Assembly: GCA_026393855.1 (NCBI GenBank) | Contig: JAPKZJ010000100.1 | Location: 1-46,443 of the forward strand | Source: Candidatus Aminicenantes bacterium | Lineage (GTDB): Bacteria > Acidobacteriota > Aminicenantia > Aminicenantales > UBA4085 | DNA length: 46,443 nucleotides | Reading direction: 5' to 3' | In this document: positions 1-46,443 of the stretch, one piece after another | Layout: the number at the start of each line of letters is the position of its first letter | Position numbering within the stretch: the stretch's first letter is position 1 | Notes under the pieces: generated by a model | Seen by the model: the letters and a program-made list of their open reading frames with translations, nothing else | Told to the model about the DNA's origin: nothing | Database searches by the model: none | Made by a program: the position numbers and the translations under genes

Positions 1-3
1 TGC

Positions 4-930
4 ATGATCGCAGTTGAGCATCTGGTCAAGAAATACGGTGATCTTGTCGCCGTCCGGGATCTGAGCTTCACGGTCGAGAAAGGCTGCATCTGGGGCCTGC
101 TCGGACCGAACGCGGCCGGCAAGACGACCACCATGCGCATCCTGACGGGCTTCCTCCCGGCCACAGACGGCAAGGCCTCGGTCGGCGGCTTCGACGTCTT
201 CAGCCAAGCCGACAAGGTCAAGCGGATCCTCGGCTACTTGCCCGAGATCCTGCCGCTCTACCCGGACCAGACGGTGACTGAGTACCTCGGGTTCATCGCC
301 GACCTCAAGAAGGTCCCGCCCGGCAAGAAAAAGGACGCCGTGGCCCGGGCCATCAAGGCCGCGGCGCTGGAGTCCGTTAAAGGCCGGCTGATCAAGAACA
401 TCTCGCGCGGGTTCAAGCAGCGGGTCGGCATCGCCCAGGCCTTGGTCCACGATCCCCAGGTCCTGATCCTGGACGAGCCGACGATCGGGCTCGACCCGGC
501 CCAGATTCGCGAGATCAGGGGCCTCATCCAATCGCTCAAGGGCGAACGGACGATCATCCTCTCGACCCACATCCTGGCCGAGGTCACCCAGACCTGCGAC
601 GGGGTGGTCATCATCAACGAGGGCCGGCTGAAGGCCTCGGGCTCGCTGGCCGAGCTGACCGCCTCGGTCGAGCACAAGGACGGCGTCGCCCTCAAGCTCC
701 GCCGGTCCGTGGACGAGGCGGCGGCCGCGTTGCGCGCCCTGCCTGGAGTGGAAATGGCGGCCCGCGAAGACGACGGCCTGCGGATCGAATGGAAGCCCGG
801 CGCCGACCTCCGCGACGAGGTCGTCCGGCTGGTCGTGGAGAAGGGCTTCGGCCTGCTGGAGATGCGGCCGATCACCATGAACATCGAGGACCTCTACCTC
901 AAGATCGTCTCCGGAGGGGTGGACCAATGA
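4..930 (+). CDS. Gld-type ABC transporter ATP-binding protein
   Basis: This is the cytoplasmic ATPase of an ABC-2 type exporter, powering the permease encoded immediately downstream. The 308-residue protein has a Walker A motif GPNAAGKTT (residues 34-42), a signature helix reading SRGFKQ (134-139) in place of canonical LSGGQ, Walker B VLILDE (153-158) and the switch His189 in STHIL. The Q-loop reads GYLPE, so glutamine is absent. Both deviations are usual in the GldA/CcmA-like branch. A C-terminal extension of about 85 residues follows the nucleotide-binding domain, as in GldA-like proteins. The stop overlaps the permease start (ATGA), so the two are translationally coupled. The gene starts 4 bases into the window, so its promoter and ribosome-binding site are not visible. 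Family assignment is firm; the substrate is unknown, and the Gld label does not imply gliding motility. Confidence 0.93.
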   Translation: MIAVEHLVKKYGDLVAVRDLSFTVEKGCIWGLLGPNAAGKTTTMRILTGFLPATDGKASVGGFDVFSQADKVKRILGYLPEILPLYPDQTVTEYLGFIADLKKVPPGKKKDAVARAIKAAALESVKGRLIKNISRGFKQRVGIAQALVHDPQVLILDEPTIGLDPAQIREIRGLIQSLKGERTIILSTHILAEVTQTCDGVVIINEGRLKASGSLAELTASVEHKDGVALKLRRSVDEAAAALRALPGVEMAAREDDGLRIEWKPGADLRDEVVRLVVEKGFGLLEMRPITMNIEDLYLKIVSGGVDQ

Positions 931-1694
931 AAGCCGTCTGGGTCATCGCCAAGAAAGAGCTGCGGGCCTATTTCACCTCGCCCATCGCCTATGTCGTCAT
1001 GACCGTCTTCCTGGTCCTGGTCGGGTTCTTCTTCTACAGCCTGATGTGGTGGTTCAACGCCCAGTCGATGCAGGCCGCCCAGAATCCCGCCTACGCCCAG
1101 CAGATGAACATCAACCAGATGGTCTTCGGACCGCTCTTCAACAACATGAGCATCATCCTGCTGTTGATGCTGCCGCTTCTGACCATGCGGCTCTTCGCCG
1201 AAGAGAAGAAGATCGGGACCGAGGAGCTGCTGATGACCTCGCCGATCACCGTGGGCCAGGTCATCGCCGGCAAGTTCCTGGCCTCCTTCCTCGTCCTGGC
1301 GGCCATGCTGGCCTTGACCGGCATCCTGGCCGTCTTCCCCTTCCTCTACGGCAACCCCGAGCTCCTCCCGATCCTCAACGGCTACCTGGGGCTCCTGCTG
1401 ATGGGAGGGGCCTTCTTGGCCATCGGCATCTTCTTCTCCTCCTTGACCGAGAACCAGATCGTGGCCGCCATCCTGACTTTCGGGGCGCTGCTGCTGTTTT
1501 GGATCCTGAACTGGGCCTCAAGCTCGGCCGCCGGGTTCTGGAAGGACGTGCTCAACTACGTCTCCTTCTTCCAGCACTTCGACAACGCCACCCAGGGCAT
1601 CCTGGACACGGCCGACCTCATCTATTACGCCAGCTTCGCCTTCTTCGGGCTGTTCCTGACCCATTCGGTCATCCAGTCCCGTCGCTGGAGATAA
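927..1694 (+). CDS. ABC-2 type transporter permease (GldF-like)
   Basis: Inner-membrane permease of the Gld-type exporter, 255 residues. The ATG at 927 overlaps the upstream stop (ATGA) and is preceded by GGAGGGG at 913-919; an in-frame upstream start at 789 only adds an Arg-rich stretch that is a shadow of the ATPase frame and is rejected. The protein opens with a short cytoplasmic segment containing KKELRAYFTSPIAYV, characteristic of ABC-2 permeases, then has about six hydrophobic segments, with the motif EEKKIGTEELLMTSPITV between the second and third. The last segment ends near the C-terminal SRRWR. It lies between the ATPase and the GldG-like gene with essentially no spacing, so the three are one transcription unit. 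Family assignment is secure; the transported substrate cannot be read from sequence. Confidence 0.92.
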   Translation: MKAVWVIAKKELRAYFTSPIAYVVMTVFLVLVGFFFYSLMWWFNAQSMQAAQNPAYAQQMNINQMVFGPLFNNMSIILLLMLPLLTMRLFAEEKKIGTEELLMTSPITVGQVIAGKFLASFLVLAAMLALTGILAVFPFLYGNPELLPILNGYLGLLLMGGAFLAIGIFFSSLTENQIVAAILTFGALLLFWILNWASSSAAGFWKDVLNYVSFFQHFDNATQGILDTADLIYYASFAFFGLFLTHSVIQSRRWR

Positions 1695-1697
1695 GCC

Positions 1698-3248
1698 ATG
1701 GATAAGCTGAAAGCTCACCTCAATTCGATCGGCCTGGGGCTTTTCGGGCTGGCCTTGGTGGCCCTCAAGTTCTGGCCGCAGAGCGGGCTCCTGGCCGCGC
1801 TCCTGGCCGCCCTGGGCCTGGCCGCCCTGGTCGGGTATTTCGTCCTTCACGCAGGCGACCTCAAGCAGGGCCTCAAGCGGCGCGCCTTCCTCTACTCATC
1901 CAACTTGGCCCTGATGATCATTCTGACCCTGGCCATCCTGACCCTGATCAATTACATCGGCGCCCGCCACCACAAGCGCTTCGACTTCACCGAGGCCAAG
2001 GTCCACAGCCTGTCCGACCAGTCCATCACCGTGGCCAAGGCTCTCAAGCAGGACGTCCAGGTCAAGGCCTTCTTCCGCGAGGGCAACTACGGGCGGGCCC
2101 GCTTGGAGGACCTGCTCAAAATCTACGCCTATCACTCGCCGCGGGTGAAATACGAGTTCATCGACCCCGACAAGAATCCCGGCCTGGTCAAGCGATACGA
2201 AGTCACTCAGGACGGCACGGCCATCTTCGAGTCCGGCGACAAGGATACCCGCATCACCGAGACGACCGAAGAGGCCGTGACCAACGCCATGATCAAGGTG
2301 ACCCGGGCCAAATCCAAGACTATTCTTTTCCTCGAGGGCCACGGCGAGAAATCGACCGAGGCAACCGACGAGAACGGGATCTCCTTCGCCAAAGACGAGC
2401 TGGCCAAGCTGGGCTACCAGGTCAAGAAACAGACCCTGGCCCGGCCCGAAGTCCTGACGGCGGGATGCGCCCTGCTCGTAGTGCCCGGACCGCAGAAGGA
2501 CCTGGCGCCAGCCGAGCTCGACGCCATAGGGGCTTACCTCAAATCCGGCGGGCGCGTCCTTTTCCTCGTCGACCCCCAGGTGGCGCCCGGACTGCCTGCC
2601 TTCCTGGTCGGATTCGGGTTCAGGCTGGAGAACGACCTCCTTTTCGACCGCCCCTCGATCCTGGGAGGCGATTACCTGATGCCGGTCATGAGCGAGCTGG
2701 CCGAGCACGCCATCACCCGCAATTTCCGATACGCCACCGTCTACCCCCTGGCCCGCTCCGTCGACATCATCGAGCCCAAGCCCGAAGGCGTGGCGACATC
2801 CCAGGTCCTGGGCAAGACAAGCGACAACGCCTACGCCAAGAAGGGCTTCGCCCTGAAGCCCAAGATGACCCTGAAAGAGATCGCCTTCGACGCCAAGGCC
2901 GATCGCCGCGGCCCCATCCCCATCGCCGGACTGGCGACGCTCAAGCCCTCGACCGACGCGGCCGGGAAGGCCGGCCCGGAAGGCCGCTTAGTCGTTTTTG
3001 GCGACTCCGATTTCGCCGCCAACCGCTACTTCGACGCCTACGGCAACGGCAACCTGTTTCTTAACGCCGCCAACTGGCTGACCGAGGAGGCGGACCTCAT
3101 CTCCATCCAGCCCAAGACCCAGAATCCCCGAACCCTTCAATTGACCCCGGGGCAGGGACGGACGATCTTCTGGTTCTCGGTAGTGCTTTTGCCGCTCTTC
3201 GTCCTTGCCTTCGGGCTGAGCATCTGGTTCCGCAGGAGGGCGCTGTGA
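1698..3248 (+). CDS. GldG-like ABC transport auxiliary protein
   Basis: A 516-residue membrane-anchored auxiliary component of the Gld-type ABC system. Two or three hydrophobic segments occupy the first ~90 residues (FGLALVALKFW, LLAALLAALGLAALV, LALMIILTLAILTLINYI). They are followed by a large extracytoplasmic domain that starts with RFDFTEAKVHSLSDQS, the typical opening of the ABC_transp_aux/GldG family, and contains ILFLEGHGEKST around residues 210-221. A final hydrophobic helix (TIFWFSVVLLPLFVLAFGLSI) sits just before the basic C-terminus FRRRAL. It starts 3 bases after the permease stop, and its TGA overlaps the GTG of the next gene. The family is known from gliding Bacteroidota but is widespread in non-gliders. 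The precise role, perhaps gating or substrate binding on the periplasmic face, is inference. Confidence 0.9.
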   Translation: MDKLKAHLNSIGLGLFGLALVALKFWPQSGLLAALLAALGLAALVGYFVLHAGDLKQGLKRRAFLYSSNLALMIILTLAILTLINYIGARHHKRFDFTEAKVHSLSDQSITVAKALKQDVQVKAFFREGNYGRARLEDLLKIYAYHSPRVKYEFIDPDKNPGLVKRYEVTQDGTAIFESGDKDTRITETTEEAVTNAMIKVTRAKSKTILFLEGHGEKSTEATDENGISFAKDELAKLGYQVKKQTLARPEVLTAGCALLVVPGPQKDLAPAELDAIGAYLKSGGRVLFLVDPQVAPGLPAFLVGFGFRLENDLLFDRPSILGGDYLMPVMSELAEHAITRNFRYATVYPLARSVDIIEPKPEGVATSQVLGKTSDNAYAKKGFALKPKMTLKEIAFDAKADRRGPIPIAGLATLKPSTDAAGKAGPEGRLVVFGDSDFAANRYFDAYGNGNLFLNAANWLTEEADLISIQPKTQNPRTLQLTPGQGRTIFWFSVVLLPLFVLAFGLSIWFRRRAL

Positions 3249-4624
3249 AGCTCAAGACCACCGCAATCCTGGCTGTCGTCTTCGCCGGCCTTTTGGTCTT
3301 CGTCCTGTTCTTCGAGAAAAAGCCCCGGGAAGCGGGGGCCGGGCCCGAGGCCAAGCTCGTCTCGCTGGCCGCGGCCGACGTCGAATTCGTATCGCTGAAA
3401 CAAGGCCCCGAGATCCTGTCCTTCCGCAAGAACGACAAGGGCGAGTGGATGATCGCCGAACCGATGGAGGCCAAAGCCGACACCGTCGAAGTCGAGGCCC
3501 TGGTCTCCGCCCTGGCGGACCTTCGGATCGAGCGGATCGTCGAGGCCGCTGGCGGCGATCCCAAGAAATACGACATCCCCCAGCGGGAGATCAGCCTGCG
3601 GGTCAAGGGCCAGGCCGAGCCGGTCAAGATCCTGCTCGGCCCCGAGAACAAGCTCGACGCCACTTTCTACGCCCAGAAGGTCGGCGACCCGCGCATCGTC
3701 TTGCTGCCCAGCACTCTCAAGACCCCATTGGACAAGAAGCTGTTCGATTTCCGGCAAAAAGACGTCTTCCGCTTCGAGGCCAAGGATGTGGCCGCGGTCA
3801 AGCTGCGGGCCAAGGATTCCCGCTGGGAGGCCCGCAAAACGGACGGCGAATGGTTCTTCACCTCTCCGCTCAAAGTCTTGGCTCGGGAAAGCCAGATGAC
3901 GAGCCTCCTCGAGTCGCTGGCCGGCCTGCGGGCCAAGGAGTTCGCGGCCGAGGCCAAGACGCCGCAGGAGCTGAAAGCCCGCGGCCTGGAGGTCCCGGAG
4001 TACACGATCTCCTTAAGCCTGCCCGCGGAGAGCCGGGAGCTCGTCTTCTCCTTCCATAAAGCCGAAGACAAGACCTACGCCACGACCTCGCAGTCGACCA
4101 AGATCATCGTGCCCGAGGCCGACATCCTGTTCGATCTGGAGCGCAAGCCGGCCGACCTTCGCGAGAGCAAGGTCGCTGTCTTCGGCGCTTGGCAGGCCGA
4201 CCAGCTCATGCTCAAAAAGGGCGGCTTGGCGATCACGGTCCACAAAGCCGCCAACGCCAATTGGTTCTTCGATCCGGCCGAGAAGGAGGAAGCGGACGGC
4301 TCCAAGGTCGAAACCTTCCTGCGCAAGATCGAGGGGCTCGAGGCGGCCGAGTATATCGACGCCCCCAAAGGCCCGGCCGAATACGGCCTGGACAATCCCG
4401 GGGCCGAGATCGCGATCCGGACCAAGGACACGGCATCGGAAAAGCCGGTCGAGAAGACGGTCCGCCTCGCCGTGGGCAAGGTCGACGCAGAGAAAAAACA
4501 GGCCGTCGTCAAGAACGCCCGCTTCGCCTGGCTGGTCAAGGCCGACGCCTCGTTCCTGGACGAGTTCCCAAAGGAAAAGAAGGATTGGGCGGCGCTGCCG
4601 CCCGCCGCGCCGGAGAAGAAATAG
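3245..4624 (+). CDS. DUF4340 domain-containing membrane-anchored protein
   Basis: A 459-residue protein with one N-terminal membrane helix (TAILAVVFAGLLVFVLFFE, residues 4-22) and a long periplasmic part made of repeated DUF4340-type modules. Repeating cues are W.I..P....AD...VE.LVS.L..L, the KYDIP/RGLEVPEY/EYGLDNP turns, and lysine-rich beta strands. It begins with GTG in a GTGA overlap with the GldG-like stop, so it is the fourth gene of the ABC operon. DUF4340 proteins regularly follow GldFG-type transporters and are thought to be part of the complex; a direct biochemical role is not established. The start is decided by the overlap and by GGAGGGCGC just upstream. Function beyond association with the exporter is unknown. 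Confidence 0.88.
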   Translation: MKLKTTAILAVVFAGLLVFVLFFEKKPREAGAGPEAKLVSLAAADVEFVSLKQGPEILSFRKNDKGEWMIAEPMEAKADTVEVEALVSALADLRIERIVEAAGGDPKKYDIPQREISLRVKGQAEPVKILLGPENKLDATFYAQKVGDPRIVLLPSTLKTPLDKKLFDFRQKDVFRFEAKDVAAVKLRAKDSRWEARKTDGEWFFTSPLKVLARESQMTSLLESLAGLRAKEFAAEAKTPQELKARGLEVPEYTISLSLPAESRELVFSFHKAEDKTYATTSQSTKIIVPEADILFDLERKPADLRESKVAVFGAWQADQLMLKKGGLAITVHKAANANWFFDPAEKEEADGSKVETFLRKIEGLEAAEYIDAPKGPAEYGLDNPGAEIAIRTKDTASEKPVEKTVRLAVGKVDAEKKQAVVKNARFAWLVKADASFLDEFPKEKKDWAALPPAAPEKK

Positions 4625-4636
4625 GACTTCATACCC

Positions 4637-5530
4637 ATGAACCTGCTTCGTCATCGCCTCGCGACTGCGGCGCTTCTGTTGCCGCTGGCGTTCGCCGTTC
4701 CTCGGGCCGCGGCTCAGGATAGCAGCCTGCCCCGGCTTGAATTCTTCATCCGCGGCTCGCTCGCGCCTGCCGGGACCGGGACCACCATCGAACACGGCTA
4801 CGATCCCCATCCGGGATACGCCATCCCCGGCTCGTATGCCCGACAAACGCTTCGGTTCGACCCCCTGTCCGGATCGGGATTCGTCGCCGGCGTGACGGGC
4901 TTTTTCGGCCGGACCATCGGCTTGCGGCTTTCCGTCGGCTATGACCACAGCCCGATCGGCGGCGCCAATACGCCCTTTGAGATGGTCTATAAATACACCT
5001 CCTGGACGCCTTGGTCCGGATATGTCGACGGGACCTATACGGTCAATCAAGCCTGGCCGGAAACCGCCGGCGCGCTCCAAAGAGCTGCGGCCGGCTTGGA
5101 GCTCGTCGTCCGCCTCCCCTTGGGTCCGGGCATACGCTTGAATCTGACCGGCGGCCCGCTGCTTTCCCTGTCCGGCGGAGACATCCAATCCCTGGGCTAT
5201 ACCGATCTTTATTACGAGCGGTACGGAGCCTTGTTCTTCCACAGCTATTTCGTCCGGCTCCGACTCCCGGCCCGGGTTCGTCTAGGCCTCACCGGAGGAG
5301 CGGAGCTGGCCGTCCGCTTTGGCCGGCACCTATCGCTCATCCTGAACGCCACGGTCCGCAGCGGTTCCTATGAAGGCATCCCCGAGATAACGGCCGCTTA
5401 CGATTCGAACGGGCTACAGACCGCGGCGGCGGACATCCTCAGCCGCATAAAAGCCCGCATCGTCCCCCAGGCGGTCGTCCTCACGCCCTCGCCTTTTCTC
5501 TTCGGGGCCGGATTCGCTATCGTCTTGTGA
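4637..5530 (+). CDS. Outer-membrane beta-barrel-like protein, paralogue 1
   Basis: A 297-residue secreted protein with a clear signal peptide (residues 1-27, cleavage after AAAQ or near it) and alternating hydrophobic strands ending in a hydrophobic final strand (FLFGAGFAIVL), consistent with a small outer-membrane barrel. I recognise no named family. It is clearly paralogous to the protein at 6485-7369: both share YDPHPGY.IPGS, a following QTLR, a central YKYT.W, and a late YE..PEI.AA..S/YGL block. It begins 12 bases after the DUF4340 stop with a weak AGGA ribosome-binding site, so it is probably cotranscribed with the exporter. That would suggest an outer-membrane product or partner of the ABC system, which is inference. 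Confidence 0.72.
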   Translation: MNLLRHRLATAALLLPLAFAVPRAAAQDSSLPRLEFFIRGSLAPAGTGTTIEHGYDPHPGYAIPGSYARQTLRFDPLSGSGFVAGVTGFFGRTIGLRLSVGYDHSPIGGANTPFEMVYKYTSWTPWSGYVDGTYTVNQAWPETAGALQRAAAGLELVVRLPLGPGIRLNLTGGPLLSLSGGDIQSLGYTDLYYERYGALFFHSYFVRLRLPARVRLGLTGGAELAVRFGRHLSLILNATVRSGSYEGIPEITAAYDSNGLQTAAADILSRIKARIVPQAVVLTPSPFLFGAGFAIVL

Positions 5531-5548
5531 CGATCGGCGGCCTCGCGA

Positions 5549-6433
5549 TCAGAACGAGACGCGCAGGCCGATCTTGAGAAAGAAGCCGGAGAGATCGATC
5601 ACGGCATCGTGGACGACGGTGATTACGCCGCCGCTCCAGCCGCCGGGCAGGTTGAATCGCTTGTACGTGGTCTGCAAATAATCGACGTATTCCTCGAAAT
5701 AGAGAAGCGTGAAGTCGCGGGCGCCCTGCGGCTCGCCGTAATAGGTCTCCTCGTAGCGGCCGGTGAAGCCCGACAGCTTGGCCCTCCGGTAGCCCGCGTC
5801 CAAGATCAGGCCGAGCCGGCCGAAGACAGCCCAATCCAACGCCACGCCCGCCGTCCAGCCCAGGTTGAAGGCATGGGTGTCGGCCGTCCAGGCTTGAATC
5901 TGGTCGGATCCGCCGACGGCGTACGTTTCCGTCCGCGTTCCCGCGTCTTCGAAGGACGACCAATAGCCGTCCAGCCCGGCGTGCGGCCTGAGGCTGAGTT
6001 TGCCGGTCAGGGGAATGACATAAGTCAGGCCGAGCCGCGCGACGACGGCCCGGACCCGGTCGTCGCGCGTAAACTCTTCGGTCACCGTCCCCCACTCCAC
6101 GGCGAAGAGGTTGCCTTCGCTCGAAGCGCCGAGGAGGCCCGCGGAAGCGGACACGATCAGGCCCGAGCGCAGGGGGATGTCGACGGTCAGCTCGAACTCC
6201 TGCGCCCAGCGGATGGTCCGGGTCGTCTCGCGGGAGATCCCGACGCCCACGATGGCGTCGTAGGAACGGGGGAAATCGAGCATAAAATCGTTGTACTCCC
6301 GGGGCGCGACGAGCGACCAGCCGTTCGACACGCGGAGGGAGATGCGCTCGGCGCCGGCCGCGGCCGGCGGGGCGGCAACCAGGCAGGCGAGCGCGGCGAT
6401 GAGGAGCCACGGGCGGCAGGGGAATTTCGGCAT
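5549..6433 (-). CDS. Outer-membrane beta-barrel-like protein
   Basis: A 294-residue protein with a typical signal peptide (MPKFPCRPWLLIAALACLVAAPPAAAG) and amphipathic strands with aromatic girdle residues (W, Y, F). The terminal strand DLSGFFLKIGLRVSF ends in Phe, the classic last residue for BAM-recognised barrels. Length and architecture resemble the two flanking barrel proteins, but the shared YDPHPGY motif is absent, so it is at most a distant relative. It is transcribed towards paralogue 1 (convergent, 18-bp gap) and away from paralogue 2 (51-bp divergent gap). AAAGG lies just upstream of its ATG. Substrate or partner unknown. Confidence 0.7.
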   Translation of the reverse strand: MPKFPCRPWLLIAALACLVAAPPAAAGAERISLRVSNGWSLVAPREYNDFMLDFPRSYDAIVGVGISRETTRTIRWAQEFELTVDIPLRSGLIVSASAGLLGASSEGNLFAVEWGTVTEEFTRDDRVRAVVARLGLTYVIPLTGKLSLRPHAGLDGYWSSFEDAGTRTETYAVGGSDQIQAWTADTHAFNLGWTAGVALDWAVFGRLGLILDAGYRRAKLSGFTGRYEETYYGEPQGARDFTLLYFEEYVDYLQTTYKRFNLPGGWSGGVITVVHDAVIDLSGFFLKIGLRVSF

Positions 6434-6458
6434 TGACCTTTCCTTGATCCATCGGCAT

Positions 6459-6464
6459 TATAAT
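6459..6464 (+). promoter_or_regulatory. -10 element TATAAT upstream of barrel paralogue 2
   Basis: A perfect TATAAT lies 21 bases before the ATG at 6485, in the 51-bp divergent gap between two barrel genes, with AAGGAAG as ribosome-binding site between it and the start. The best -35 candidate, TTGACC at 6433-6438, is 20 bases away, longer than ideal, so only the -10 is called. Confidence 0.5.
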
Positions 6465-6484
6465 TGCTCGACGCAAGGAAGACA

Positions 6485-7369
6485 ATGAAGAAAGCCGTTC
6501 TCCTCCTTCTCCTTGGGGCCGCCCTGGCCCCGGCTTCTCTGCCCGCAGCCACGGAAACGCAGACGCGGCGAGCCCGTTTCTTTCTGACCGCGGGCTTCGG
6601 CCTGCCCGGCGGCGGGGCCGACTACTCTTTTTCCTATGATCCGCATCCCGGCTACGACATCCCCGGCTCCACGGCCGGTCAGACGCTGCGGGTGGAGCCG
6701 GCCCTCGGGCCTTCCCTGGAAGCGGGCTTCTTCCTTCCGCTCGGCCGCGCCTTCGGCCTCCGGTTGAGCTACGCTTGGGACCGATCGCCCTTGGGCGGAG
6801 AAAACGGCCCCTATGCGATGCTCTTCAAATACACCAACTGGTGGCCGCTCCTCGATCCCGTCCGGACGTCGCTTACGAAAACCACGGCCTGGGCTCCGAC
6901 CTTCGGCTCCCGGCAGGACGTGTCGATCGGGCTGGAGGTGTCTCTACGCTGGCCGATCGCGCGAGGCGTCGATCTTTCGTTTCTGGCCGGGCCCCGGCTT
7001 TTCTTCGCCTCCGGAAGTACGGGCGCCCTCGGCTACACCGAATACATGGGCAGCAGCCACGGCGCGCAGTTCTTCCGCGAGTATCTCCTGCGGCTGGATC
7101 TCCCGCCCCAGACCCGAATCGGCTGGACGGCCGGTGTGGAAGCCGAAGTGCGGCTTTCGACCGCGCTCTCGCTTCTTCTGCGGGCGGGATTCGCCTCCGC
7201 CGGCGCCTACGAAGCCGTGCCGGAGATCGCAGCGGCCGACGAGTATTATGGGCTGATCCCGGCCGACGAGCAGACGCTCGCCGCCATCCGCCGGGCCGTG
7301 GCCCTTCCCGCCTTGACCCTCCCGCTAGGGCGTTTCGAGCTGGCCTGCGGCCTCGCCTTAGGCCTTTGA
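6485..7369 (+). CDS. Outer-membrane beta-barrel-like protein, paralogue 2
   Basis: A 294-residue protein with signal peptide MKKAVLLLLLGAALAPASLPA. The ATG at 6485 is chosen over an in-frame TTG at 6464 because it has the AAGGAAG ribosome-binding site and opens directly into the signal peptide. It is paralogous to the protein at 4637-5530: shared YDPHPGYDIPGS, QTLRVEP, RSPLGGENGPY, LFKYTNWWP and YEAVPEIAAADEYYGL. Beta-strand-rich with a hydrophobic last strand (FELACGLALGL). The mutY gene follows one base after its stop. Likely in the outer membrane; no named family recognised. Confidence 0.72.
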   Translation: MKKAVLLLLLGAALAPASLPAATETQTRRARFFLTAGFGLPGGGADYSFSYDPHPGYDIPGSTAGQTLRVEPALGPSLEAGFFLPLGRAFGLRLSYAWDRSPLGGENGPYAMLFKYTNWWPLLDPVRTSLTKTTAWAPTFGSRQDVSIGLEVSLRWPIARGVDLSFLAGPRLFFASGSTGALGYTEYMGSSHGAQFFREYLLRLDLPPQTRIGWTAGVEAEVRLSTALSLLLRAGFASAGAYEAVPEIAAADEYYGLIPADEQTLAAIRRAVALPALTLPLGRFELACGLALGL

Positions 7370-7370
7370 C

Positions 7371-8480
7371 ATGGCTGCGGCTGAGCAGGGATTCGTCCGC
7401 GGGCTCCTCGGCTGGTATGGCCGCAACAAGCGCGACCTGCCTTGGCGCGGCGCTACGGACCCCTATGCCGTCTGGGTTTCCGAGATCATGCTTCAGCAGA
7501 CGACGGTCGGCGCCGTTATCCCCTATTACCAGCGCTGGCTCAAGAGATTCCCGGACATCGAATCTCTGGCCCGGGCGCCTTTGAGCCGAATCCTGAAAGC
7601 CTGGCAAGGATTGGGCTATTACCAGCGGGCCCGCAATCTCCGCGCCGCCGCCAAGATTGTGGTCGAGCGCCACGGGGGACGCCTTCCGGAAACCGAGGCG
7701 GATCTTCGGGCCCTGCCCGGATTCGGCCAATACACGACCGCCGCTGTGGCCAGCATCGCTTTCGGCCGCCGGATTCCCCTGGTCGACGCCAATGTCCGCC
7801 GCGTCCTGATGCGGATCTTCGAGCTGGCGGGGTCCGCCGCGGCCCGCAACGATCCCGCCCTGCTCGAGCGTCTGGCGCCGCTCGTCCCGGCCCGGCGGCC
7901 CGGCGACTTCAATCAGGCTTTGATGGAGCTGGGCGCCCTGATCTGCCGTCCGATGAATCCGGCCTGCCTGCGCTGCCCGGTCCGACTCGATTGCCTGGCC
8001 TTCGCCGCCGGCCGGCAGGAAGTCATCCCGGCGCCCGTCCGGCGCAGCACCAGAAAGCTCACGGCGGTAGTTGGAATCATCGAGCGGGACGGCAGGATCC
8101 TCATCCAACAGAGGCCGTCCGAGGGGCTCTTGGGGGGGCTCTGGGAATTTCCCGGCGGCAAGGTGCGCCCGGGCGAATCGCTTCCGGCCGCCCTGGCCCG
8201 CGAGCTCGCGGAGGAGATCGGGGCCGGGCCAAAGGCGGTCCGGCCGTTCATGACGGTCGACCACTCTTACACTCGGTTTCGGGTGACCCTCCACGCGTTC
8301 ACATGCGGCTTGCGGACCGATCCGGCGCCCGATCGGAGCTGGCGATGGGTCCGGCCGGCCGATCTGCGGAAATACCCGGTCCCCTCCGGCAGCGCCCGCA
8401 TCGTGGAAAAGATTATCGAGAGCCGGCGGTCCGGCCCAGCTCGTCGAGCTCGGCCAGCCGGAACCGGACGCTCAGAATGA
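7371..8480 (+). CDS. mutY: A/G-specific adenine glycosylase MutY with Nudix-type C-domain
   Basis: DNA repair glycosylase that removes adenine mispaired with 8-oxoguanine. In the 369-residue protein the catalytic Glu38 sits in WVSEIMLQQT, the helix-hairpin-helix is LPGFGQYT (115-122), the catalytic Asp139 is in VDANVRRVL, and the [4Fe-4S] cluster ligands Cys192, Cys199, Cys202 and Cys208 keep the C-X6-C-X2-C-X5-C spacing. The C-terminal 8-oxoG recognition domain (about 228-350) retains a complete Nudix box from Gly263 to Ala285 (GX5EX7RELXEEXGX), which is often degraded in MutY. The gene starts one base after the barrel gene stop. Its last 68 bases overlap the 3' end of the convergent sialidase-like gene, so the final ~20 residues (Arg/Ala-rich) lie beyond the usual MutY end. 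Confidence 0.95.
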   Translation: MAAAEQGFVRGLLGWYGRNKRDLPWRGATDPYAVWVSEIMLQQTTVGAVIPYYQRWLKRFPDIESLARAPLSRILKAWQGLGYYQRARNLRAAAKIVVERHGGRLPETEADLRALPGFGQYTTAAVASIAFGRRIPLVDANVRRVLMRIFELAGSAAARNDPALLERLAPLVPARRPGDFNQALMELGALICRPMNPACLRCPVRLDCLAFAAGRQEVIPAPVRRSTRKLTAVVGIIERDGRILIQQRPSEGLLGGLWEFPGGKVRPGESLPAALARELAEEIGAGPKAVRPFMTVDHSYTRFRVTLHAFTCGLRTDPAPDRSWRWVRPADLRKYPVPSGSARIVEKIIESRRSGPARRARPAGTGRSE

Positions 8481-9591
8481 ACGGCTCCTCATCCGGCCGC
8501 CAGTGGCCGTAGGTCGTAGCGACAAAAGTGCCGTCGGGCAGAATCTCGACGCCGGGATAAGCGCAGTCGGCCAAGACGAGGTTGTCTTTCAACCGGACAA
8601 GGTATTGGCCGGGACGGCCGGCGACGAGATCGTCGAAGGTCCCGACCCAGGCCGCCCAATCGCCTTCGTAGGGAGAGGTCTTGCCTTGGGGCGAGATGGA
8701 CCGGAAGGACACGACCAGCCGCCCGTCCGGCGCATACTTGCCGGTGTGCCGGTCGCCGTTTAAAGCGTCGGGCAGGTCGCGCGGCGCGCTCCAAGTCCTG
8801 CCTTCGTCTTCCGAGAAGATGATCTGGGAGTTCCGGCGCCGCAGATTCTCCCGCAGCAGAACGGCCAGCCGCTTCCCGTCCGGGGAACGGACCAAGCCGG
8901 GCTCGCAAAGATGGATTTCGCTCGAACGGAAGATCGTCTCCGGCCGCGACCAGGACAGGCCGCCGTCTTCGGAAAAGGTCTTGAGCAGGGTCATGACGGG
9001 CGGCTTCTCGACGGCCGCCTCCTTGGCCAGGAATCGTCCATCATCGTGGAAGAGGGCCATATAGCGCCCGCGCTGGGGCCCAACGGCCGCAACACTGCCC
9101 ATGACGACGATGCCGCCCCACTCGCCGATCGGCGCCAGCTCGGACCAGGTCCGGCCGTCGTCCTCCGAACGGGCCATCCGAGCGGGATAGAGGCCCGAGA
9201 ACAGGATCAGACGCCTGGCCCCGTCGGGCCGGACGACACGGTGAATCGTGGGTGTTTCCAGGCTCGTCGCCCAGCTATCCGGCGTGGGTTGGCGGTCGCT
9301 CCAGGTCCGGCCGCCGTCGAAGCTCTTTTTGTAGACGATCGGACCTTTGCCGTGCCCCTTAGGGTAGACGCAGAGGATGGTCCGCCCATCCTCGAGGAGG
9401 CAGGTCGTGGGATGCCCGAGATACTGGCCTTTTTCGATGTCCACCACGACCTGGCGGCTGGCGTCCTTGTCAAGATCGATCAGACGGACGGACGCCTCAG
9501 GCCGGCCAGCGGCGCCGCCCCCGGCCGCCGCGACGAACATCGCCAGCAGCGCGGCGCCCGTCAACCTAAACCGCGCCGTTCGCCCGCTCAT
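8413..9591 (-). CDS. Secreted sialidase-like (BNR/Asp-box) six-bladed propeller protein
   Basis: A 392-residue protein with an N-terminal signal peptide (LTGAALLAMFVAAAGGG) and a beta-propeller marked by four Asp-boxes: SFDGGRTW (90-97), SEDDGRTW (142-149), SEDGGLSW (207-214) and SEDEGRTW (260-267). This is the fold of exo-alpha-sialidases and related glycosidases; an N-terminal YLGHPTTCLLEDGRTILCVY strand pair matches the sialidase-like family found in carbohydrate-degrading bacteria. A true sialic-acid activity is not proven because the Arg triad cannot be verified by eye. It starts 9 bases after the stop of the gene at 9600-10457 with no good ribosome-binding site, suggesting translational coupling, and its 3' end overlaps mutY by 68 bp. 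Confidence 0.8.
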   Translation of the reverse strand: MSGRTARFRLTGAALLAMFVAAAGGGAAGRPEASVRLIDLDKDASRQVVVDIEKGQYLGHPTTCLLEDGRTILCVYPKGHGKGPIVYKKSFDGGRTWSDRQPTPDSWATSLETPTIHRVVRPDGARRLILFSGLYPARMARSEDDGRTWSELAPIGEWGGIVVMGSVAAVGPQRGRYMALFHDDGRFLAKEAAVEKPPVMTLLKTFSEDGGLSWSRPETIFRSSEIHLCEPGLVRSPDGKRLAVLLRENLRRRNSQIIFSEDEGRTWSAPRDLPDALNGDRHTGKYAPDGRLVVSFRSISPQGKTSPYEGDWAAWVGTFDDLVAGRPGQYLVRLKDNLVLADCAYPGVEILPDGTFVATTYGHWRPDEEPFILSVRFRLAELDELGRTAGSR

Positions 9592-9599
9592 GGGGGCGG

Positions 9600-10457
9600 T
9601 TATTTCTTGATCAGGCGGGTCGTTCCGCCAGTCTCCCCCGTCATGCCGATGCTCATGTTGGCGGGGGCGCCGACTTCGATGTTGCCGTTCAGGCTGCCTT
9701 TATTTTCGGACTTGACGTAAACGCCTTCCTTGACCGCAAAGTACCAGGTGCTCTGGCCAACGGACTTGATGGCCAGGGTCAGGCTCATGCCCTGCTGTTC
9801 GAGGGTGCCCCCGATGGTACCGGTCGAGGAGACCTTGATGCGGGCGCACTCATAGCCGTCCACCGTCTCGAACCCATCCAGGGTATTGGTGTGGACCACA
9901 TGCATCGTGGTCTCGCCGGCGCCTTCCTGCTGGACGACCGTGTCCTCGCTCGGCCAGGTGTCGCCGACCTTGACCGGCTTGTCGGGCAGATCGGGGAAGA
10001 AAGCCTGGAACGACGAGCTCACATCGCGCTGGCCGCCGTTCGGGGAGTCGAACTTGAGCGCCTTGGCCCCGGCGACGTCGATCTCCTTGCCCAGCGGGGA
10101 AAGGATCATGGCGAAGCCCTTGCCGATGGTCGGGGTCATGTCGGGGGACATGGGACCCTGCGGCGACTGGACGTCGGACTTGGCGGCGTCGATGACGACG
10201 CCGATTTCGAAGTCCTGGCCCTTGGCGCCCTTGGGCGTGAGGGTGAAGTCCAGGCTGGAAGTGACGGTCGTCGTCATGGTCTGGCCCATGATGTCCATGG
10301 CCTGGGTCTGGCTGCCCGTCTCCTGGTAGGAGAGGATCTTCCCGGACGCGAATTGATAGGCCAGGGTCACGGGCCCCTGGGCGGCCGGCTTGTCCGCGGC
10401 CAGCGCCGCCAGGGCGAAGACGGCCAGGATCAAGACCAGGAATTTTGCGTTTTTCAT
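9600..10457 (-). CDS. Secreted protein of unknown function (DUF6263-like)
   Basis: A 285-residue exported protein with signal peptide MKNAKFLVLILAVFALAALAA. The mature part is beta-rich and begins VTLAYQFASGKILSYQ, then has threonine-rich strands, a central DLPDKPVKVGDTW block (a common phrase in DUF6263-type periplasmic proteins), GYECARIKVSSTGT, and ends with TTRLIKK. I know no catalytic motif in it; the fold suggests a lipid- or ligand-binding periplasmic protein, which is inference. A strong AGGAGG ribosome-binding site precedes the ATG, and the promoter at 10494-10523 drives it. The sialidase-like gene follows 8 bases later as a probable second gene of the operon. Confidence 0.68.
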   Translation of the reverse strand: MKNAKFLVLILAVFALAALAADKPAAQGPVTLAYQFASGKILSYQETGSQTQAMDIMGQTMTTTVTSSLDFTLTPKGAKGQDFEIGVVIDAAKSDVQSPQGPMSPDMTPTIGKGFAMILSPLGKEIDVAGAKALKFDSPNGGQRDVSSSFQAFFPDLPDKPVKVGDTWPSEDTVVQQEGAGETTMHVVHTNTLDGFETVDGYECARIKVSSTGTIGGTLEQQGMSLTLAIKSVGQSTWYFAVKEGVYVKSENKGSLNGNIEVGAPANMSIGMTGETGGTTRLIKK

Positions 10458-10493
10458 GAGTTACCTCCTAATGATTGCTGAAAGAACCCGCAT

Positions 10494-10523
10494 AGTATAA
10501 CGCCCTCAGCCGGTGAATCACAA
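10494..10523 (-). promoter_or_regulatory. Sigma70-type promoter for the 10457-8413 operon
   Basis: On the minus strand TTGTGA (10523-10518) and TATACT (10499-10494) are separated by 18 bases, 36 bases before the ATG at 10457. This is the only good promoter in the 132-bp divergent gap on that strand. Confidence 0.55.
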
Positions 10524-10589
10524 GTGTCGGCCGCCGCGGGCCTTGACGGCTTGGCGGGAATAAGTTATTCAGGTGGGTTGCAATCCGCC

Positions 10590-11645
10590 ATGAATGACCC
10601 CGGGCTGAATATAGAATACCAGTTCGCCGACTACGGCACACCCTTTGAGACCACACCCGGCCGGGTCGTCGTCGACGTGGGCATGCGCTTGGCCCCCGGC
10701 GTGCTCGACCACCACCATCCCGAGGCCGAAGCCGAATGCGCCGCCTCGCTCGTCGTCAAGCATCCCGAGCTCGTCCTCGATCACATCCGCCCCGGAGGGC
10801 GCGAGCCGGAGGGGACGCTGACCTTCGTTACCCACAAGCTGCCTGATTTCGACGCCCTGGCCGCTATCTTCCTGGCCCGCCGGCTGATCGAGCGAGGCGA
10901 GATCGACCCGGCCATGCGGGCGCTGGCCGCCTACACCATGATCGTGGATTCCTCGGCCCTGCCGCCGGCTCTCGACCTCGCGGCGACGCCCTATGCGGTC
11001 TTGCGGGGGCTCTTTGCCGGAGCCGGCAAGAGCGAGGAGACGATCAACCGGGAACGGACTGAGGAAGGGCTCAAGTTCATGCGCCACCTCCACGCCCGGG
11101 CCGAGGAAGGGGCCGAGCTCATGGAAAACCCCCGCCTGTTCCAGGGCATCGACCGCTACGAGCGGGCCGTCCGCAAAATCGGGGAGGATTTTCAGAACTA
11201 CCTGGCCGACGCCGCCCGATCCCCCAAGTTCGGCATCTCGCTGCCGCTCCCGGATGGCTCCGGCCGGCGGACGGTCGACGGCTTGAGCGTGGCCCGCCCG
11301 CATTGTTTCCTGCTCAAAGAGTGGGCCCGCCGGGACCGCGCATATGCCCCGGGCGGCAAGGGCTTCAGCTTCGTCATGAGCCTGTACGGCGATTCCCGCT
11401 TCATCATCGGCGTTGACCCGGCCGCGGGCGTCAACCTGCGCGGGCTGGGCGGGATGCTAAACGCCCTGGAGCAGGCCCGCCGGGCCGAGCTCGGCCGGCC
11501 CGCGGGACCGCCCTGGTACGAAGGGGCCGGCGCCTTCTTCGAGTACCGGATCGTGGACTCGCCCCGGGACGAATCAGTCCTGGCGCCGGCCGTCGTGTTC
11601 GAGGCCGTCAAGGCGTTCGGCCGGGTCGAGGATTTTTCCACATGA
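10590..11645 (+). CDS. DHH/MYG1-like phosphoesterase-type protein, motif order rearranged
   Basis: A 351-residue cytoplasmic protein from ATG 10590 (an in-frame TTG at 10578 and GTG at 10524 are possible alternatives; AGGTGGG lies at 10571-10577). It carries a VVVDVGMRLAPGVLDHHHPEAE-type segment near the N-terminus (the DHH motif with the preceding VDVG strand, as in MYG1/UPF0160 nucleases), followed by THKLPDFDALAAIFLARRL, which resembles the first DHH-family motif (H..PD.DA). In MYG1 and RecJ-type proteins the D.DA motif comes first, so the order is reversed here. A third acidic site is TMIVDSSALP. The C-terminal part contains GVDPAAGVNLRGLGGML and a PWYEGAGAFFEYRIVDSPR segment. Metal-dependent phosphodiesterase activity is plausible but unproven. 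Divergent from the 10457 gene; the esterase starts 19 bases downstream. Confidence 0.6.
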   Translation: MNDPGLNIEYQFADYGTPFETTPGRVVVDVGMRLAPGVLDHHHPEAEAECAASLVVKHPELVLDHIRPGGREPEGTLTFVTHKLPDFDALAAIFLARRLIERGEIDPAMRALAAYTMIVDSSALPPALDLAATPYAVLRGLFAGAGKSEETINRERTEEGLKFMRHLHARAEEGAELMENPRLFQGIDRYERAVRKIGEDFQNYLADAARSPKFGISLPLPDGSGRRTVDGLSVARPHCFLLKEWARRDRAYAPGGKGFSFVMSLYGDSRFIIGVDPAAGVNLRGLGGMLNALEQARRAELGRPAGPPWYEGAGAFFEYRIVDSPRDESVLAPAVVFEAVKAFGRVEDFST

Positions 11646-11664
11646 GCCCCGCGAGGAAGCGATC

Positions 11665-12651
11665 ATGCCCGGAAGATTGTTCGCGGCAGCAGCACTGGCG
11701 ATGACGCTCGGAATGATCCGACCCGCTGGACCAGGGAGCATCGACTCCGCTCCTCCTCCGGCTCCCGCCAAAGGCCGGGTCGAAATCCGGTTGCGCGTTG
11801 GCGGATTTGAGCGCGTCCTCCACCTCCACATCCCGTCCGCCTATGACCCCGGCCGCGGGTGGCCGCTGGTCATGATTTTCCACGGTGCGGGCGGATCGGG
11901 CGATCGATATCTCGACGGCAACGGCTGGGCGGCGGCAGCCGAGCGGGAGGGCTTCCTGGCCGCCGCTCCGGACGGGCTGCCGGCCCGCCCCAACCGCCCG
12001 GCCCAGTTTCTGCTCAATCCGCGACTCTGGAACGACGGCCAATTACGCGCCGGGACTCCGCGCGCGGCGGTGGACGACGTAGCCTTCGTGCGAGCGGCGA
12101 TCAACGAAATCGGGCGCCATTACAAAATCGACGCGAGCCGTATCTTCGCCGCCGGACATTCCAACGGAGCCGGCCTGGTCTTCCGGCTGGGAGCGGAGAT
12201 GGCGGACCGGCTGGCGGCTTTCGCCGCGGTTGCCGGCCATTGCTGGATCGAGTCGCCGCACCCGGCCAAACCGATGCCCACCCTTTATATCGTCGGCATG
12301 GATGACCCCCTGGTCCGGATCGAAGGCGGAGAGATGAGCACTCCGTGGGGCAAGAAGGTCAATCCGCCGATCGCCCGTACCCTCGAGACGTGGGCTTCCG
12401 CCCTGGGCGTGACGCCGGTCCCGCAGACGCTTTCGGAAGGAAACGGACTGCGGCGGGTGGTTTACGGAGATCCGACCGCCGCCGCTTTTCTGGAGGTGAT
12501 TTTCATCGAGGGCCAGGGCCACGGCTGGCCCGGCGGCCGGGAAACCCTGCTGCCGGAGCGGTTCATCGGCCCGCGCGTCGAGACGCTCGACGCCACGGCC
12601 GCCATCTGGGCGTTTTTCCGCGCCGTCGCGGAGAGGCCCGGCCATAACTAG
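11665..12651 (+). CDS. Secreted PHB-depolymerase/feruloyl-esterase-type alpha/beta hydrolase
   Basis: A 328-residue esterase of the LpqC/PHB-depolymerase type with an N-terminal signal-like helix (LFAAAALAMTLGMI). The oxyanion region is FHGAGG (72-77), the nucleophile elbow GHSNGAG gives Ser156, the acid is Asp203 or Asp204 in VGMDDPLV, and the His is His276 in GQGHGWPG. These are the signature positions of extracellular polyester, acetylxylan and feruloyl esterases. GAGGAAG precedes the ATG at 11665. It is 19 bases downstream of the DHH-like gene and converges on the flavodiiron gene with only 6 bases between stops. Substrate specificity cannot be read. Confidence 0.84.
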   Translation: MPGRLFAAAALAMTLGMIRPAGPGSIDSAPPPAPAKGRVEIRLRVGGFERVLHLHIPSAYDPGRGWPLVMIFHGAGGSGDRYLDGNGWAAAAEREGFLAAAPDGLPARPNRPAQFLLNPRLWNDGQLRAGTPRAAVDDVAFVRAAINEIGRHYKIDASRIFAAGHSNGAGLVFRLGAEMADRLAAFAAVAGHCWIESPHPAKPMPTLYIVGMDDPLVRIEGGEMSTPWGKKVNPPIARTLETWASALGVTPVPQTLSEGNGLRRVVYGDPTAAAFLEVIFIEGQGHGWPGGRETLLPERFIGPRVETLDATAAIWAFFRAVAERPGHN

Positions 12652-12657
12652 CCGGGA

Positions 12658-13836
12658 TCAGAATAAGCCCCATTCCTTGTGCTTGGCCGCGATCGTCTCG
12701 GCCAAGGCATCGACCGCTTTCAGGTCTTCTTCGCGCGGCCGCCCCTTAAAAAGAATTGGGGGCAGCATCTCGACTTTCAGGTTGGGCAGAAAGCCGGTCA
12801 ACTGCTCGACCATTTTCTGTCCCCAGCCATAACTCCCGATGAAGGCGGCCAGCTTGGCCTTGGGCCGGAGGGCGTTGGCCAGGATGGCGGCAAAAGCCAG
12901 GCGGGGGTGGAGCCCGACATGGACAGCCGGGCCGGCCAGGACGATGGTCGCCGCATCCACCAGCCGCACGGCGAGCTGGCCGATGTCGGCGTCGGCCATG
13001 TTGAATCGGCAGGCCGAGACGCCGCGGGCATCCAGTCCTTCGACCAGGCGCTCGACCATCGTCTCGGTGCTCCCATGCATCGAGACATAGGCGATGGCGA
13101 CGCCGTTCTTGGGCGTATCCTTGACCCAGTCGCGATAGGCCAGGAGGATCGTCTGCGGCCGCTTGTGAACGGGGCCGTGGCTGGGAGCGATCATGTCGAT
13201 CGGGATATCCCGCAGGCGGTCGAGGTTCTTCTGGATGGCCGTCCGGAAGGGCATCATGATCTCGGCGAAGTATCTCTTGGCCGACTCATAGAGCTTCTCC
13301 TCGTCGTCGACGAAGAGGCCCGACTGGGCCAGGTGGGAGCCGAAGAAATCGCAGGAAAAAAGAATCTTGTTCTCGCGCAGATAGGTGCACATCGTCTCGG
13401 GCCAGTGAACCCAGGGCGTATGGATGAATTCGAGGGTCTTGTCGCCCAGCGACAGGGTCGCTCCGTCCTCGACGGTCGTGATCCGATCCTCGGGCAATCC
13501 GAGGTGGTCGATGAGGAGGCCTTTGGCTTTGGGTGAACAGACCAGCTTGGCCTGCGGAAAGCGGGCCAGCAAGGCCGGAAGCGTGCCCGAATGGTCCTGC
13601 TCGGCGTGATGGGCCACGATGATGTCGACGGGTGGAAGCCGGTCCAGATAACCCATCAACACGCCGGCTTTAGCCGGATCGACGGAATCGAGTAGGGCGG
13701 TCTTCTCGGACCCCTGGACATAGTAGGCGTTATAGCTCGTCCCGTCGGGCAGCGGGATCAGGGCGTCGAACAGGCGGCGATCCCAATCCACGGCGCCGAC
13801 GGCATAAACTCGATCGATCAGGGAGCGAGGCTTCAT
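12658..13836 (-). CDS. Flavodiiron protein (A-type flavoprotein, FprA-like)
   Basis: A 392-residue oxygen or nitric-oxide reductase typical of anaerobes. The N-terminal metallo-beta-lactamase-like domain carries all six diiron ligands with family spacing: His77, Glu79 and Asp81 in HHAEQDH, then His144, Asp163 and His220 (APSHGP). The C-terminal flavodoxin domain starts near residue 248 with AYVSMHGSTETM, the FMN phosphate-binding loop. No rubredoxin domain is fused, so an external rubredoxin or NADH:rubredoxin reductase is expected. It has its own promoter in the preceding gap and AAAAGGAG just before the ATG. The role is detoxification of O2 or NO in the cytoplasm, by family knowledge. Confidence 0.94.
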   Translation of the reverse strand: MKPRSLIDRVYAVGAVDWDRRLFDALIPLPDGTSYNAYYVQGSEKTALLDSVDPAKAGVLMGYLDRLPPVDIIVAHHAEQDHSGTLPALLARFPQAKLVCSPKAKGLLIDHLGLPEDRITTVEDGATLSLGDKTLEFIHTPWVHWPETMCTYLRENKILFSCDFFGSHLAQSGLFVDDEEKLYESAKRYFAEIMMPFRTAIQKNLDRLRDIPIDMIAPSHGPVHKRPQTILLAYRDWVKDTPKNGVAIAYVSMHGSTETMVERLVEGLDARGVSACRFNMADADIGQLAVRLVDAATIVLAGPAVHVGLHPRLAFAAILANALRPKAKLAAFIGSYGWGQKMVEQLTGFLPNLKVEMLPPILFKGRPREEDLKAVDALAETIAAKHKEWGLF

Positions 13837-13907
13837 CGCGGGAAACTCCTTTTTATCCGAATCCTTCGGCGGGAGGCGGCCCGTCCCGTCCGGCCCATTT
13901 CCTACTT

Positions 13908-13936
13908 AATATATGGGGTCATACGGCTTTAGTCAA
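13908..13936 (-). promoter_or_regulatory. Sigma70-type promoter of the flavodiiron gene
   Basis: On the minus strand TTGACT (13936-13931) and TATATT (13913-13908) are separated by exactly 17 bases, 72 bases before the ATG. The -35 overlaps the last codons of the upstream MBL-fold gene, so the flavodiiron gene can be expressed independently of the six-gene operon that precedes it. Confidence 0.72.
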
Positions 13937-15092
13937 GTCGGGCCGCCCGGCCGGCCTCGCGCCAGAACAGGCGCAGCAGGCTGCGATGCCGGGCCCGGCG
14001 CTCCTCGTCCGTGGGCATCCCGCTCCAGGTCAGCGGCCAGGCCATCGCTTCGGGGAAAAACGCATCCAAGCCCGATCGCTCGAGGACGCTCTCCAGCGTC
14101 TCGCCCTTGGCCCGGGCTTCGAGAACCCTGTCCCAAGACGCCCCCAGGTAGGCCCGTCGCCGGGCCAGGTCCTTCCCCGACCCGATCTCCCGGCGATGGG
14201 CCGAAATCACGTATTCCAAGCCGTGGGGATCGGAGAGCACGGTGTCCAGCGCCCGCAGCCAACGGGGGACGTCGAAAACCCGGTCGGGCTGCGGGGCGTC
14301 CTCGCGCGGCGAGCCGAGCGAGAAGTCGAAGCCCAGGTCACCGGTCAGGAGGAGCTTCTCTTCCGGGAAATAGACTAGGATGTCGTCGCCGCTGTGGGCC
14401 GCTCCGAAAAACACGAGCTCGGCCGTCAGGTCGCCGAGATCGAGGGTCAGGCGATCATCGAAGCCGATTGTCGGCGGGACGACGGAGAATCCCGTCTCGT
14501 AGTCGCGGACCAGGGCTTCCTCCCGGGCGATGATCGTCCGATAGGTCGCCGCATCGGAAGCCCCTGCGGGCAGAGCCGCCAGGCTTCGCCTCCATTCGGC
14601 GATCCTCTCGCAGGAATAGGCCAGCTCTTCGGCCAAGGCCTTAGCCGGATCGGCCGCGACCGCCTTCAGCCTCTCCCGGGCGCCGCGCTGGGCGATGATC
14701 TCCGCGCCCGGAAAGGCCGCCCCGCCCCAGGCGTGATCCCCGTCGGCGTGGGTCAGGATGACATAACGGAAATCCGACCGGCCCAGCTCCCGGGCCGCGA
14801 TGGCTTTCATCTCCTCCGCCAGCCGCGGCGAGATATTGGCGTCGACGACGACCAGCCCGCGCCGCGAAGCGACGACGACCGAGTGGACCTTGACCGAGCC
14901 CGGCCCGCCGAAAAGCGTCAAGACGCGCGGGCTGAGCCGCCGGAGCGCGAACGAAGACGGGATCGGCTTCTGATCGATCACGGCCGCCGAAAAAGATCCC
15001 ATGGCCGGCGGGCTCGCAAGGATGGCCGAAACGCCCAGAACGGCCGCGCTGACGGCCCGGCCGCTCAAACGGAGGTATCGGGACGCCATCAT
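13929..15092 (-). CDS. Secreted MBL-fold metallohydrolase
   Basis: A 387-residue metallo-beta-lactamase-fold protein with an N-terminal signal peptide (LSGRAVSAAVLGVSAILASPPAMG). The metal motif is THADGDH (114-120), i.e. H.D.DH with Asp in place of the second His; further ligands are His in GAAHSGDD and Asp in LLLTGDL, and a late His in YVISAHR. Similar proteins act on beta-lactam-like, lactone or other ester substrates; the true substrate is unknown. Start chosen at the first ATG of an ATGATG pair (15092 or 15089). It lies 3 bases after the cupin stop and is the last gene of a six-gene minus-strand run. Confidence 0.82.
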   Translation of the reverse strand: MMASRYLRLSGRAVSAAVLGVSAILASPPAMGSFSAAVIDQKPIPSSFALRRLSPRVLTLFGGPGSVKVHSVVVASRRGLVVVDANISPRLAEEMKAIAARELGRSDFRYVILTHADGDHAWGGAAFPGAEIIAQRGARERLKAVAADPAKALAEELAYSCERIAEWRRSLAALPAGASDAATYRTIIAREEALVRDYETGFSVVPPTIGFDDRLTLDLGDLTAELVFFGAAHSGDDILVYFPEEKLLLTGDLGFDFSLGSPREDAPQPDRVFDVPRWLRALDTVLSDPHGLEYVISAHRREIGSGKDLARRRAYLGASWDRVLEARAKGETLESVLERSGLDAFFPEAMAWPLTWSGMPTDEERRARHRSLLRLFWREAGRAARLD

Positions 15093-15095
15093 CCC

Positions 15096-15605
15096 CTACG
15101 CCAAAGCCAGACGATCGATGATCGCGGCCTGGGCCGGAAACGCGGCCCGCAGGACTTCGCGACGGCCCAGCTCGAAGTCGGCGAATTCGAAGCCCGGCGC
15201 CAGCGTGCAACCGGCCAGGACGAACGGCGCCTCCGGGGCCAGCTCGGCCCCGAACCACCAGCCCATCCGCAGGACGTGCTGGTGGGCTTCCTGCTTCTCC
15301 GGGTCCCGGCCCAGGACCAGCCGGCGGTAGCCCCACTCCGGGTCCAGGATGTGAAGGACGGCCGGTCCCCCTTCGTAGAGATGCCAGATCTCGTCGGAAC
15401 GCAGCCGGTGCAGGCGGGACACCTGGCCGGCCGAGAGAAGGAAATAGATCGAGGTTGAAAAGGGCCGAGCCCCGGGAAAGCGCGAAGGCAGCGCCGGCCG
15501 GGCGATGATCTCGTCGGATCGGTAGATCTCGCGGTAAAAACCTCCCTCGGGATGGGGCTCCAGGTCGAGCCGCCTGGCCCAAGCTTCCGCGCCGTCGTCG
15601 TTCAT
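15096..15605 (-). CDS. DUF985 cupin family protein
   Basis: A 169-residue cupin_5 (DUF985) protein. The hallmark motifs are EPHPEGGFYREIYRSD near the N-terminus, TSIYFLLSAGQVSRLHRL, SDEIWHLYEGGP, and the C-terminal VLAGCTLAPGFEFADFELG. The ATG at 15605 (MNDDGAEAW) is used because AGGAG precedes it; the longer in-frame reading to 15713 runs into the MFS gene and is rejected. DUF985 members bind sugars or sugar-like ligands by structure, with no agreed reaction. It sits between MFS and MBL-fold genes, 44 and 3 bases away, in the same operon. Confidence 0.88.
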   Translation of the reverse strand: MNDDGAEAWARRLDLEPHPEGGFYREIYRSDEIIARPALPSRFPGARPFSTSIYFLLSAGQVSRLHRLRSDEIWHLYEGGPAVLHILDPEWGYRRLVLGRDPEKQEAHQHVLRMGWWFGAELAPEAPFVLAGCTLAPGFEFADFELGRREVLRAAFPAQAAIIDRLALA

Positions 15606-15649
15606 GATAGGACTCCTTGCCGCCATTGTACCCCGGCCCGGCCGGAAAA

Positions 15650-17032
15650 TCAGTCCCCGGCTCGGCCGTGCATCCGGCCGCGGGCCAGGGAAGCGAAAAT
15701 CCCCCCCACGCACAACAGGCCGAACAGGAAGAACCCGGTCCGGGCGGCGGACAGGAAGCGCCCGTAGACGGGCGGGGTGATCGCGATCCGGCCGATGAAG
15801 AGAACGAACAAAAGCATCGCCGCCGCCATGCTCAACATCTGCCCGGTTAAACGCATCGTCCCCAGCATGGCCGAAGCCAGGCCGTAATCCTTGGGGCCCA
15901 CGGCACTCATGACCGCGTTGGTGTTGGGCGAAGAAAAGAGAGCGAAGCCGGCCCCCAGAACGACCAGCACTCCGCCGACGAATACGACGGCGGTGGAAGC
16001 CGACAGGAAGGCCAGCGAGAACAGGCCCGCCGCCGAAATGCTCATCCCGGCCGAGGCCAGAAGCCGCGGCTCGATCCGGTCGGACAAGCGGCCGGCGAGC
16101 GGCGAGAAGAGGGCCATGACCGCCGGCTGGGCGATGAGGATCAAGCCCGCCTGCTGGGGCGTCAGCCCCTTGAGATACTGCAGGTACAGGCTAAGCAGAA
16201 AGCCCGCCGCGGAGGTGGCGCAATAATGGATCAACGCCGCCAGATTGGAAAAAGCAAAGACGGGGCGGCCGCGAAACAGACTCAGATCGAGAACGGGCGA
16301 TGCGGCCCGCCGCTCCCAAGCCAGGAAACCGGCCATCCCGGCCGCGGCGGCCAGCAGTAGGACTGCGCCCTCGGCCCGCGGCAGGCGGGAGAAGCCCAGC
16401 ATCATCGCCACGAGCGATGCGCCCAGCAGGACCGAACCGGCCGTGTCGAAGGCCGGGCCTTCGGCCTTCTTCCGGTCGTCGGGCAGACGGACGGCGACGA
16501 GGACGAGGATGAGAGACAACAATCCGGAGACGGCGAAGATCGACCGCCAGCCGAGCTGCTGGGTCAGGATTCCGCCCAGGACCGGCCCCATCGAAAGTCC
16601 GGTGTAAGTGAATGCGACGTTGATCCCCAGGACCCGGCCGCGCAGATGCGGCGGGTAGGCGGCCGTCAGGATGGCCACCCCGGTGCAGAAGATCATCGCC
16701 GCCCCCACGCCCTGCAGGACCCGGGCCGCGATCAGGACACCGGCCGAACCCGCCGCCGCGCAAAGTCCCGAGGAGAGGGCGTTCAAGACGGCGCCGGCCA
16801 GAAAAATCCTTTTGCGCCCGCCGATATCGGCGATCTTGCCGAAGGGGATCAGGAAGACGGCCGCCGCCAGTATATAGGAGGTCGCAGTCCAGCCCAGGAG
16901 GACGGCGTCGATGCTGAAATCCCGGCCGATCGCGGGCAGGGCGATGTTCAGGGCGGCCGAAAGGAACGGAGCCAGGAACGCGGCCAGGACGGAAGCGATC
17001 AGGACGATCGAGGGCCGGATGTCTTTCTTCAT
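15650..17032 (-). CDS. MFS transporter, DHA2-like
   Basis: A 460-residue proton-driven transporter of the major facilitator superfamily. Motif A is GKIADIGGRKRIFL between helices 2 and 3, the helix-4 motif is RVLQGVGAAMIF, and motif C is GLSMGPVLGGIL in helix 5, the marker of H+/drug antiporters. Length and helix count suggest 14 segments or a little fewer, i.e. the EmrB/QacA type. It starts 3 bases after the glycosidase stop. In this context it might export a sugar, sugar derivative or toxic compound rather than a drug, which is inference. Located in the inner membrane. Confidence 0.9.
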   Translation of the reverse strand: MKKDIRPSIVLIASVLAAFLAPFLSAALNIALPAIGRDFSIDAVLLGWTATSYILAAAVFLIPFGKIADIGGRKRIFLAGAVLNALSSGLCAAAGSAGVLIAARVLQGVGAAMIFCTGVAILTAAYPPHLRGRVLGINVAFTYTGLSMGPVLGGILTQQLGWRSIFAVSGLLSLILVLVAVRLPDDRKKAEGPAFDTAGSVLLGASLVAMMLGFSRLPRAEGAVLLLAAAAGMAGFLAWERRAASPVLDLSLFRGRPVFAFSNLAALIHYCATSAAGFLLSLYLQYLKGLTPQQAGLILIAQPAVMALFSPLAGRLSDRIEPRLLASAGMSISAAGLFSLAFLSASTAVVFVGGVLVVLGAGFALFSSPNTNAVMSAVGPKDYGLASAMLGTMRLTGQMLSMAAAMLLFVLFIGRIAITPPVYGRFLSAARTGFFLFGLLCVGGIFASLARGRMHGRAGD

Positions 17033-17035
17033 CGA

Positions 17036-19051
17036 TTAATAAGATTTGATCCGGAGGTTCGATTCGGGATAGGCCAGCCGGGCTTCGCCGCCGGTCCGGC
17101 GGATGATCGTGCCGTCCGTTTCGATATGAGTCGGCCGGTCTTCGGGTTGGGGGGCCATCTCCAGCTCCAAACGGGCGCCCCGGAAGCCCAAGTCGGCCCG
17201 CACCGGCCCCAGGCCAGGCCACAGGCGCGGCCGGACCGTCAAGCCGTCCTCTTCGGGCCGCACTCCGAGCATATGATGGACGAACAAGTGGATGAGCTCG
17301 GCCCAGGTCCAGGGAATGATGCCGACCTGGGGGAAAGGCGGCGACAACCGGCGGCCGTAGAACTCGAACCACGATCCGGCGGCGGCGCCGGGGACCGAGT
17401 CCATCCAGGCCAGGACGCGCTGGACGGTCGCGAAATCGCCGGTCTCGACCGAGGCCCGGGCGATGAACAGCGACGGGAACGGCCACGGCCCCGCGGAGTC
17501 GGGCTCGGAAGTGAAATGGTAACGGCCGTAGCCGCCCCCCGTCCAGGCCTGATCCCAAAGAGTTTCCAGCGAGGCGAGAGTCAGCGCGGCCAGCGGGGAT
17601 TCCGGAGGCACCAGGCCGAAGACGATCGGCAGGGCGGCCGAAGTGTCCGGGTTGAGATAGTGGACCGGTTCGGCGGCCAGCGGGACGGCGGCAGGCAGTC
17701 CCGCGTCCGGCAAGGGGACGATCGTCTCCTGAGTTTTCCCATCCAGTCCGCGCCGCTTGATGAAGCCGCGATTGTCGACCATCCGGAAGACGCGGTCTTC
17801 GAGCATGGCCTTGCGAAGGCGGGCGCTTTCGGCCATCCAGCGGGCGGCCTCCTCGCCCCGGCCGGTCAGCCGGGCCAGGACGGCACCCGCTTCCAGCCCG
17901 GCCGCTGTGGCGGCCTGGTGGATGAGCTCGATGCCCGGCTCGATCCCGTGAGCGCGGTGCCGCTCCCAGAACTCCCGCCGATTTGTAAGCAGGCCCGACG
18001 GGGCGTGGCGAAAGACCGGGAGGAGCGGGAACTCGGCCGCGGCCTTGATCTTGGCCCAGCGGCTCCGGATGAGATCCAGGTCCCCGGTCCAGAGGGCGTA
18101 CTGTTTCAAGCCCAGCAACAGAAAGCCGTTCTGGTCGAGCTCGACCTCGTCGGGATCGCGGCGAACGCTGGAATCGACCGTATCGCCTTCCGGCGTCACG
18201 AAGCGGTCCAACAGCCGGGCAAACATAGTCCGAGCCCGCCGGCGCTCGCCGATCATGGCCAAGGCCGCGGCGACGACCGCCTGGTCGCGAAGCCACTCGC
18301 GGTTGTACTGCCAGAGGCTGCCGTCCACCCGGCCCGAAGCGGAAACCAGGGCGGGGAGCTGATGCTTGGCGGCCCGGAAGAACCGGTCCAGCCGCGCCTC
18401 GCCGAACGAGATGGAGGCCAGGGATTTCCAATAAGCCCGGGCGGGCGCTTCATCCGGAGGATCGTCCAGGACGGCCATCCGGATGCCGGTCCGGGCCTCA
18501 TCCAGGCTGTAGCTCAAAACCGCGCGGGCCGTGCCGTCGGCCCGAAGCGTGGGGACCGCGACGATCATCGAGCCGGGGACGCCGGTCCGAATCCGGGGCA
18601 CGCCGCGGCGGCGGGACAGCCCCCGGACGGAGATTTCGCGGATCAGCATGGGAGCTTCGGGATCGGGGCAAAAGAACGACTCGACCGCCTGCAAGCCGCC
18701 GGTCTTCCAGACCGCGCGCACGGCCGGGATCCCGTCGCGATCCTCCCAGGCGACTCGCAGCCCCGCCGCAGCCGGGCGAAAGCGCTTGCCGTCGGCCTCG
18801 ATTTCCAGCATCGTCCCCGTCAAGCCCGCCTCCGGATCCATGGTCAACGCTTCGCGCTTCTTCCCGAGGCGTTCGGGGTCCATGATCAGAAGCCCCAGCG
18901 CAGATCCCTCCCCGGCCGGAGAGAACTGGACAGCCGCCTGAATGCGGCCGTTGCCCAGGAAAAAATAGCCGGCCTCCCGAAGCCGGGTACGGACATCGGC
19001 GGGCCCGATGGCGGGGTCGTCGTCGTAATAGTGTTCTTTGACGTCGATCAT
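17036..19051 (-). CDS. Six-hairpin (alpha/alpha)6 glycosidase, GH15/GH63-like
   Basis: A 671-residue cytoplasmic-looking protein without a signal peptide. The ATG at 19051 (MIDVKEHYYDDDP) has GGGGAG five bases upstream; a longer in-frame reading to 19531 overlaps the Yip1-like gene and is rejected. The N-terminal ~250 residues are beta-rich; from about residue 280 there is a six-hairpin toroid with SLWQYNREWLRDQAVV (a W.Y.R...RD.A signature shared with glucoamylase and GH63-like enzymes), VELDQNGFLLLGL, GIELIHQAATAAGLEAG, and the late SWFEFYGRRLSPPF block. The family is not certain: glucoamylase, mannosylglycerate hydrolase-like or debranching-enzyme-like are alternatives. MFS and DUF985 neighbours are consistent with intracellular oligosaccharide handling. 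Confidence 0.75.
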   Translation of the reverse strand: MIDVKEHYYDDDPAIGPADVRTRLREAGYFFLGNGRIQAAVQFSPAGEGSALGLLIMDPERLGKKREALTMDPEAGLTGTMLEIEADGKRFRPAAAGLRVAWEDRDGIPAVRAVWKTGGLQAVESFFCPDPEAPMLIREISVRGLSRRRGVPRIRTGVPGSMIVAVPTLRADGTARAVLSYSLDEARTGIRMAVLDDPPDEAPARAYWKSLASISFGEARLDRFFRAAKHQLPALVSASGRVDGSLWQYNREWLRDQAVVAAALAMIGERRRARTMFARLLDRFVTPEGDTVDSSVRRDPDEVELDQNGFLLLGLKQYALWTGDLDLIRSRWAKIKAAAEFPLLPVFRHAPSGLLTNRREFWERHRAHGIEPGIELIHQAATAAGLEAGAVLARLTGRGEEAARWMAESARLRKAMLEDRVFRMVDNRGFIKRRGLDGKTQETIVPLPDAGLPAAVPLAAEPVHYLNPDTSAALPIVFGLVPPESPLAALTLASLETLWDQAWTGGGYGRYHFTSEPDSAGPWPFPSLFIARASVETGDFATVQRVLAWMDSVPGAAAGSWFEFYGRRLSPPFPQVGIIPWTWAELIHLFVHHMLGVRPEEDGLTVRPRLWPGLGPVRADLGFRGARLELEMAPQPEDRPTHIETDGTIIRRTGGEARLAYPESNLRIKSY

Positions 19052-19089
19052 GTTCTCCCCGATCGAAGCGGCGTCGGCGCGTTCGCCGT

Positions 19090-19710
19090 TCAGCGTATGA
19101 AGACGATGAGGAAGCCCAGAAAAATGAATCCGGCGGCCAGGCCGGCGCCGGCGGCGCGGATCCATCCCACCCGCCGGGCCGATCGCACGGCCAGGACGCT
19201 CAAGACGATCAGCCAGGCGGCGGCCAAGATCGGGTATCCGAAGGCGACGGCCTGCTCGATCCCGGGCCCGGTCGTGAGAGCCATGATCTCCTCCTGGGAA
19301 CCGCCCAAGGCCAGAAAGACGGCCAAGGCGGCGGCGAAGAACCAGATTACGATCAGCGGAACGGCCAGAGCCGGAGCTAGGACCGCCAGCATCCCCTCGA
19401 ATGTCCCCTGGCTGCGGCGCCGGCTGAGCAAATAGGCGGCGCCGGCGGCGGCCAGCCAGGCCAAAAAGAACACGGGCAGAGCGAAAAAAGCTTGCAGGGC
19501 GTAATAGTTGTCGGGCGAGAATACGAGGCAAGGCGGAGCGGTGATCAAGGCCCCGGCAGCTGCCAGTCCGGCTGAGGTCAGGGCATAGAGAGCGCCGACG
19601 GCGAGGAGAGTCCGGGCGCCCGAAGCCAAGCCGCGAGGCTCGGTCGCCAGGGTCCGAAAAGTCCGCCCGGGCCGGGCGGCGATGCCGATGATCATGGCTC
19701 CGGTGGTCAT
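19090..19710 (-). CDS. Yip1-family-like membrane protein
   Basis: A 206-residue inner-membrane protein with five hydrophobic segments (LLAVGALYALTSAGLAAAG, FALPVFFLAWLAAAGAAYLL, MLAVLAPALAVPLIVIWFF, YPILAAAWLIVLSVLAV, AGAGLAAGFIFLGFLIVFI). The N-terminal cytoplasmic segment contains PGRTFRTLATEP, the characteristic opening of bacterial Yip1-domain proteins. It begins 4 bases after the DUF1846 stop; an internal ATG at 19695 with GGAG very close upstream is an alternative. Yip1-like proteins in bacteria have no settled role, so the function is unknown. Confidence 0.75.
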   Translation of the reverse strand: MTTGAMIIGIAARPGRTFRTLATEPRGLASGARTLLAVGALYALTSAGLAAAGALITAPPCLVFSPDNYYALQAFFALPVFFLAWLAAAGAAYLLSRRRSQGTFEGMLAVLAPALAVPLIVIWFFAAALAVFLALGGSQEEIMALTTGPGIEQAVAFGYPILAAAWLIVLSVLAVRSARRVGWIRAAGAGLAAGFIFLGFLIVFIR

Positions 19711-19714
19711 GGCG

Positions 19715-21232
19715 TCAGGCCGTGAACAGATTCTTGCCCGCGAAGTTCGGGTCGCTGGTCAGGCTCAAGCCGAGCCGGCGCAGCCCGGACTCGTCGCCGG
19801 GCGTCGGGATGTGGGTCATGTGGACATCCGCGCCGCGCAGATCCTTGAGCTTTTCCAGGGCCATCTGGGCCGTGGGGTTGGCGGCGGCGGTGATGCTCAG
19901 CCCGATCAGGACCTCCTCGACGTCAAGGTTGGCGTTCTTGGCCCCGAGAATGTTTTCCTTGAGCCGGGATACGGCGTCCAGGACGGATGTCGAGATCAGG
20001 GGCATGGCGTCGGGGACGCCGGCCAGCCGCTTGATGGCGTTCAGGACCAGGCTCGACCCGGCGTGCATGAGGGGCGAGTTCTTGCCCGTGACGATCGAGC
20101 CGTCGGGGAGCTCCAGGGCCGCTCCGACGAACACGCCCTTGTGGCCCTTGCCCGAAGCCTGGGCTTCCGCGGCCGCCCGCCGGGCCGGCTCCACGACCTT
20201 GCGGTCCTCGGGCCGGGTCTTCATCTCCCGCATGATCAGCTCGGCCCGCTCGACCGTCTCCTTGTCGCACAGGCCCATGGCGTATTCGCACTGGTAACGG
20301 AAGAACCGCCGGATGAGCTCCTGCAGGGCGGCCTCGCGGACCGCCGCGTCGTCGATGATGCCGAACCCGGCCCGGTTGACCCCCATGTCGGTGGGCGACT
20401 TGTACATCGCCTCGCCGCCGGTGATCTTCTCCAGGATGCGGCGCAGGACGGGGAAGACCTCGACGTCGCGATTGTAGTTGATGGCCACCTGGCCGTGGGC
20501 CTCCAGGTGGAACGGATCGACCAGGTTGAAGTCGCGCAGGTCGGCGGTGGCCGCCTCGTAGGCCACGTTGACGGGATGCTTGAGGGGCAGGTTCCAGATC
20601 GGGAATGTCTCGAACTTGGCGTAGCCCGACTTCATCCCCCGCCGCCAGTCGTGGTAGAGCTGGGACAGGCAGGTGGCCAGCTTGCCGCTGCCGGGCCCGG
20701 GGCCGGTGACGACGACCAGCGGCTTATGCGTCTCGATGGGCTCGTTGGCGCCGTAGCCCGCGTCGCTGACGATCATGTCCACGTCGGTCGGGTAGCCCTT
20801 GGTGAAGCCGTGGGTGTAGACCCGCAGGCCGCGCCGCTCCAGCTTGTTCTTGAAGACGCGGGCCGAAGGCTGGTTCTCGAAGCGGGTGATGACCACCCCG
20901 TTGACTTCCACCCCCCACTCGGCCAGGTCGTCGATGAGCTTGAGGGCGTCGACGTCGTAGGTGATCCCGAAGTCGGCCCGGATCTTCTTGCGCTCGATAT
21001 CGCCGGCAAAGATGCAGAGCAGGATGTCGGCCTGGTCTTTCAGCTTCTGCAGGAGGCGCATCTTGACGTTGGGATCGAAGCCGGGCAGGACCCGGGAGGC
21101 ATGCATATCGAACAGAACTTTGCCGCCGAATTCGAGGTAGAGCTTGTTTTCGAATTGGGCCACGCGCTCGAGGATGGCGGCGGTCTGTTCACGGAGATAC
21201 TTGTCGTTGTCGAACCCGATGCGTGCCGGCAA
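19715..21232 (-). CDS. DUF1846 family protein
   Basis: A 505-residue cytoplasmic protein matching DUF1846 from the first residues: GFDNDKYLREQ, NKLYLEFGGK, DMHASRVLPGFDP and VVITRFENQPSAR. A P-loop-like GPGPGSGK is at 167-174, followed by LATCLSQLYHDW. The C-terminal half contains NRAGFGIIDD, MGLCDKETVERAE and GKNSPLMHAGSS. Family length is about 500 residues, so it is full length. DUF1846 has structures, but I know of no agreed reaction; the GPGPGSGK loop suggests a nucleotide or phosphate site. As the first gene of the six-gene operon it may set the theme, but this cannot be decided from sequence. Confidence 0.88.
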   Translation of the reverse strand: MPARIGFDNDKYLREQTAAILERVAQFENKLYLEFGGKVLFDMHASRVLPGFDPNVKMRLLQKLKDQADILLCIFAGDIERKKIRADFGITYDVDALKLIDDLAEWGVEVNGVVITRFENQPSARVFKNKLERRGLRVYTHGFTKGYPTDVDMIVSDAGYGANEPIETHKPLVVVTGPGPGSGKLATCLSQLYHDWRRGMKSGYAKFETFPIWNLPLKHPVNVAYEAATADLRDFNLVDPFHLEAHGQVAINYNRDVEVFPVLRRILEKITGGEAMYKSPTDMGVNRAGFGIIDDAAVREAALQELIRRFFRYQCEYAMGLCDKETVERAELIMREMKTRPEDRKVVEPARRAAAEAQASGKGHKGVFVGAALELPDGSIVTGKNSPLMHAGSSLVLNAIKRLAGVPDAMPLISTSVLDAVSRLKENILGAKNANLDVEEVLIGLSITAAANPTAQMALEKLKDLRGADVHMTHIPTPGDESGLRRLGLSLTSDPNFAGKNLFTA

Positions 21233-21333
21233 ATTAGCCTCCTGCTTCCGGCCGGTAAAAGCCGGCTTGAAGCGGACCCATTCTAGCCGAGGCGGGAGAA
21301 GGGGTCAACGCCGCCCGACGGCGCCGCGGCCGA

Positions 21334-21362
21334 TTGCCCGCCGCGTCGCCATCCCGTATACT
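21334..21362 (+). promoter_or_regulatory. Sigma70-type promoter upstream of the acyl-ACP thioesterase
   Basis: TTGCCC (21334-21339) and TATACT (21357-21362) are separated by 17 bases. The same -35 (TTGCCC, also 17 spacing) occurs upstream of the gene at 22357. The resulting leader is about 135 bases long and contains a palindromic repeat (21399-21435). Confidence 0.5.
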
Positions 21363-21398
21363 GTGGCCTCGTCGCCGGAACGGTTGGGATTCCCTCTC

Positions 21399-21435
21399 CG
21401 TCGTTGCGAGCGACTCCCGGGAGCGCGGCAACCCC
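21399..21435 (+). repeat. Short palindromic intergenic repeat (CGTCGTTGCGAG type)
   Basis: CCGTCGTTGCGAGCGA (21399-21414) leads into TCCCGGGA at the centre and then AGCGCGGCAACCCC. TTGC/GCAA and GCG/CGC arms pair around the TCCCGGGA core. It resembles the widespread family of bacterial intergenic palindromes that read CGTCATTGCGAG...GCAATC. It lies in the leader of the thioesterase gene. No function is implied beyond a hairpin. Confidence 0.5.
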
Positions 21436-21503
21436 TCTCTCCACGAGTTGGCCCGGCGCCCAAAATCGAGCGGGATCGGCACCCCAAATTCGGGAGGCAA
21501 GTG

Positions 21504-22250
21504 ATGGTCGAGACGATTCACCGAAAAACATTCAACGTTCGGAACATCGACATCGACGGCAGCGGCCTCATCCACCCCATTTCGTTCATCGACTATATCC
21601 TGGAGGCCGCCGGCGAACATGCCGGGCTGGGGGGCTTGGCCGTGACCGACCTGTTCCGCAAGGGCTTGACCTGGGTCCTATCGCGTTTCCATATCGAGTT
21701 TCGGCGCTACCCGGTATGGGGCAGGGACGTTGTGATCGAGACCTGGCCGTCGGGCCGCCAGCCCCTCTACGCGGTCCGCGATTACGTCATCACCGACGCG
21801 GACGGTCCCCTGGCCCTGGCCACGTCATCCTGGCTCATCGTCGACCTCAAGACCCGGCGCCCGGCCAGGACGGCCGAGCACCTGGAAGGATTCCCTTTAC
21901 TCGAAAAGCGCGCCCTGGACGACGACTTCGCCGCCCTCCCCGCCTTGGGCCGGGAGGACGGGCGCAAGGAATTTCCCGTCTTTTTCTCCGACATCGACCT
22001 CAACCGCCATGTCACGGCGTCCGTCTACATGCACCGGGCCATGGAGACGGTCCCCGACGAGATCCTGTTCCATCGCCGCCCGGCCTCGCTCGAGGTCAAC
22101 TTCCGCGGCGAGGCCTTTTACGGCGACCGCCTCCTGAGCCGGATCGAACAGCTCGAGGGCGGCGAGCCCGTCCGCTTCCTGCATCGGCTGTCCCGGGCCG
22201 CCGACGACAAGGAGCTGACTCTCCTGCGGACTTCCTGGTCCGAGCTTTAA
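21504..22250 (+). CDS. Acyl-ACP thioesterase (FatA/FatB-like double hotdog)
   Basis: A 248-residue enzyme that releases fatty acids from acyl carrier protein. The fold is a tandem hotdog: the N-terminal half contains SFIDYILEAAGEHAG and LTWVLSRFHIEFRRYP.WG, and the C-terminal half contains FFSDIDLNRHVTASVYM, where Asp165, Asn167 and His169 match the conserved D.N.H of this family. ATG 21504 is used because GGGAGG ends six bases upstream; a GTG three bases earlier and a longer in-frame extension to 21144 are not supported. It sits alone behind its own promoter, divergent from the DUF1846 operon. Cytoplasmic. Chain-length preference is unknown. Confidence 0.85.
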   Translation: MVETIHRKTFNVRNIDIDGSGLIHPISFIDYILEAAGEHAGLGGLAVTDLFRKGLTWVLSRFHIEFRRYPVWGRDVVIETWPSGRQPLYAVRDYVITDADGPLALATSSWLIVDLKTRRPARTAEHLEGFPLLEKRALDDDFAALPALGREDGRKEFPVFFSDIDLNRHVTASVYMHRAMETVPDEILFHRRPASLEVNFRGEAFYGDRLLSRIEQLEGGEPVRFLHRLSRAADDKELTLLRTSWSEL

Positions 22251-22282
22251 GCGCGCCCGGCCGACCTTTCGAAGACCTGCCG

Positions 22283-22311
22283 TTGCCCTGGGGCCTCCGG
22301 CCGCATATAAT
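22283..22311 (+). promoter_or_regulatory. Sigma70-type promoter of the double-hydrolase gene
   Basis: TTGCCC (22283-22288) and a perfect TATAAT (22306-22311) are separated by 17 bases, 46 bases before the ATG at 22357. GGAGGA precedes the start. Confidence 0.68.
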
Positions 22312-22356
22312 TGCCCCGGCTCGAATAAACCCTGTCCGCCATGGAGGACTGATCCC

Positions 22357-24954
22357 ATGACCAAAGCCGGACGATTCCTCGCCCTCCCGCTCCTCGTCCT
22401 CGCCGCGATCGGCGCCGTCGGGATGTCCGCCGGGCAGGCCCAGGCCTCCCCCGCCGTCGTCCCCGCCCCACCCGCCGCACCGGCTCTCGGCGAAGCCCTG
22501 TCCTATCTCGATCCGGCCATCCTCTCGCCCGACGAGCATGGACTTCTTCTCGTCTCTTCGCACGCCGGGAGCCTCCGCGGGCGTTTCAACGTCCCGGTCC
22601 TGCGGAAGCTCCTCGACCCCGTGCGCCGGGGCATGACCCTTGTTGTCCTCGACCAGGAATACGCCCTGGATCGTTCCGGCTTGGATTGGCTGCCCGCGCC
22701 GCTGCGCGTCGAAAACCGCCGCGAGAGGATGTTCGACCCGGCCGGATTCCTTTGCCTGCCGAAGATCGAGGATGCCGAAATCCTGCAGCAGAGCTTCCTG
22801 CCGAGCTCGGGCTGGGATATCGCGGCGAACGGCGCGGCGGCCGAACTGACCCTAAGCCGCGGCCGGGTCATTCTTCTTCAAGCCAGGCTTCTTGACCGCC
22901 TGCAGATTCCAGCGGCTTCCGCCGCCCTCGAGATCGTCCTGACCTCGGGGGGACGGGACAAGCCGGTCGTGGTCGTCGACGCCGGGACGGGAGGCGCCGA
23001 CGAGGCCTCGACGGCCGTGACCGATTTCATGGCCGCCCGCGGCATCCCCTTCCTGACCCTGGGCCAGGTCATCGCGGCCAAACAGGGCGAAAGCGCCGAC
23101 AAGCCCTTCCCGGCCCGATTGGACGACGACGACCTTCTGGGCTCGCTGGGCTTGCGCGGCGATCAGATGGCCAACGCCTTCCTGGAAAAGAAGGTCAAGG
23201 CGGCGGCGGCTTTACCCGCGCCGGCCACGAGAGAGGAATTCGAGAAGAGGCGGGCGGCCGCCCGGCCCGAGCTCTTGAAGGATCTCGGCCTCGATCCCCT
23301 GCCCAAGCGCACCCCGCTCAAGGCCCGGGTCACCGGCGTCCTGCCGCGGCGGGGCTATCGCATCGAGAAGGTCGTCTTCGAAAGCCGGCCCGGATTTTCC
23401 GTCACCGCCCACCTCTATGTCCCCGACGGCGCCGCCGGGCGCAAGCTGCCCGTCATCGTCAACCCGCATGGGCACTGGGGCTATAAGAAGAACGAGCCGA
23501 CGGTGCAATCGCGGCTGATCGGCCAGGTCCTCCACGGCTACCTGGCCATCGTCGTCGATTCGCCCGGATTCAGCTTCGAGGGCGACAAGCGCATCGAGCG
23601 CCGCGAGGCCGGCACGCACGATGATCTGCGCCTGATCCTTGGCTCCCAGAACGCGACCAGCGTCTACGTCTGGGACCTCGTCCGGACGCTGGACTATCTG
23701 GCCACCCGGCCCGAGGCGGACATGACCCGGATCGGGCTGACCGGGGCGTCGGGCGGAGGCCTGGCCACGATGTGGGCCTTCGCCGCCGAGCCGCGCTTCA
23801 CCTGCGCCGCCAGTGTCGTCTATGCCAGCAGCCTCGAGATCAACCCCAACAACGGCTGCCTCTGCAACCACGTCCCCGGCTCACTCGGGCTGGGCGACCG
23901 GGCCGACGTCATCGCCGTGCGAGCTCCCGCGCCCATCCTGATCATCGGGGCCGAGGAGGATGTCGAATTCCCGGCGGCCGGCATGCGGCTCACCGACGAG
24001 AAGCTTCGCCGGCTATGGGGGCTTTTCGGCAAGTCCGAGGACGCCTGGCTGCGGATGTTTCCGGGCGGCCACGACTACAGCCGGCCGATGCGCGAGACTG
24101 CGCTCGGCTTCTTCGACAAATATCTCCGCGGCGTCGGCGACGGCGCCCCGGTCCCTGAACCGGCTTTTGAGACCGAGCCCCCGAATTCGCCCGAGCTGTT
24201 CGTCCTGGCCGTTCCGCCCGCCAAAGCCACGACCATGCGGGATATCGCCAGGGGCATGTTCGACCGCTCCCCCAAAGACAAGTCGCCCATGGCCTATATC
24301 CGATTGAACGGCGGCCTTCCAACGGCTGTACCAACCGAACCCAAGCGGCTGGATGAAAACGGGGGCAAGATCCGAGCCGTCTTCGACTCCGAGCCGGGGC
24401 TTACGCTCCCGGCCCTTCTTTGGCCGGCCGAGGGAAGGCCGAAGGCTCTCGTCGTCCTGGTCGGGGAGAAAGGCAAAGCCGCCGCGGTCGACGAATTTCC
24501 GATCGGCCGCCTGATCAAAGCGGGGATCTCCTGCCTGGCCGTCGATCCGCGCGGCATCGGGGAGGTCAAGGGGATCGAGCTGCGCTACACGACCTACCTC
24601 GGCCAGGCGCCGGCGTTCGGCATGGGCTGGGACATCGCCCGGGCCGCGGCCGCCTTCGCGCCGGCGGGGATTCCGGTCGCCGTGGTCGGGCGCGGCCCCG
24701 CGGCCGGCCAAGCCGCGATGGCCGCCGCCCTGATCGAGCCGCGCATCGGTTTTGCGGCGGGATTGGCCACGCTGGAAACCTACGCCGACGCCTTCCGCGA
24801 CGACGTCCCCCCGCTGGCTATCCAGCCCCGGGCCAATTACGCTCCGCCGCTCAAATCGCTGCGGAAGGCGATCCGGGCCGAGACCGTCTGGAGCTTCCTG
24901 GGCCGGCCCGAGCCGGACTGGCTTTCCTCCCTGCTCGATTGGGCCGGGAAATAA
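22357..24954 (+). CDS. Large secreted protein with two alpha/beta-hydrolase-like domains
   Basis: An 865-residue exported protein with signal peptide (residues 1-30, ending near AGQAQA). Residues ~45-250 form a Rossmann-like N-domain (HGLLLVSSHAGSL, MTLVVLDQEYAL, PVVVVDAGTGG). From ~290 to ~600 is an acetyl-xylan-esterase/dienelactone-hydrolase-type domain with nucleophile Ser465 in GASGGG, acid Asp535 in GAEEDVEF and His572 in PGGHDYS. From ~685 onward a second alpha/beta-hydrolase fold recurs (ALVVLVGEKGK, LAVDPRGIGEVKG), but its elbow reads VGRGPAAG, with Gly780 at the nucleophile position, so it is likely inactive. Substrate unknown; probably acts on an esterified polysaccharide or peptide outside the cytoplasm. 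The gene stands alone behind its own promoter. Confidence 0.82.
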   Translation: MTKAGRFLALPLLVLAAIGAVGMSAGQAQASPAVVPAPPAAPALGEALSYLDPAILSPDEHGLLLVSSHAGSLRGRFNVPVLRKLLDPVRRGMTLVVLDQEYALDRSGLDWLPAPLRVENRRERMFDPAGFLCLPKIEDAEILQQSFLPSSGWDIAANGAAAELTLSRGRVILLQARLLDRLQIPAASAALEIVLTSGGRDKPVVVVDAGTGGADEASTAVTDFMAARGIPFLTLGQVIAAKQGESADKPFPARLDDDDLLGSLGLRGDQMANAFLEKKVKAAAALPAPATREEFEKRRAAARPELLKDLGLDPLPKRTPLKARVTGVLPRRGYRIEKVVFESRPGFSVTAHLYVPDGAAGRKLPVIVNPHGHWGYKKNEPTVQSRLIGQVLHGYLAIVVDSPGFSFEGDKRIERREAGTHDDLRLILGSQNATSVYVWDLVRTLDYLATRPEADMTRIGLTGASGGGLATMWAFAAEPRFTCAASVVYASSLEINPNNGCLCNHVPGSLGLGDRADVIAVRAPAPILIIGAEEDVEFPAAGMRLTDEKLRRLWGLFGKSEDAWLRMFPGGHDYSRPMRETALGFFDKYLRGVGDGAPVPEPAFETEPPNSPELFVLAVPPAKATTMRDIARGMFDRSPKDKSPMAYIRLNGGLPTAVPTEPKRLDENGGKIRAVFDSEPGLTLPALLWPAEGRPKALVVLVGEKGKAAAVDEFPIGRLIKAGISCLAVDPRGIGEVKGIELRYTTYLGQAPAFGMGWDIARAAAAFAPAGIPVAVVGRGPAAGQAAMAAALIEPRIGFAAGLATLETYADAFRDDVPPLAIQPRANYAPPLKSLRKAIRAETVWSFLGRPEPDWLSSLLDWAGK

Positions 24955-25153
24955 AAGGATCATCTCCTATCTCCGGGAAAAATGCGTGGACAGGGGTATC
25001 GGCCAACGGCGAAATCGCGAGGCCGGCGCCTTTTTCCACAACTCTCTGAGGGAACCTGGCTCTAGCCGGGCGCCGAGGGCTGATTGAGCACGCGACCATC
25101 TATCGGAATCGAAATGGAGTGGGGATGCCGCCAAGACCGGGCGATCTGGAATG

Positions 25154-25206
25154 CGCAGTTCCGCCCTCGCGGGGACCGTCGAAGCGACGTCCCGACGAGG
25201 ACTGCG
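25154..25206. repeat. Imperfect 53-nt palindrome
   Basis: Outer arms CGCAGT (25154-25159) and ACTGCG (25201-25206), then CCTCGCGGGGACCGTCG (25165-25181) against CGACGTCCCGACGAGG (25185-25200), around an AAG loop. Two bases are unpaired on the longer arm. Resembles REP-like intergenic palindromes. Confidence 0.5.
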
Positions 25207-25238
25207 AAGCGCGGAGGCGCCGATGGAATTCTTATCTT

Positions 25239-25322
25239 CCGAAGGCACCTGACACTTTTAATTTTATTGATATCACCTCCCCATCCCCTCCTTCAAAGGA
25301 GGGAGTCGGTCAGCGCCTTCGG
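25239..25322. repeat. 84-bp terminal-inverted-repeat element, copy A
   Basis: The ends CCGAAGGCACCTGAC (25239-25253) and GTCAGCGCCTTCGG (25309-25322) are inverted repeats with one gap and one substitution. Inside are an A/T-rich block TTTTATTGATAT, a C-rich block, and a hairpin CCCTCCTT (25286-25293) - CA - AAGGAGGG (25296-25303). Copy B at 30328-30411 has the same length and the same order of parts. No coding capacity; MITE-like or REP-like. Confidence 0.55.
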
Positions 25323-25391
25323 CTGCATGTGGCGAGGCGAGGCCGAAGCCGCCGGGCCGATACCCCTGGCCGCGTTTCCCGGAGATGGGAG

Positions 25392-26477
25392 ATGAACCAA
25401 ATAAAAAGGAGGAGCCCGAAGGACGGGCTCCTGCCCGTCGAGGTCGTCTTCCATCCTTCGTGGTGGCACAGGTACGCGGGCCTTTCGTTCGACCCGGATT
25501 TCTACTATCACCCCGTCCGCCGGGTGGAAGACGAACGGCGGATGGAAATGGTCTTGTTCGAGCGCTTCGGAGACCTCGGGCTGGGCGAAGATCACCGCCG
25601 CGACGTCCCGTCGATCGGGGCCGTCCACAATGCGGCCGGATTCCTGCTATCCGAGATGTTGGGCTGCCGGGTCGTATATCCCGAAGACGGCCCTCCGCTG
25701 GTCGTCCCGGCGGAACAACCGGACCTGACCCTCGATGTCGAAGCCGCTTTCGCGAGCCCGGCCTACTTGCGGTTCGAGAGGCTTATCCGGGAGCTCAAAG
25801 CCCGCTTCGGCTATGTTTCGGGCGACGTCAACTGGGCCGGCGTTCTCAATCTCGCCTTGGACCTGCGCGGCCAGGCGATCTTCCTGGATATGGTCGATCG
25901 CCCCGCAGAAGTTCACGGGTATTTCCGCCGCATCGGGCAGGTCATCGAACGATTCACGGCTCTTCTGGAACGGGAATCAGGAACGACCTCGATCTCCGTC
26001 AACCGGACGGTGCGCCATCTCGCGGCGCCGGTCTTTCTGCATTCCGAATGCGCCCTGACGATGATCTCCGTCGCTCATTACCGGGACTTCCTCTTCCCGC
26101 TCGACGAGGATTGGAGCAGACGGAAGCGGCCCTTCGGCGTCCATTACTGCGGCGCCGATCCGCATCGCTTCGCGGGCTCGTTCGTCGCCCTGCCCCATCT
26201 GGATTTTCTAGACGTGGGGTGGGGCGGGGATCTGAAGCTCCTGCGCGAGCGGCTGCCGGACACCTTCCTCAACATCCGGCTAAGCCCGGTCGAGATCGTC
26301 GGGTGGAGCGAGACCGAGATCCGGCGGGCGATCGAAGAACGCATGGAGGCGGCGGGGGATCCGCGGCGGACCGGAGTTTGCTGCATCAACATGGACGACC
26401 GGGTCACGGACGCACAGGTGCGGGCGATATTCGAGACCGTTTTCGATCTACGGCTTCGTTTCGCGGCGCGCTTTTAA
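25392..26477 (+). CDS. Uroporphyrinogen-decarboxylase-like (URO-D family) protein
   Basis: A 361-residue protein with the URO-D/methyltransferase barrel architecture: an N-terminal ERFGDLGLGE segment, FGYVSGDVNWAGVLNLA, LFLHSE-like strand (VFLHSECALTMIS), FGVHYCGADPHRF, LDFLDVGWGGDL and the C-terminal VCCINMDD. FGVHYCG places His and Cys at the positions used for zinc and thiol chemistry in the cobalamin-dependent methyltransferase branch (MtaA/CmuA-like) rather than in heme biosynthesis, which is a family-based inference. The ATG at 25392 is chosen because GGAGATGGGAG is directly upstream. The extension to 25119 runs through repeats. Not clustered with heme genes. Substrate unknown. Confidence 0.75.
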   Translation: MNQIKRRSPKDGLLPVEVVFHPSWWHRYAGLSFDPDFYYHPVRRVEDERRMEMVLFERFGDLGLGEDHRRDVPSIGAVHNAAGFLLSEMLGCRVVYPEDGPPLVVPAEQPDLTLDVEAAFASPAYLRFERLIRELKARFGYVSGDVNWAGVLNLALDLRGQAIFLDMVDRPAEVHGYFRRIGQVIERFTALLERESGTTSISVNRTVRHLAAPVFLHSECALTMISVAHYRDFLFPLDEDWSRRKRPFGVHYCGADPHRFAGSFVALPHLDFLDVGWGGDLKLLRERLPDTFLNIRLSPVEIVGWSETEIRRAIEERMEAAGDPRRTGVCCINMDDRVTDAQVRAIFETVFDLRLRFAARF

Positions 26478-26516
26478 ACCCATCGTTTACGATTCGCCGA
26501 AGAGAGATCCCCACGC

Positions 26517-26571
26517 CCCGCCTTCGGCGGGACTCGGGACGACAATCCGAAGGGATTTTGGCGATCCCTTC
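26517..26571. terminator. Paired hairpins between convergent genes
   Basis: Two hairpins fill the 105-bp convergent gap: CCCGCC-TTC-GGCGGG (26517-26531) and GAAGGGAT-TTTGGCG-ATCCCTTC (26549-26571). Neither is followed by a long T-run, so rho-independent termination is likely weak. The first one, read on the minus strand, resembles the CGTCCCGAG...GGGATCT class of intergenic repeats. Confidence 0.4.
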
Positions 26572-26582
26572 TGCCCGGGCGC

Positions 26583-29500
26583 TCAGCGCGTCTTCTGGAC
26601 CTTGAAATCCTCAAACAGCCCGTAGCCGACGACGGAGTAGTCCTTGCCGGCCGGACGGCCGCCTTTAGCGCCCTGCTGGAACGATCCCGGCCAGGCCCGG
26701 CCGAGCTGGGGATTGTTGTGGAAGGGTCCCAGGGTGTTCTTGAGCGTCCCGATGACGGCCACGGTGACTTCGTTTCGCCCCGGCTGAAGCGATCCGGTGA
26801 TGTCCAGCTCGAAGGGGGCGAAGGCGATCAGGCCGGCCTTCTTGCCGTTGACCCGAATTTCAGCTTCCGCGCCCAGCCAGGCGCCCAGGGCCACGCGGTA
26901 GCGGGCGGCCCCCGGTCCCTCGGCCGGCACGTCGATCGTTTTGGAGTAATCCACCCGGCCGCTTTCCATGGGCATCCCCTGCCCGCTCCAGGGCCCCAAC
27001 GACAGGGCTGCCGGCGGCACGACCTGGAATCCCTTGGCTTCGCCCTTGACGGCGAAATCGCCCACCAAATAGATCGGTTCGAGCTCGCTGTGAATGGTGA
27101 ACGGCGCCGCCTTGAGCGTGATCGTGTTATCACCCGGCTTGACGGTCAGGGGGAAGACCCCGAAGGCCTTGTCCAGCCACCACTCGCCGGGCTTGGGCTC
27201 GACGGGCTTGCCGTTGCAGGAGACATGGAAGAGGCCGGGCCGTTCGATCACGGCGACAAGCGCGGCCGGAGCGACGCCGGGCGCTACCCGGAAATGGAAC
27301 GTCGCCTCGAAGCCCGAATCGGCCGCGAACTTGTCCTTGTCCAGGATGTTGGTCTTGTACTGGACGGCGCTGTCCCAGGGGTTGCGGTCCAGGCCGTGGG
27401 CTCGGTAGGTTTTAAGCTGGGCGTCGTAGAAGTAGAGATCCTTCTCAGTCTTGCCGCCCACGGTCAGGTCGCAGTAATCCAGGGTCAGAATGTTGCCGCC
27501 CGCCCGGGCGATCACGGTCTTGGCGCCGGGAGCGGCGTCCGCCCATTCCAGGTTGGCGGGAGCCGGCACGGGCGTTGCGGGTTCGGGCGAGAGCACCAGG
27601 ACCAAGCTGCCGCCCGGGGGAAGGTTAAAAGCCGCCTTTAGGCTATTGTCCGCTGCTTGGCTGGGATACGGTTCGATCTTGCCGGTCAGAGGGTCCCAGC
27701 GGCTCACGGACTTGCCGGGCCCCGCAAGCTCGCCGGCGATTCCCGCCGCCGGATCGATGTTGGCCAGGAAGACGAGCTCCCCGTCGGCGAAGGTCCGACG
27801 GTGGTGGAAGAGCATGTTGGGCATGGCGGCAGGCGCGCCTGCGACGGTGAAACGCAGGGCCGGGGCCAGGATTTCGGCCAGCTTGGCCGGCGCCTCGGCG
27901 GGTGTCGCCGTCATCCATTGTTCGGCATGCTTGGCAGCCAGGTCGGCCACGGCCTTGTCGGGACGGCCGGCGACAAAAGCAGGCGCCGGGACAAGAGCCA
28001 GAACGCGTCCGCCCTTGGCCAGGAGCTTCCCGAGCAGATCGACGGAGGGCCTTTCCAGGTTTTCCAACCCGGGTGGGAGGACGACGACATCATAGGTTTG
28101 CGGCCCGATCCGCAGGGTCTTGCCGTCGACCCGGCCGTGAGCCCGCAGAGTATCCTCGCTCCCCAGGTCGTATTCGACCTGGGCCGCTTCGAGCTCGTCA
28201 ACGAAGGCCTGGAAGTCCTTGCCGATGGCCTTGATGGCGTCGGTATCCCCGCCGGGCTTATGATGCATCCAGGCGGTTGTAGTCGGCTCCAGGACCAGGA
28301 TCCGGTTGTCCTGCCGGCCGGAGGAGACAACCAGCGACAGTCGGCCCAAGTAATCCCCCATCATCTTATAGTCGCCCCACCAAGGCTCGTGGTAGGAGAA
28401 CGACTGCGGGTGATCGCGCTTGCGGGCGCCCATGATGGTGACGTAGGAAAGATGCTGATTGATGAAGTTGACGCCTAGGGCCAGCTCCCAGTCGGCGATC
28501 CGCTTCTGGTCGAAGAAGGTCAGATCCCAACCGCCGGCGCCGTAGGTTTCGGACATCGTCCGCGGCAGACCCATCTGGTTGGCGGCGCTGCGGATTTCCT
28601 TGACGGCCCGGGCGTTGCCGAATTGGGCGTGGGTGTCGCGCTGGAAGTCGTTCATCAGGATGTCGATGCCGGGCATGTGGGACCAGGCGGCCATAGCCAG
28701 GTTGTCCGGGCTGCTGACCGGCCGCGGCCATTCGTGCTCCCAATAATGGCCGGTGAAAGCCAGGTTGTTCTTCTGGGCATACTCGAAGTAGGGCTTGGCC
28801 CAGCCCTCGATGAAGAGGTCCAGGAGCAGGGCGTAGAAGTCGTGGCGGACGGCCTTGAAATCGCCGACGTCGTCCGTCAGCGAAGGTAGGCTCGGCCGCA
28901 AGTCGTAGCCGAACTTGGCCTGGAAGGCGGCGAAGAGCCGCGGCGTCCAGTTGAGGACGGTCATGCCCTGGCCGCCGGCCGGGCTGATCTCGGCCTCGTC
29001 CTGGAAGGAGCCGGGCACCGCGGCCCCGAACTCGGCCCCGAAGGCGGCCTTATAAGGGTCGAGGGTCAGCTCGAGAAACTTGGCCGTGACGTCAGGCCGC
29101 ATGATATCGACATAGGTATATCCGCCGAACCAGGGGCTGGGTTTCTGGGCGTTGATGTCATAGACGATGTAGGCGCCCGGGCCGAACTTCTCGGTCTTCA
29201 GCCGGGCCGTGATGTCCTCGAAGCCCGCGTCCGTGCGGCGCAGGACGACGACCGGCTCGCTCTCGAAAGCGGCCGGAAGCGCCTCCATCTTGGTCATCCG
29301 CAGCCCGGACCGGGCGGCGTCGGGCATGGCCGCGGGAACGTGCCCGCCGGCGAATCCGGAGGGATAGGAGTTCTCGTCGTAGATCCAGATCTTCATCCCC
29401 AGGGACTTGCCCTTCTCGACCGCGTGCTGGAAGAGGCCGATCCATTCCGGCGTGAGGTAAGGAGTGATCAGGCCGGGGCGCGGGTGGACGAACACGCCGC

Positions 29501-29762
29501 CGATGCCTTTGGCTTTGAAGTCGGCCAATTGCTCGTCGATCTCCGCCTCGGTCACGCGATCGTTCCAGACCCACAGCGGGGCGCTGCGGTATTCGGCCGG
29601 GGGGTCGGCGAAGAGCGGCTGCAGGTCGGCCAGGCGTGTGGGCGGCTTGGGCAGGCCGGCCGGCAGGGGCGCAGGCTTTTCGGCGCAAGCCGCCAAGGCG
29701 ATCAGGGCGGCGGCGATCGAGAGCAGGATCAGACCGGGAAGGGACGGGCGGCGAAGCGTCAT
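26583..29762 (-). CDS. GH106-like glycoside hydrolase lipoprotein
   Basis: A 1059-residue surface or periplasmic enzyme. The signal peptide ends in the lipobox LAAC, with lipidated Cys26. From ~45 it shows the GH106-like (alpha-L-rhamnosidase type) beginning: SAPLWVWNDRVTEAEIDEQL, GIGGVFVHPRPGLITPYL, KIWIYDENSYPSG. The acidic motif SFQDEAEIS and the HYWEHEWPRP loop follow in the barrel (about 240-360). The C-terminal ~250 residues are beta-sandwich modules (e.g. ARYRVALGAWLGAEAEIRVNG), as usual for this family. The second GH106-like protein in the window is at 36984-39725. Linked to scavenging of rhamnose-type or related sugars by family; specificity is not proven. Converges on the URO-D-like gene. 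Confidence 0.82.
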   Translation of the reverse strand: MTLRRPSLPGLILLSIAAALIALAACAEKPAPLPAGLPKPPTRLADLQPLFADPPAEYRSAPLWVWNDRVTEAEIDEQLADFKAKGIGGVFVHPRPGLITPYLTPEWIGLFQHAVEKGKSLGMKIWIYDENSYPSGFAGGHVPAAMPDAARSGLRMTKMEALPAAFESEPVVVLRRTDAGFEDITARLKTEKFGPGAYIVYDINAQKPSPWFGGYTYVDIMRPDVTAKFLELTLDPYKAAFGAEFGAAVPGSFQDEAEISPAGGQGMTVLNWTPRLFAAFQAKFGYDLRPSLPSLTDDVGDFKAVRHDFYALLLDLFIEGWAKPYFEYAQKNNLAFTGHYWEHEWPRPVSSPDNLAMAAWSHMPGIDILMNDFQRDTHAQFGNARAVKEIRSAANQMGLPRTMSETYGAGGWDLTFFDQKRIADWELALGVNFINQHLSYVTIMGARKRDHPQSFSYHEPWWGDYKMMGDYLGRLSLVVSSGRQDNRILVLEPTTTAWMHHKPGGDTDAIKAIGKDFQAFVDELEAAQVEYDLGSEDTLRAHGRVDGKTLRIGPQTYDVVVLPPGLENLERPSVDLLGKLLAKGGRVLALVPAPAFVAGRPDKAVADLAAKHAEQWMTATPAEAPAKLAEILAPALRFTVAGAPAAMPNMLFHHRRTFADGELVFLANIDPAAGIAGELAGPGKSVSRWDPLTGKIEPYPSQAADNSLKAAFNLPPGGSLVLVLSPEPATPVPAPANLEWADAAPGAKTVIARAGGNILTLDYCDLTVGGKTEKDLYFYDAQLKTYRAHGLDRNPWDSAVQYKTNILDKDKFAADSGFEATFHFRVAPGVAPAALVAVIERPGLFHVSCNGKPVEPKPGEWWLDKAFGVFPLTVKPGDNTITLKAAPFTIHSELEPIYLVGDFAVKGEAKGFQVVPPAALSLGPWSGQGMPMESGRVDYSKTIDVPAEGPGAARYRVALGAWLGAEAEIRVNGKKAGLIAFAPFELDITGSLQPGRNEVTVAVIGTLKNTLGPFHNNPQLGRAWPGSFQQGAKGGRPAGKDYSVVGYGLFEDFKVQKTR

Positions 29763-29869
29763 GGACGGACTCCTCGTTGGGACATTGGGAGTATCTTATA
29801 ACAAACTGCGCCCGGCGCAAGGGGGCTTTGATGTCGGCGCGAGCATCCGATCGCGGCTCCAGCCCAGGC

Positions 29870-30148
29870 TTACTTCTTCTTGACGATCTTGCCCAGGACG
29901 AAGCGCTCCCGGTACTCGACCTTTCCGTTCTTGCCGTATCGGATCCACTCGCCGTGTTTCAGGTTGTCCTTGAAATGTCCGATCTGCCAGAGGCTGCCGT
30001 CCTCGTGGTTGAAGACCCACTTCCCCTGCATCATGCCGTCGACGAACTTGCCTTGGGCCTTGATGGGGCCCGACTTGTAGAAGTAGGTCAGCCGATCACC
30101 CTTCTGCGAAGTCGCCTTTGGGCCGTTTTTGAAGTAGCTCTCTTTCAT
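29870..30148 (-). CDS. MORN/YwqK-like repeat protein
   Basis: A 92-residue protein built of MORN-type repeats: KGDRLTYFYKSGPIKAQGKF, DGMMQGKWVFNHEDGSLWQI, DNLKHGEWIRYGKNGKVEY, each with a G.W.(F/Y)....G pattern. Homologues are often annotated as YwqK-family antitoxin-like proteins, but no toxin is adjacent here. ATG 30148 is chosen as the natural start of the first repeat; the in-frame upstream part to 30241 has no repeat character. There is no clear ribosome-binding site. It sits between the GH106-like gene and tRNA-Ser. Function unknown. Confidence 0.7.
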   Translation of the reverse strand: MKESYFKNGPKATSQKGDRLTYFYKSGPIKAQGKFVDGMMQGKWVFNHEDGSLWQIGHFKDNLKHGEWIRYGKNGKVEYRERFVLGKIVKKK

Positions 30149-30240
30149 GGGATTAGGATAGCATTTTCTAGAGGGAAGAGAGAATCCCCCCGGCTGTTCG
30201 AACAGGAAGATTGCCCCGCGCGTTCCCCGCCAAAGAATCA

Positions 30241-30264
30241 TTGGAATCTACCCCCCTGCTCCCC
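30241..30264. repeat. Partial copy of the repeat-element core
   Basis: The 24 bases from 30241 match the 24 bases from 30354 at 21 positions (TTGG.AT.TACCCCCCTGC pattern). The flanking inverted repeats are absent, so it is a fragment. Confidence 0.45.
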
Positions 30265-30327
30265 GTAGACGAAAGAACGATGATTATCGCACGCAGCAAT
30301 GCGTTCTGATTGTCGTTGCCCTCATTG

Positions 30328-30411
30328 CCCAGAGCGCTCCCAATCTATTTTTATTGGTATTTACCCCCCTGCCCCCCTATGAAAATAGGGGGGAGTGGAC
30401 AGCGCTCTGGG
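30328..30411. repeat. 84-bp terminal-inverted-repeat element, copy B
   Basis: Ends CCCAGAGCGCT (30328-30338) and AGCGCTCTGGG (30401-30411) are perfect inverted repeats. Inside are TTTTATTGGTAT, a C-rich block and a hairpin with a 9-bp stem CCCCCCTAT (30372-30380), GAAA tetraloop, ATAGGGGGG (30385-30393). Same length and layout as copy A at 25239. It ends 8 bases from the tRNA-Ser 3' end, so the hairpin could also act as the tRNA terminator. Confidence 0.6.
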
Positions 30412-30418
30412 AAAGGAA

Positions 30419-30509
30419 CGGAGAGGGCGGGATTCGAACCCGCGGTCCCGGGGTAAACCAGGACAAGCGCTTAGCAGGCGCTCCTGTTAGACCACTCCAG
30501 CACCTCTCC
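30419..30509 (-). tRNA. tRNA-Ser (anticodon GCT)
   Basis: The minus strand begins GGAGAGGTGCTGGAGTGG and ends with CCTCTCC plus a discriminator G; acceptor stems pair perfectly (GGAGAGG/CCTCTCC). The anticodon loop CTGCTAA contains GCT, reading AGC/AGU serine codons. The long variable arm (TGTCCTGG...CCGGGACCG type) and the GTTCGAATC T-loop are class II serine tRNA features. CCA is not encoded. Confidence 0.93.
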
Positions 30510-30590
30510 GCGGTACGGTTGGCCGGGTTATTCTACCATTTTTCATTCCGCCTCCAAAGCCCGGCCGCCGGCCGCGCGGAAATAAATCGC

Positions 30591-30628
30591 TTGACAATAA
30601 CAATATCATAGTGATATCACTTTGATAT
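30591..30628 (+). promoter_or_regulatory. Promoter overlapped by a 26-bp palindromic operator of the SPFH operon
   Basis: A consensus -35 TTGACA is at 30591-30596. Starting seven bases later, 30603-30628 is a 26-bp palindrome with 12 of 13 base pairs symmetric; the perfect core is AGTGATATCACT (30610-30621), flanked by ATATCA and TGATAT. The expected -10 (TATCAC at 30615) lies in the palindrome centre, so a dimeric repressor would block it. AAGGAG (30631-30636) follows before ATG 30643. The ribbon-helix-helix protein encoded in the same operon is the obvious candidate binder. Confidence 0.75.
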
Positions 30629-30642
30629 ACAAGGAGTGAGCC

Positions 30643-31521
30643 ATGATCAACATCCAGGAAAAGAGCGTCTTCCAGGTCAACGGCTGGGCGATGGTGGTCG
30701 TCATCGTCGCCCTGTTCGCGGGCGCGTTTTCGATCCTCATCGGCGTCAAGCCCGATCAGACTTTTACACCTACGCTGGGAGCGGCCATCTTGCTGTTGTT
30801 GACCGGCGGCCTGCTCATCCCGGGCTTTTTCATCATCCACCCCAACGAATCCAAGGTCTTCACCTTCGTCGGCAAGTACGTCGGCACGGCGCACCGGCCA
30901 GGATTCCACTGGGCCAACCCATTCACCATCAAGAAGCGGGTGACTTTGCGGATCGTCAACCTCGACAGCCAGAAGATCAAGGTCAACGACGCCCGCGGCA
31001 ACCCGATCGAGATCGCGGCCGTCATCGTCTGGCACGTCGTCGACACGGCCAAGGCCGTCTTCAACGTCGACAACTACAAGAACTTCGTGGCCATCCAGAG
31101 CGAGACGGCCGTGCGCCAGCTGGCCACCCACTACGCCTACGACTCGCACGAGAAGGACCAGGAGTCGCTGCGGGCCAACACCGAGGAGATCGCCGCCAAG
31201 CTCCGCGAGCAGGTCCAGGAGCGGCTCGACATCTCCGGCGTCCGCGTGGTCGAAGCCCGCATCTCCCACCTGGCCTATGCGCCCGAGATCGCCCAGGTCA
31301 TGCTCCGCCGCCAGGCGGCCGAGGCCATCATCGCCGCCCGCCGCCAGATCGTCGACGGCGCCGTCGGCATGGTCGAGATGGCCCTGGAGCATCTGGAAGC
31401 CAAGAATGTCGTCCACCTGGACGATGAGAAGAAGGCCGCCATGGTCAACAACCTGCTGGTGGCCCTGGTCTCGGAGTCCGAGGTCCAGCCGATCATCAAC
31501 ACGGGGACGCTGTATTCTTGA
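30643..31521 (+). CDS. SPFH/Band-7 domain membrane protein
   Basis: A 292-residue stomatin/prohibitin-superfamily protein. Two N-terminal hydrophobic segments (WAMVVVIVALFAGAFSILIGV, ~15-35, and GAAILLLLTGGLLIPGFFII, ~45-65) anchor it in the inner membrane. The SPFH domain follows: NESKVFTFVGKYVGT, RPGFHWANPFT, NARGNPIEIAAVIVWHVVD-type strand, and SETAVRQLATHYAYD. Then comes the helical RRQAAEAIIAARRQIVDGAV segment expected to drive oligomerisation. Family members build membrane microdomain scaffolds. It is followed with a 4-base overlap (TTGA) by a ribbon-helix-helix regulator, and the promoter carries a palindromic operator. I know of similar SPFH-RHH gene pairs, but not of a functional description. 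Confidence 0.88.
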   Translation: MINIQEKSVFQVNGWAMVVVIVALFAGAFSILIGVKPDQTFTPTLGAAILLLLTGGLLIPGFFIIHPNESKVFTFVGKYVGTAHRPGFHWANPFTIKKRVTLRIVNLDSQKIKVNDARGNPIEIAAVIVWHVVDTAKAVFNVDNYKNFVAIQSETAVRQLATHYAYDSHEKDQESLRANTEEIAAKLREQVQERLDISGVRVVEARISHLAYAPEIAQVMLRRQAAEAIIAARRQIVDGAVGMVEMALEHLEAKNVVHLDDEKKAAMVNNLLVALVSESEVQPIINTGTLYS

Positions 31522-31688
31522 TCGAGAAGAAGAAGTTCCTTCTGCGGCTTGACGCCGACGTCCACGCGGCCCTGGAGAAATGGGCCGCGGACGAGCTGCG
31601 CAGCGTCAACGCCCAGATGGAGTTCGTCCTGAAAGAGGCGGTCCGGAAAACGGGCCGTCTCAAGCGCGAGGAGGTCGCGCCGAAATGA
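31518..31688 (+). CDS. Arc-type ribbon-helix-helix DNA-binding protein
   Basis: A 56-residue protein starting at TTG in a TTGA overlap with the SPFH stop, so translationally coupled. The fold is read directly: N-terminal ribbon KKFLLRLD, helix A DVHAALEKWAADEL, turn RSVNAQ, helix B MEFVLKEAVRKTG, then a basic tail. It matches the Arc/MetJ superfamily, where dimers insert the beta ribbon in the major groove. The palindrome at 30603-30628 is the likely operator, giving autorepression of the SPFH operon (inference). Often mis-called an antitoxin; there is no toxin of known type next to it. Confidence 0.8.
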   Translation: MIEKKKFLLRLDADVHAALEKWAADELRSVNAQMEFVLKEAVRKTGRLKREEVAPK

Positions 31689-31765
31689 TCGCCAAGCTGT
31701 TCGTCCTCATCGCCGCCGTCGTGGCGGCTTTCGCCGCTCTGATCGTCCTATGGGCTTTTCTGTGA
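31685..31765 (+). CDS. 26-residue single-pass membrane peptide
   Basis: An ATGA overlap joins this reading frame to the ribbon-helix-helix gene. The product MIAKLFVLIAAVVAAFAALI-VLWAFL is almost entirely hydrophobic, with one basic residue near the N-terminus, so it should be one transmembrane helix. It is too short for usual gene callers. The conserved 4-base overlap and identical base composition support a real gene, although this rests on a single sequence. It might be a partner of the SPFH scaffold; a toxic-peptide reading is possible but unsupported. Confidence 0.55.
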   Translation: MIAKLFVLIAAVVAAFAALIVLWAFL

Positions 31766-31792
31766 CGGTCGATTCATCCCACGTTTGAGGGG

Positions 31793-31821
31793 TTGTCTCC
31801 CACCCGGCAGTGGGATATAGT
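31793..31821 (+). promoter_or_regulatory. Promoter with an inverted repeat in its spacer
   Basis: TTGTCT (31793-31798) and TATAGT (31816-31821) are 17 bases apart, 37 bases before ATG 31858. The inverted repeat TCCCAC (31798-31803) / GTGGGA (31810-31815) fills the spacer and could be an operator. Because TTTTTT follows at 31821-31826, the same hairpin might instead terminate the SPFH operon. Confidence 0.5.
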
Positions 31822-31857
31822 TTTTTCCATTGCCGACACTTCCGACCGGAGGACGCC

Positions 31858-33309
31858 ATGCCGCTAACCCGCCGCCGCTTCGTAATCGTCGCCATCCTGC
31901 TCGCCGCCGCCCTGTCGTTCGCGGCCTGCGGACCGAAAGCCGCCCCGCCCGCTCCGGCCGCCGCCGGCGCCGCCGATCCCCGGCTGCAAGCCTCCTCGCG
32001 CGAGGACCTCGGCGGCTGGGTCTTCGTCCATCTTCGGGGAACGCCCCGCGAGATCGGGTTCCAGCACGGCTGGCACTTGGCCGCGGAAATCGACGATTTG
32101 CTAAAGACCATGGCCTTCTACTTCCCCAAGGCGGCCAACCGGGACTGGGCCTTCTTCCGGGAGGCGGCCGAGCGGATGTTCTGGCCCAAGCTGGACCAGG
32201 AATACAAGGACGAGATCGAAGGTATCGCCGAAGGCTTGAAAGCCCGCCGGCCCGAGCTCGGCTACGACCGGATCGACATCACAGCCCTCAACGGCTGGAT
32301 CGAGCTGGCCTGGTATTACATCCCTTGGCTGGACGAAAAGGCCAAGCCCGGGGCGGGCGACAACAAGGCCCCGGCCTACTGCAGCGCCTTCGTGGCCGTC
32401 GGCGGCTACACCAAGGACGGCGGCGTCGTGATGGCCCACAACAATTGGACCGAGTATATCCTGGGCCAGCGCTGGAACGTCGTTCTGGACATCGTTCCAT
32501 CTCAAGGTCAACGCATACTTATGGACGCCATGCCCGGCTATATCCACAGCGGCGACGATTTCGTCGTCAACGGGGCCGGCCTGCTCTACACCGAGACGAC
32601 CATGGCCCAGTATAAGGGCTTTCGCGAGGATGGCACCCCCGAATTCGCTCGAGCCCGCAAGGCCGCCCAATACGGGGCTTCGATCGATGATTTCGTCAAA
32701 TTCATGACAACGGACAGCAACGGCGCCTACGCCAACGACTGGCTGGTCGGCGACCTCAACGCCGGCGAGATCGCCCGGGTCGAGGTCGGCCTTAAGAGCC
32801 ATCGCGTCTGGCGGACGAAGGACGGCTATTATGTCGGGGCCAACTTCCCGGTCGGTGAGCAGGTTATTGCCGAAGAGACGACGTTCGACCCCAAGAACAC
32901 CAAGCAGTCGGTCTGCGTCCGGCGGACCCGTTGGGAACAATTGATGAAGGAGAACAAGGGGACGATCGACGCCGACAAGGCCATGGCCTTTATGGGCGAT
33001 CACATCGACGCCTCGACGGGGGCCGCAGCCGACAACGCCAACGTCCTCTGCGGACACGTCGAGGGAGACGCCAAGGGCTTGCCGGAATTCTCCTGGGCGC
33101 CCCACTACCCCGGCGGCGCGGTGCAGGGCAAGGTCACGACGGGAGCCCTGGCCAAGGGGCTCAAGCTCTGGGGCCGGATGGGCCATCCCTGCGGCCGCGA
33201 TTTCGTCGCCGCCGAATTCGTCAAGGCGCGGCCCGAGTGGGCCTGGCAGATTCCTTATCTCAAGGACATGAAGGCCAATCCCTGGACGCTGTTTGAAGCC
33301 AAGAAGTAA
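31858..33309 (+). CDS. C45-type Ntn-hydrolase lipoprotein (phospholipase B-like)
   Basis: A 483-residue lipoprotein: signal peptide with lipobox FAAC, lipidated Cys24. ATG 31858 is used because GGAGG ends five bases upstream; the longer in-frame reading from 31810 includes the promoter region. The catalytic segment AYCSAFVAVGGYTKDGGVVMAHN-type is characteristic of C45/acyltransferase and phospholipase B-like Ntn hydrolases, where Cys175 becomes the N-terminal nucleophile after self-cleavage. Other conserved parts are NNWTEY, NGAGLLYTETT and RRTRWEQLM. Substrate is an amide or ester of unknown nature outside the cytoplasm. The aldo/keto reductase follows 16 bases later. Confidence 0.82.
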   Translation: MPLTRRRFVIVAILLAAALSFAACGPKAAPPAPAAAGAADPRLQASSREDLGGWVFVHLRGTPREIGFQHGWHLAAEIDDLLKTMAFYFPKAANRDWAFFREAAERMFWPKLDQEYKDEIEGIAEGLKARRPELGYDRIDITALNGWIELAWYYIPWLDEKAKPGAGDNKAPAYCSAFVAVGGYTKDGGVVMAHNNWTEYILGQRWNVVLDIVPSQGQRILMDAMPGYIHSGDDFVVNGAGLLYTETTMAQYKGFREDGTPEFARARKAAQYGASIDDFVKFMTTDSNGAYANDWLVGDLNAGEIARVEVGLKSHRVWRTKDGYYVGANFPVGEQVIAEETTFDPKNTKQSVCVRRTRWEQLMKENKGTIDADKAMAFMGDHIDASTGAAADNANVLCGHVEGDAKGLPEFSWAPHYPGGAVQGKVTTGALAKGLKLWGRMGHPCGRDFVAAEFVKARPEWAWQIPYLKDMKANPWTLFEAKK

Positions 33310-33325
33310 GCCCGAGGAAAACCCC

Positions 33326-34300
33326 ATGACGATCCCTCTGCGCCGGCTCGGAAAATCCGATCTGATGGTCACCCCGGTCGGGCTGGGCTGCTGGCAGTTC
33401 AGCCAGGGCCGAGGCCTGATGAAGTATTGGCCCGCCCTGCCCGAGGAGGAGATCGAAGCCATCGTCGCCGCCTCGCTCGACGGGGGCATCAACTGGTTCG
33501 ATACGGCGGAGGCCTACGGCAACGGCGCCTCCGAGAAACAGCTCTCAAGAGTTCTGCAGAAAGCGGGGCGGCTCCCGAGCGACGTGATCGTGGCCACCAA
33601 GTGGATGCCGGTTCTGCGCCGGGCCAAGAGCATCGGCGAGACGATCGCGGAGCGTATCGAGTGCCTGGCCCCCTTCCCGATCGATCTCTACCAGATCCAC
33701 AACCCGACCTCGCTGTCCTCGACCGAAAAGCAGGTCCGGGCCATGGCCGCCCTGGTCAAGGCGAAGAAGATCCGCTATGTCGGCGTCTCCAACTTCGGCG
33801 CCGGGCGAATGCGGGAGGCTCACCGCGTCCTGGCCGAAGAAGGCATCCCCCTCGTCTCGAATCAAGTCCATTACAGCCTGATGCACCGCAAGATCGAGAC
33901 AAGCGGCGTGCTCGACGCAGCCAAGGAGCTGGGCATCTCGATCATCGCCTATTCCCCGCTCGAGCAGGGTGTCCTGACCGGCCGCTTCCACGACGACCCC
34001 GGCCAGCTCAAGGCCCTCGCCGGCATGCGCAAGTGGCGGGGCTTCTATCGTCACAAAGCCCTGGCGAAGAGCCGCGAGCTGATCGATGCCCTGAAGGACG
34101 TCGCCTCGCGGCACGGGGCCACACCGGCCCAGGTCGCCTTGAACTGGCTGTTCAGCTTCAGCGGCGACGCCGTGGTCGTCATCCCGGGCGCCACGAAAAG
34201 AACCCAGGCCGAGTCCAACACTAAGTCGATGACTTTCACTCTCGGCTCGGCCGAGCTGGCCTGCCTGGACGAGATCTCGCGGCCGCTGCGGGACGAATAA
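33326..34300 (+). CDS. Aldo/keto reductase
   Basis: A 324-residue cytoplasmic NAD(P)H-dependent oxidoreductase with the AKR (beta/alpha)8 barrel. The catalytic tetrad is Asp59 and Tyr64 in FDTAEAYG, Lys92 in VATKW and His125 in YQIHN. The C-terminal VVVIPGATKRTQAESN is the coenzyme-binding segment. ATG 33326 is chosen over an in-frame GTG at 33293 that overlaps the C45 gene; GAGGAAAA precedes it. Substrate not predictable. It is likely cotranscribed with the C45 lipoprotein gene. Confidence 0.92.
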   Translation: MTIPLRRLGKSDLMVTPVGLGCWQFSQGRGLMKYWPALPEEEIEAIVAASLDGGINWFDTAEAYGNGASEKQLSRVLQKAGRLPSDVIVATKWMPVLRRAKSIGETIAERIECLAPFPIDLYQIHNPTSLSSTEKQVRAMAALVKAKKIRYVGVSNFGAGRMREAHRVLAEEGIPLVSNQVHYSLMHRKIETSGVLDAAKELGISIIAYSPLEQGVLTGRFHDDPGQLKALAGMRKWRGFYRHKALAKSRELIDALKDVASRHGATPAQVALNWLFSFSGDAVVVIPGATKRTQAESNTKSMTFTLGSAELACLDEISRPLRDE

Positions 34301-34367
34301 GCGACGCCGCCCGGGCGGCCCGGCCGGCTGACCGGATCGCCCCTCGGCCCGCGCCGTCCTCTCTCGA

Positions 34368-34396
34368 TTGGGCCTGTCGCCCGAAAATGGTATATT
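34368..34396 (+). promoter_or_regulatory. Sigma70-type promoter of the zinc metalloprotease gene
   Basis: TTGGGC (34368-34373) and TATATT (34391-34396) are separated by 17 bases; AAGGAGG (34414-34420) precedes ATG 34428. Confidence 0.6.
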
Positions 34397-34427
34397 CTTC
34401 CTTCGATCGTTTTCAAGGAGGTTTCGG

Positions 34428-36911
34428 ATGAAACGATGTTTTATCGTCCTGCTTTCCCTGGCCCTCATCATACCCGCCATGGCCCAGGAAAAGCCGCAAA
34501 AAGAAGACCCGGCCAAGCCGCAGGCGCAGGCCGCTCCGGTCAAGCCGGAGACGCCTCCGGCCAAGCCCCAGGATAGCGAGCCCAAGCCCTACGACAAGGT
34601 CGTCACTCCGGAGTTCAAGACCCAAATCGGCGTTTTCAAGGCCCACACGTCCAAGGGCAAACTCCTGCTCGAGATCCCCACGGGCGAGCTGGGCAAGGAC
34701 TTCCTGCTGGTCGTCCAGATCAAGAAGAGCCCCGCCGCCTCGAGCTACCCCGGCCAGGAAGTCGACGACATGGTTGTCCGCTGGGAGCTGCGAGAGAACA
34801 AGGTTCTGCTGCGAGTTGTTTCCTACGCCAACATCGCCGACCCCAACGACCCGATCAAGAAGGCCGTCGACGCCATGAACACGGCCACGATCATGATGGC
34901 TTTCAATGTCGAGGCCCTGGCCGCGGACGGCTCCCCGGTCATCGACGCCACGAAGCTCTTCACCTCCGACGTCAACGAAATCCCGGTCAAGAAGACGCTG
35001 GGCGGCCTGAACATCGACGCCTCCCGCACCTTCCTGGATAAAGTCCGGGTCTTCCCGCTAAACCTGAACGTCGAAGCCCTCCAAACGTTCAACCCCAAGC
35101 CGGCCCAGCTTCCGGCCGGGTTCCCGCCCCAGTTCGCCGACATGATGCCGTCTCCTCCCAGTCCGACGGCGGTCGTGCACTACTCCTTCGTCAAGCTGCC
35201 CGAAAAGCAGATGATGGGCCGACTGCTCGATAACCGGGCCCCTTATTTCTCCCAGAGCCACACCGATTACAGCCGTCCCGACCACGAGACCACGGTCGTG
35301 GATTACATCGCCCGCTGGCGGCTGGAGAAGAAGAACCCGGCCGCGGCCAAGAGCGAACCGGTCAAGCCGATCGTCTTTTATGTCGACCCGGCCACGCCCA
35401 AGAAGTGGGTCCCTTACGTCAAGAAGGGCATCGAAGCCTGGCAGCCCGCCTTTGAGGAAGCCGGTTTCCTGAAGGCCATCGTAGCCAAGGAAGCGCCGAC
35501 GCCGCAGGAAGACCCCGACTGGTCGGCCGACGACGCCCGCTATTCGGTCGTCCGCTGGGTGCCCTCGACCACGGCCAACGCCATGGGCCCGCACGTTTCC
35601 GACCCCCGGAGCGGCGAGATCCTCGAGGCCGACGTCGAGATTTACCACAACGTCCAGCAGCTGGCCCGCGATTGGTATTGGGTCCAGTCGGGCCCGCTCG
35701 ACCCCCGCGTCAAGACCCTGCCGATGCCCGACGAAGTGATGGGCGACATCCTCCTCTACATCATCACCCATGAGGTCGGCCACTCGCTGGGCCTGCCCCA
35801 CAACTTCAAGGCCTCGGCTCTTTACACCATCGAACAGATCCGGGACAAAAATTGGGTCAAGAAGAACAGCCATGTGCCGACCCTGATGGACTACGCCCGG
35901 TTCAACTACGTGGCCCAGCCCGAGGACAAGATCGATCCCAAAGATCTCATCCCCAAGATCGGCCCCTACGACAACTTCATCATCAAGTGGGGCTACACGC
36001 CGATTCCGACGGCTAAGACCCCGGACGCAGAAAAGCCGACTTTAAACGAATGGATCAAGGTGCAGGACACGACCCCCTACCTGCGCTTCAGCACGGCCGG
36101 CACCCGCGGTACCGACCCCGGCGAAGAAACCGAGGCCGTGGGCGATATCGACGCCGTCAAAGCCACGACTCTCGGGTTCAAAAACCTGCAGCGGGTGATC
36201 GCCATGCTGCCGGGAGCGACGCTCAAGCCGCTCGAGGATTACCGGCAGTTCGACCATATGTACCAGGCCATCTGGGACCAGGCCCGGCTCGAAGTCGGCC
36301 ACGTGGCCAACATCATCGGCGGCTACGACAGCGTGCCCAAGGCCGGCACGGCCCCCGGCGTGCGGTTCACGCCGATCGCCAAGGCCCGCCAGGCCGAGGC
36401 CGTCGCCTTCCTGAACGCCAACGTCTTCAAGACCCCGGATTGGCTTTTGCCGACCGACGTCCTGCGCAAGCTGGAGCCGACGAGCGGACAAGCCCGCGTC
36501 CTGGCCCTCCAGCAGGCCGCGCTCAACGGCATCCTCGGCTCGGCGCGCCTCCTGCGCCTCCAGGAGCACGAGGCCATCCTCGGCGATCAGGCCTACACGA
36601 CGGTCCAGATGCTGGCCGACCTTCGAGGCGGCATTCTGACCGAGTTCATGGGCGACATGTCCGCCAAGGTCGATCCCTACCGGCGCAATCTCCAAAGAGC
36701 CTATGTCGATCTGCTGTGCGCCCGCCTGGCTCCCCCGGCGGCGGCAGCGGCCGTCACGGCCTTGAAAGACGACAGCCGCGGCGCCTTCCGGGCCGAGCTG
36801 CGGACCATCCTGAACCTCCTTCGTAATAATAAGTCGACGGATGCCGCCACCAAGATCCATGCAGCCGACCTGCTGGATCTGATCACCCAGTCCCTCGATC
36901 CCAAAAAGTAA
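34428..36911 (+). CDS. Secreted zinc-dependent metalloprotease (DUF5117-type)
   Basis: An 827-residue exported protein with signal peptide MKRCFIVLLSLALIIPAMAQ and a Pro/Lys-rich linker (about 21-50). The DUF5117-type N-domain follows (GVFKAHTSKGKLLLEIP, FLLVVQIKKSPAA). The zinc site THEVGHSLGLPHN begins near residue 447 (HEXXHXXGXXH) with a Met-turn candidate THVPTLMDYARF, making it a metzincin. The C-terminal part is alpha-helical (QRVIAMLPGATLKPLEDYRQF, QQAALNGILG). Family members are large periplasmic or secreted peptidases of uncharacterised substrate, mostly from Bacteroidota and Acidobacteriota. The ATG is decided by AAGGAGG, seven bases upstream. Confidence 0.9.
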   Translation: MKRCFIVLLSLALIIPAMAQEKPQKEDPAKPQAQAAPVKPETPPAKPQDSEPKPYDKVVTPEFKTQIGVFKAHTSKGKLLLEIPTGELGKDFLLVVQIKKSPAASSYPGQEVDDMVVRWELRENKVLLRVVSYANIADPNDPIKKAVDAMNTATIMMAFNVEALAADGSPVIDATKLFTSDVNEIPVKKTLGGLNIDASRTFLDKVRVFPLNLNVEALQTFNPKPAQLPAGFPPQFADMMPSPPSPTAVVHYSFVKLPEKQMMGRLLDNRAPYFSQSHTDYSRPDHETTVVDYIARWRLEKKNPAAAKSEPVKPIVFYVDPATPKKWVPYVKKGIEAWQPAFEEAGFLKAIVAKEAPTPQEDPDWSADDARYSVVRWVPSTTANAMGPHVSDPRSGEILEADVEIYHNVQQLARDWYWVQSGPLDPRVKTLPMPDEVMGDILLYIITHEVGHSLGLPHNFKASALYTIEQIRDKNWVKKNSHVPTLMDYARFNYVAQPEDKIDPKDLIPKIGPYDNFIIKWGYTPIPTAKTPDAEKPTLNEWIKVQDTTPYLRFSTAGTRGTDPGEETEAVGDIDAVKATTLGFKNLQRVIAMLPGATLKPLEDYRQFDHMYQAIWDQARLEVGHVANIIGGYDSVPKAGTAPGVRFTPIAKARQAEAVAFLNANVFKTPDWLLPTDVLRKLEPTSGQARVLALQQAALNGILGSARLLRLQEHEAILGDQAYTTVQMLADLRGGILTEFMGDMSAKVDPYRRNLQRAYVDLLCARLAPPAAAAAVTALKDDSRGAFRAELRTILNLLRNNKSTDAATKIHAADLLDLITQSLDPKK

Positions 36912-36930
36912 CGCGACTGCCGTCCAACTG

Positions 36931-36959
36931 CCCCCCGCCCGCCTCGCGCGGGCGGGGGG
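36931..36959 (+). terminator. 12-bp GC-only hairpin
   Basis: CCCCCCGCCCGC (36931-36942), loop CTCGC, GCGGGCGGGGGG (36948-36959): a perfect 12-bp stem, 20 bases after the metalloprotease stop. No T-run follows, so it is either a weak terminator or an mRNA-stabilising hairpin. The next gene starts 25 bases downstream. Confidence 0.5.
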
Positions 36960-36983
36960 ATTCGCTCCCTTGCGAGGTCTGTC

Positions 36984-39725
36984 ATGCGAATTGTTCCCAT
37001 CCTGGCCGCGCTCGCCCTTCTGACGACCAGCCTCGCCGCACCCGCCCCCACTCCCGCCGTGATCCAGTCTCCCGATTTAGCAGCCGGCTTCCGCCAAGTC
37101 CCGGTCGAATCCCGGATGCGGCTCTACTGGCGCGTCTTTGGCCCGGCCTGGACCGAACCCGAGATCGACCGCCAATTGGCTTTCATCAAGAGCTCCGGAG
37201 TGGGCGGAGTGACCGTCTACTTTCTCTACCCCGTCGAATTGGACGACGCGGCCCGCGGCGTCTTCAACCAGAGATTCGGCTCGCCCGAATTCCTTCGGAC
37301 CTTCGGATACGCCGCCCGAAAAGCCGCGGCGCTGGGCCTCACTTTTTCCGTCAACGGCGGAACGGGCTGGCCTTTCGGAGGCCCCGCCGTCGAGCCGCGC
37401 GACGCCGCGCTGCGCCTTCGCCGAGTCCTCGGCACGAAAGGCACGCCGCCGCCAAAAGAGCTGGTGAGTCTCGCGCCCGGCGAATCGATCGTCGCCGCGT
37501 TCCAAGGCCGCAAGGACATCACTGCCGCCGTCCGCGCGAAGCGCCTGCCTGACCCGCTCACCGTCGACATCATCGCTTTCATTTCCGGCCCGACCGGCCA
37601 ACAGGTCAAGCGGGCGTCCTTCGGCGGCGAGGGCCAAGTGTTGAGCCATTACGACCAGGCCGCCCTGGAGCGCTGGCTGGCCAAAGTCGCTCAGCCGCTG
37701 TTCGACGCCGCGCCCGGATTGATCCGCGGCTTCGGTTGCGACAGCCTCGAGGTCTACCGCTCGAACTGGGCGCCCGATCTACCCAAAGAATTCAAGCGAC
37801 GGCGGGGCTACGACCTGATTCCGCGGCTGCCCGAGCTATTCGACGAGGCCGCGCCGGCCCGCCGGGACCTGCGTCACGATTTCTGGCGGACGCTGGCCGA
37901 GCTGGTCGAAGAGCGCTTCATCGTTCCGTTGGGCCGCTGGTGCGATCGGCGCGGGGCTGTTCTCGAAATGGAGCCTTACGGAACGCCGCCCAACCCCATG
38001 ACAGCCGGCGGGGCGATCTCCCTCCCGACTGGGGAACATTACGAATGGCGCGGGTATTGCGTCCAGCGCTATGTATCCTCGATGGCCAGGATCGCGGGGC
38101 ACAACGTAGTCGGCGCCGAAGCCTGGACTTGGTCGGGGATACCCAATCGTCTGGGCGACAGTCTGAGCGACCTCAAAGTCGTCAGCGACATGACCTTCCT
38201 CGCCGGGGCCAACGATCTGACGGGCGTGGATTTCCCCTATTCTCCTGCTGTCGCCGGAACGCCCGGCTGGATGCCCTACTACGGCCCCACGCTGGGCCCG
38301 GGAAATCCTCAATGGGCGTTCTTTCCCGCGCTCGGGGACTATCTCAACCGCTGCCAATGGCTGCTCCGCCAGGGCGAGCCGGTGCGTAAGGTCGCCGTCT
38401 ATCTCCCAATCGAAGACATCCTTTCCGACGGCTCGGCCGACCGGATGCTGCTGGATTTCGCCCTCAAGGATAAGCTTGTGACCGGCGCCCCGACCAGCGA
38501 ATTCGGGCTGCGCAACGCGCTTCGACACCATTCCGACCTCCTGGACGGCATCGTCTCGGCGGGGTTCGAATACGACGGGATCGATTTCTGGGCCGTTGAG
38601 CGCCTGGGCGCGGTCAAGGACCGCCGCCTCGTCGTCGGCCGGGCCGAATTCGAAGCCCTCGTCCTGCCGAATCTCGAACGCCTCGACCTCGAAGCTCTGG
38701 AACGCGTCGCCGCCTTCTGCCGCGCCGGGGGGACCGTAGTGGCGACCCGCAGACTCCCCGGCCGGATCCCCGGCCTGCGGGGAGTCCAGGGACTGCCACG
38801 TCTGCGCCGGCTTCTGTCCGATCTGTTCGGCGAGTCGCCCCAGCCGGGAGTATGGCACGCCTGCGGCCGCGGGCGCGCCGTCCTGGTGACCGAAGATAAG
38901 GGAGCGGGAGAGATCCTGGCAACCGCAATTGTTCCCCAAATTCGCTTCAGCGACAAGCCCCTTGACGTCGGCTTCGTCCACAGACGAGCCGGGGAGCGGG
39001 ATATCTATTTTCTGGCCAATGTCGGAGCCGAGGACGCCGCCTTTACGGTCGATTGGCCGGGCGAGACGCGTCCGATCGAAGTATGGGACGCGTTTCGCTC
39101 CGAAATCCGCAGCACCGACCCGAAAGGCAAGGCCATGGAAATCCACCTGTCGGCACGCGGTTCTTTGTTCCTCGTCGCCGGAGGAAAGACCTCGAATGCG
39201 CTGGCCCCCCGATCGGCCCAGCCGCCCCCTCCCGACAGGATCGTGCCGATCAAGACCGAATGGACTCTCCAATTCGACGGGCCGGAGGCCCCTCCGTCAA
39301 TCCAGCTATCAGACCTCGTCTCCTGGACAGAGATACCGGCCGGAAAGTTTTTCTCGGGGCTGGGGGCCTACGCCGCGGATTTCATCTGGGAGGGTCCGCT
39401 GCCGGAGCGCGCGCGGCTGGCCTTCGACCAGATCCGGGAAGCGGCGGAGATCCGGTTGAACGGGATCCCGCTCGGAGTTCTTTTCAACCCGCCGCTCGAG
39501 GTCGATATCACCGCGGCGCTACGACCGGGCCGTAATCGGCTCGAGGTCACTGTAGCCAACTTGCCCCTCAATCGGTTTCTGGGGCTCCCCGATCAGGACC
39601 TCGAGCCCTTGAGGAAGGAATATGGAAACCGTTTCGCCGCGCCGGAAGAGAAAAAATCCGCCGGCGGCCCGGCTCCTTCGGGGTTGATCGGTCCCGTCCG
39701 TCTGATCGTCTACGACAAGCGCTGA
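36984..39725 (+). CDS. GH106-like glycoside hydrolase, second copy
   Basis: A 913-residue exported enzyme with signal peptide MRIVPILAALALLTTSLAAP. It has the GH106-like opening with MRLYWRVFGPAWTEPEIDRQL, GVGGVTVYFLYPVEL and SVNGGTGWPFGGP, the barrel acidic site GFGCDSLEVYRSNW, the LEMEPYGTPPNP loop and EAWTWSG. The C-terminal beta-sandwich modules resemble those of the lipoprotein at 26583-29762 (e.g. ARLAFDQIREAAEIRLNGIPLG), so the two are distant paralogues. This copy has no lipobox. It follows the metalloprotease after the GC hairpin and may be cotranscribed. Rhamnosidase-type activity is inferred from family, not proven. Confidence 0.8.
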   Translation: MRIVPILAALALLTTSLAAPAPTPAVIQSPDLAAGFRQVPVESRMRLYWRVFGPAWTEPEIDRQLAFIKSSGVGGVTVYFLYPVELDDAARGVFNQRFGSPEFLRTFGYAARKAAALGLTFSVNGGTGWPFGGPAVEPRDAALRLRRVLGTKGTPPPKELVSLAPGESIVAAFQGRKDITAAVRAKRLPDPLTVDIIAFISGPTGQQVKRASFGGEGQVLSHYDQAALERWLAKVAQPLFDAAPGLIRGFGCDSLEVYRSNWAPDLPKEFKRRRGYDLIPRLPELFDEAAPARRDLRHDFWRTLAELVEERFIVPLGRWCDRRGAVLEMEPYGTPPNPMTAGGAISLPTGEHYEWRGYCVQRYVSSMARIAGHNVVGAEAWTWSGIPNRLGDSLSDLKVVSDMTFLAGANDLTGVDFPYSPAVAGTPGWMPYYGPTLGPGNPQWAFFPALGDYLNRCQWLLRQGEPVRKVAVYLPIEDILSDGSADRMLLDFALKDKLVTGAPTSEFGLRNALRHHSDLLDGIVSAGFEYDGIDFWAVERLGAVKDRRLVVGRAEFEALVLPNLERLDLEALERVAAFCRAGGTVVATRRLPGRIPGLRGVQGLPRLRRLLSDLFGESPQPGVWHACGRGRAVLVTEDKGAGEILATAIVPQIRFSDKPLDVGFVHRRAGERDIYFLANVGAEDAAFTVDWPGETRPIEVWDAFRSEIRSTDPKGKAMEIHLSARGSLFLVAGGKTSNALAPRSAQPPPPDRIVPIKTEWTLQFDGPEAPPSIQLSDLVSWTEIPAGKFFSGLGAYAADFIWEGPLPERARLAFDQIREAAEIRLNGIPLGVLFNPPLEVDITAALRPGRNRLEVTVANLPLNRFLGLPDQDLEPLRKEYGNRFAAPEEKKSAGGPAPSGLIGPVRLIVYDKR

Positions 39726-39817
39726 CGACTCGCCCTTTTGGGGGAATCCGGCCCACGCAACGGATTCGCCCCGTTCCGGGTTAGAATGGGCATCCAACTC
39801 CATCGCGAGGTCAACCC

Positions 39818-41173
39818 ATGAGCAGAATCCGCTTGATCGCCCCGGCCTTATTCATACTCGCGGCCTCGATCGCCGTCGCCGCGCAGACGCCCCCGCCGAT
39901 CCCGGCGACGCCGGCCGGCCGCCACGTCGAGGCCTATTTCAAGGCCTTCAATGCCGGAGAGGCGGCTATGCAGGCGTTCTTCACTGCCCACGCCGACGCG
40001 GACGGCCTCAAGGAGACGCCTCTTGACGCCCGCCTCGGCCGCTATCGGCAGATGCTCCAGCGGCTGGGGAAGCTCGAGCTTCAGAAGATCATCGAGGCCA
40101 AGCCCGACTTGATCAGCGCCATGGTCAAATGTTCCAACGGCCCGCTCGTCCAGATGGACTTTGAATTCGCCCCCAAGGAGCCCTTCGGATTATTGGGAAT
40201 CAAGGTCATGGACCTGGGCGAAGAAGAGATCGCGGCCGATCCCAAGCCCGATGACGCCGCCCTGGTCGCCACGGCCAAAGCGCATCTCGAGGGGCTGGCG
40301 GCCCGGGACGAGTTCTCCGGCGCCGTCCTGATCGCCCATGACGGCAAGACGCTGTTCGAATCCGCGGTCGGCCTGGCCGATCGGGAGAAGAAAATCCCCA
40401 ATCGAACCGGCACGAAATTCAACATCGGATCGATCAACAAATCCTTCACCGAGACCGCTGTAAAGATGCTCGTAGCGGAAGGCAAGCTGTCCCTCGACGA
40501 CACGATCGGCAAATTCCTCCCCGAATACCCGAACAAAGAAGCGGCCGCCCAAGTTACGGTCCGCCATCTCCTAGCTATGACGTCCGGCATCGGTGACTTT
40601 TTCGGCGAGCGCTACGAGAAGGTGGATAAAAAGAAGATTCTGACGCTGGCCGATTATCTCCCCCTCTTCGCCGATCAGCCGCTGGCCTTCAAGCCCGGCG
40701 AGCGCAATCTGTATTCCAACGGGGGATTCGTCGTGCTGGGCCTGATCGTCGCCAAGGCCGCGGGGATGGACTATTACGATTTCATCCGGGAGCGCATCTA
40801 CAAGCCGGCAGGCATGGTCGACTCCGGATCGTTCGCCAAGGACGAAACCGTCGCCGATCGAGCCCTCGGCTACACCAAGGAAGGCGGCCCGCTGCGATCC
40901 AATTACGACTCTCTGCCCGGCCGGGGCAGTTCGGCCGGCGGCGGATATTCGACCCTGCGCGACATGCTGAATTACGCGACGGCCTTGAAGGAAGGCCGCC
41001 TCGGAAACGAGCGGGGCGGCGGGATGGGGATCGCCGGCGGTGCACCCGGCCTCAACGCGGCTCTCGAATGGGACGCCCGAAGCGGCTACATCATCGTCGT
41101 CCTGGCCAACCTCGATCCCCCCGCCGCCGCGGATGTCGCCCGCCAGATACGGACCTGGCTGCCCAGGCGCTGA
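39818..41173 (+). CDS. Serine hydrolase, class C beta-lactamase fold
   Basis: A 451-residue exported protein with signal peptide MSRIRLIAPALFILAASIAVAAQ. An N-terminal domain of ~120 residues (HVEAYFKAFNAGEAAMQAFF, YRQMLQRLGKLEL) resembles DUF3887-like modules seen in front of such hydrolases. The catalytic motif is Ser205-x-x-Lys208 (SINK) and the second motif is Tyr299-Ser-Asn301. Near the C-terminus GGAPGLNAALEW replaces the H/K-(T/S)-G motif with a GGAPG form typical of esterase-type members rather than true beta-lactamases. Located in the periplasm. Substrate unknown. Confidence 0.88.
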   Translation: MSRIRLIAPALFILAASIAVAAQTPPPIPATPAGRHVEAYFKAFNAGEAAMQAFFTAHADADGLKETPLDARLGRYRQMLQRLGKLELQKIIEAKPDLISAMVKCSNGPLVQMDFEFAPKEPFGLLGIKVMDLGEEEIAADPKPDDAALVATAKAHLEGLAARDEFSGAVLIAHDGKTLFESAVGLADREKKIPNRTGTKFNIGSINKSFTETAVKMLVAEGKLSLDDTIGKFLPEYPNKEAAAQVTVRHLLAMTSGIGDFFGERYEKVDKKKILTLADYLPLFADQPLAFKPGERNLYSNGGFVVLGLIVAKAAGMDYYDFIRERIYKPAGMVDSGSFAKDETVADRALGYTKEGGPLRSNYDSLPGRGSSAGGGYSTLRDMLNYATALKEGRLGNERGGGMGIAGGAPGLNAALEWDARSGYIIVVLANLDPPAAADVARQIRTWLPRR

Positions 41174-41566
41174 TCGGATTCAACGCCCCTTGAAGTCGGG
41201 CTTGCGCCTGGCGATAGACACCGCTTGATCCTCGGGAACAACCGGGCCAACGTAAGCCGGCGGAGTATTCATCACCCCTATCCCCTCCCTCCTCCTTTCC
41301 ATGAACAATGTCTCGAGGAAGCGAGAATCCAAGAATCGGTCGCACAGGTCTGAACTTATTTAATGTCTATCAGATACGCCGGGCAAGACGGCTGCCGATC
41401 CGGCGAAGCCAAAGGGGGGCTCCCCCTTCAAGTCCCTATCCCCTTTCCCCCTTCCACGCTCACCCCCGGATTGACCACTAGAGGCGATAGACCGAGGCGG
41501 ATCACGGCTCTAACATGTAGATAGGGGCCGGGAAGGATCCCTTTCCCGGTCGGCGGAGGGTTCATG
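41174..41566. other. 390-bp intergenic region before the histidine kinase
   Basis: No complete gene. On the minus strand a short frame ending in the stop at 41180-41182 reads ...RRKPDFKGR, which looks like the very C-terminus of an enoyl-CoA hydratase, possibly a gene fragment. Also present: C-rich tracts (41277-41300 and 41440-41460), a 7-bp hairpin AAGGGGG-GCT-... CCCCCTT (41412-41428), and a near-perfect 22-nt palindrome (41528-41549) just before the ribosome-binding site of the kinase. No good sigma70 promoter found. Confidence 0.45.
41528..41549 (+). promoter_or_regulatory. 22-nt palindrome upstream of the histidine kinase
   Basis: CCGGGAAGG (41528-41536) pairs with CCTTTCCCGG-type bases 41541-41549 around ATCC; all pairs match except one G-T wobble. 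It lies 6 bases before the GGAGGG ribosome-binding site and could be an operator or a leader hairpin affecting translation. Confidence 0.35.
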
Positions 41567-43369
41567 ATGAACGAGCTGTCTTTCTATTGGCTCGGCAAGG
41601 CCGAGGCCAAGAGGCGATATCGGCCCCTCCTCAGCCTGCTGCCTTACATAGGCGCGATCGCCCTCGTCGACGTCGCGATTCTCTCCTTCTCGCTCGACAC
41701 GCCGGTCCTCTTTATCGCCCTGCTCGGTCCCCTGATCCTATCCGCCCTTTATCTCTCTCCCCCCGTACACCTCGCTCTGTCGCTCGTCTTCGTGCTCAAC
41801 GCAGCGATCCTTATCGCCCGCCTCCCCCTGTCGTCCGCGCCCTCCGCGACCGCGCTCTTCATCGCCGGCTGGCTGCCCTGCTTTTTCGCCGGACTCGCCT
41901 TACAGCGCCACCAGCGCCTCGATCTGGATTCCAGTTCCCGCCTGGTCCGGGAGCGCAACGCCCATATGCAGGCCGATCGCCTTTGGCATCGGAGCGAAGA
42001 ACAATGCCGCGTCCTGGCCGAGGCCATCCCCGACATCCTCTTCACGCTCGACCTAGACGGCCGGATCGCCTTTCTCAACGATGTCGCCGCGTCCCTCGGA
42101 ATCAAAATTCCTCCGGCTGAAGACGCGAGTCTCGCCGCGATCTTCCCGGCCCTCGAGTCTTCGCAGCGGAACTTGGTCGACGTCGCGCTCCGGTCCGCTA
42201 TGCCTTTCCAGATCGAGTTTCCCCATCTTCTGGACAACGGATTCGCCTGGTTCGACTTGCGGCTTTTCCCCGTCATCTCGCCCCCCGGCCGGGTGGACTA
42301 CGCATTCGGGGTCGTCCGGGACATCACGGCGCGGAAAGAGATCGAGCAAAAGCTTCTCCATTCCGAAAGCGCTTTCAAAAACCTGGCCGAGCACATGCGG
42401 GCGGGCGTCTATATTTTTCAAAACGGGTTTTTCCGCTATGTCAATCCCGAGTTCGGCCGCATGTTCGGGGCCTCGCCGGAGCAGATCGTCGGATCCCTCC
42501 CTCTATCGTCCTTCGTCCACCCCGATGACTACGCCCTGGTGGACACAAGCCTTGCCGCCCGCGTCTCCGGCGAGGAGGACCAACGGCGGTACGAGTTCCG
42601 CGCGCTGGCCGTGGACGGCCGTATATTTCCGGTCGAGGTCTTCAGCGCCCGGTACGAATGGAACGGTTTGCCGGCCGCCCTTGGCCTGATCATCGACGTC
42701 GGCACGCGAAAGAGTTTGGAGACCGACCTCCACGCCTCTCTCCTCGAGAAGGAGATCCTTCTCCGCGAAGTCCATCACCGGGTCAAGAACTGCCTGCAGG
42801 TCGCCTCCAGCCTCGTCGGCAGACACGCCGCATCCATTCCCGACCCGGCAGTGATCAAGGTGTTGCAGGATTGCCAGGCCCGGATTCGGGCCATGGCCAT
42901 TGTTCACGACAAGCTGTCTCGGTCGAAGTACGCGACGGACATCGAATTCCGGGCCTATTGCCTGGATCTGGCCCACTCCCTCTTCCGGGCTCTGGACATC
43001 GACGAACGGCGAATCGCCCTGAACATAGAGGGCGACGAATGCCTGATTGACACGACCGCGGCCGGGCCGTGCGGCCTCCTGGTCAACGAGCTGCTCACCA
43101 ACGCGCTCCTCCATGCCTTTCCGGACGGCCGCACCGGGACGATCACGATCGGCCTGCGCCGCTCTCCCGACCGCACGGTCGAGATCACGGTGGCCGACGA
43201 CGGTATCGGGTTGCCCTACGGCTTCGACATCATGACGGTCGAGGCCTTGGGAATGCAGATCGTCCGCGATCTCACGGCCCAATTGGACGGCGCCCTGGAC
43301 GTCGCCAACCAGCCGGGAGCGAGGTTCCGGCTGGTATTCAACGATAAAGCCTACTCCCGCAGAGTCTGA
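41567..43369 (+). CDS. Membrane PAS-PAS-HisKA_2 sensor histidine kinase
   Basis: A 600-residue sensor kinase. ATG 41567 is preferred over the ATG three bases earlier because GGAGGG then sits at six bases spacing. Residues ~20-115 contain four or five hydrophobic helices (LLSLLPYIGAIALVDVAIL, VLFIALLGPLILSALYL, LALSLVFVLNAAILI, TALFIAGWLPCFFAGLAL). Two PAS domains follow (about 145-265 with AIPDILFTLDLDGRIAFLN; about 270-395 with NGFFRYVNPEFGRMFG), the second with a PAC-like segment. The phosphoacceptor His is in EVHHRVKN near residue 403, in the HisKA_2 arrangement, and the ATPase has ELLTNALLHAFP (N-box) and VADDGIGLP (G1). No response regulator is adjacent, so it is an orphan within this window. 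Signal unknown. Confidence 0.9.
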   Translation: MNELSFYWLGKAEAKRRYRPLLSLLPYIGAIALVDVAILSFSLDTPVLFIALLGPLILSALYLSPPVHLALSLVFVLNAAILIARLPLSSAPSATALFIAGWLPCFFAGLALQRHQRLDLDSSSRLVRERNAHMQADRLWHRSEEQCRVLAEAIPDILFTLDLDGRIAFLNDVAASLGIKIPPAEDASLAAIFPALESSQRNLVDVALRSAMPFQIEFPHLLDNGFAWFDLRLFPVISPPGRVDYAFGVVRDITARKEIEQKLLHSESAFKNLAEHMRAGVYIFQNGFFRYVNPEFGRMFGASPEQIVGSLPLSSFVHPDDYALVDTSLAARVSGEEDQRRYEFRALAVDGRIFPVEVFSARYEWNGLPAALGLIIDVGTRKSLETDLHASLLEKEILLREVHHRVKNCLQVASSLVGRHAASIPDPAVIKVLQDCQARIRAMAIVHDKLSRSKYATDIEFRAYCLDLAHSLFRALDIDERRIALNIEGDECLIDTTAAGPCGLLVNELLTNALLHAFPDGRTGTITIGLRRSPDRTVEITVADDGIGLPYGFDIMTVEALGMQIVRDLTAQLDGALDVANQPGARFRLVFNDKAYSRRV

Positions 43370-43400
43370 AAGCTCCGGTGCCCAACGAAAAGAACGGAGG

Positions 43401-43790
43401 CTAGCGCGGCACCGCCGGGGGCGTCAATCGCATCCGGAACGGCTTGTCGCGGTCGCAGACCAGCCGGCCGTCGATGACCTCCAACTCCGCCGCCTGAAGG
43501 GCGGTGTGCCGGTTCGAGAAAGGCGAAACGCCGTCGCGCTCGGGCGCCTTCTCCGTGAACGGGTGCGTGAAGTAGATGATGTAGGCCTTCTCCCCGCAGA
43601 CGACGACGTCGGCATGCTTGCCGATGGTCCCGTCGCTGTTCCGAGTTCCGGACTTATCCAGGATCTTCCCCTGATAAGTCCACGTGTCGAGATTGTCGGA
43701 TCGATAGACGTCCAGCCCGCTATTGGGGTCCTTGATCAGCCAATTATGGCCTTTGAAACGACGCGAAGGATTTTCATGTATAGACCTTGA
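43401..43790 (-). pseudogene. C-terminal remnant of a five-bladed-propeller glycosidase (GH43/GH117-type)
   Basis: On the minus strand, the frame that continues straight after the radical SAM stop at 43791-43793 reads about 128 codons without interruption to TAG at 43401-43403, but has no usable start. The product ends in a glycosidase-like tail: HNWLIKDPNSGLDVYRSDN, GKILDKSGTRNSDGTIGKHADVVV, AYIIYFTHPFTEKAPERDG, and RHTALQAAELEV. The HADVVV plus IIYFTHP blocks are typical of the last blades of five-bladed-propeller glycosidases. The N-terminal ~200 residues are missing. It is therefore a truncated remnant, not a gene. Family identity (GH43, GH117 or GH130) is uncertain. Confidence 0.65.
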
Positions 43791-45749
43791 TCAAGTCTCC
43801 GGAATCTCGGAGAAACGCGACCAGAGCGCCTCCGGCGGGAAGTACTCGAACCCCAGCGGAACGGCCAGGCTGAGGATCTGGTCCTTCTCCTCGATGAGGA
43901 GATCAGCGTCCAGAAGCGGCTGAAGGACCGCTGGCAGGGCTTCCTCAGCCATCTCTCCCCCGGTTTCCGCGCCCAGCAGCCTCCGAAGATCGGATCGAGT
44001 CCGGATCTCTTCGCAGGCTTCGTAAGCCCGGCGCTGCAAGCCGGTTAGGACATGGACCGAGGTCGCGGCTCCGGGCCGGAAATCGCAGATGACGAGCCGG
44101 TCCGGTTCGTCGAGAGAGATGAGGGCGGAACCGGCCGCGGCTTGAGTCCATTGCCCGATGGCTTCGAGAAGCCTTGCCGTCAGAGGGGCGATGGACGGAT
44201 CGGTATCGTCGTCGGCGTCGAAATAATAGGCCAGATTCCGGATCGCGCTCTCGTCCAAACCCGAATAGATGAAGCGATAGAGGGGGGAAGGCCGCAAGTT
44301 GCGCAGCCCGAAGTCGGTTGGCCGCATCTGGAAGAGGCTGTAGCGGTCGATCCGAACCCGGCTGACCCTGGCCGGGGGGGTCAGATGGGAAATCGCCTTG
44401 AGAATCCGGAGGCCTTCCAGGTATTCCTCCGGCCGCTCGCCGGGCATGCCGTAGAGATAGTACCAGATCGGGAAGACCCCGAATTGTTTGCACCATTTCA
44501 GGAGTCGGACGTTCTGGAGCGGTGTGACGCCCTTCCTCATGCGCTTGAGCGCGGCCCGGCTGAGGCTCTCGATACCGGGCTGGATCTCCCGCAGGCCCGC
44601 CCGCCGGGCCGCCCGGACCTGGTCCTTCGTCAGGTCGGATCGGACATAGTAGAAGATCTCCGGCTGCAATCCGGACCGCTCGAGCAGGGGGAAGAACGTC
44701 TCCGGAAAGCTCTTGGGCAGAATGGTGTCGGCAGCCCGCAGGCTGCGGGTTCGGAAGCCGTACCGGTCGAGCATCGAGGCGAACTCCTCGAGCGCCCGGG
44801 GCGCCGATTTCTGGCGATAAGCCAGGGCGTTGACGTTGAGCCCGCAGAAAGCGCACTGGGATTTCTGGCCCCACCAGCAACCGCGCGAGGTTTCGACAAC
44901 CAGATGGAGCTTGCCGATTTCGGGATTCGGATAATGCTCGCGCTGGGCGAAGAAATCGTCGCCATCCGGGTATGGAAGCCCGTCGAGATCGGCGATCGTG
45001 GCTGCCGTCACGGCCGCGGGATCGGCCGTCTCCCGATGCAGGATGCCCGGAATATCTCCCGGAGATCGCTTCTCGAGGATGGCGGTCGCGAGAGCCGCGA
45101 ACACATCTTCCCCTTCTCCCAGGCAGACCGCATCGATGAACGGGAAAGCCTTGAATAAGGCCACCCCCATATCGCCCCGGCAGTTTCCCCCGCCGAAAGC
45201 GACGAAGATTCCGGGGTATTTTTCCTTTAGGCGCCGGGCCAAGCCGAGCGAAGAGATCAGCTGTTGGCATTGGCAAGAAAACCCGACGATTCGATACTCC
45301 TGCCAAGAGACTCTTTCCAGGCAGTCCTCGATGAATAGGGTCGCCTCTCGGCGGCACATCGCCAGCATCTGCTCGATTTCGATTCCGTCCTTCCGCTGGT
45401 AGTCTCCCGTATCCTCCTGAACCCGGCTCTCGGCGATCCGGCGAAGATAGCCGGAGTCCCTCGCCTCGTCCCGCCCCCACAGCGATTCCACAAACATCCA
45501 ATCGCCCGCCGCGGCATCCCGCGCCAGGAGGTCGAGCTCGCCGCAGGTCTCCAGGCCGATTCTCTCGGCAAAAGGAATGTTTAGATAGAGGTTGGCGCAA
45601 GGGATGTCATGCCTGGCGAGGTCGGCCTTGAGCAGGCTGATGCCCAGCGCGGGGCGATCCACAGCGAAGAGCGGCATGTTGACTAGGGCCACGGGCGCGG
45701 GAGCGATATCGGGAAAGAAGTTGTCGATGGGGTCGTTCACTCGGGGCAT
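43791..45749 (-). CDS. B12-binding radical SAM protein, RiPP-maturation type
   Basis: A 652-residue protein. Residues ~20-230 form a cobalamin-binding-like domain (IVGFSCQCQQLISSLGLARRL, FVAFGGGNCRGDMG, VCLGEGEDVFAAL). The radical SAM motif is Cys291-X7-Cys299-X2-Cys302 in SRGCWWGQKSQCAFCGLN, the GCWWG/C-X7-C-X2-C form of the bacteriocin/RiPP maturation family that C-methylates ribosomal peptides. The C-terminal third ends with a winged-helix-like module (VLTGLQRRAYEACEEIRT, LLDADLLIEEKDQILSLAVP) resembling a peptide recognition element. A paralogue lies 31 bp upstream, and no precursor peptide is in the window. No good ribosome-binding site: TTGACT (45784-45779) and CATAAT (45763-45758) form a poor-spacing promoter, suggesting a near-leaderless start. 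Confidence 0.86.
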   Translation of the reverse strand: MPRVNDPIDNFFPDIAPAPVALVNMPLFAVDRPALGISLLKADLARHDIPCANLYLNIPFAERIGLETCGELDLLARDAAAGDWMFVESLWGRDEARDSGYLRRIAESRVQEDTGDYQRKDGIEIEQMLAMCRREATLFIEDCLERVSWQEYRIVGFSCQCQQLISSLGLARRLKEKYPGIFVAFGGGNCRGDMGVALFKAFPFIDAVCLGEGEDVFAALATAILEKRSPGDIPGILHRETADPAAVTAATIADLDGLPYPDGDDFFAQREHYPNPEIGKLHLVVETSRGCWWGQKSQCAFCGLNVNALAYRQKSAPRALEEFASMLDRYGFRTRSLRAADTILPKSFPETFFPLLERSGLQPEIFYYVRSDLTKDQVRAARRAGLREIQPGIESLSRAALKRMRKGVTPLQNVRLLKWCKQFGVFPIWYYLYGMPGERPEEYLEGLRILKAISHLTPPARVSRVRIDRYSLFQMRPTDFGLRNLRPSPLYRFIYSGLDESAIRNLAYYFDADDDTDPSIAPLTARLLEAIGQWTQAAAGSALISLDEPDRLVICDFRPGAATSVHVLTGLQRRAYEACEEIRTRSDLRRLLGAETGGEMAEEALPAVLQPLLDADLLIEEKDQILSLAVPLGFEYFPPEALWSRFSEIPET

Positions 45750-45780
45750 GTCGGGAAATTATGCCATCGCAGGGACGGAG

Positions 45781-46443
45781 TCAAGGCTGGAGAACGGGAA
45801 AGAGATCGGAGACCTCCGCCATGCGGGGCCAGACGGGCTCGGGGGGGAAATACTCGAAGCCCAGCGGGACGGCCAGGCTGAGATACCGGCCGTTCTCCTC
45901 GATCATCAAGCCGTGCTCCAGCAGAGGGGCCGCGAGCGAGACCAGGTCCTCGTCTTTCGCCTCCCGTCCCCGATCGGCGGACAGAAGCTTCCGCAGGTAC
46001 GCGCCGCTCCGGATCTGATCACAGGCCTCATAGATCCGGCGCTGGGAACCGGTCAGGATAAAGAGGGGCTTGCGGGCGCAGGGGCGGAAATCGCAGATCA
46101 AAAGCCGTTCCCCTTCCTCCAGCGAAAACAAGGCGGATCGCCCGGCCTGCTCGGTCCAGTCCCGAACGGCCAGGAGGAGGTCCCGGGAGCGGGCCTCGAG
46201 ATCGTCCTGCGCCGCGAATTCGCCGACGAAATAATAGGCCAGCTCTTGGAGGGCCTGTTCGTCCAAGCCCGGGTAGACATGCCGATAGAAGGGCGAAGGG
46301 CGGAGGTTGCGCAGACCGAAGTCCGCGGGGCGGGCGAGATGAGGGCTGAAGCGGTCGAGGCGGATGGGCCTGGCTTCGTAAGGCGGCTGAAGATGCGATA
46401 TCAGGGGGATGAGACGGAGCGGACGCCGATAGTCGCCGGCCTT
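45781..46443 (-). CDS. Second RiPP-type B12-binding radical SAM protein, partial
   Basis: The last ~220 residues of a paralogue of the preceding gene; the reading frame is open to the window edge. Shared blocks: DFGLRNLRPSPFYRHVYPGLDE, LAYYF, RLLICDFRP, LTGSQRRIYEACDQIR, and the terminal YLSLAVPLGFEYFPPEPVW. The catalytic C-X7-C-X2-C motif and the B12-binding domain would be beyond the window, so activity cannot be checked. Protein-level similarity to the downstream copy is high over the whole overlap, indicating tandem duplication. It is upstream in the same orientation and probably the first of the two genes in one operon. Confidence 0.85.
   Translation of the reverse strand, partial: KAGDYRRPLRLIPLISHLQPPYEARPIRLDRFSPHLARPADFGLRNLRPSPFYRHVYPGLDEQALQELAYYFVGEFAAQDDLEARSRDLLLAVRDWTEQAGRSALFSLEEGERLLICDFRPCARKPLFILTGSQRRIYEACDQIRSGAYLRKLLSADRGREAKDEDLVSLAAPLLEHGLMIEENGRYLSLAVPLGFEYFPPEPVWPRMAEVSDLFPVLQP

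Follow-up and report, generated by a model that had tools for sequence, protein, structure and literature searches.

Two B12 radical SAM C-methyltransferases with an unusual Cx7Cx2C motif, PoyB and PoyC, are encoded in the polytheonamide cluster, and the cysteine spacing of the complete enzyme described here is the same as that reported for PoyC (PMC5682303, PMC11285071). In the aminopyruvatide pathway, the B12 radical SAM enzyme ApyD, which is reported to contain an RRE, β-methylates a tyrosine (PMC11117315). A C-terminal RRE has also been reported for proteusin epimerases of the PoyD type (PMC8326336). The C-terminal domains in the present study resemble it; however, the PoyD-type enzymes catalyze epimerization, not methyl transfer, and have been described with only a radical SAM cluster and no cobalamin, unlike the family examined here. 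A comparison with the radical SAM enzymes of poly-cyclopropylglycine (PMC9062424) was set aside because these are SPASM-type enzymes.

The window that we analyzed (46,443 nucleotides) is the whole of contig C100 of a 3.68-Mb Aminicenantes genome in 144 contigs, and the end of the window is the contig end. Two genes, designated A and B, are located at this end (Table 1). Compared by description rather than alignment, the locus resembles the polytheonamide cluster in its pair of enzymes and in the Cx7Cx2C motif of B. However, no nitrile-hydratase-type precursor or epimerase was recognized at this locus. It also differs from the ApyD system: B scored 51.5 bits against the ApyD cut-off of 750 bits, and no MNIO or P450 gene was recognized near the putative operon.

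Table 1. Features of the putative operon on contig C100 (the window) and contig C81
Feature	Contig	Position	Strand	Remarks
rSAM B, predicted B12-dependent radical SAM peptide C-methyltransferase	C100	43791..45749	-	652 aa, ATG start, complete
B12-binding domain of B	C100	45087..45395	-	Residues 119-221; PF02310, 35.3 bits (cut-off 32.1)
Radical SAM domain of B	C100	44415..44894	-	Residues 286-445; PF04055, 43.4 bits, above cut-off
Cx7Cx2C cluster motif of B, CWWGQKSQCAFC	C100	44844..44879	-	Residues 291-302; kept in homologues
RRE-like winged-helix domain, C-terminus of B	C100	43863..44129	-	Residues ~541-629; predicted model
Gap between A and B	C100	45750..45780	-	31 bp
rSAM A, last 220 aa only	C100	45781..46443	-	Open at contig end; TIGR03975, 129.6 bits, profile 418-606
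RRE-like winged-helix domain, C-terminus of A	C100	45874..46137	-	Residues 103-190 of fragment; AlphaFold2 model
Probable N-terminal 262 aa of A	C81 (L009)	3-788	-	TIGR03975, 238.3 bits, profile 1-249
Precursor candidate ORF, 127 aa	C81	816-1199	-	ATG start, AAGGAGG ribosome site; 27 bp upstream of A
Promoter-like TTGACA-17-TAGAAT, sigma-70 type	C81	1262-1234	-	11/12 consensus; upstream of 127-aa ORF

Enzymes A and B

The TIGR03975 profile spans all of B (577.9 bits, E 2.4e-173, profile positions 1-606 of 606). This score is approximately twice the curated cut-off of 281.85 bits, which places B in the family. The cobalamin-binding domain of B is N-terminal to its radical SAM domain, as is characteristic of this family, and the cysteines of the cluster motif (C291-x7-C299-x2-C302) are found within GCWWGQKSQCAFCG. 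The structural model of B, built from a five-row alignment (mean pLDDT 68.9), resembled the B12 radical SAM enzymes OxsB, TokK, TsrM, and CysS (Foldseek E 2.9e-8 to 2.1e-5).

The window contains only the C-terminal piece of A, which starts at approximately B residue 442 and shares about 50-51% identity with B (208 aa, E 3e-67). A probable N-terminal piece on contig C81 is about 46-47% identical to B; its PF02310 score of 30.2 bits is just under the cut-off. Both pieces of A fall below the TIGR03975 cut-off because they are incomplete. The initial annotation described two adjacent paralogues of a RiPP-type B12 radical SAM family with a long shared C-terminus. The adjacency on the minus strand and the shared C-terminus (51% identity) were both confirmed, whereas the second copy is a C-terminal piece in the window and the Cx7Cx2C motif was seen in B alone. 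The assignment to the RiPP-type family also held, based on the TIGR03975 matches, the RRE-like C-terminal domain, and the RiPP precursors and maturases beside homologues. Therefore, A and B belong to a known family, the RiPP B12 radical SAM C-methyltransferases, with a predicted activity.

The C-terminal fragment of A, modeled alone, yielded a confident winged domain of three strands and three helices, corresponding to the three-stranded sheet and three helices within 80-90 residues of the RRE fold. Foldseek alone found no match below E 0.001 for this domain. The three best matches obtained with VIA-align 2 were 5v1v, 5v1u, and 6jx3 (Z 9.5, 9.3, and 8.7; 77-80 residues aligned, rmsd 2.2-2.4), all of them lasso-peptide RREs with bound leader. 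DNA-binding winged helices ranked directly below them (Z ≤8.4), and since these scores are close, the fold alone is no proof of RRE function. The RRE structures were matched using the model of A; in the model of B, the three strands, three helices, and wing occur in the same order (mean pLDDT per block, 83-91 for the greater part of the domain). As judged from these models, the C-terminal domains of A and B are RRE-like in fold and may bind a leader.

Relatives and genomic context of homologues

TIGR03975-type matches at 1e-60 were present in 25 of the 396 Acidobacteriota genomes and, within the class, in 5 of 142, with the host (G000) included in both counts. The best foreign match among the 396 genomes was well under the identity between A and B. 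One match was located in the same-order genome G030 (7126-8946 of its contig). The enzymes of the operon were absent from two same-genus genomes, which suggests acquisition or loss in the others; the operon looks to have been acquired by the host or lost from its same-genus relatives. Homologues on plasmids shared approximately 31-37% identity among the matches listed, a search of Bacteroidota for closer relatives of A gave 37% at best, and no homologue was found in the viral contigs searched. A search of genome contigs with a two-row alignment recovered only three distant loci.

A and B grouped as sisters (support 100/100) in the tree built from 26 proteins, in agreement with the tandem duplication proposed earlier. 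Paired or arrayed TIGR03975 copies were also present in G326, G118, and a Thermoanaerobaculia MAG. The array in G118 (L064, 5005-17963 of its contig C53) comprises five TIGR03975-like genes within 13 kb and another apparent radical SAM gene, and the copy at 5005-6957 has nine residues, not seven, between the first two cysteines (CWWGQDKTDGC). A three-gene unit encoding a subtilase (PF00082), a TIGR03975 enzyme, and a small protein (136-148 aa) was common to L013 (5216-9458, G030, Aminicenantes) and L014 (6138-10270, Bacteroidales); the one small protein tested had no Pfam match. The enzymes of these two loci grouped as sisters with 100/100 support, which suggests interphylum transfer.

RiPP-like contexts of homologues included an NHLP precursor, YcaO, and MvdD-type and other ATP-grasp genes. 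An Os1348/NHLP peptide was located 6 bp upstream of one homologue; another adjoined Nif11 precursors and an epimerase, one a pheganomycin-type precursor, and one CefA and a SPASM maturase. No RiPP partner was seen beside some homologues, such as that of Niallia. At L056, a Cys-rich 134-aa ORF with a repeated QQPCVA (8077-8481) lies immediately upstream of the TIGR03975 gene and is a likely precursor; it had no meaningful Pfam or NCBIfam match. At the Acidobacteriota loci L048, L050, L052, L053, L057, and L062, the TIGR03975 gene adjoins a large gene. Some of these large genes start like Ser/Thr protein kinases (GGMGEVYRA).

Putative precursor gene and its surroundings

The 127-aa ORF upstream of A (MNHDESKDDFLADAVGDSPVSERRRFLVVAAKFSAVMAAVGLGGKAVLGEPAPAAGAETMSFNLIQQAIQTGDMEGAIRSYKTEVNLQEFHFKALRSLTSQDLGDLRRIQGKLEAGGGKFGLIWKKI) has a coding-like GC content by codon position (0.59/0.42/0.75). 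Its N-terminus, SERRRFLVV followed by FLVVAAKFSAVMAAV (mean hydropathy 2.16), is similar to a twin-arginine signal. A motif of this type with a hydrophobic stretch occurred in 4 of 20,000 shuffles of the sequence, the Pfam Tat-signal model gave a subthreshold score of 14.0 bits (cut-off 24), and the host genome encodes TatC. Cleavage of a double-glycine leader was considered and rejected: although there is a GGG close to the C-terminus, inspection by eye showed no fit to the hydrophobic positions of the canonical motif.

The ORF had no match in NCBIfam even at E 10, including the NHLP, Os1348, and Nif11 leader models. The same search placed the peptide beside the Thermoanaerobaculia homologue above the NHLP cut-off and the Ruegeria peptide above the Os1348 cut-off. 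The ORF is unlike the partners observed beside TIGR03975 homologues in matching none of their families (NHLP, Nif11, Os1348, pheganomycin, and CefA). A comparison with small ORFs adjoining other TIGR03975 genes gave nothing below E 0.19. No convincing homologue was found in 99 relatives or 396 genomes of the phylum, and none on plasmids; therefore, no conservation backs the ORF as a precursor. Weak matches in G075, G161, and G400 (E 0.006-0.009) fell in frames of 591-775 codons and were attributed to chance or to signal-like similarity.

These findings may be read differently: A and B are RiPP C-methyltransferases, while the ORF encodes an unrelated Tat-type exported protein and the true precursor is located elsewhere or in an unannotated short ORF. 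The absence of a precursor family and homologues is in line with this reading, as is the RRRFL motif with a hydrophobic stretch, which is not a usual RiPP leader. However, we regard it as rather unlikely because the ORF is on the same strand as A, immediately before it, with its own promoter-like site and Shine-Dalgarno sequence, and because a precursor is located directly upstream of the TIGR03975 gene in some relatives. We consider the 127-aa ORF to be the best precursor candidate on sequence grounds; if it is the precursor, it would form a three-gene operon with A and B.

The neighboring genes on C81 encode a flavodoxin-fold reductase, an HD-domain protein, seryl-tRNA synthetase, a DapA-like lyase, β-galactosidase, and M1/M24 peptidases. 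The initial annotation had placed the rest of the cluster beyond position 46443, including a short ORF with a leader and a transporter. A short ORF upstream of A was indeed present on C81, without a match to known precursor or leader families, and no dedicated peptide exporter or protease was recognized near it on this contig. Two C39 peptidases are encoded in the genome, both on other contigs, and ABC-2-type transporter genes are located at the opposite end of the window, approximately 42 kb from the operon. Another reading, which we hold to be unlikely, is that the ORF encodes a RiPP precursor with a Tat signal. Two B12 radical SAM enzymes, each with an RRE, would bind and C-methylate the peptide in the cytoplasm, and the Tat system would then export it whole. 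Whole-peptide export would explain the absence of a dedicated transporter and peptidase. A link between radical SAM peptide maturation and Tat export was not found described in open-licence full texts.

A start-less open frame of approximately 129 codons (WLIKDPNSGLDVYRSDNLDTWTYQGKILDKSG...) directly follows the stop codon of B (window 43401-43790, minus strand). By eye, it looks like what is left of the C-terminus of a glycoside-hydrolase-like protein, which the arrival of the operon may have truncated.

Gene A and the putative contig joint

The two pieces of A are complementary on the TIGR03975 profile, their orientations agree, and each is at a contig end. Approximately 165 aa (~0.5 kb) are absent between them, and the region of the cysteine motif falls in this assembly gap. 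The simplest reading is that A is a single gene across the gap between C100 and C81, as judged from the complementarity of the fragments. The spacing between A and B is consistent with a single transcript. Conserved synteny for the joint was sought in close relatives: the flanking flavodoxin-fold gene was unmatched in six of them, and the flanking histidine kinase had distant matches only.

It is improbable that the two pieces instead belong to two different paralogues, both truncated at contig ends, with at least three maturases in the genome and the small ORF derived from another cluster. No sequence crosses the joint, and the five copies in G118 demonstrate that such arrays exist. However, the complementarity and consistent orientation of the pieces and their similar identities to B (46 and 50%) argue for a single gene. 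Moreover, the initial annotation suggested a search for a third maturase, and no third close copy was found on any other contig of the genome.

B has diverged faster than A (branch lengths 0.82 and 0.29), and its departures from the consensus include N342T, E368Y, and a tyrosine at consensus N430. One survey discounted the clusters called by the TIGR03975 rule, regarding them as likely false positives (PMC9426513). We nevertheless consider it very improbable that the pair has left peptide maturation, with B carrying altered active-site residues and acting on another substrate or decaying, because B retains an open frame, the cysteine motif, the B12 domain, and the RRE-like domain, and its 17 departures in 120 conserved columns are within the range of the family, other members of which reach 20.

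Discussion

We consider it probable that the locus is the downstream part of a three-gene RiPP operon split over two contigs, in which A and B methylate the product of the 127-aa ORF. The putative gene order is the precursor candidate (C81 1199-816), A (from C81 788 over the gap to window 45781), and B (45749-43791). A sigma-70 promoter would drive the expression of the small protein, the ribosome site of which is strong. A and B would bind this protein through their RRE-like C-terminal domains. In each enzyme, a [4Fe-4S] cluster and SAM would generate a 5'-deoxyadenosyl radical, which would abstract hydrogen from a residue at an unactivated carbon; the methyl group would then come from methylcobalamin. 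By analogy with PoyB and PoyC, for which this activity is established, A and B should act as cobalamin-dependent sp3-carbon methyltransferases, and the duplicates most likely methylate different positions, following the PoyB/PoyC pattern. The modified peptide would then be matured and exported.

The initial annotation raised the possibility of new RiPP chemistry. The analysis did not support this, and the enzymes are ordinary: paired enzymes with this motif are known from polytheonamide (PMC11285071), and tandem copies occur in other Acidobacteriota. What is new, and uncertain, is the putative precursor, which has a Tat-like signal and lacks relatives; if genuine, it is the part of interest.

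With these enzymes, a known family gains a member from a lineage of uncultured Aminicenantes. If the Tat-like front end of the small protein is real, it would join radical SAM peptide maturation to the Tat export route. The locus represents a minimal testable system, in which a single putative precursor is accompanied by a methyltransferase in two diverged copies. This system would make it possible to examine how target residues are divided between duplicated B12 radical SAM enzymes.
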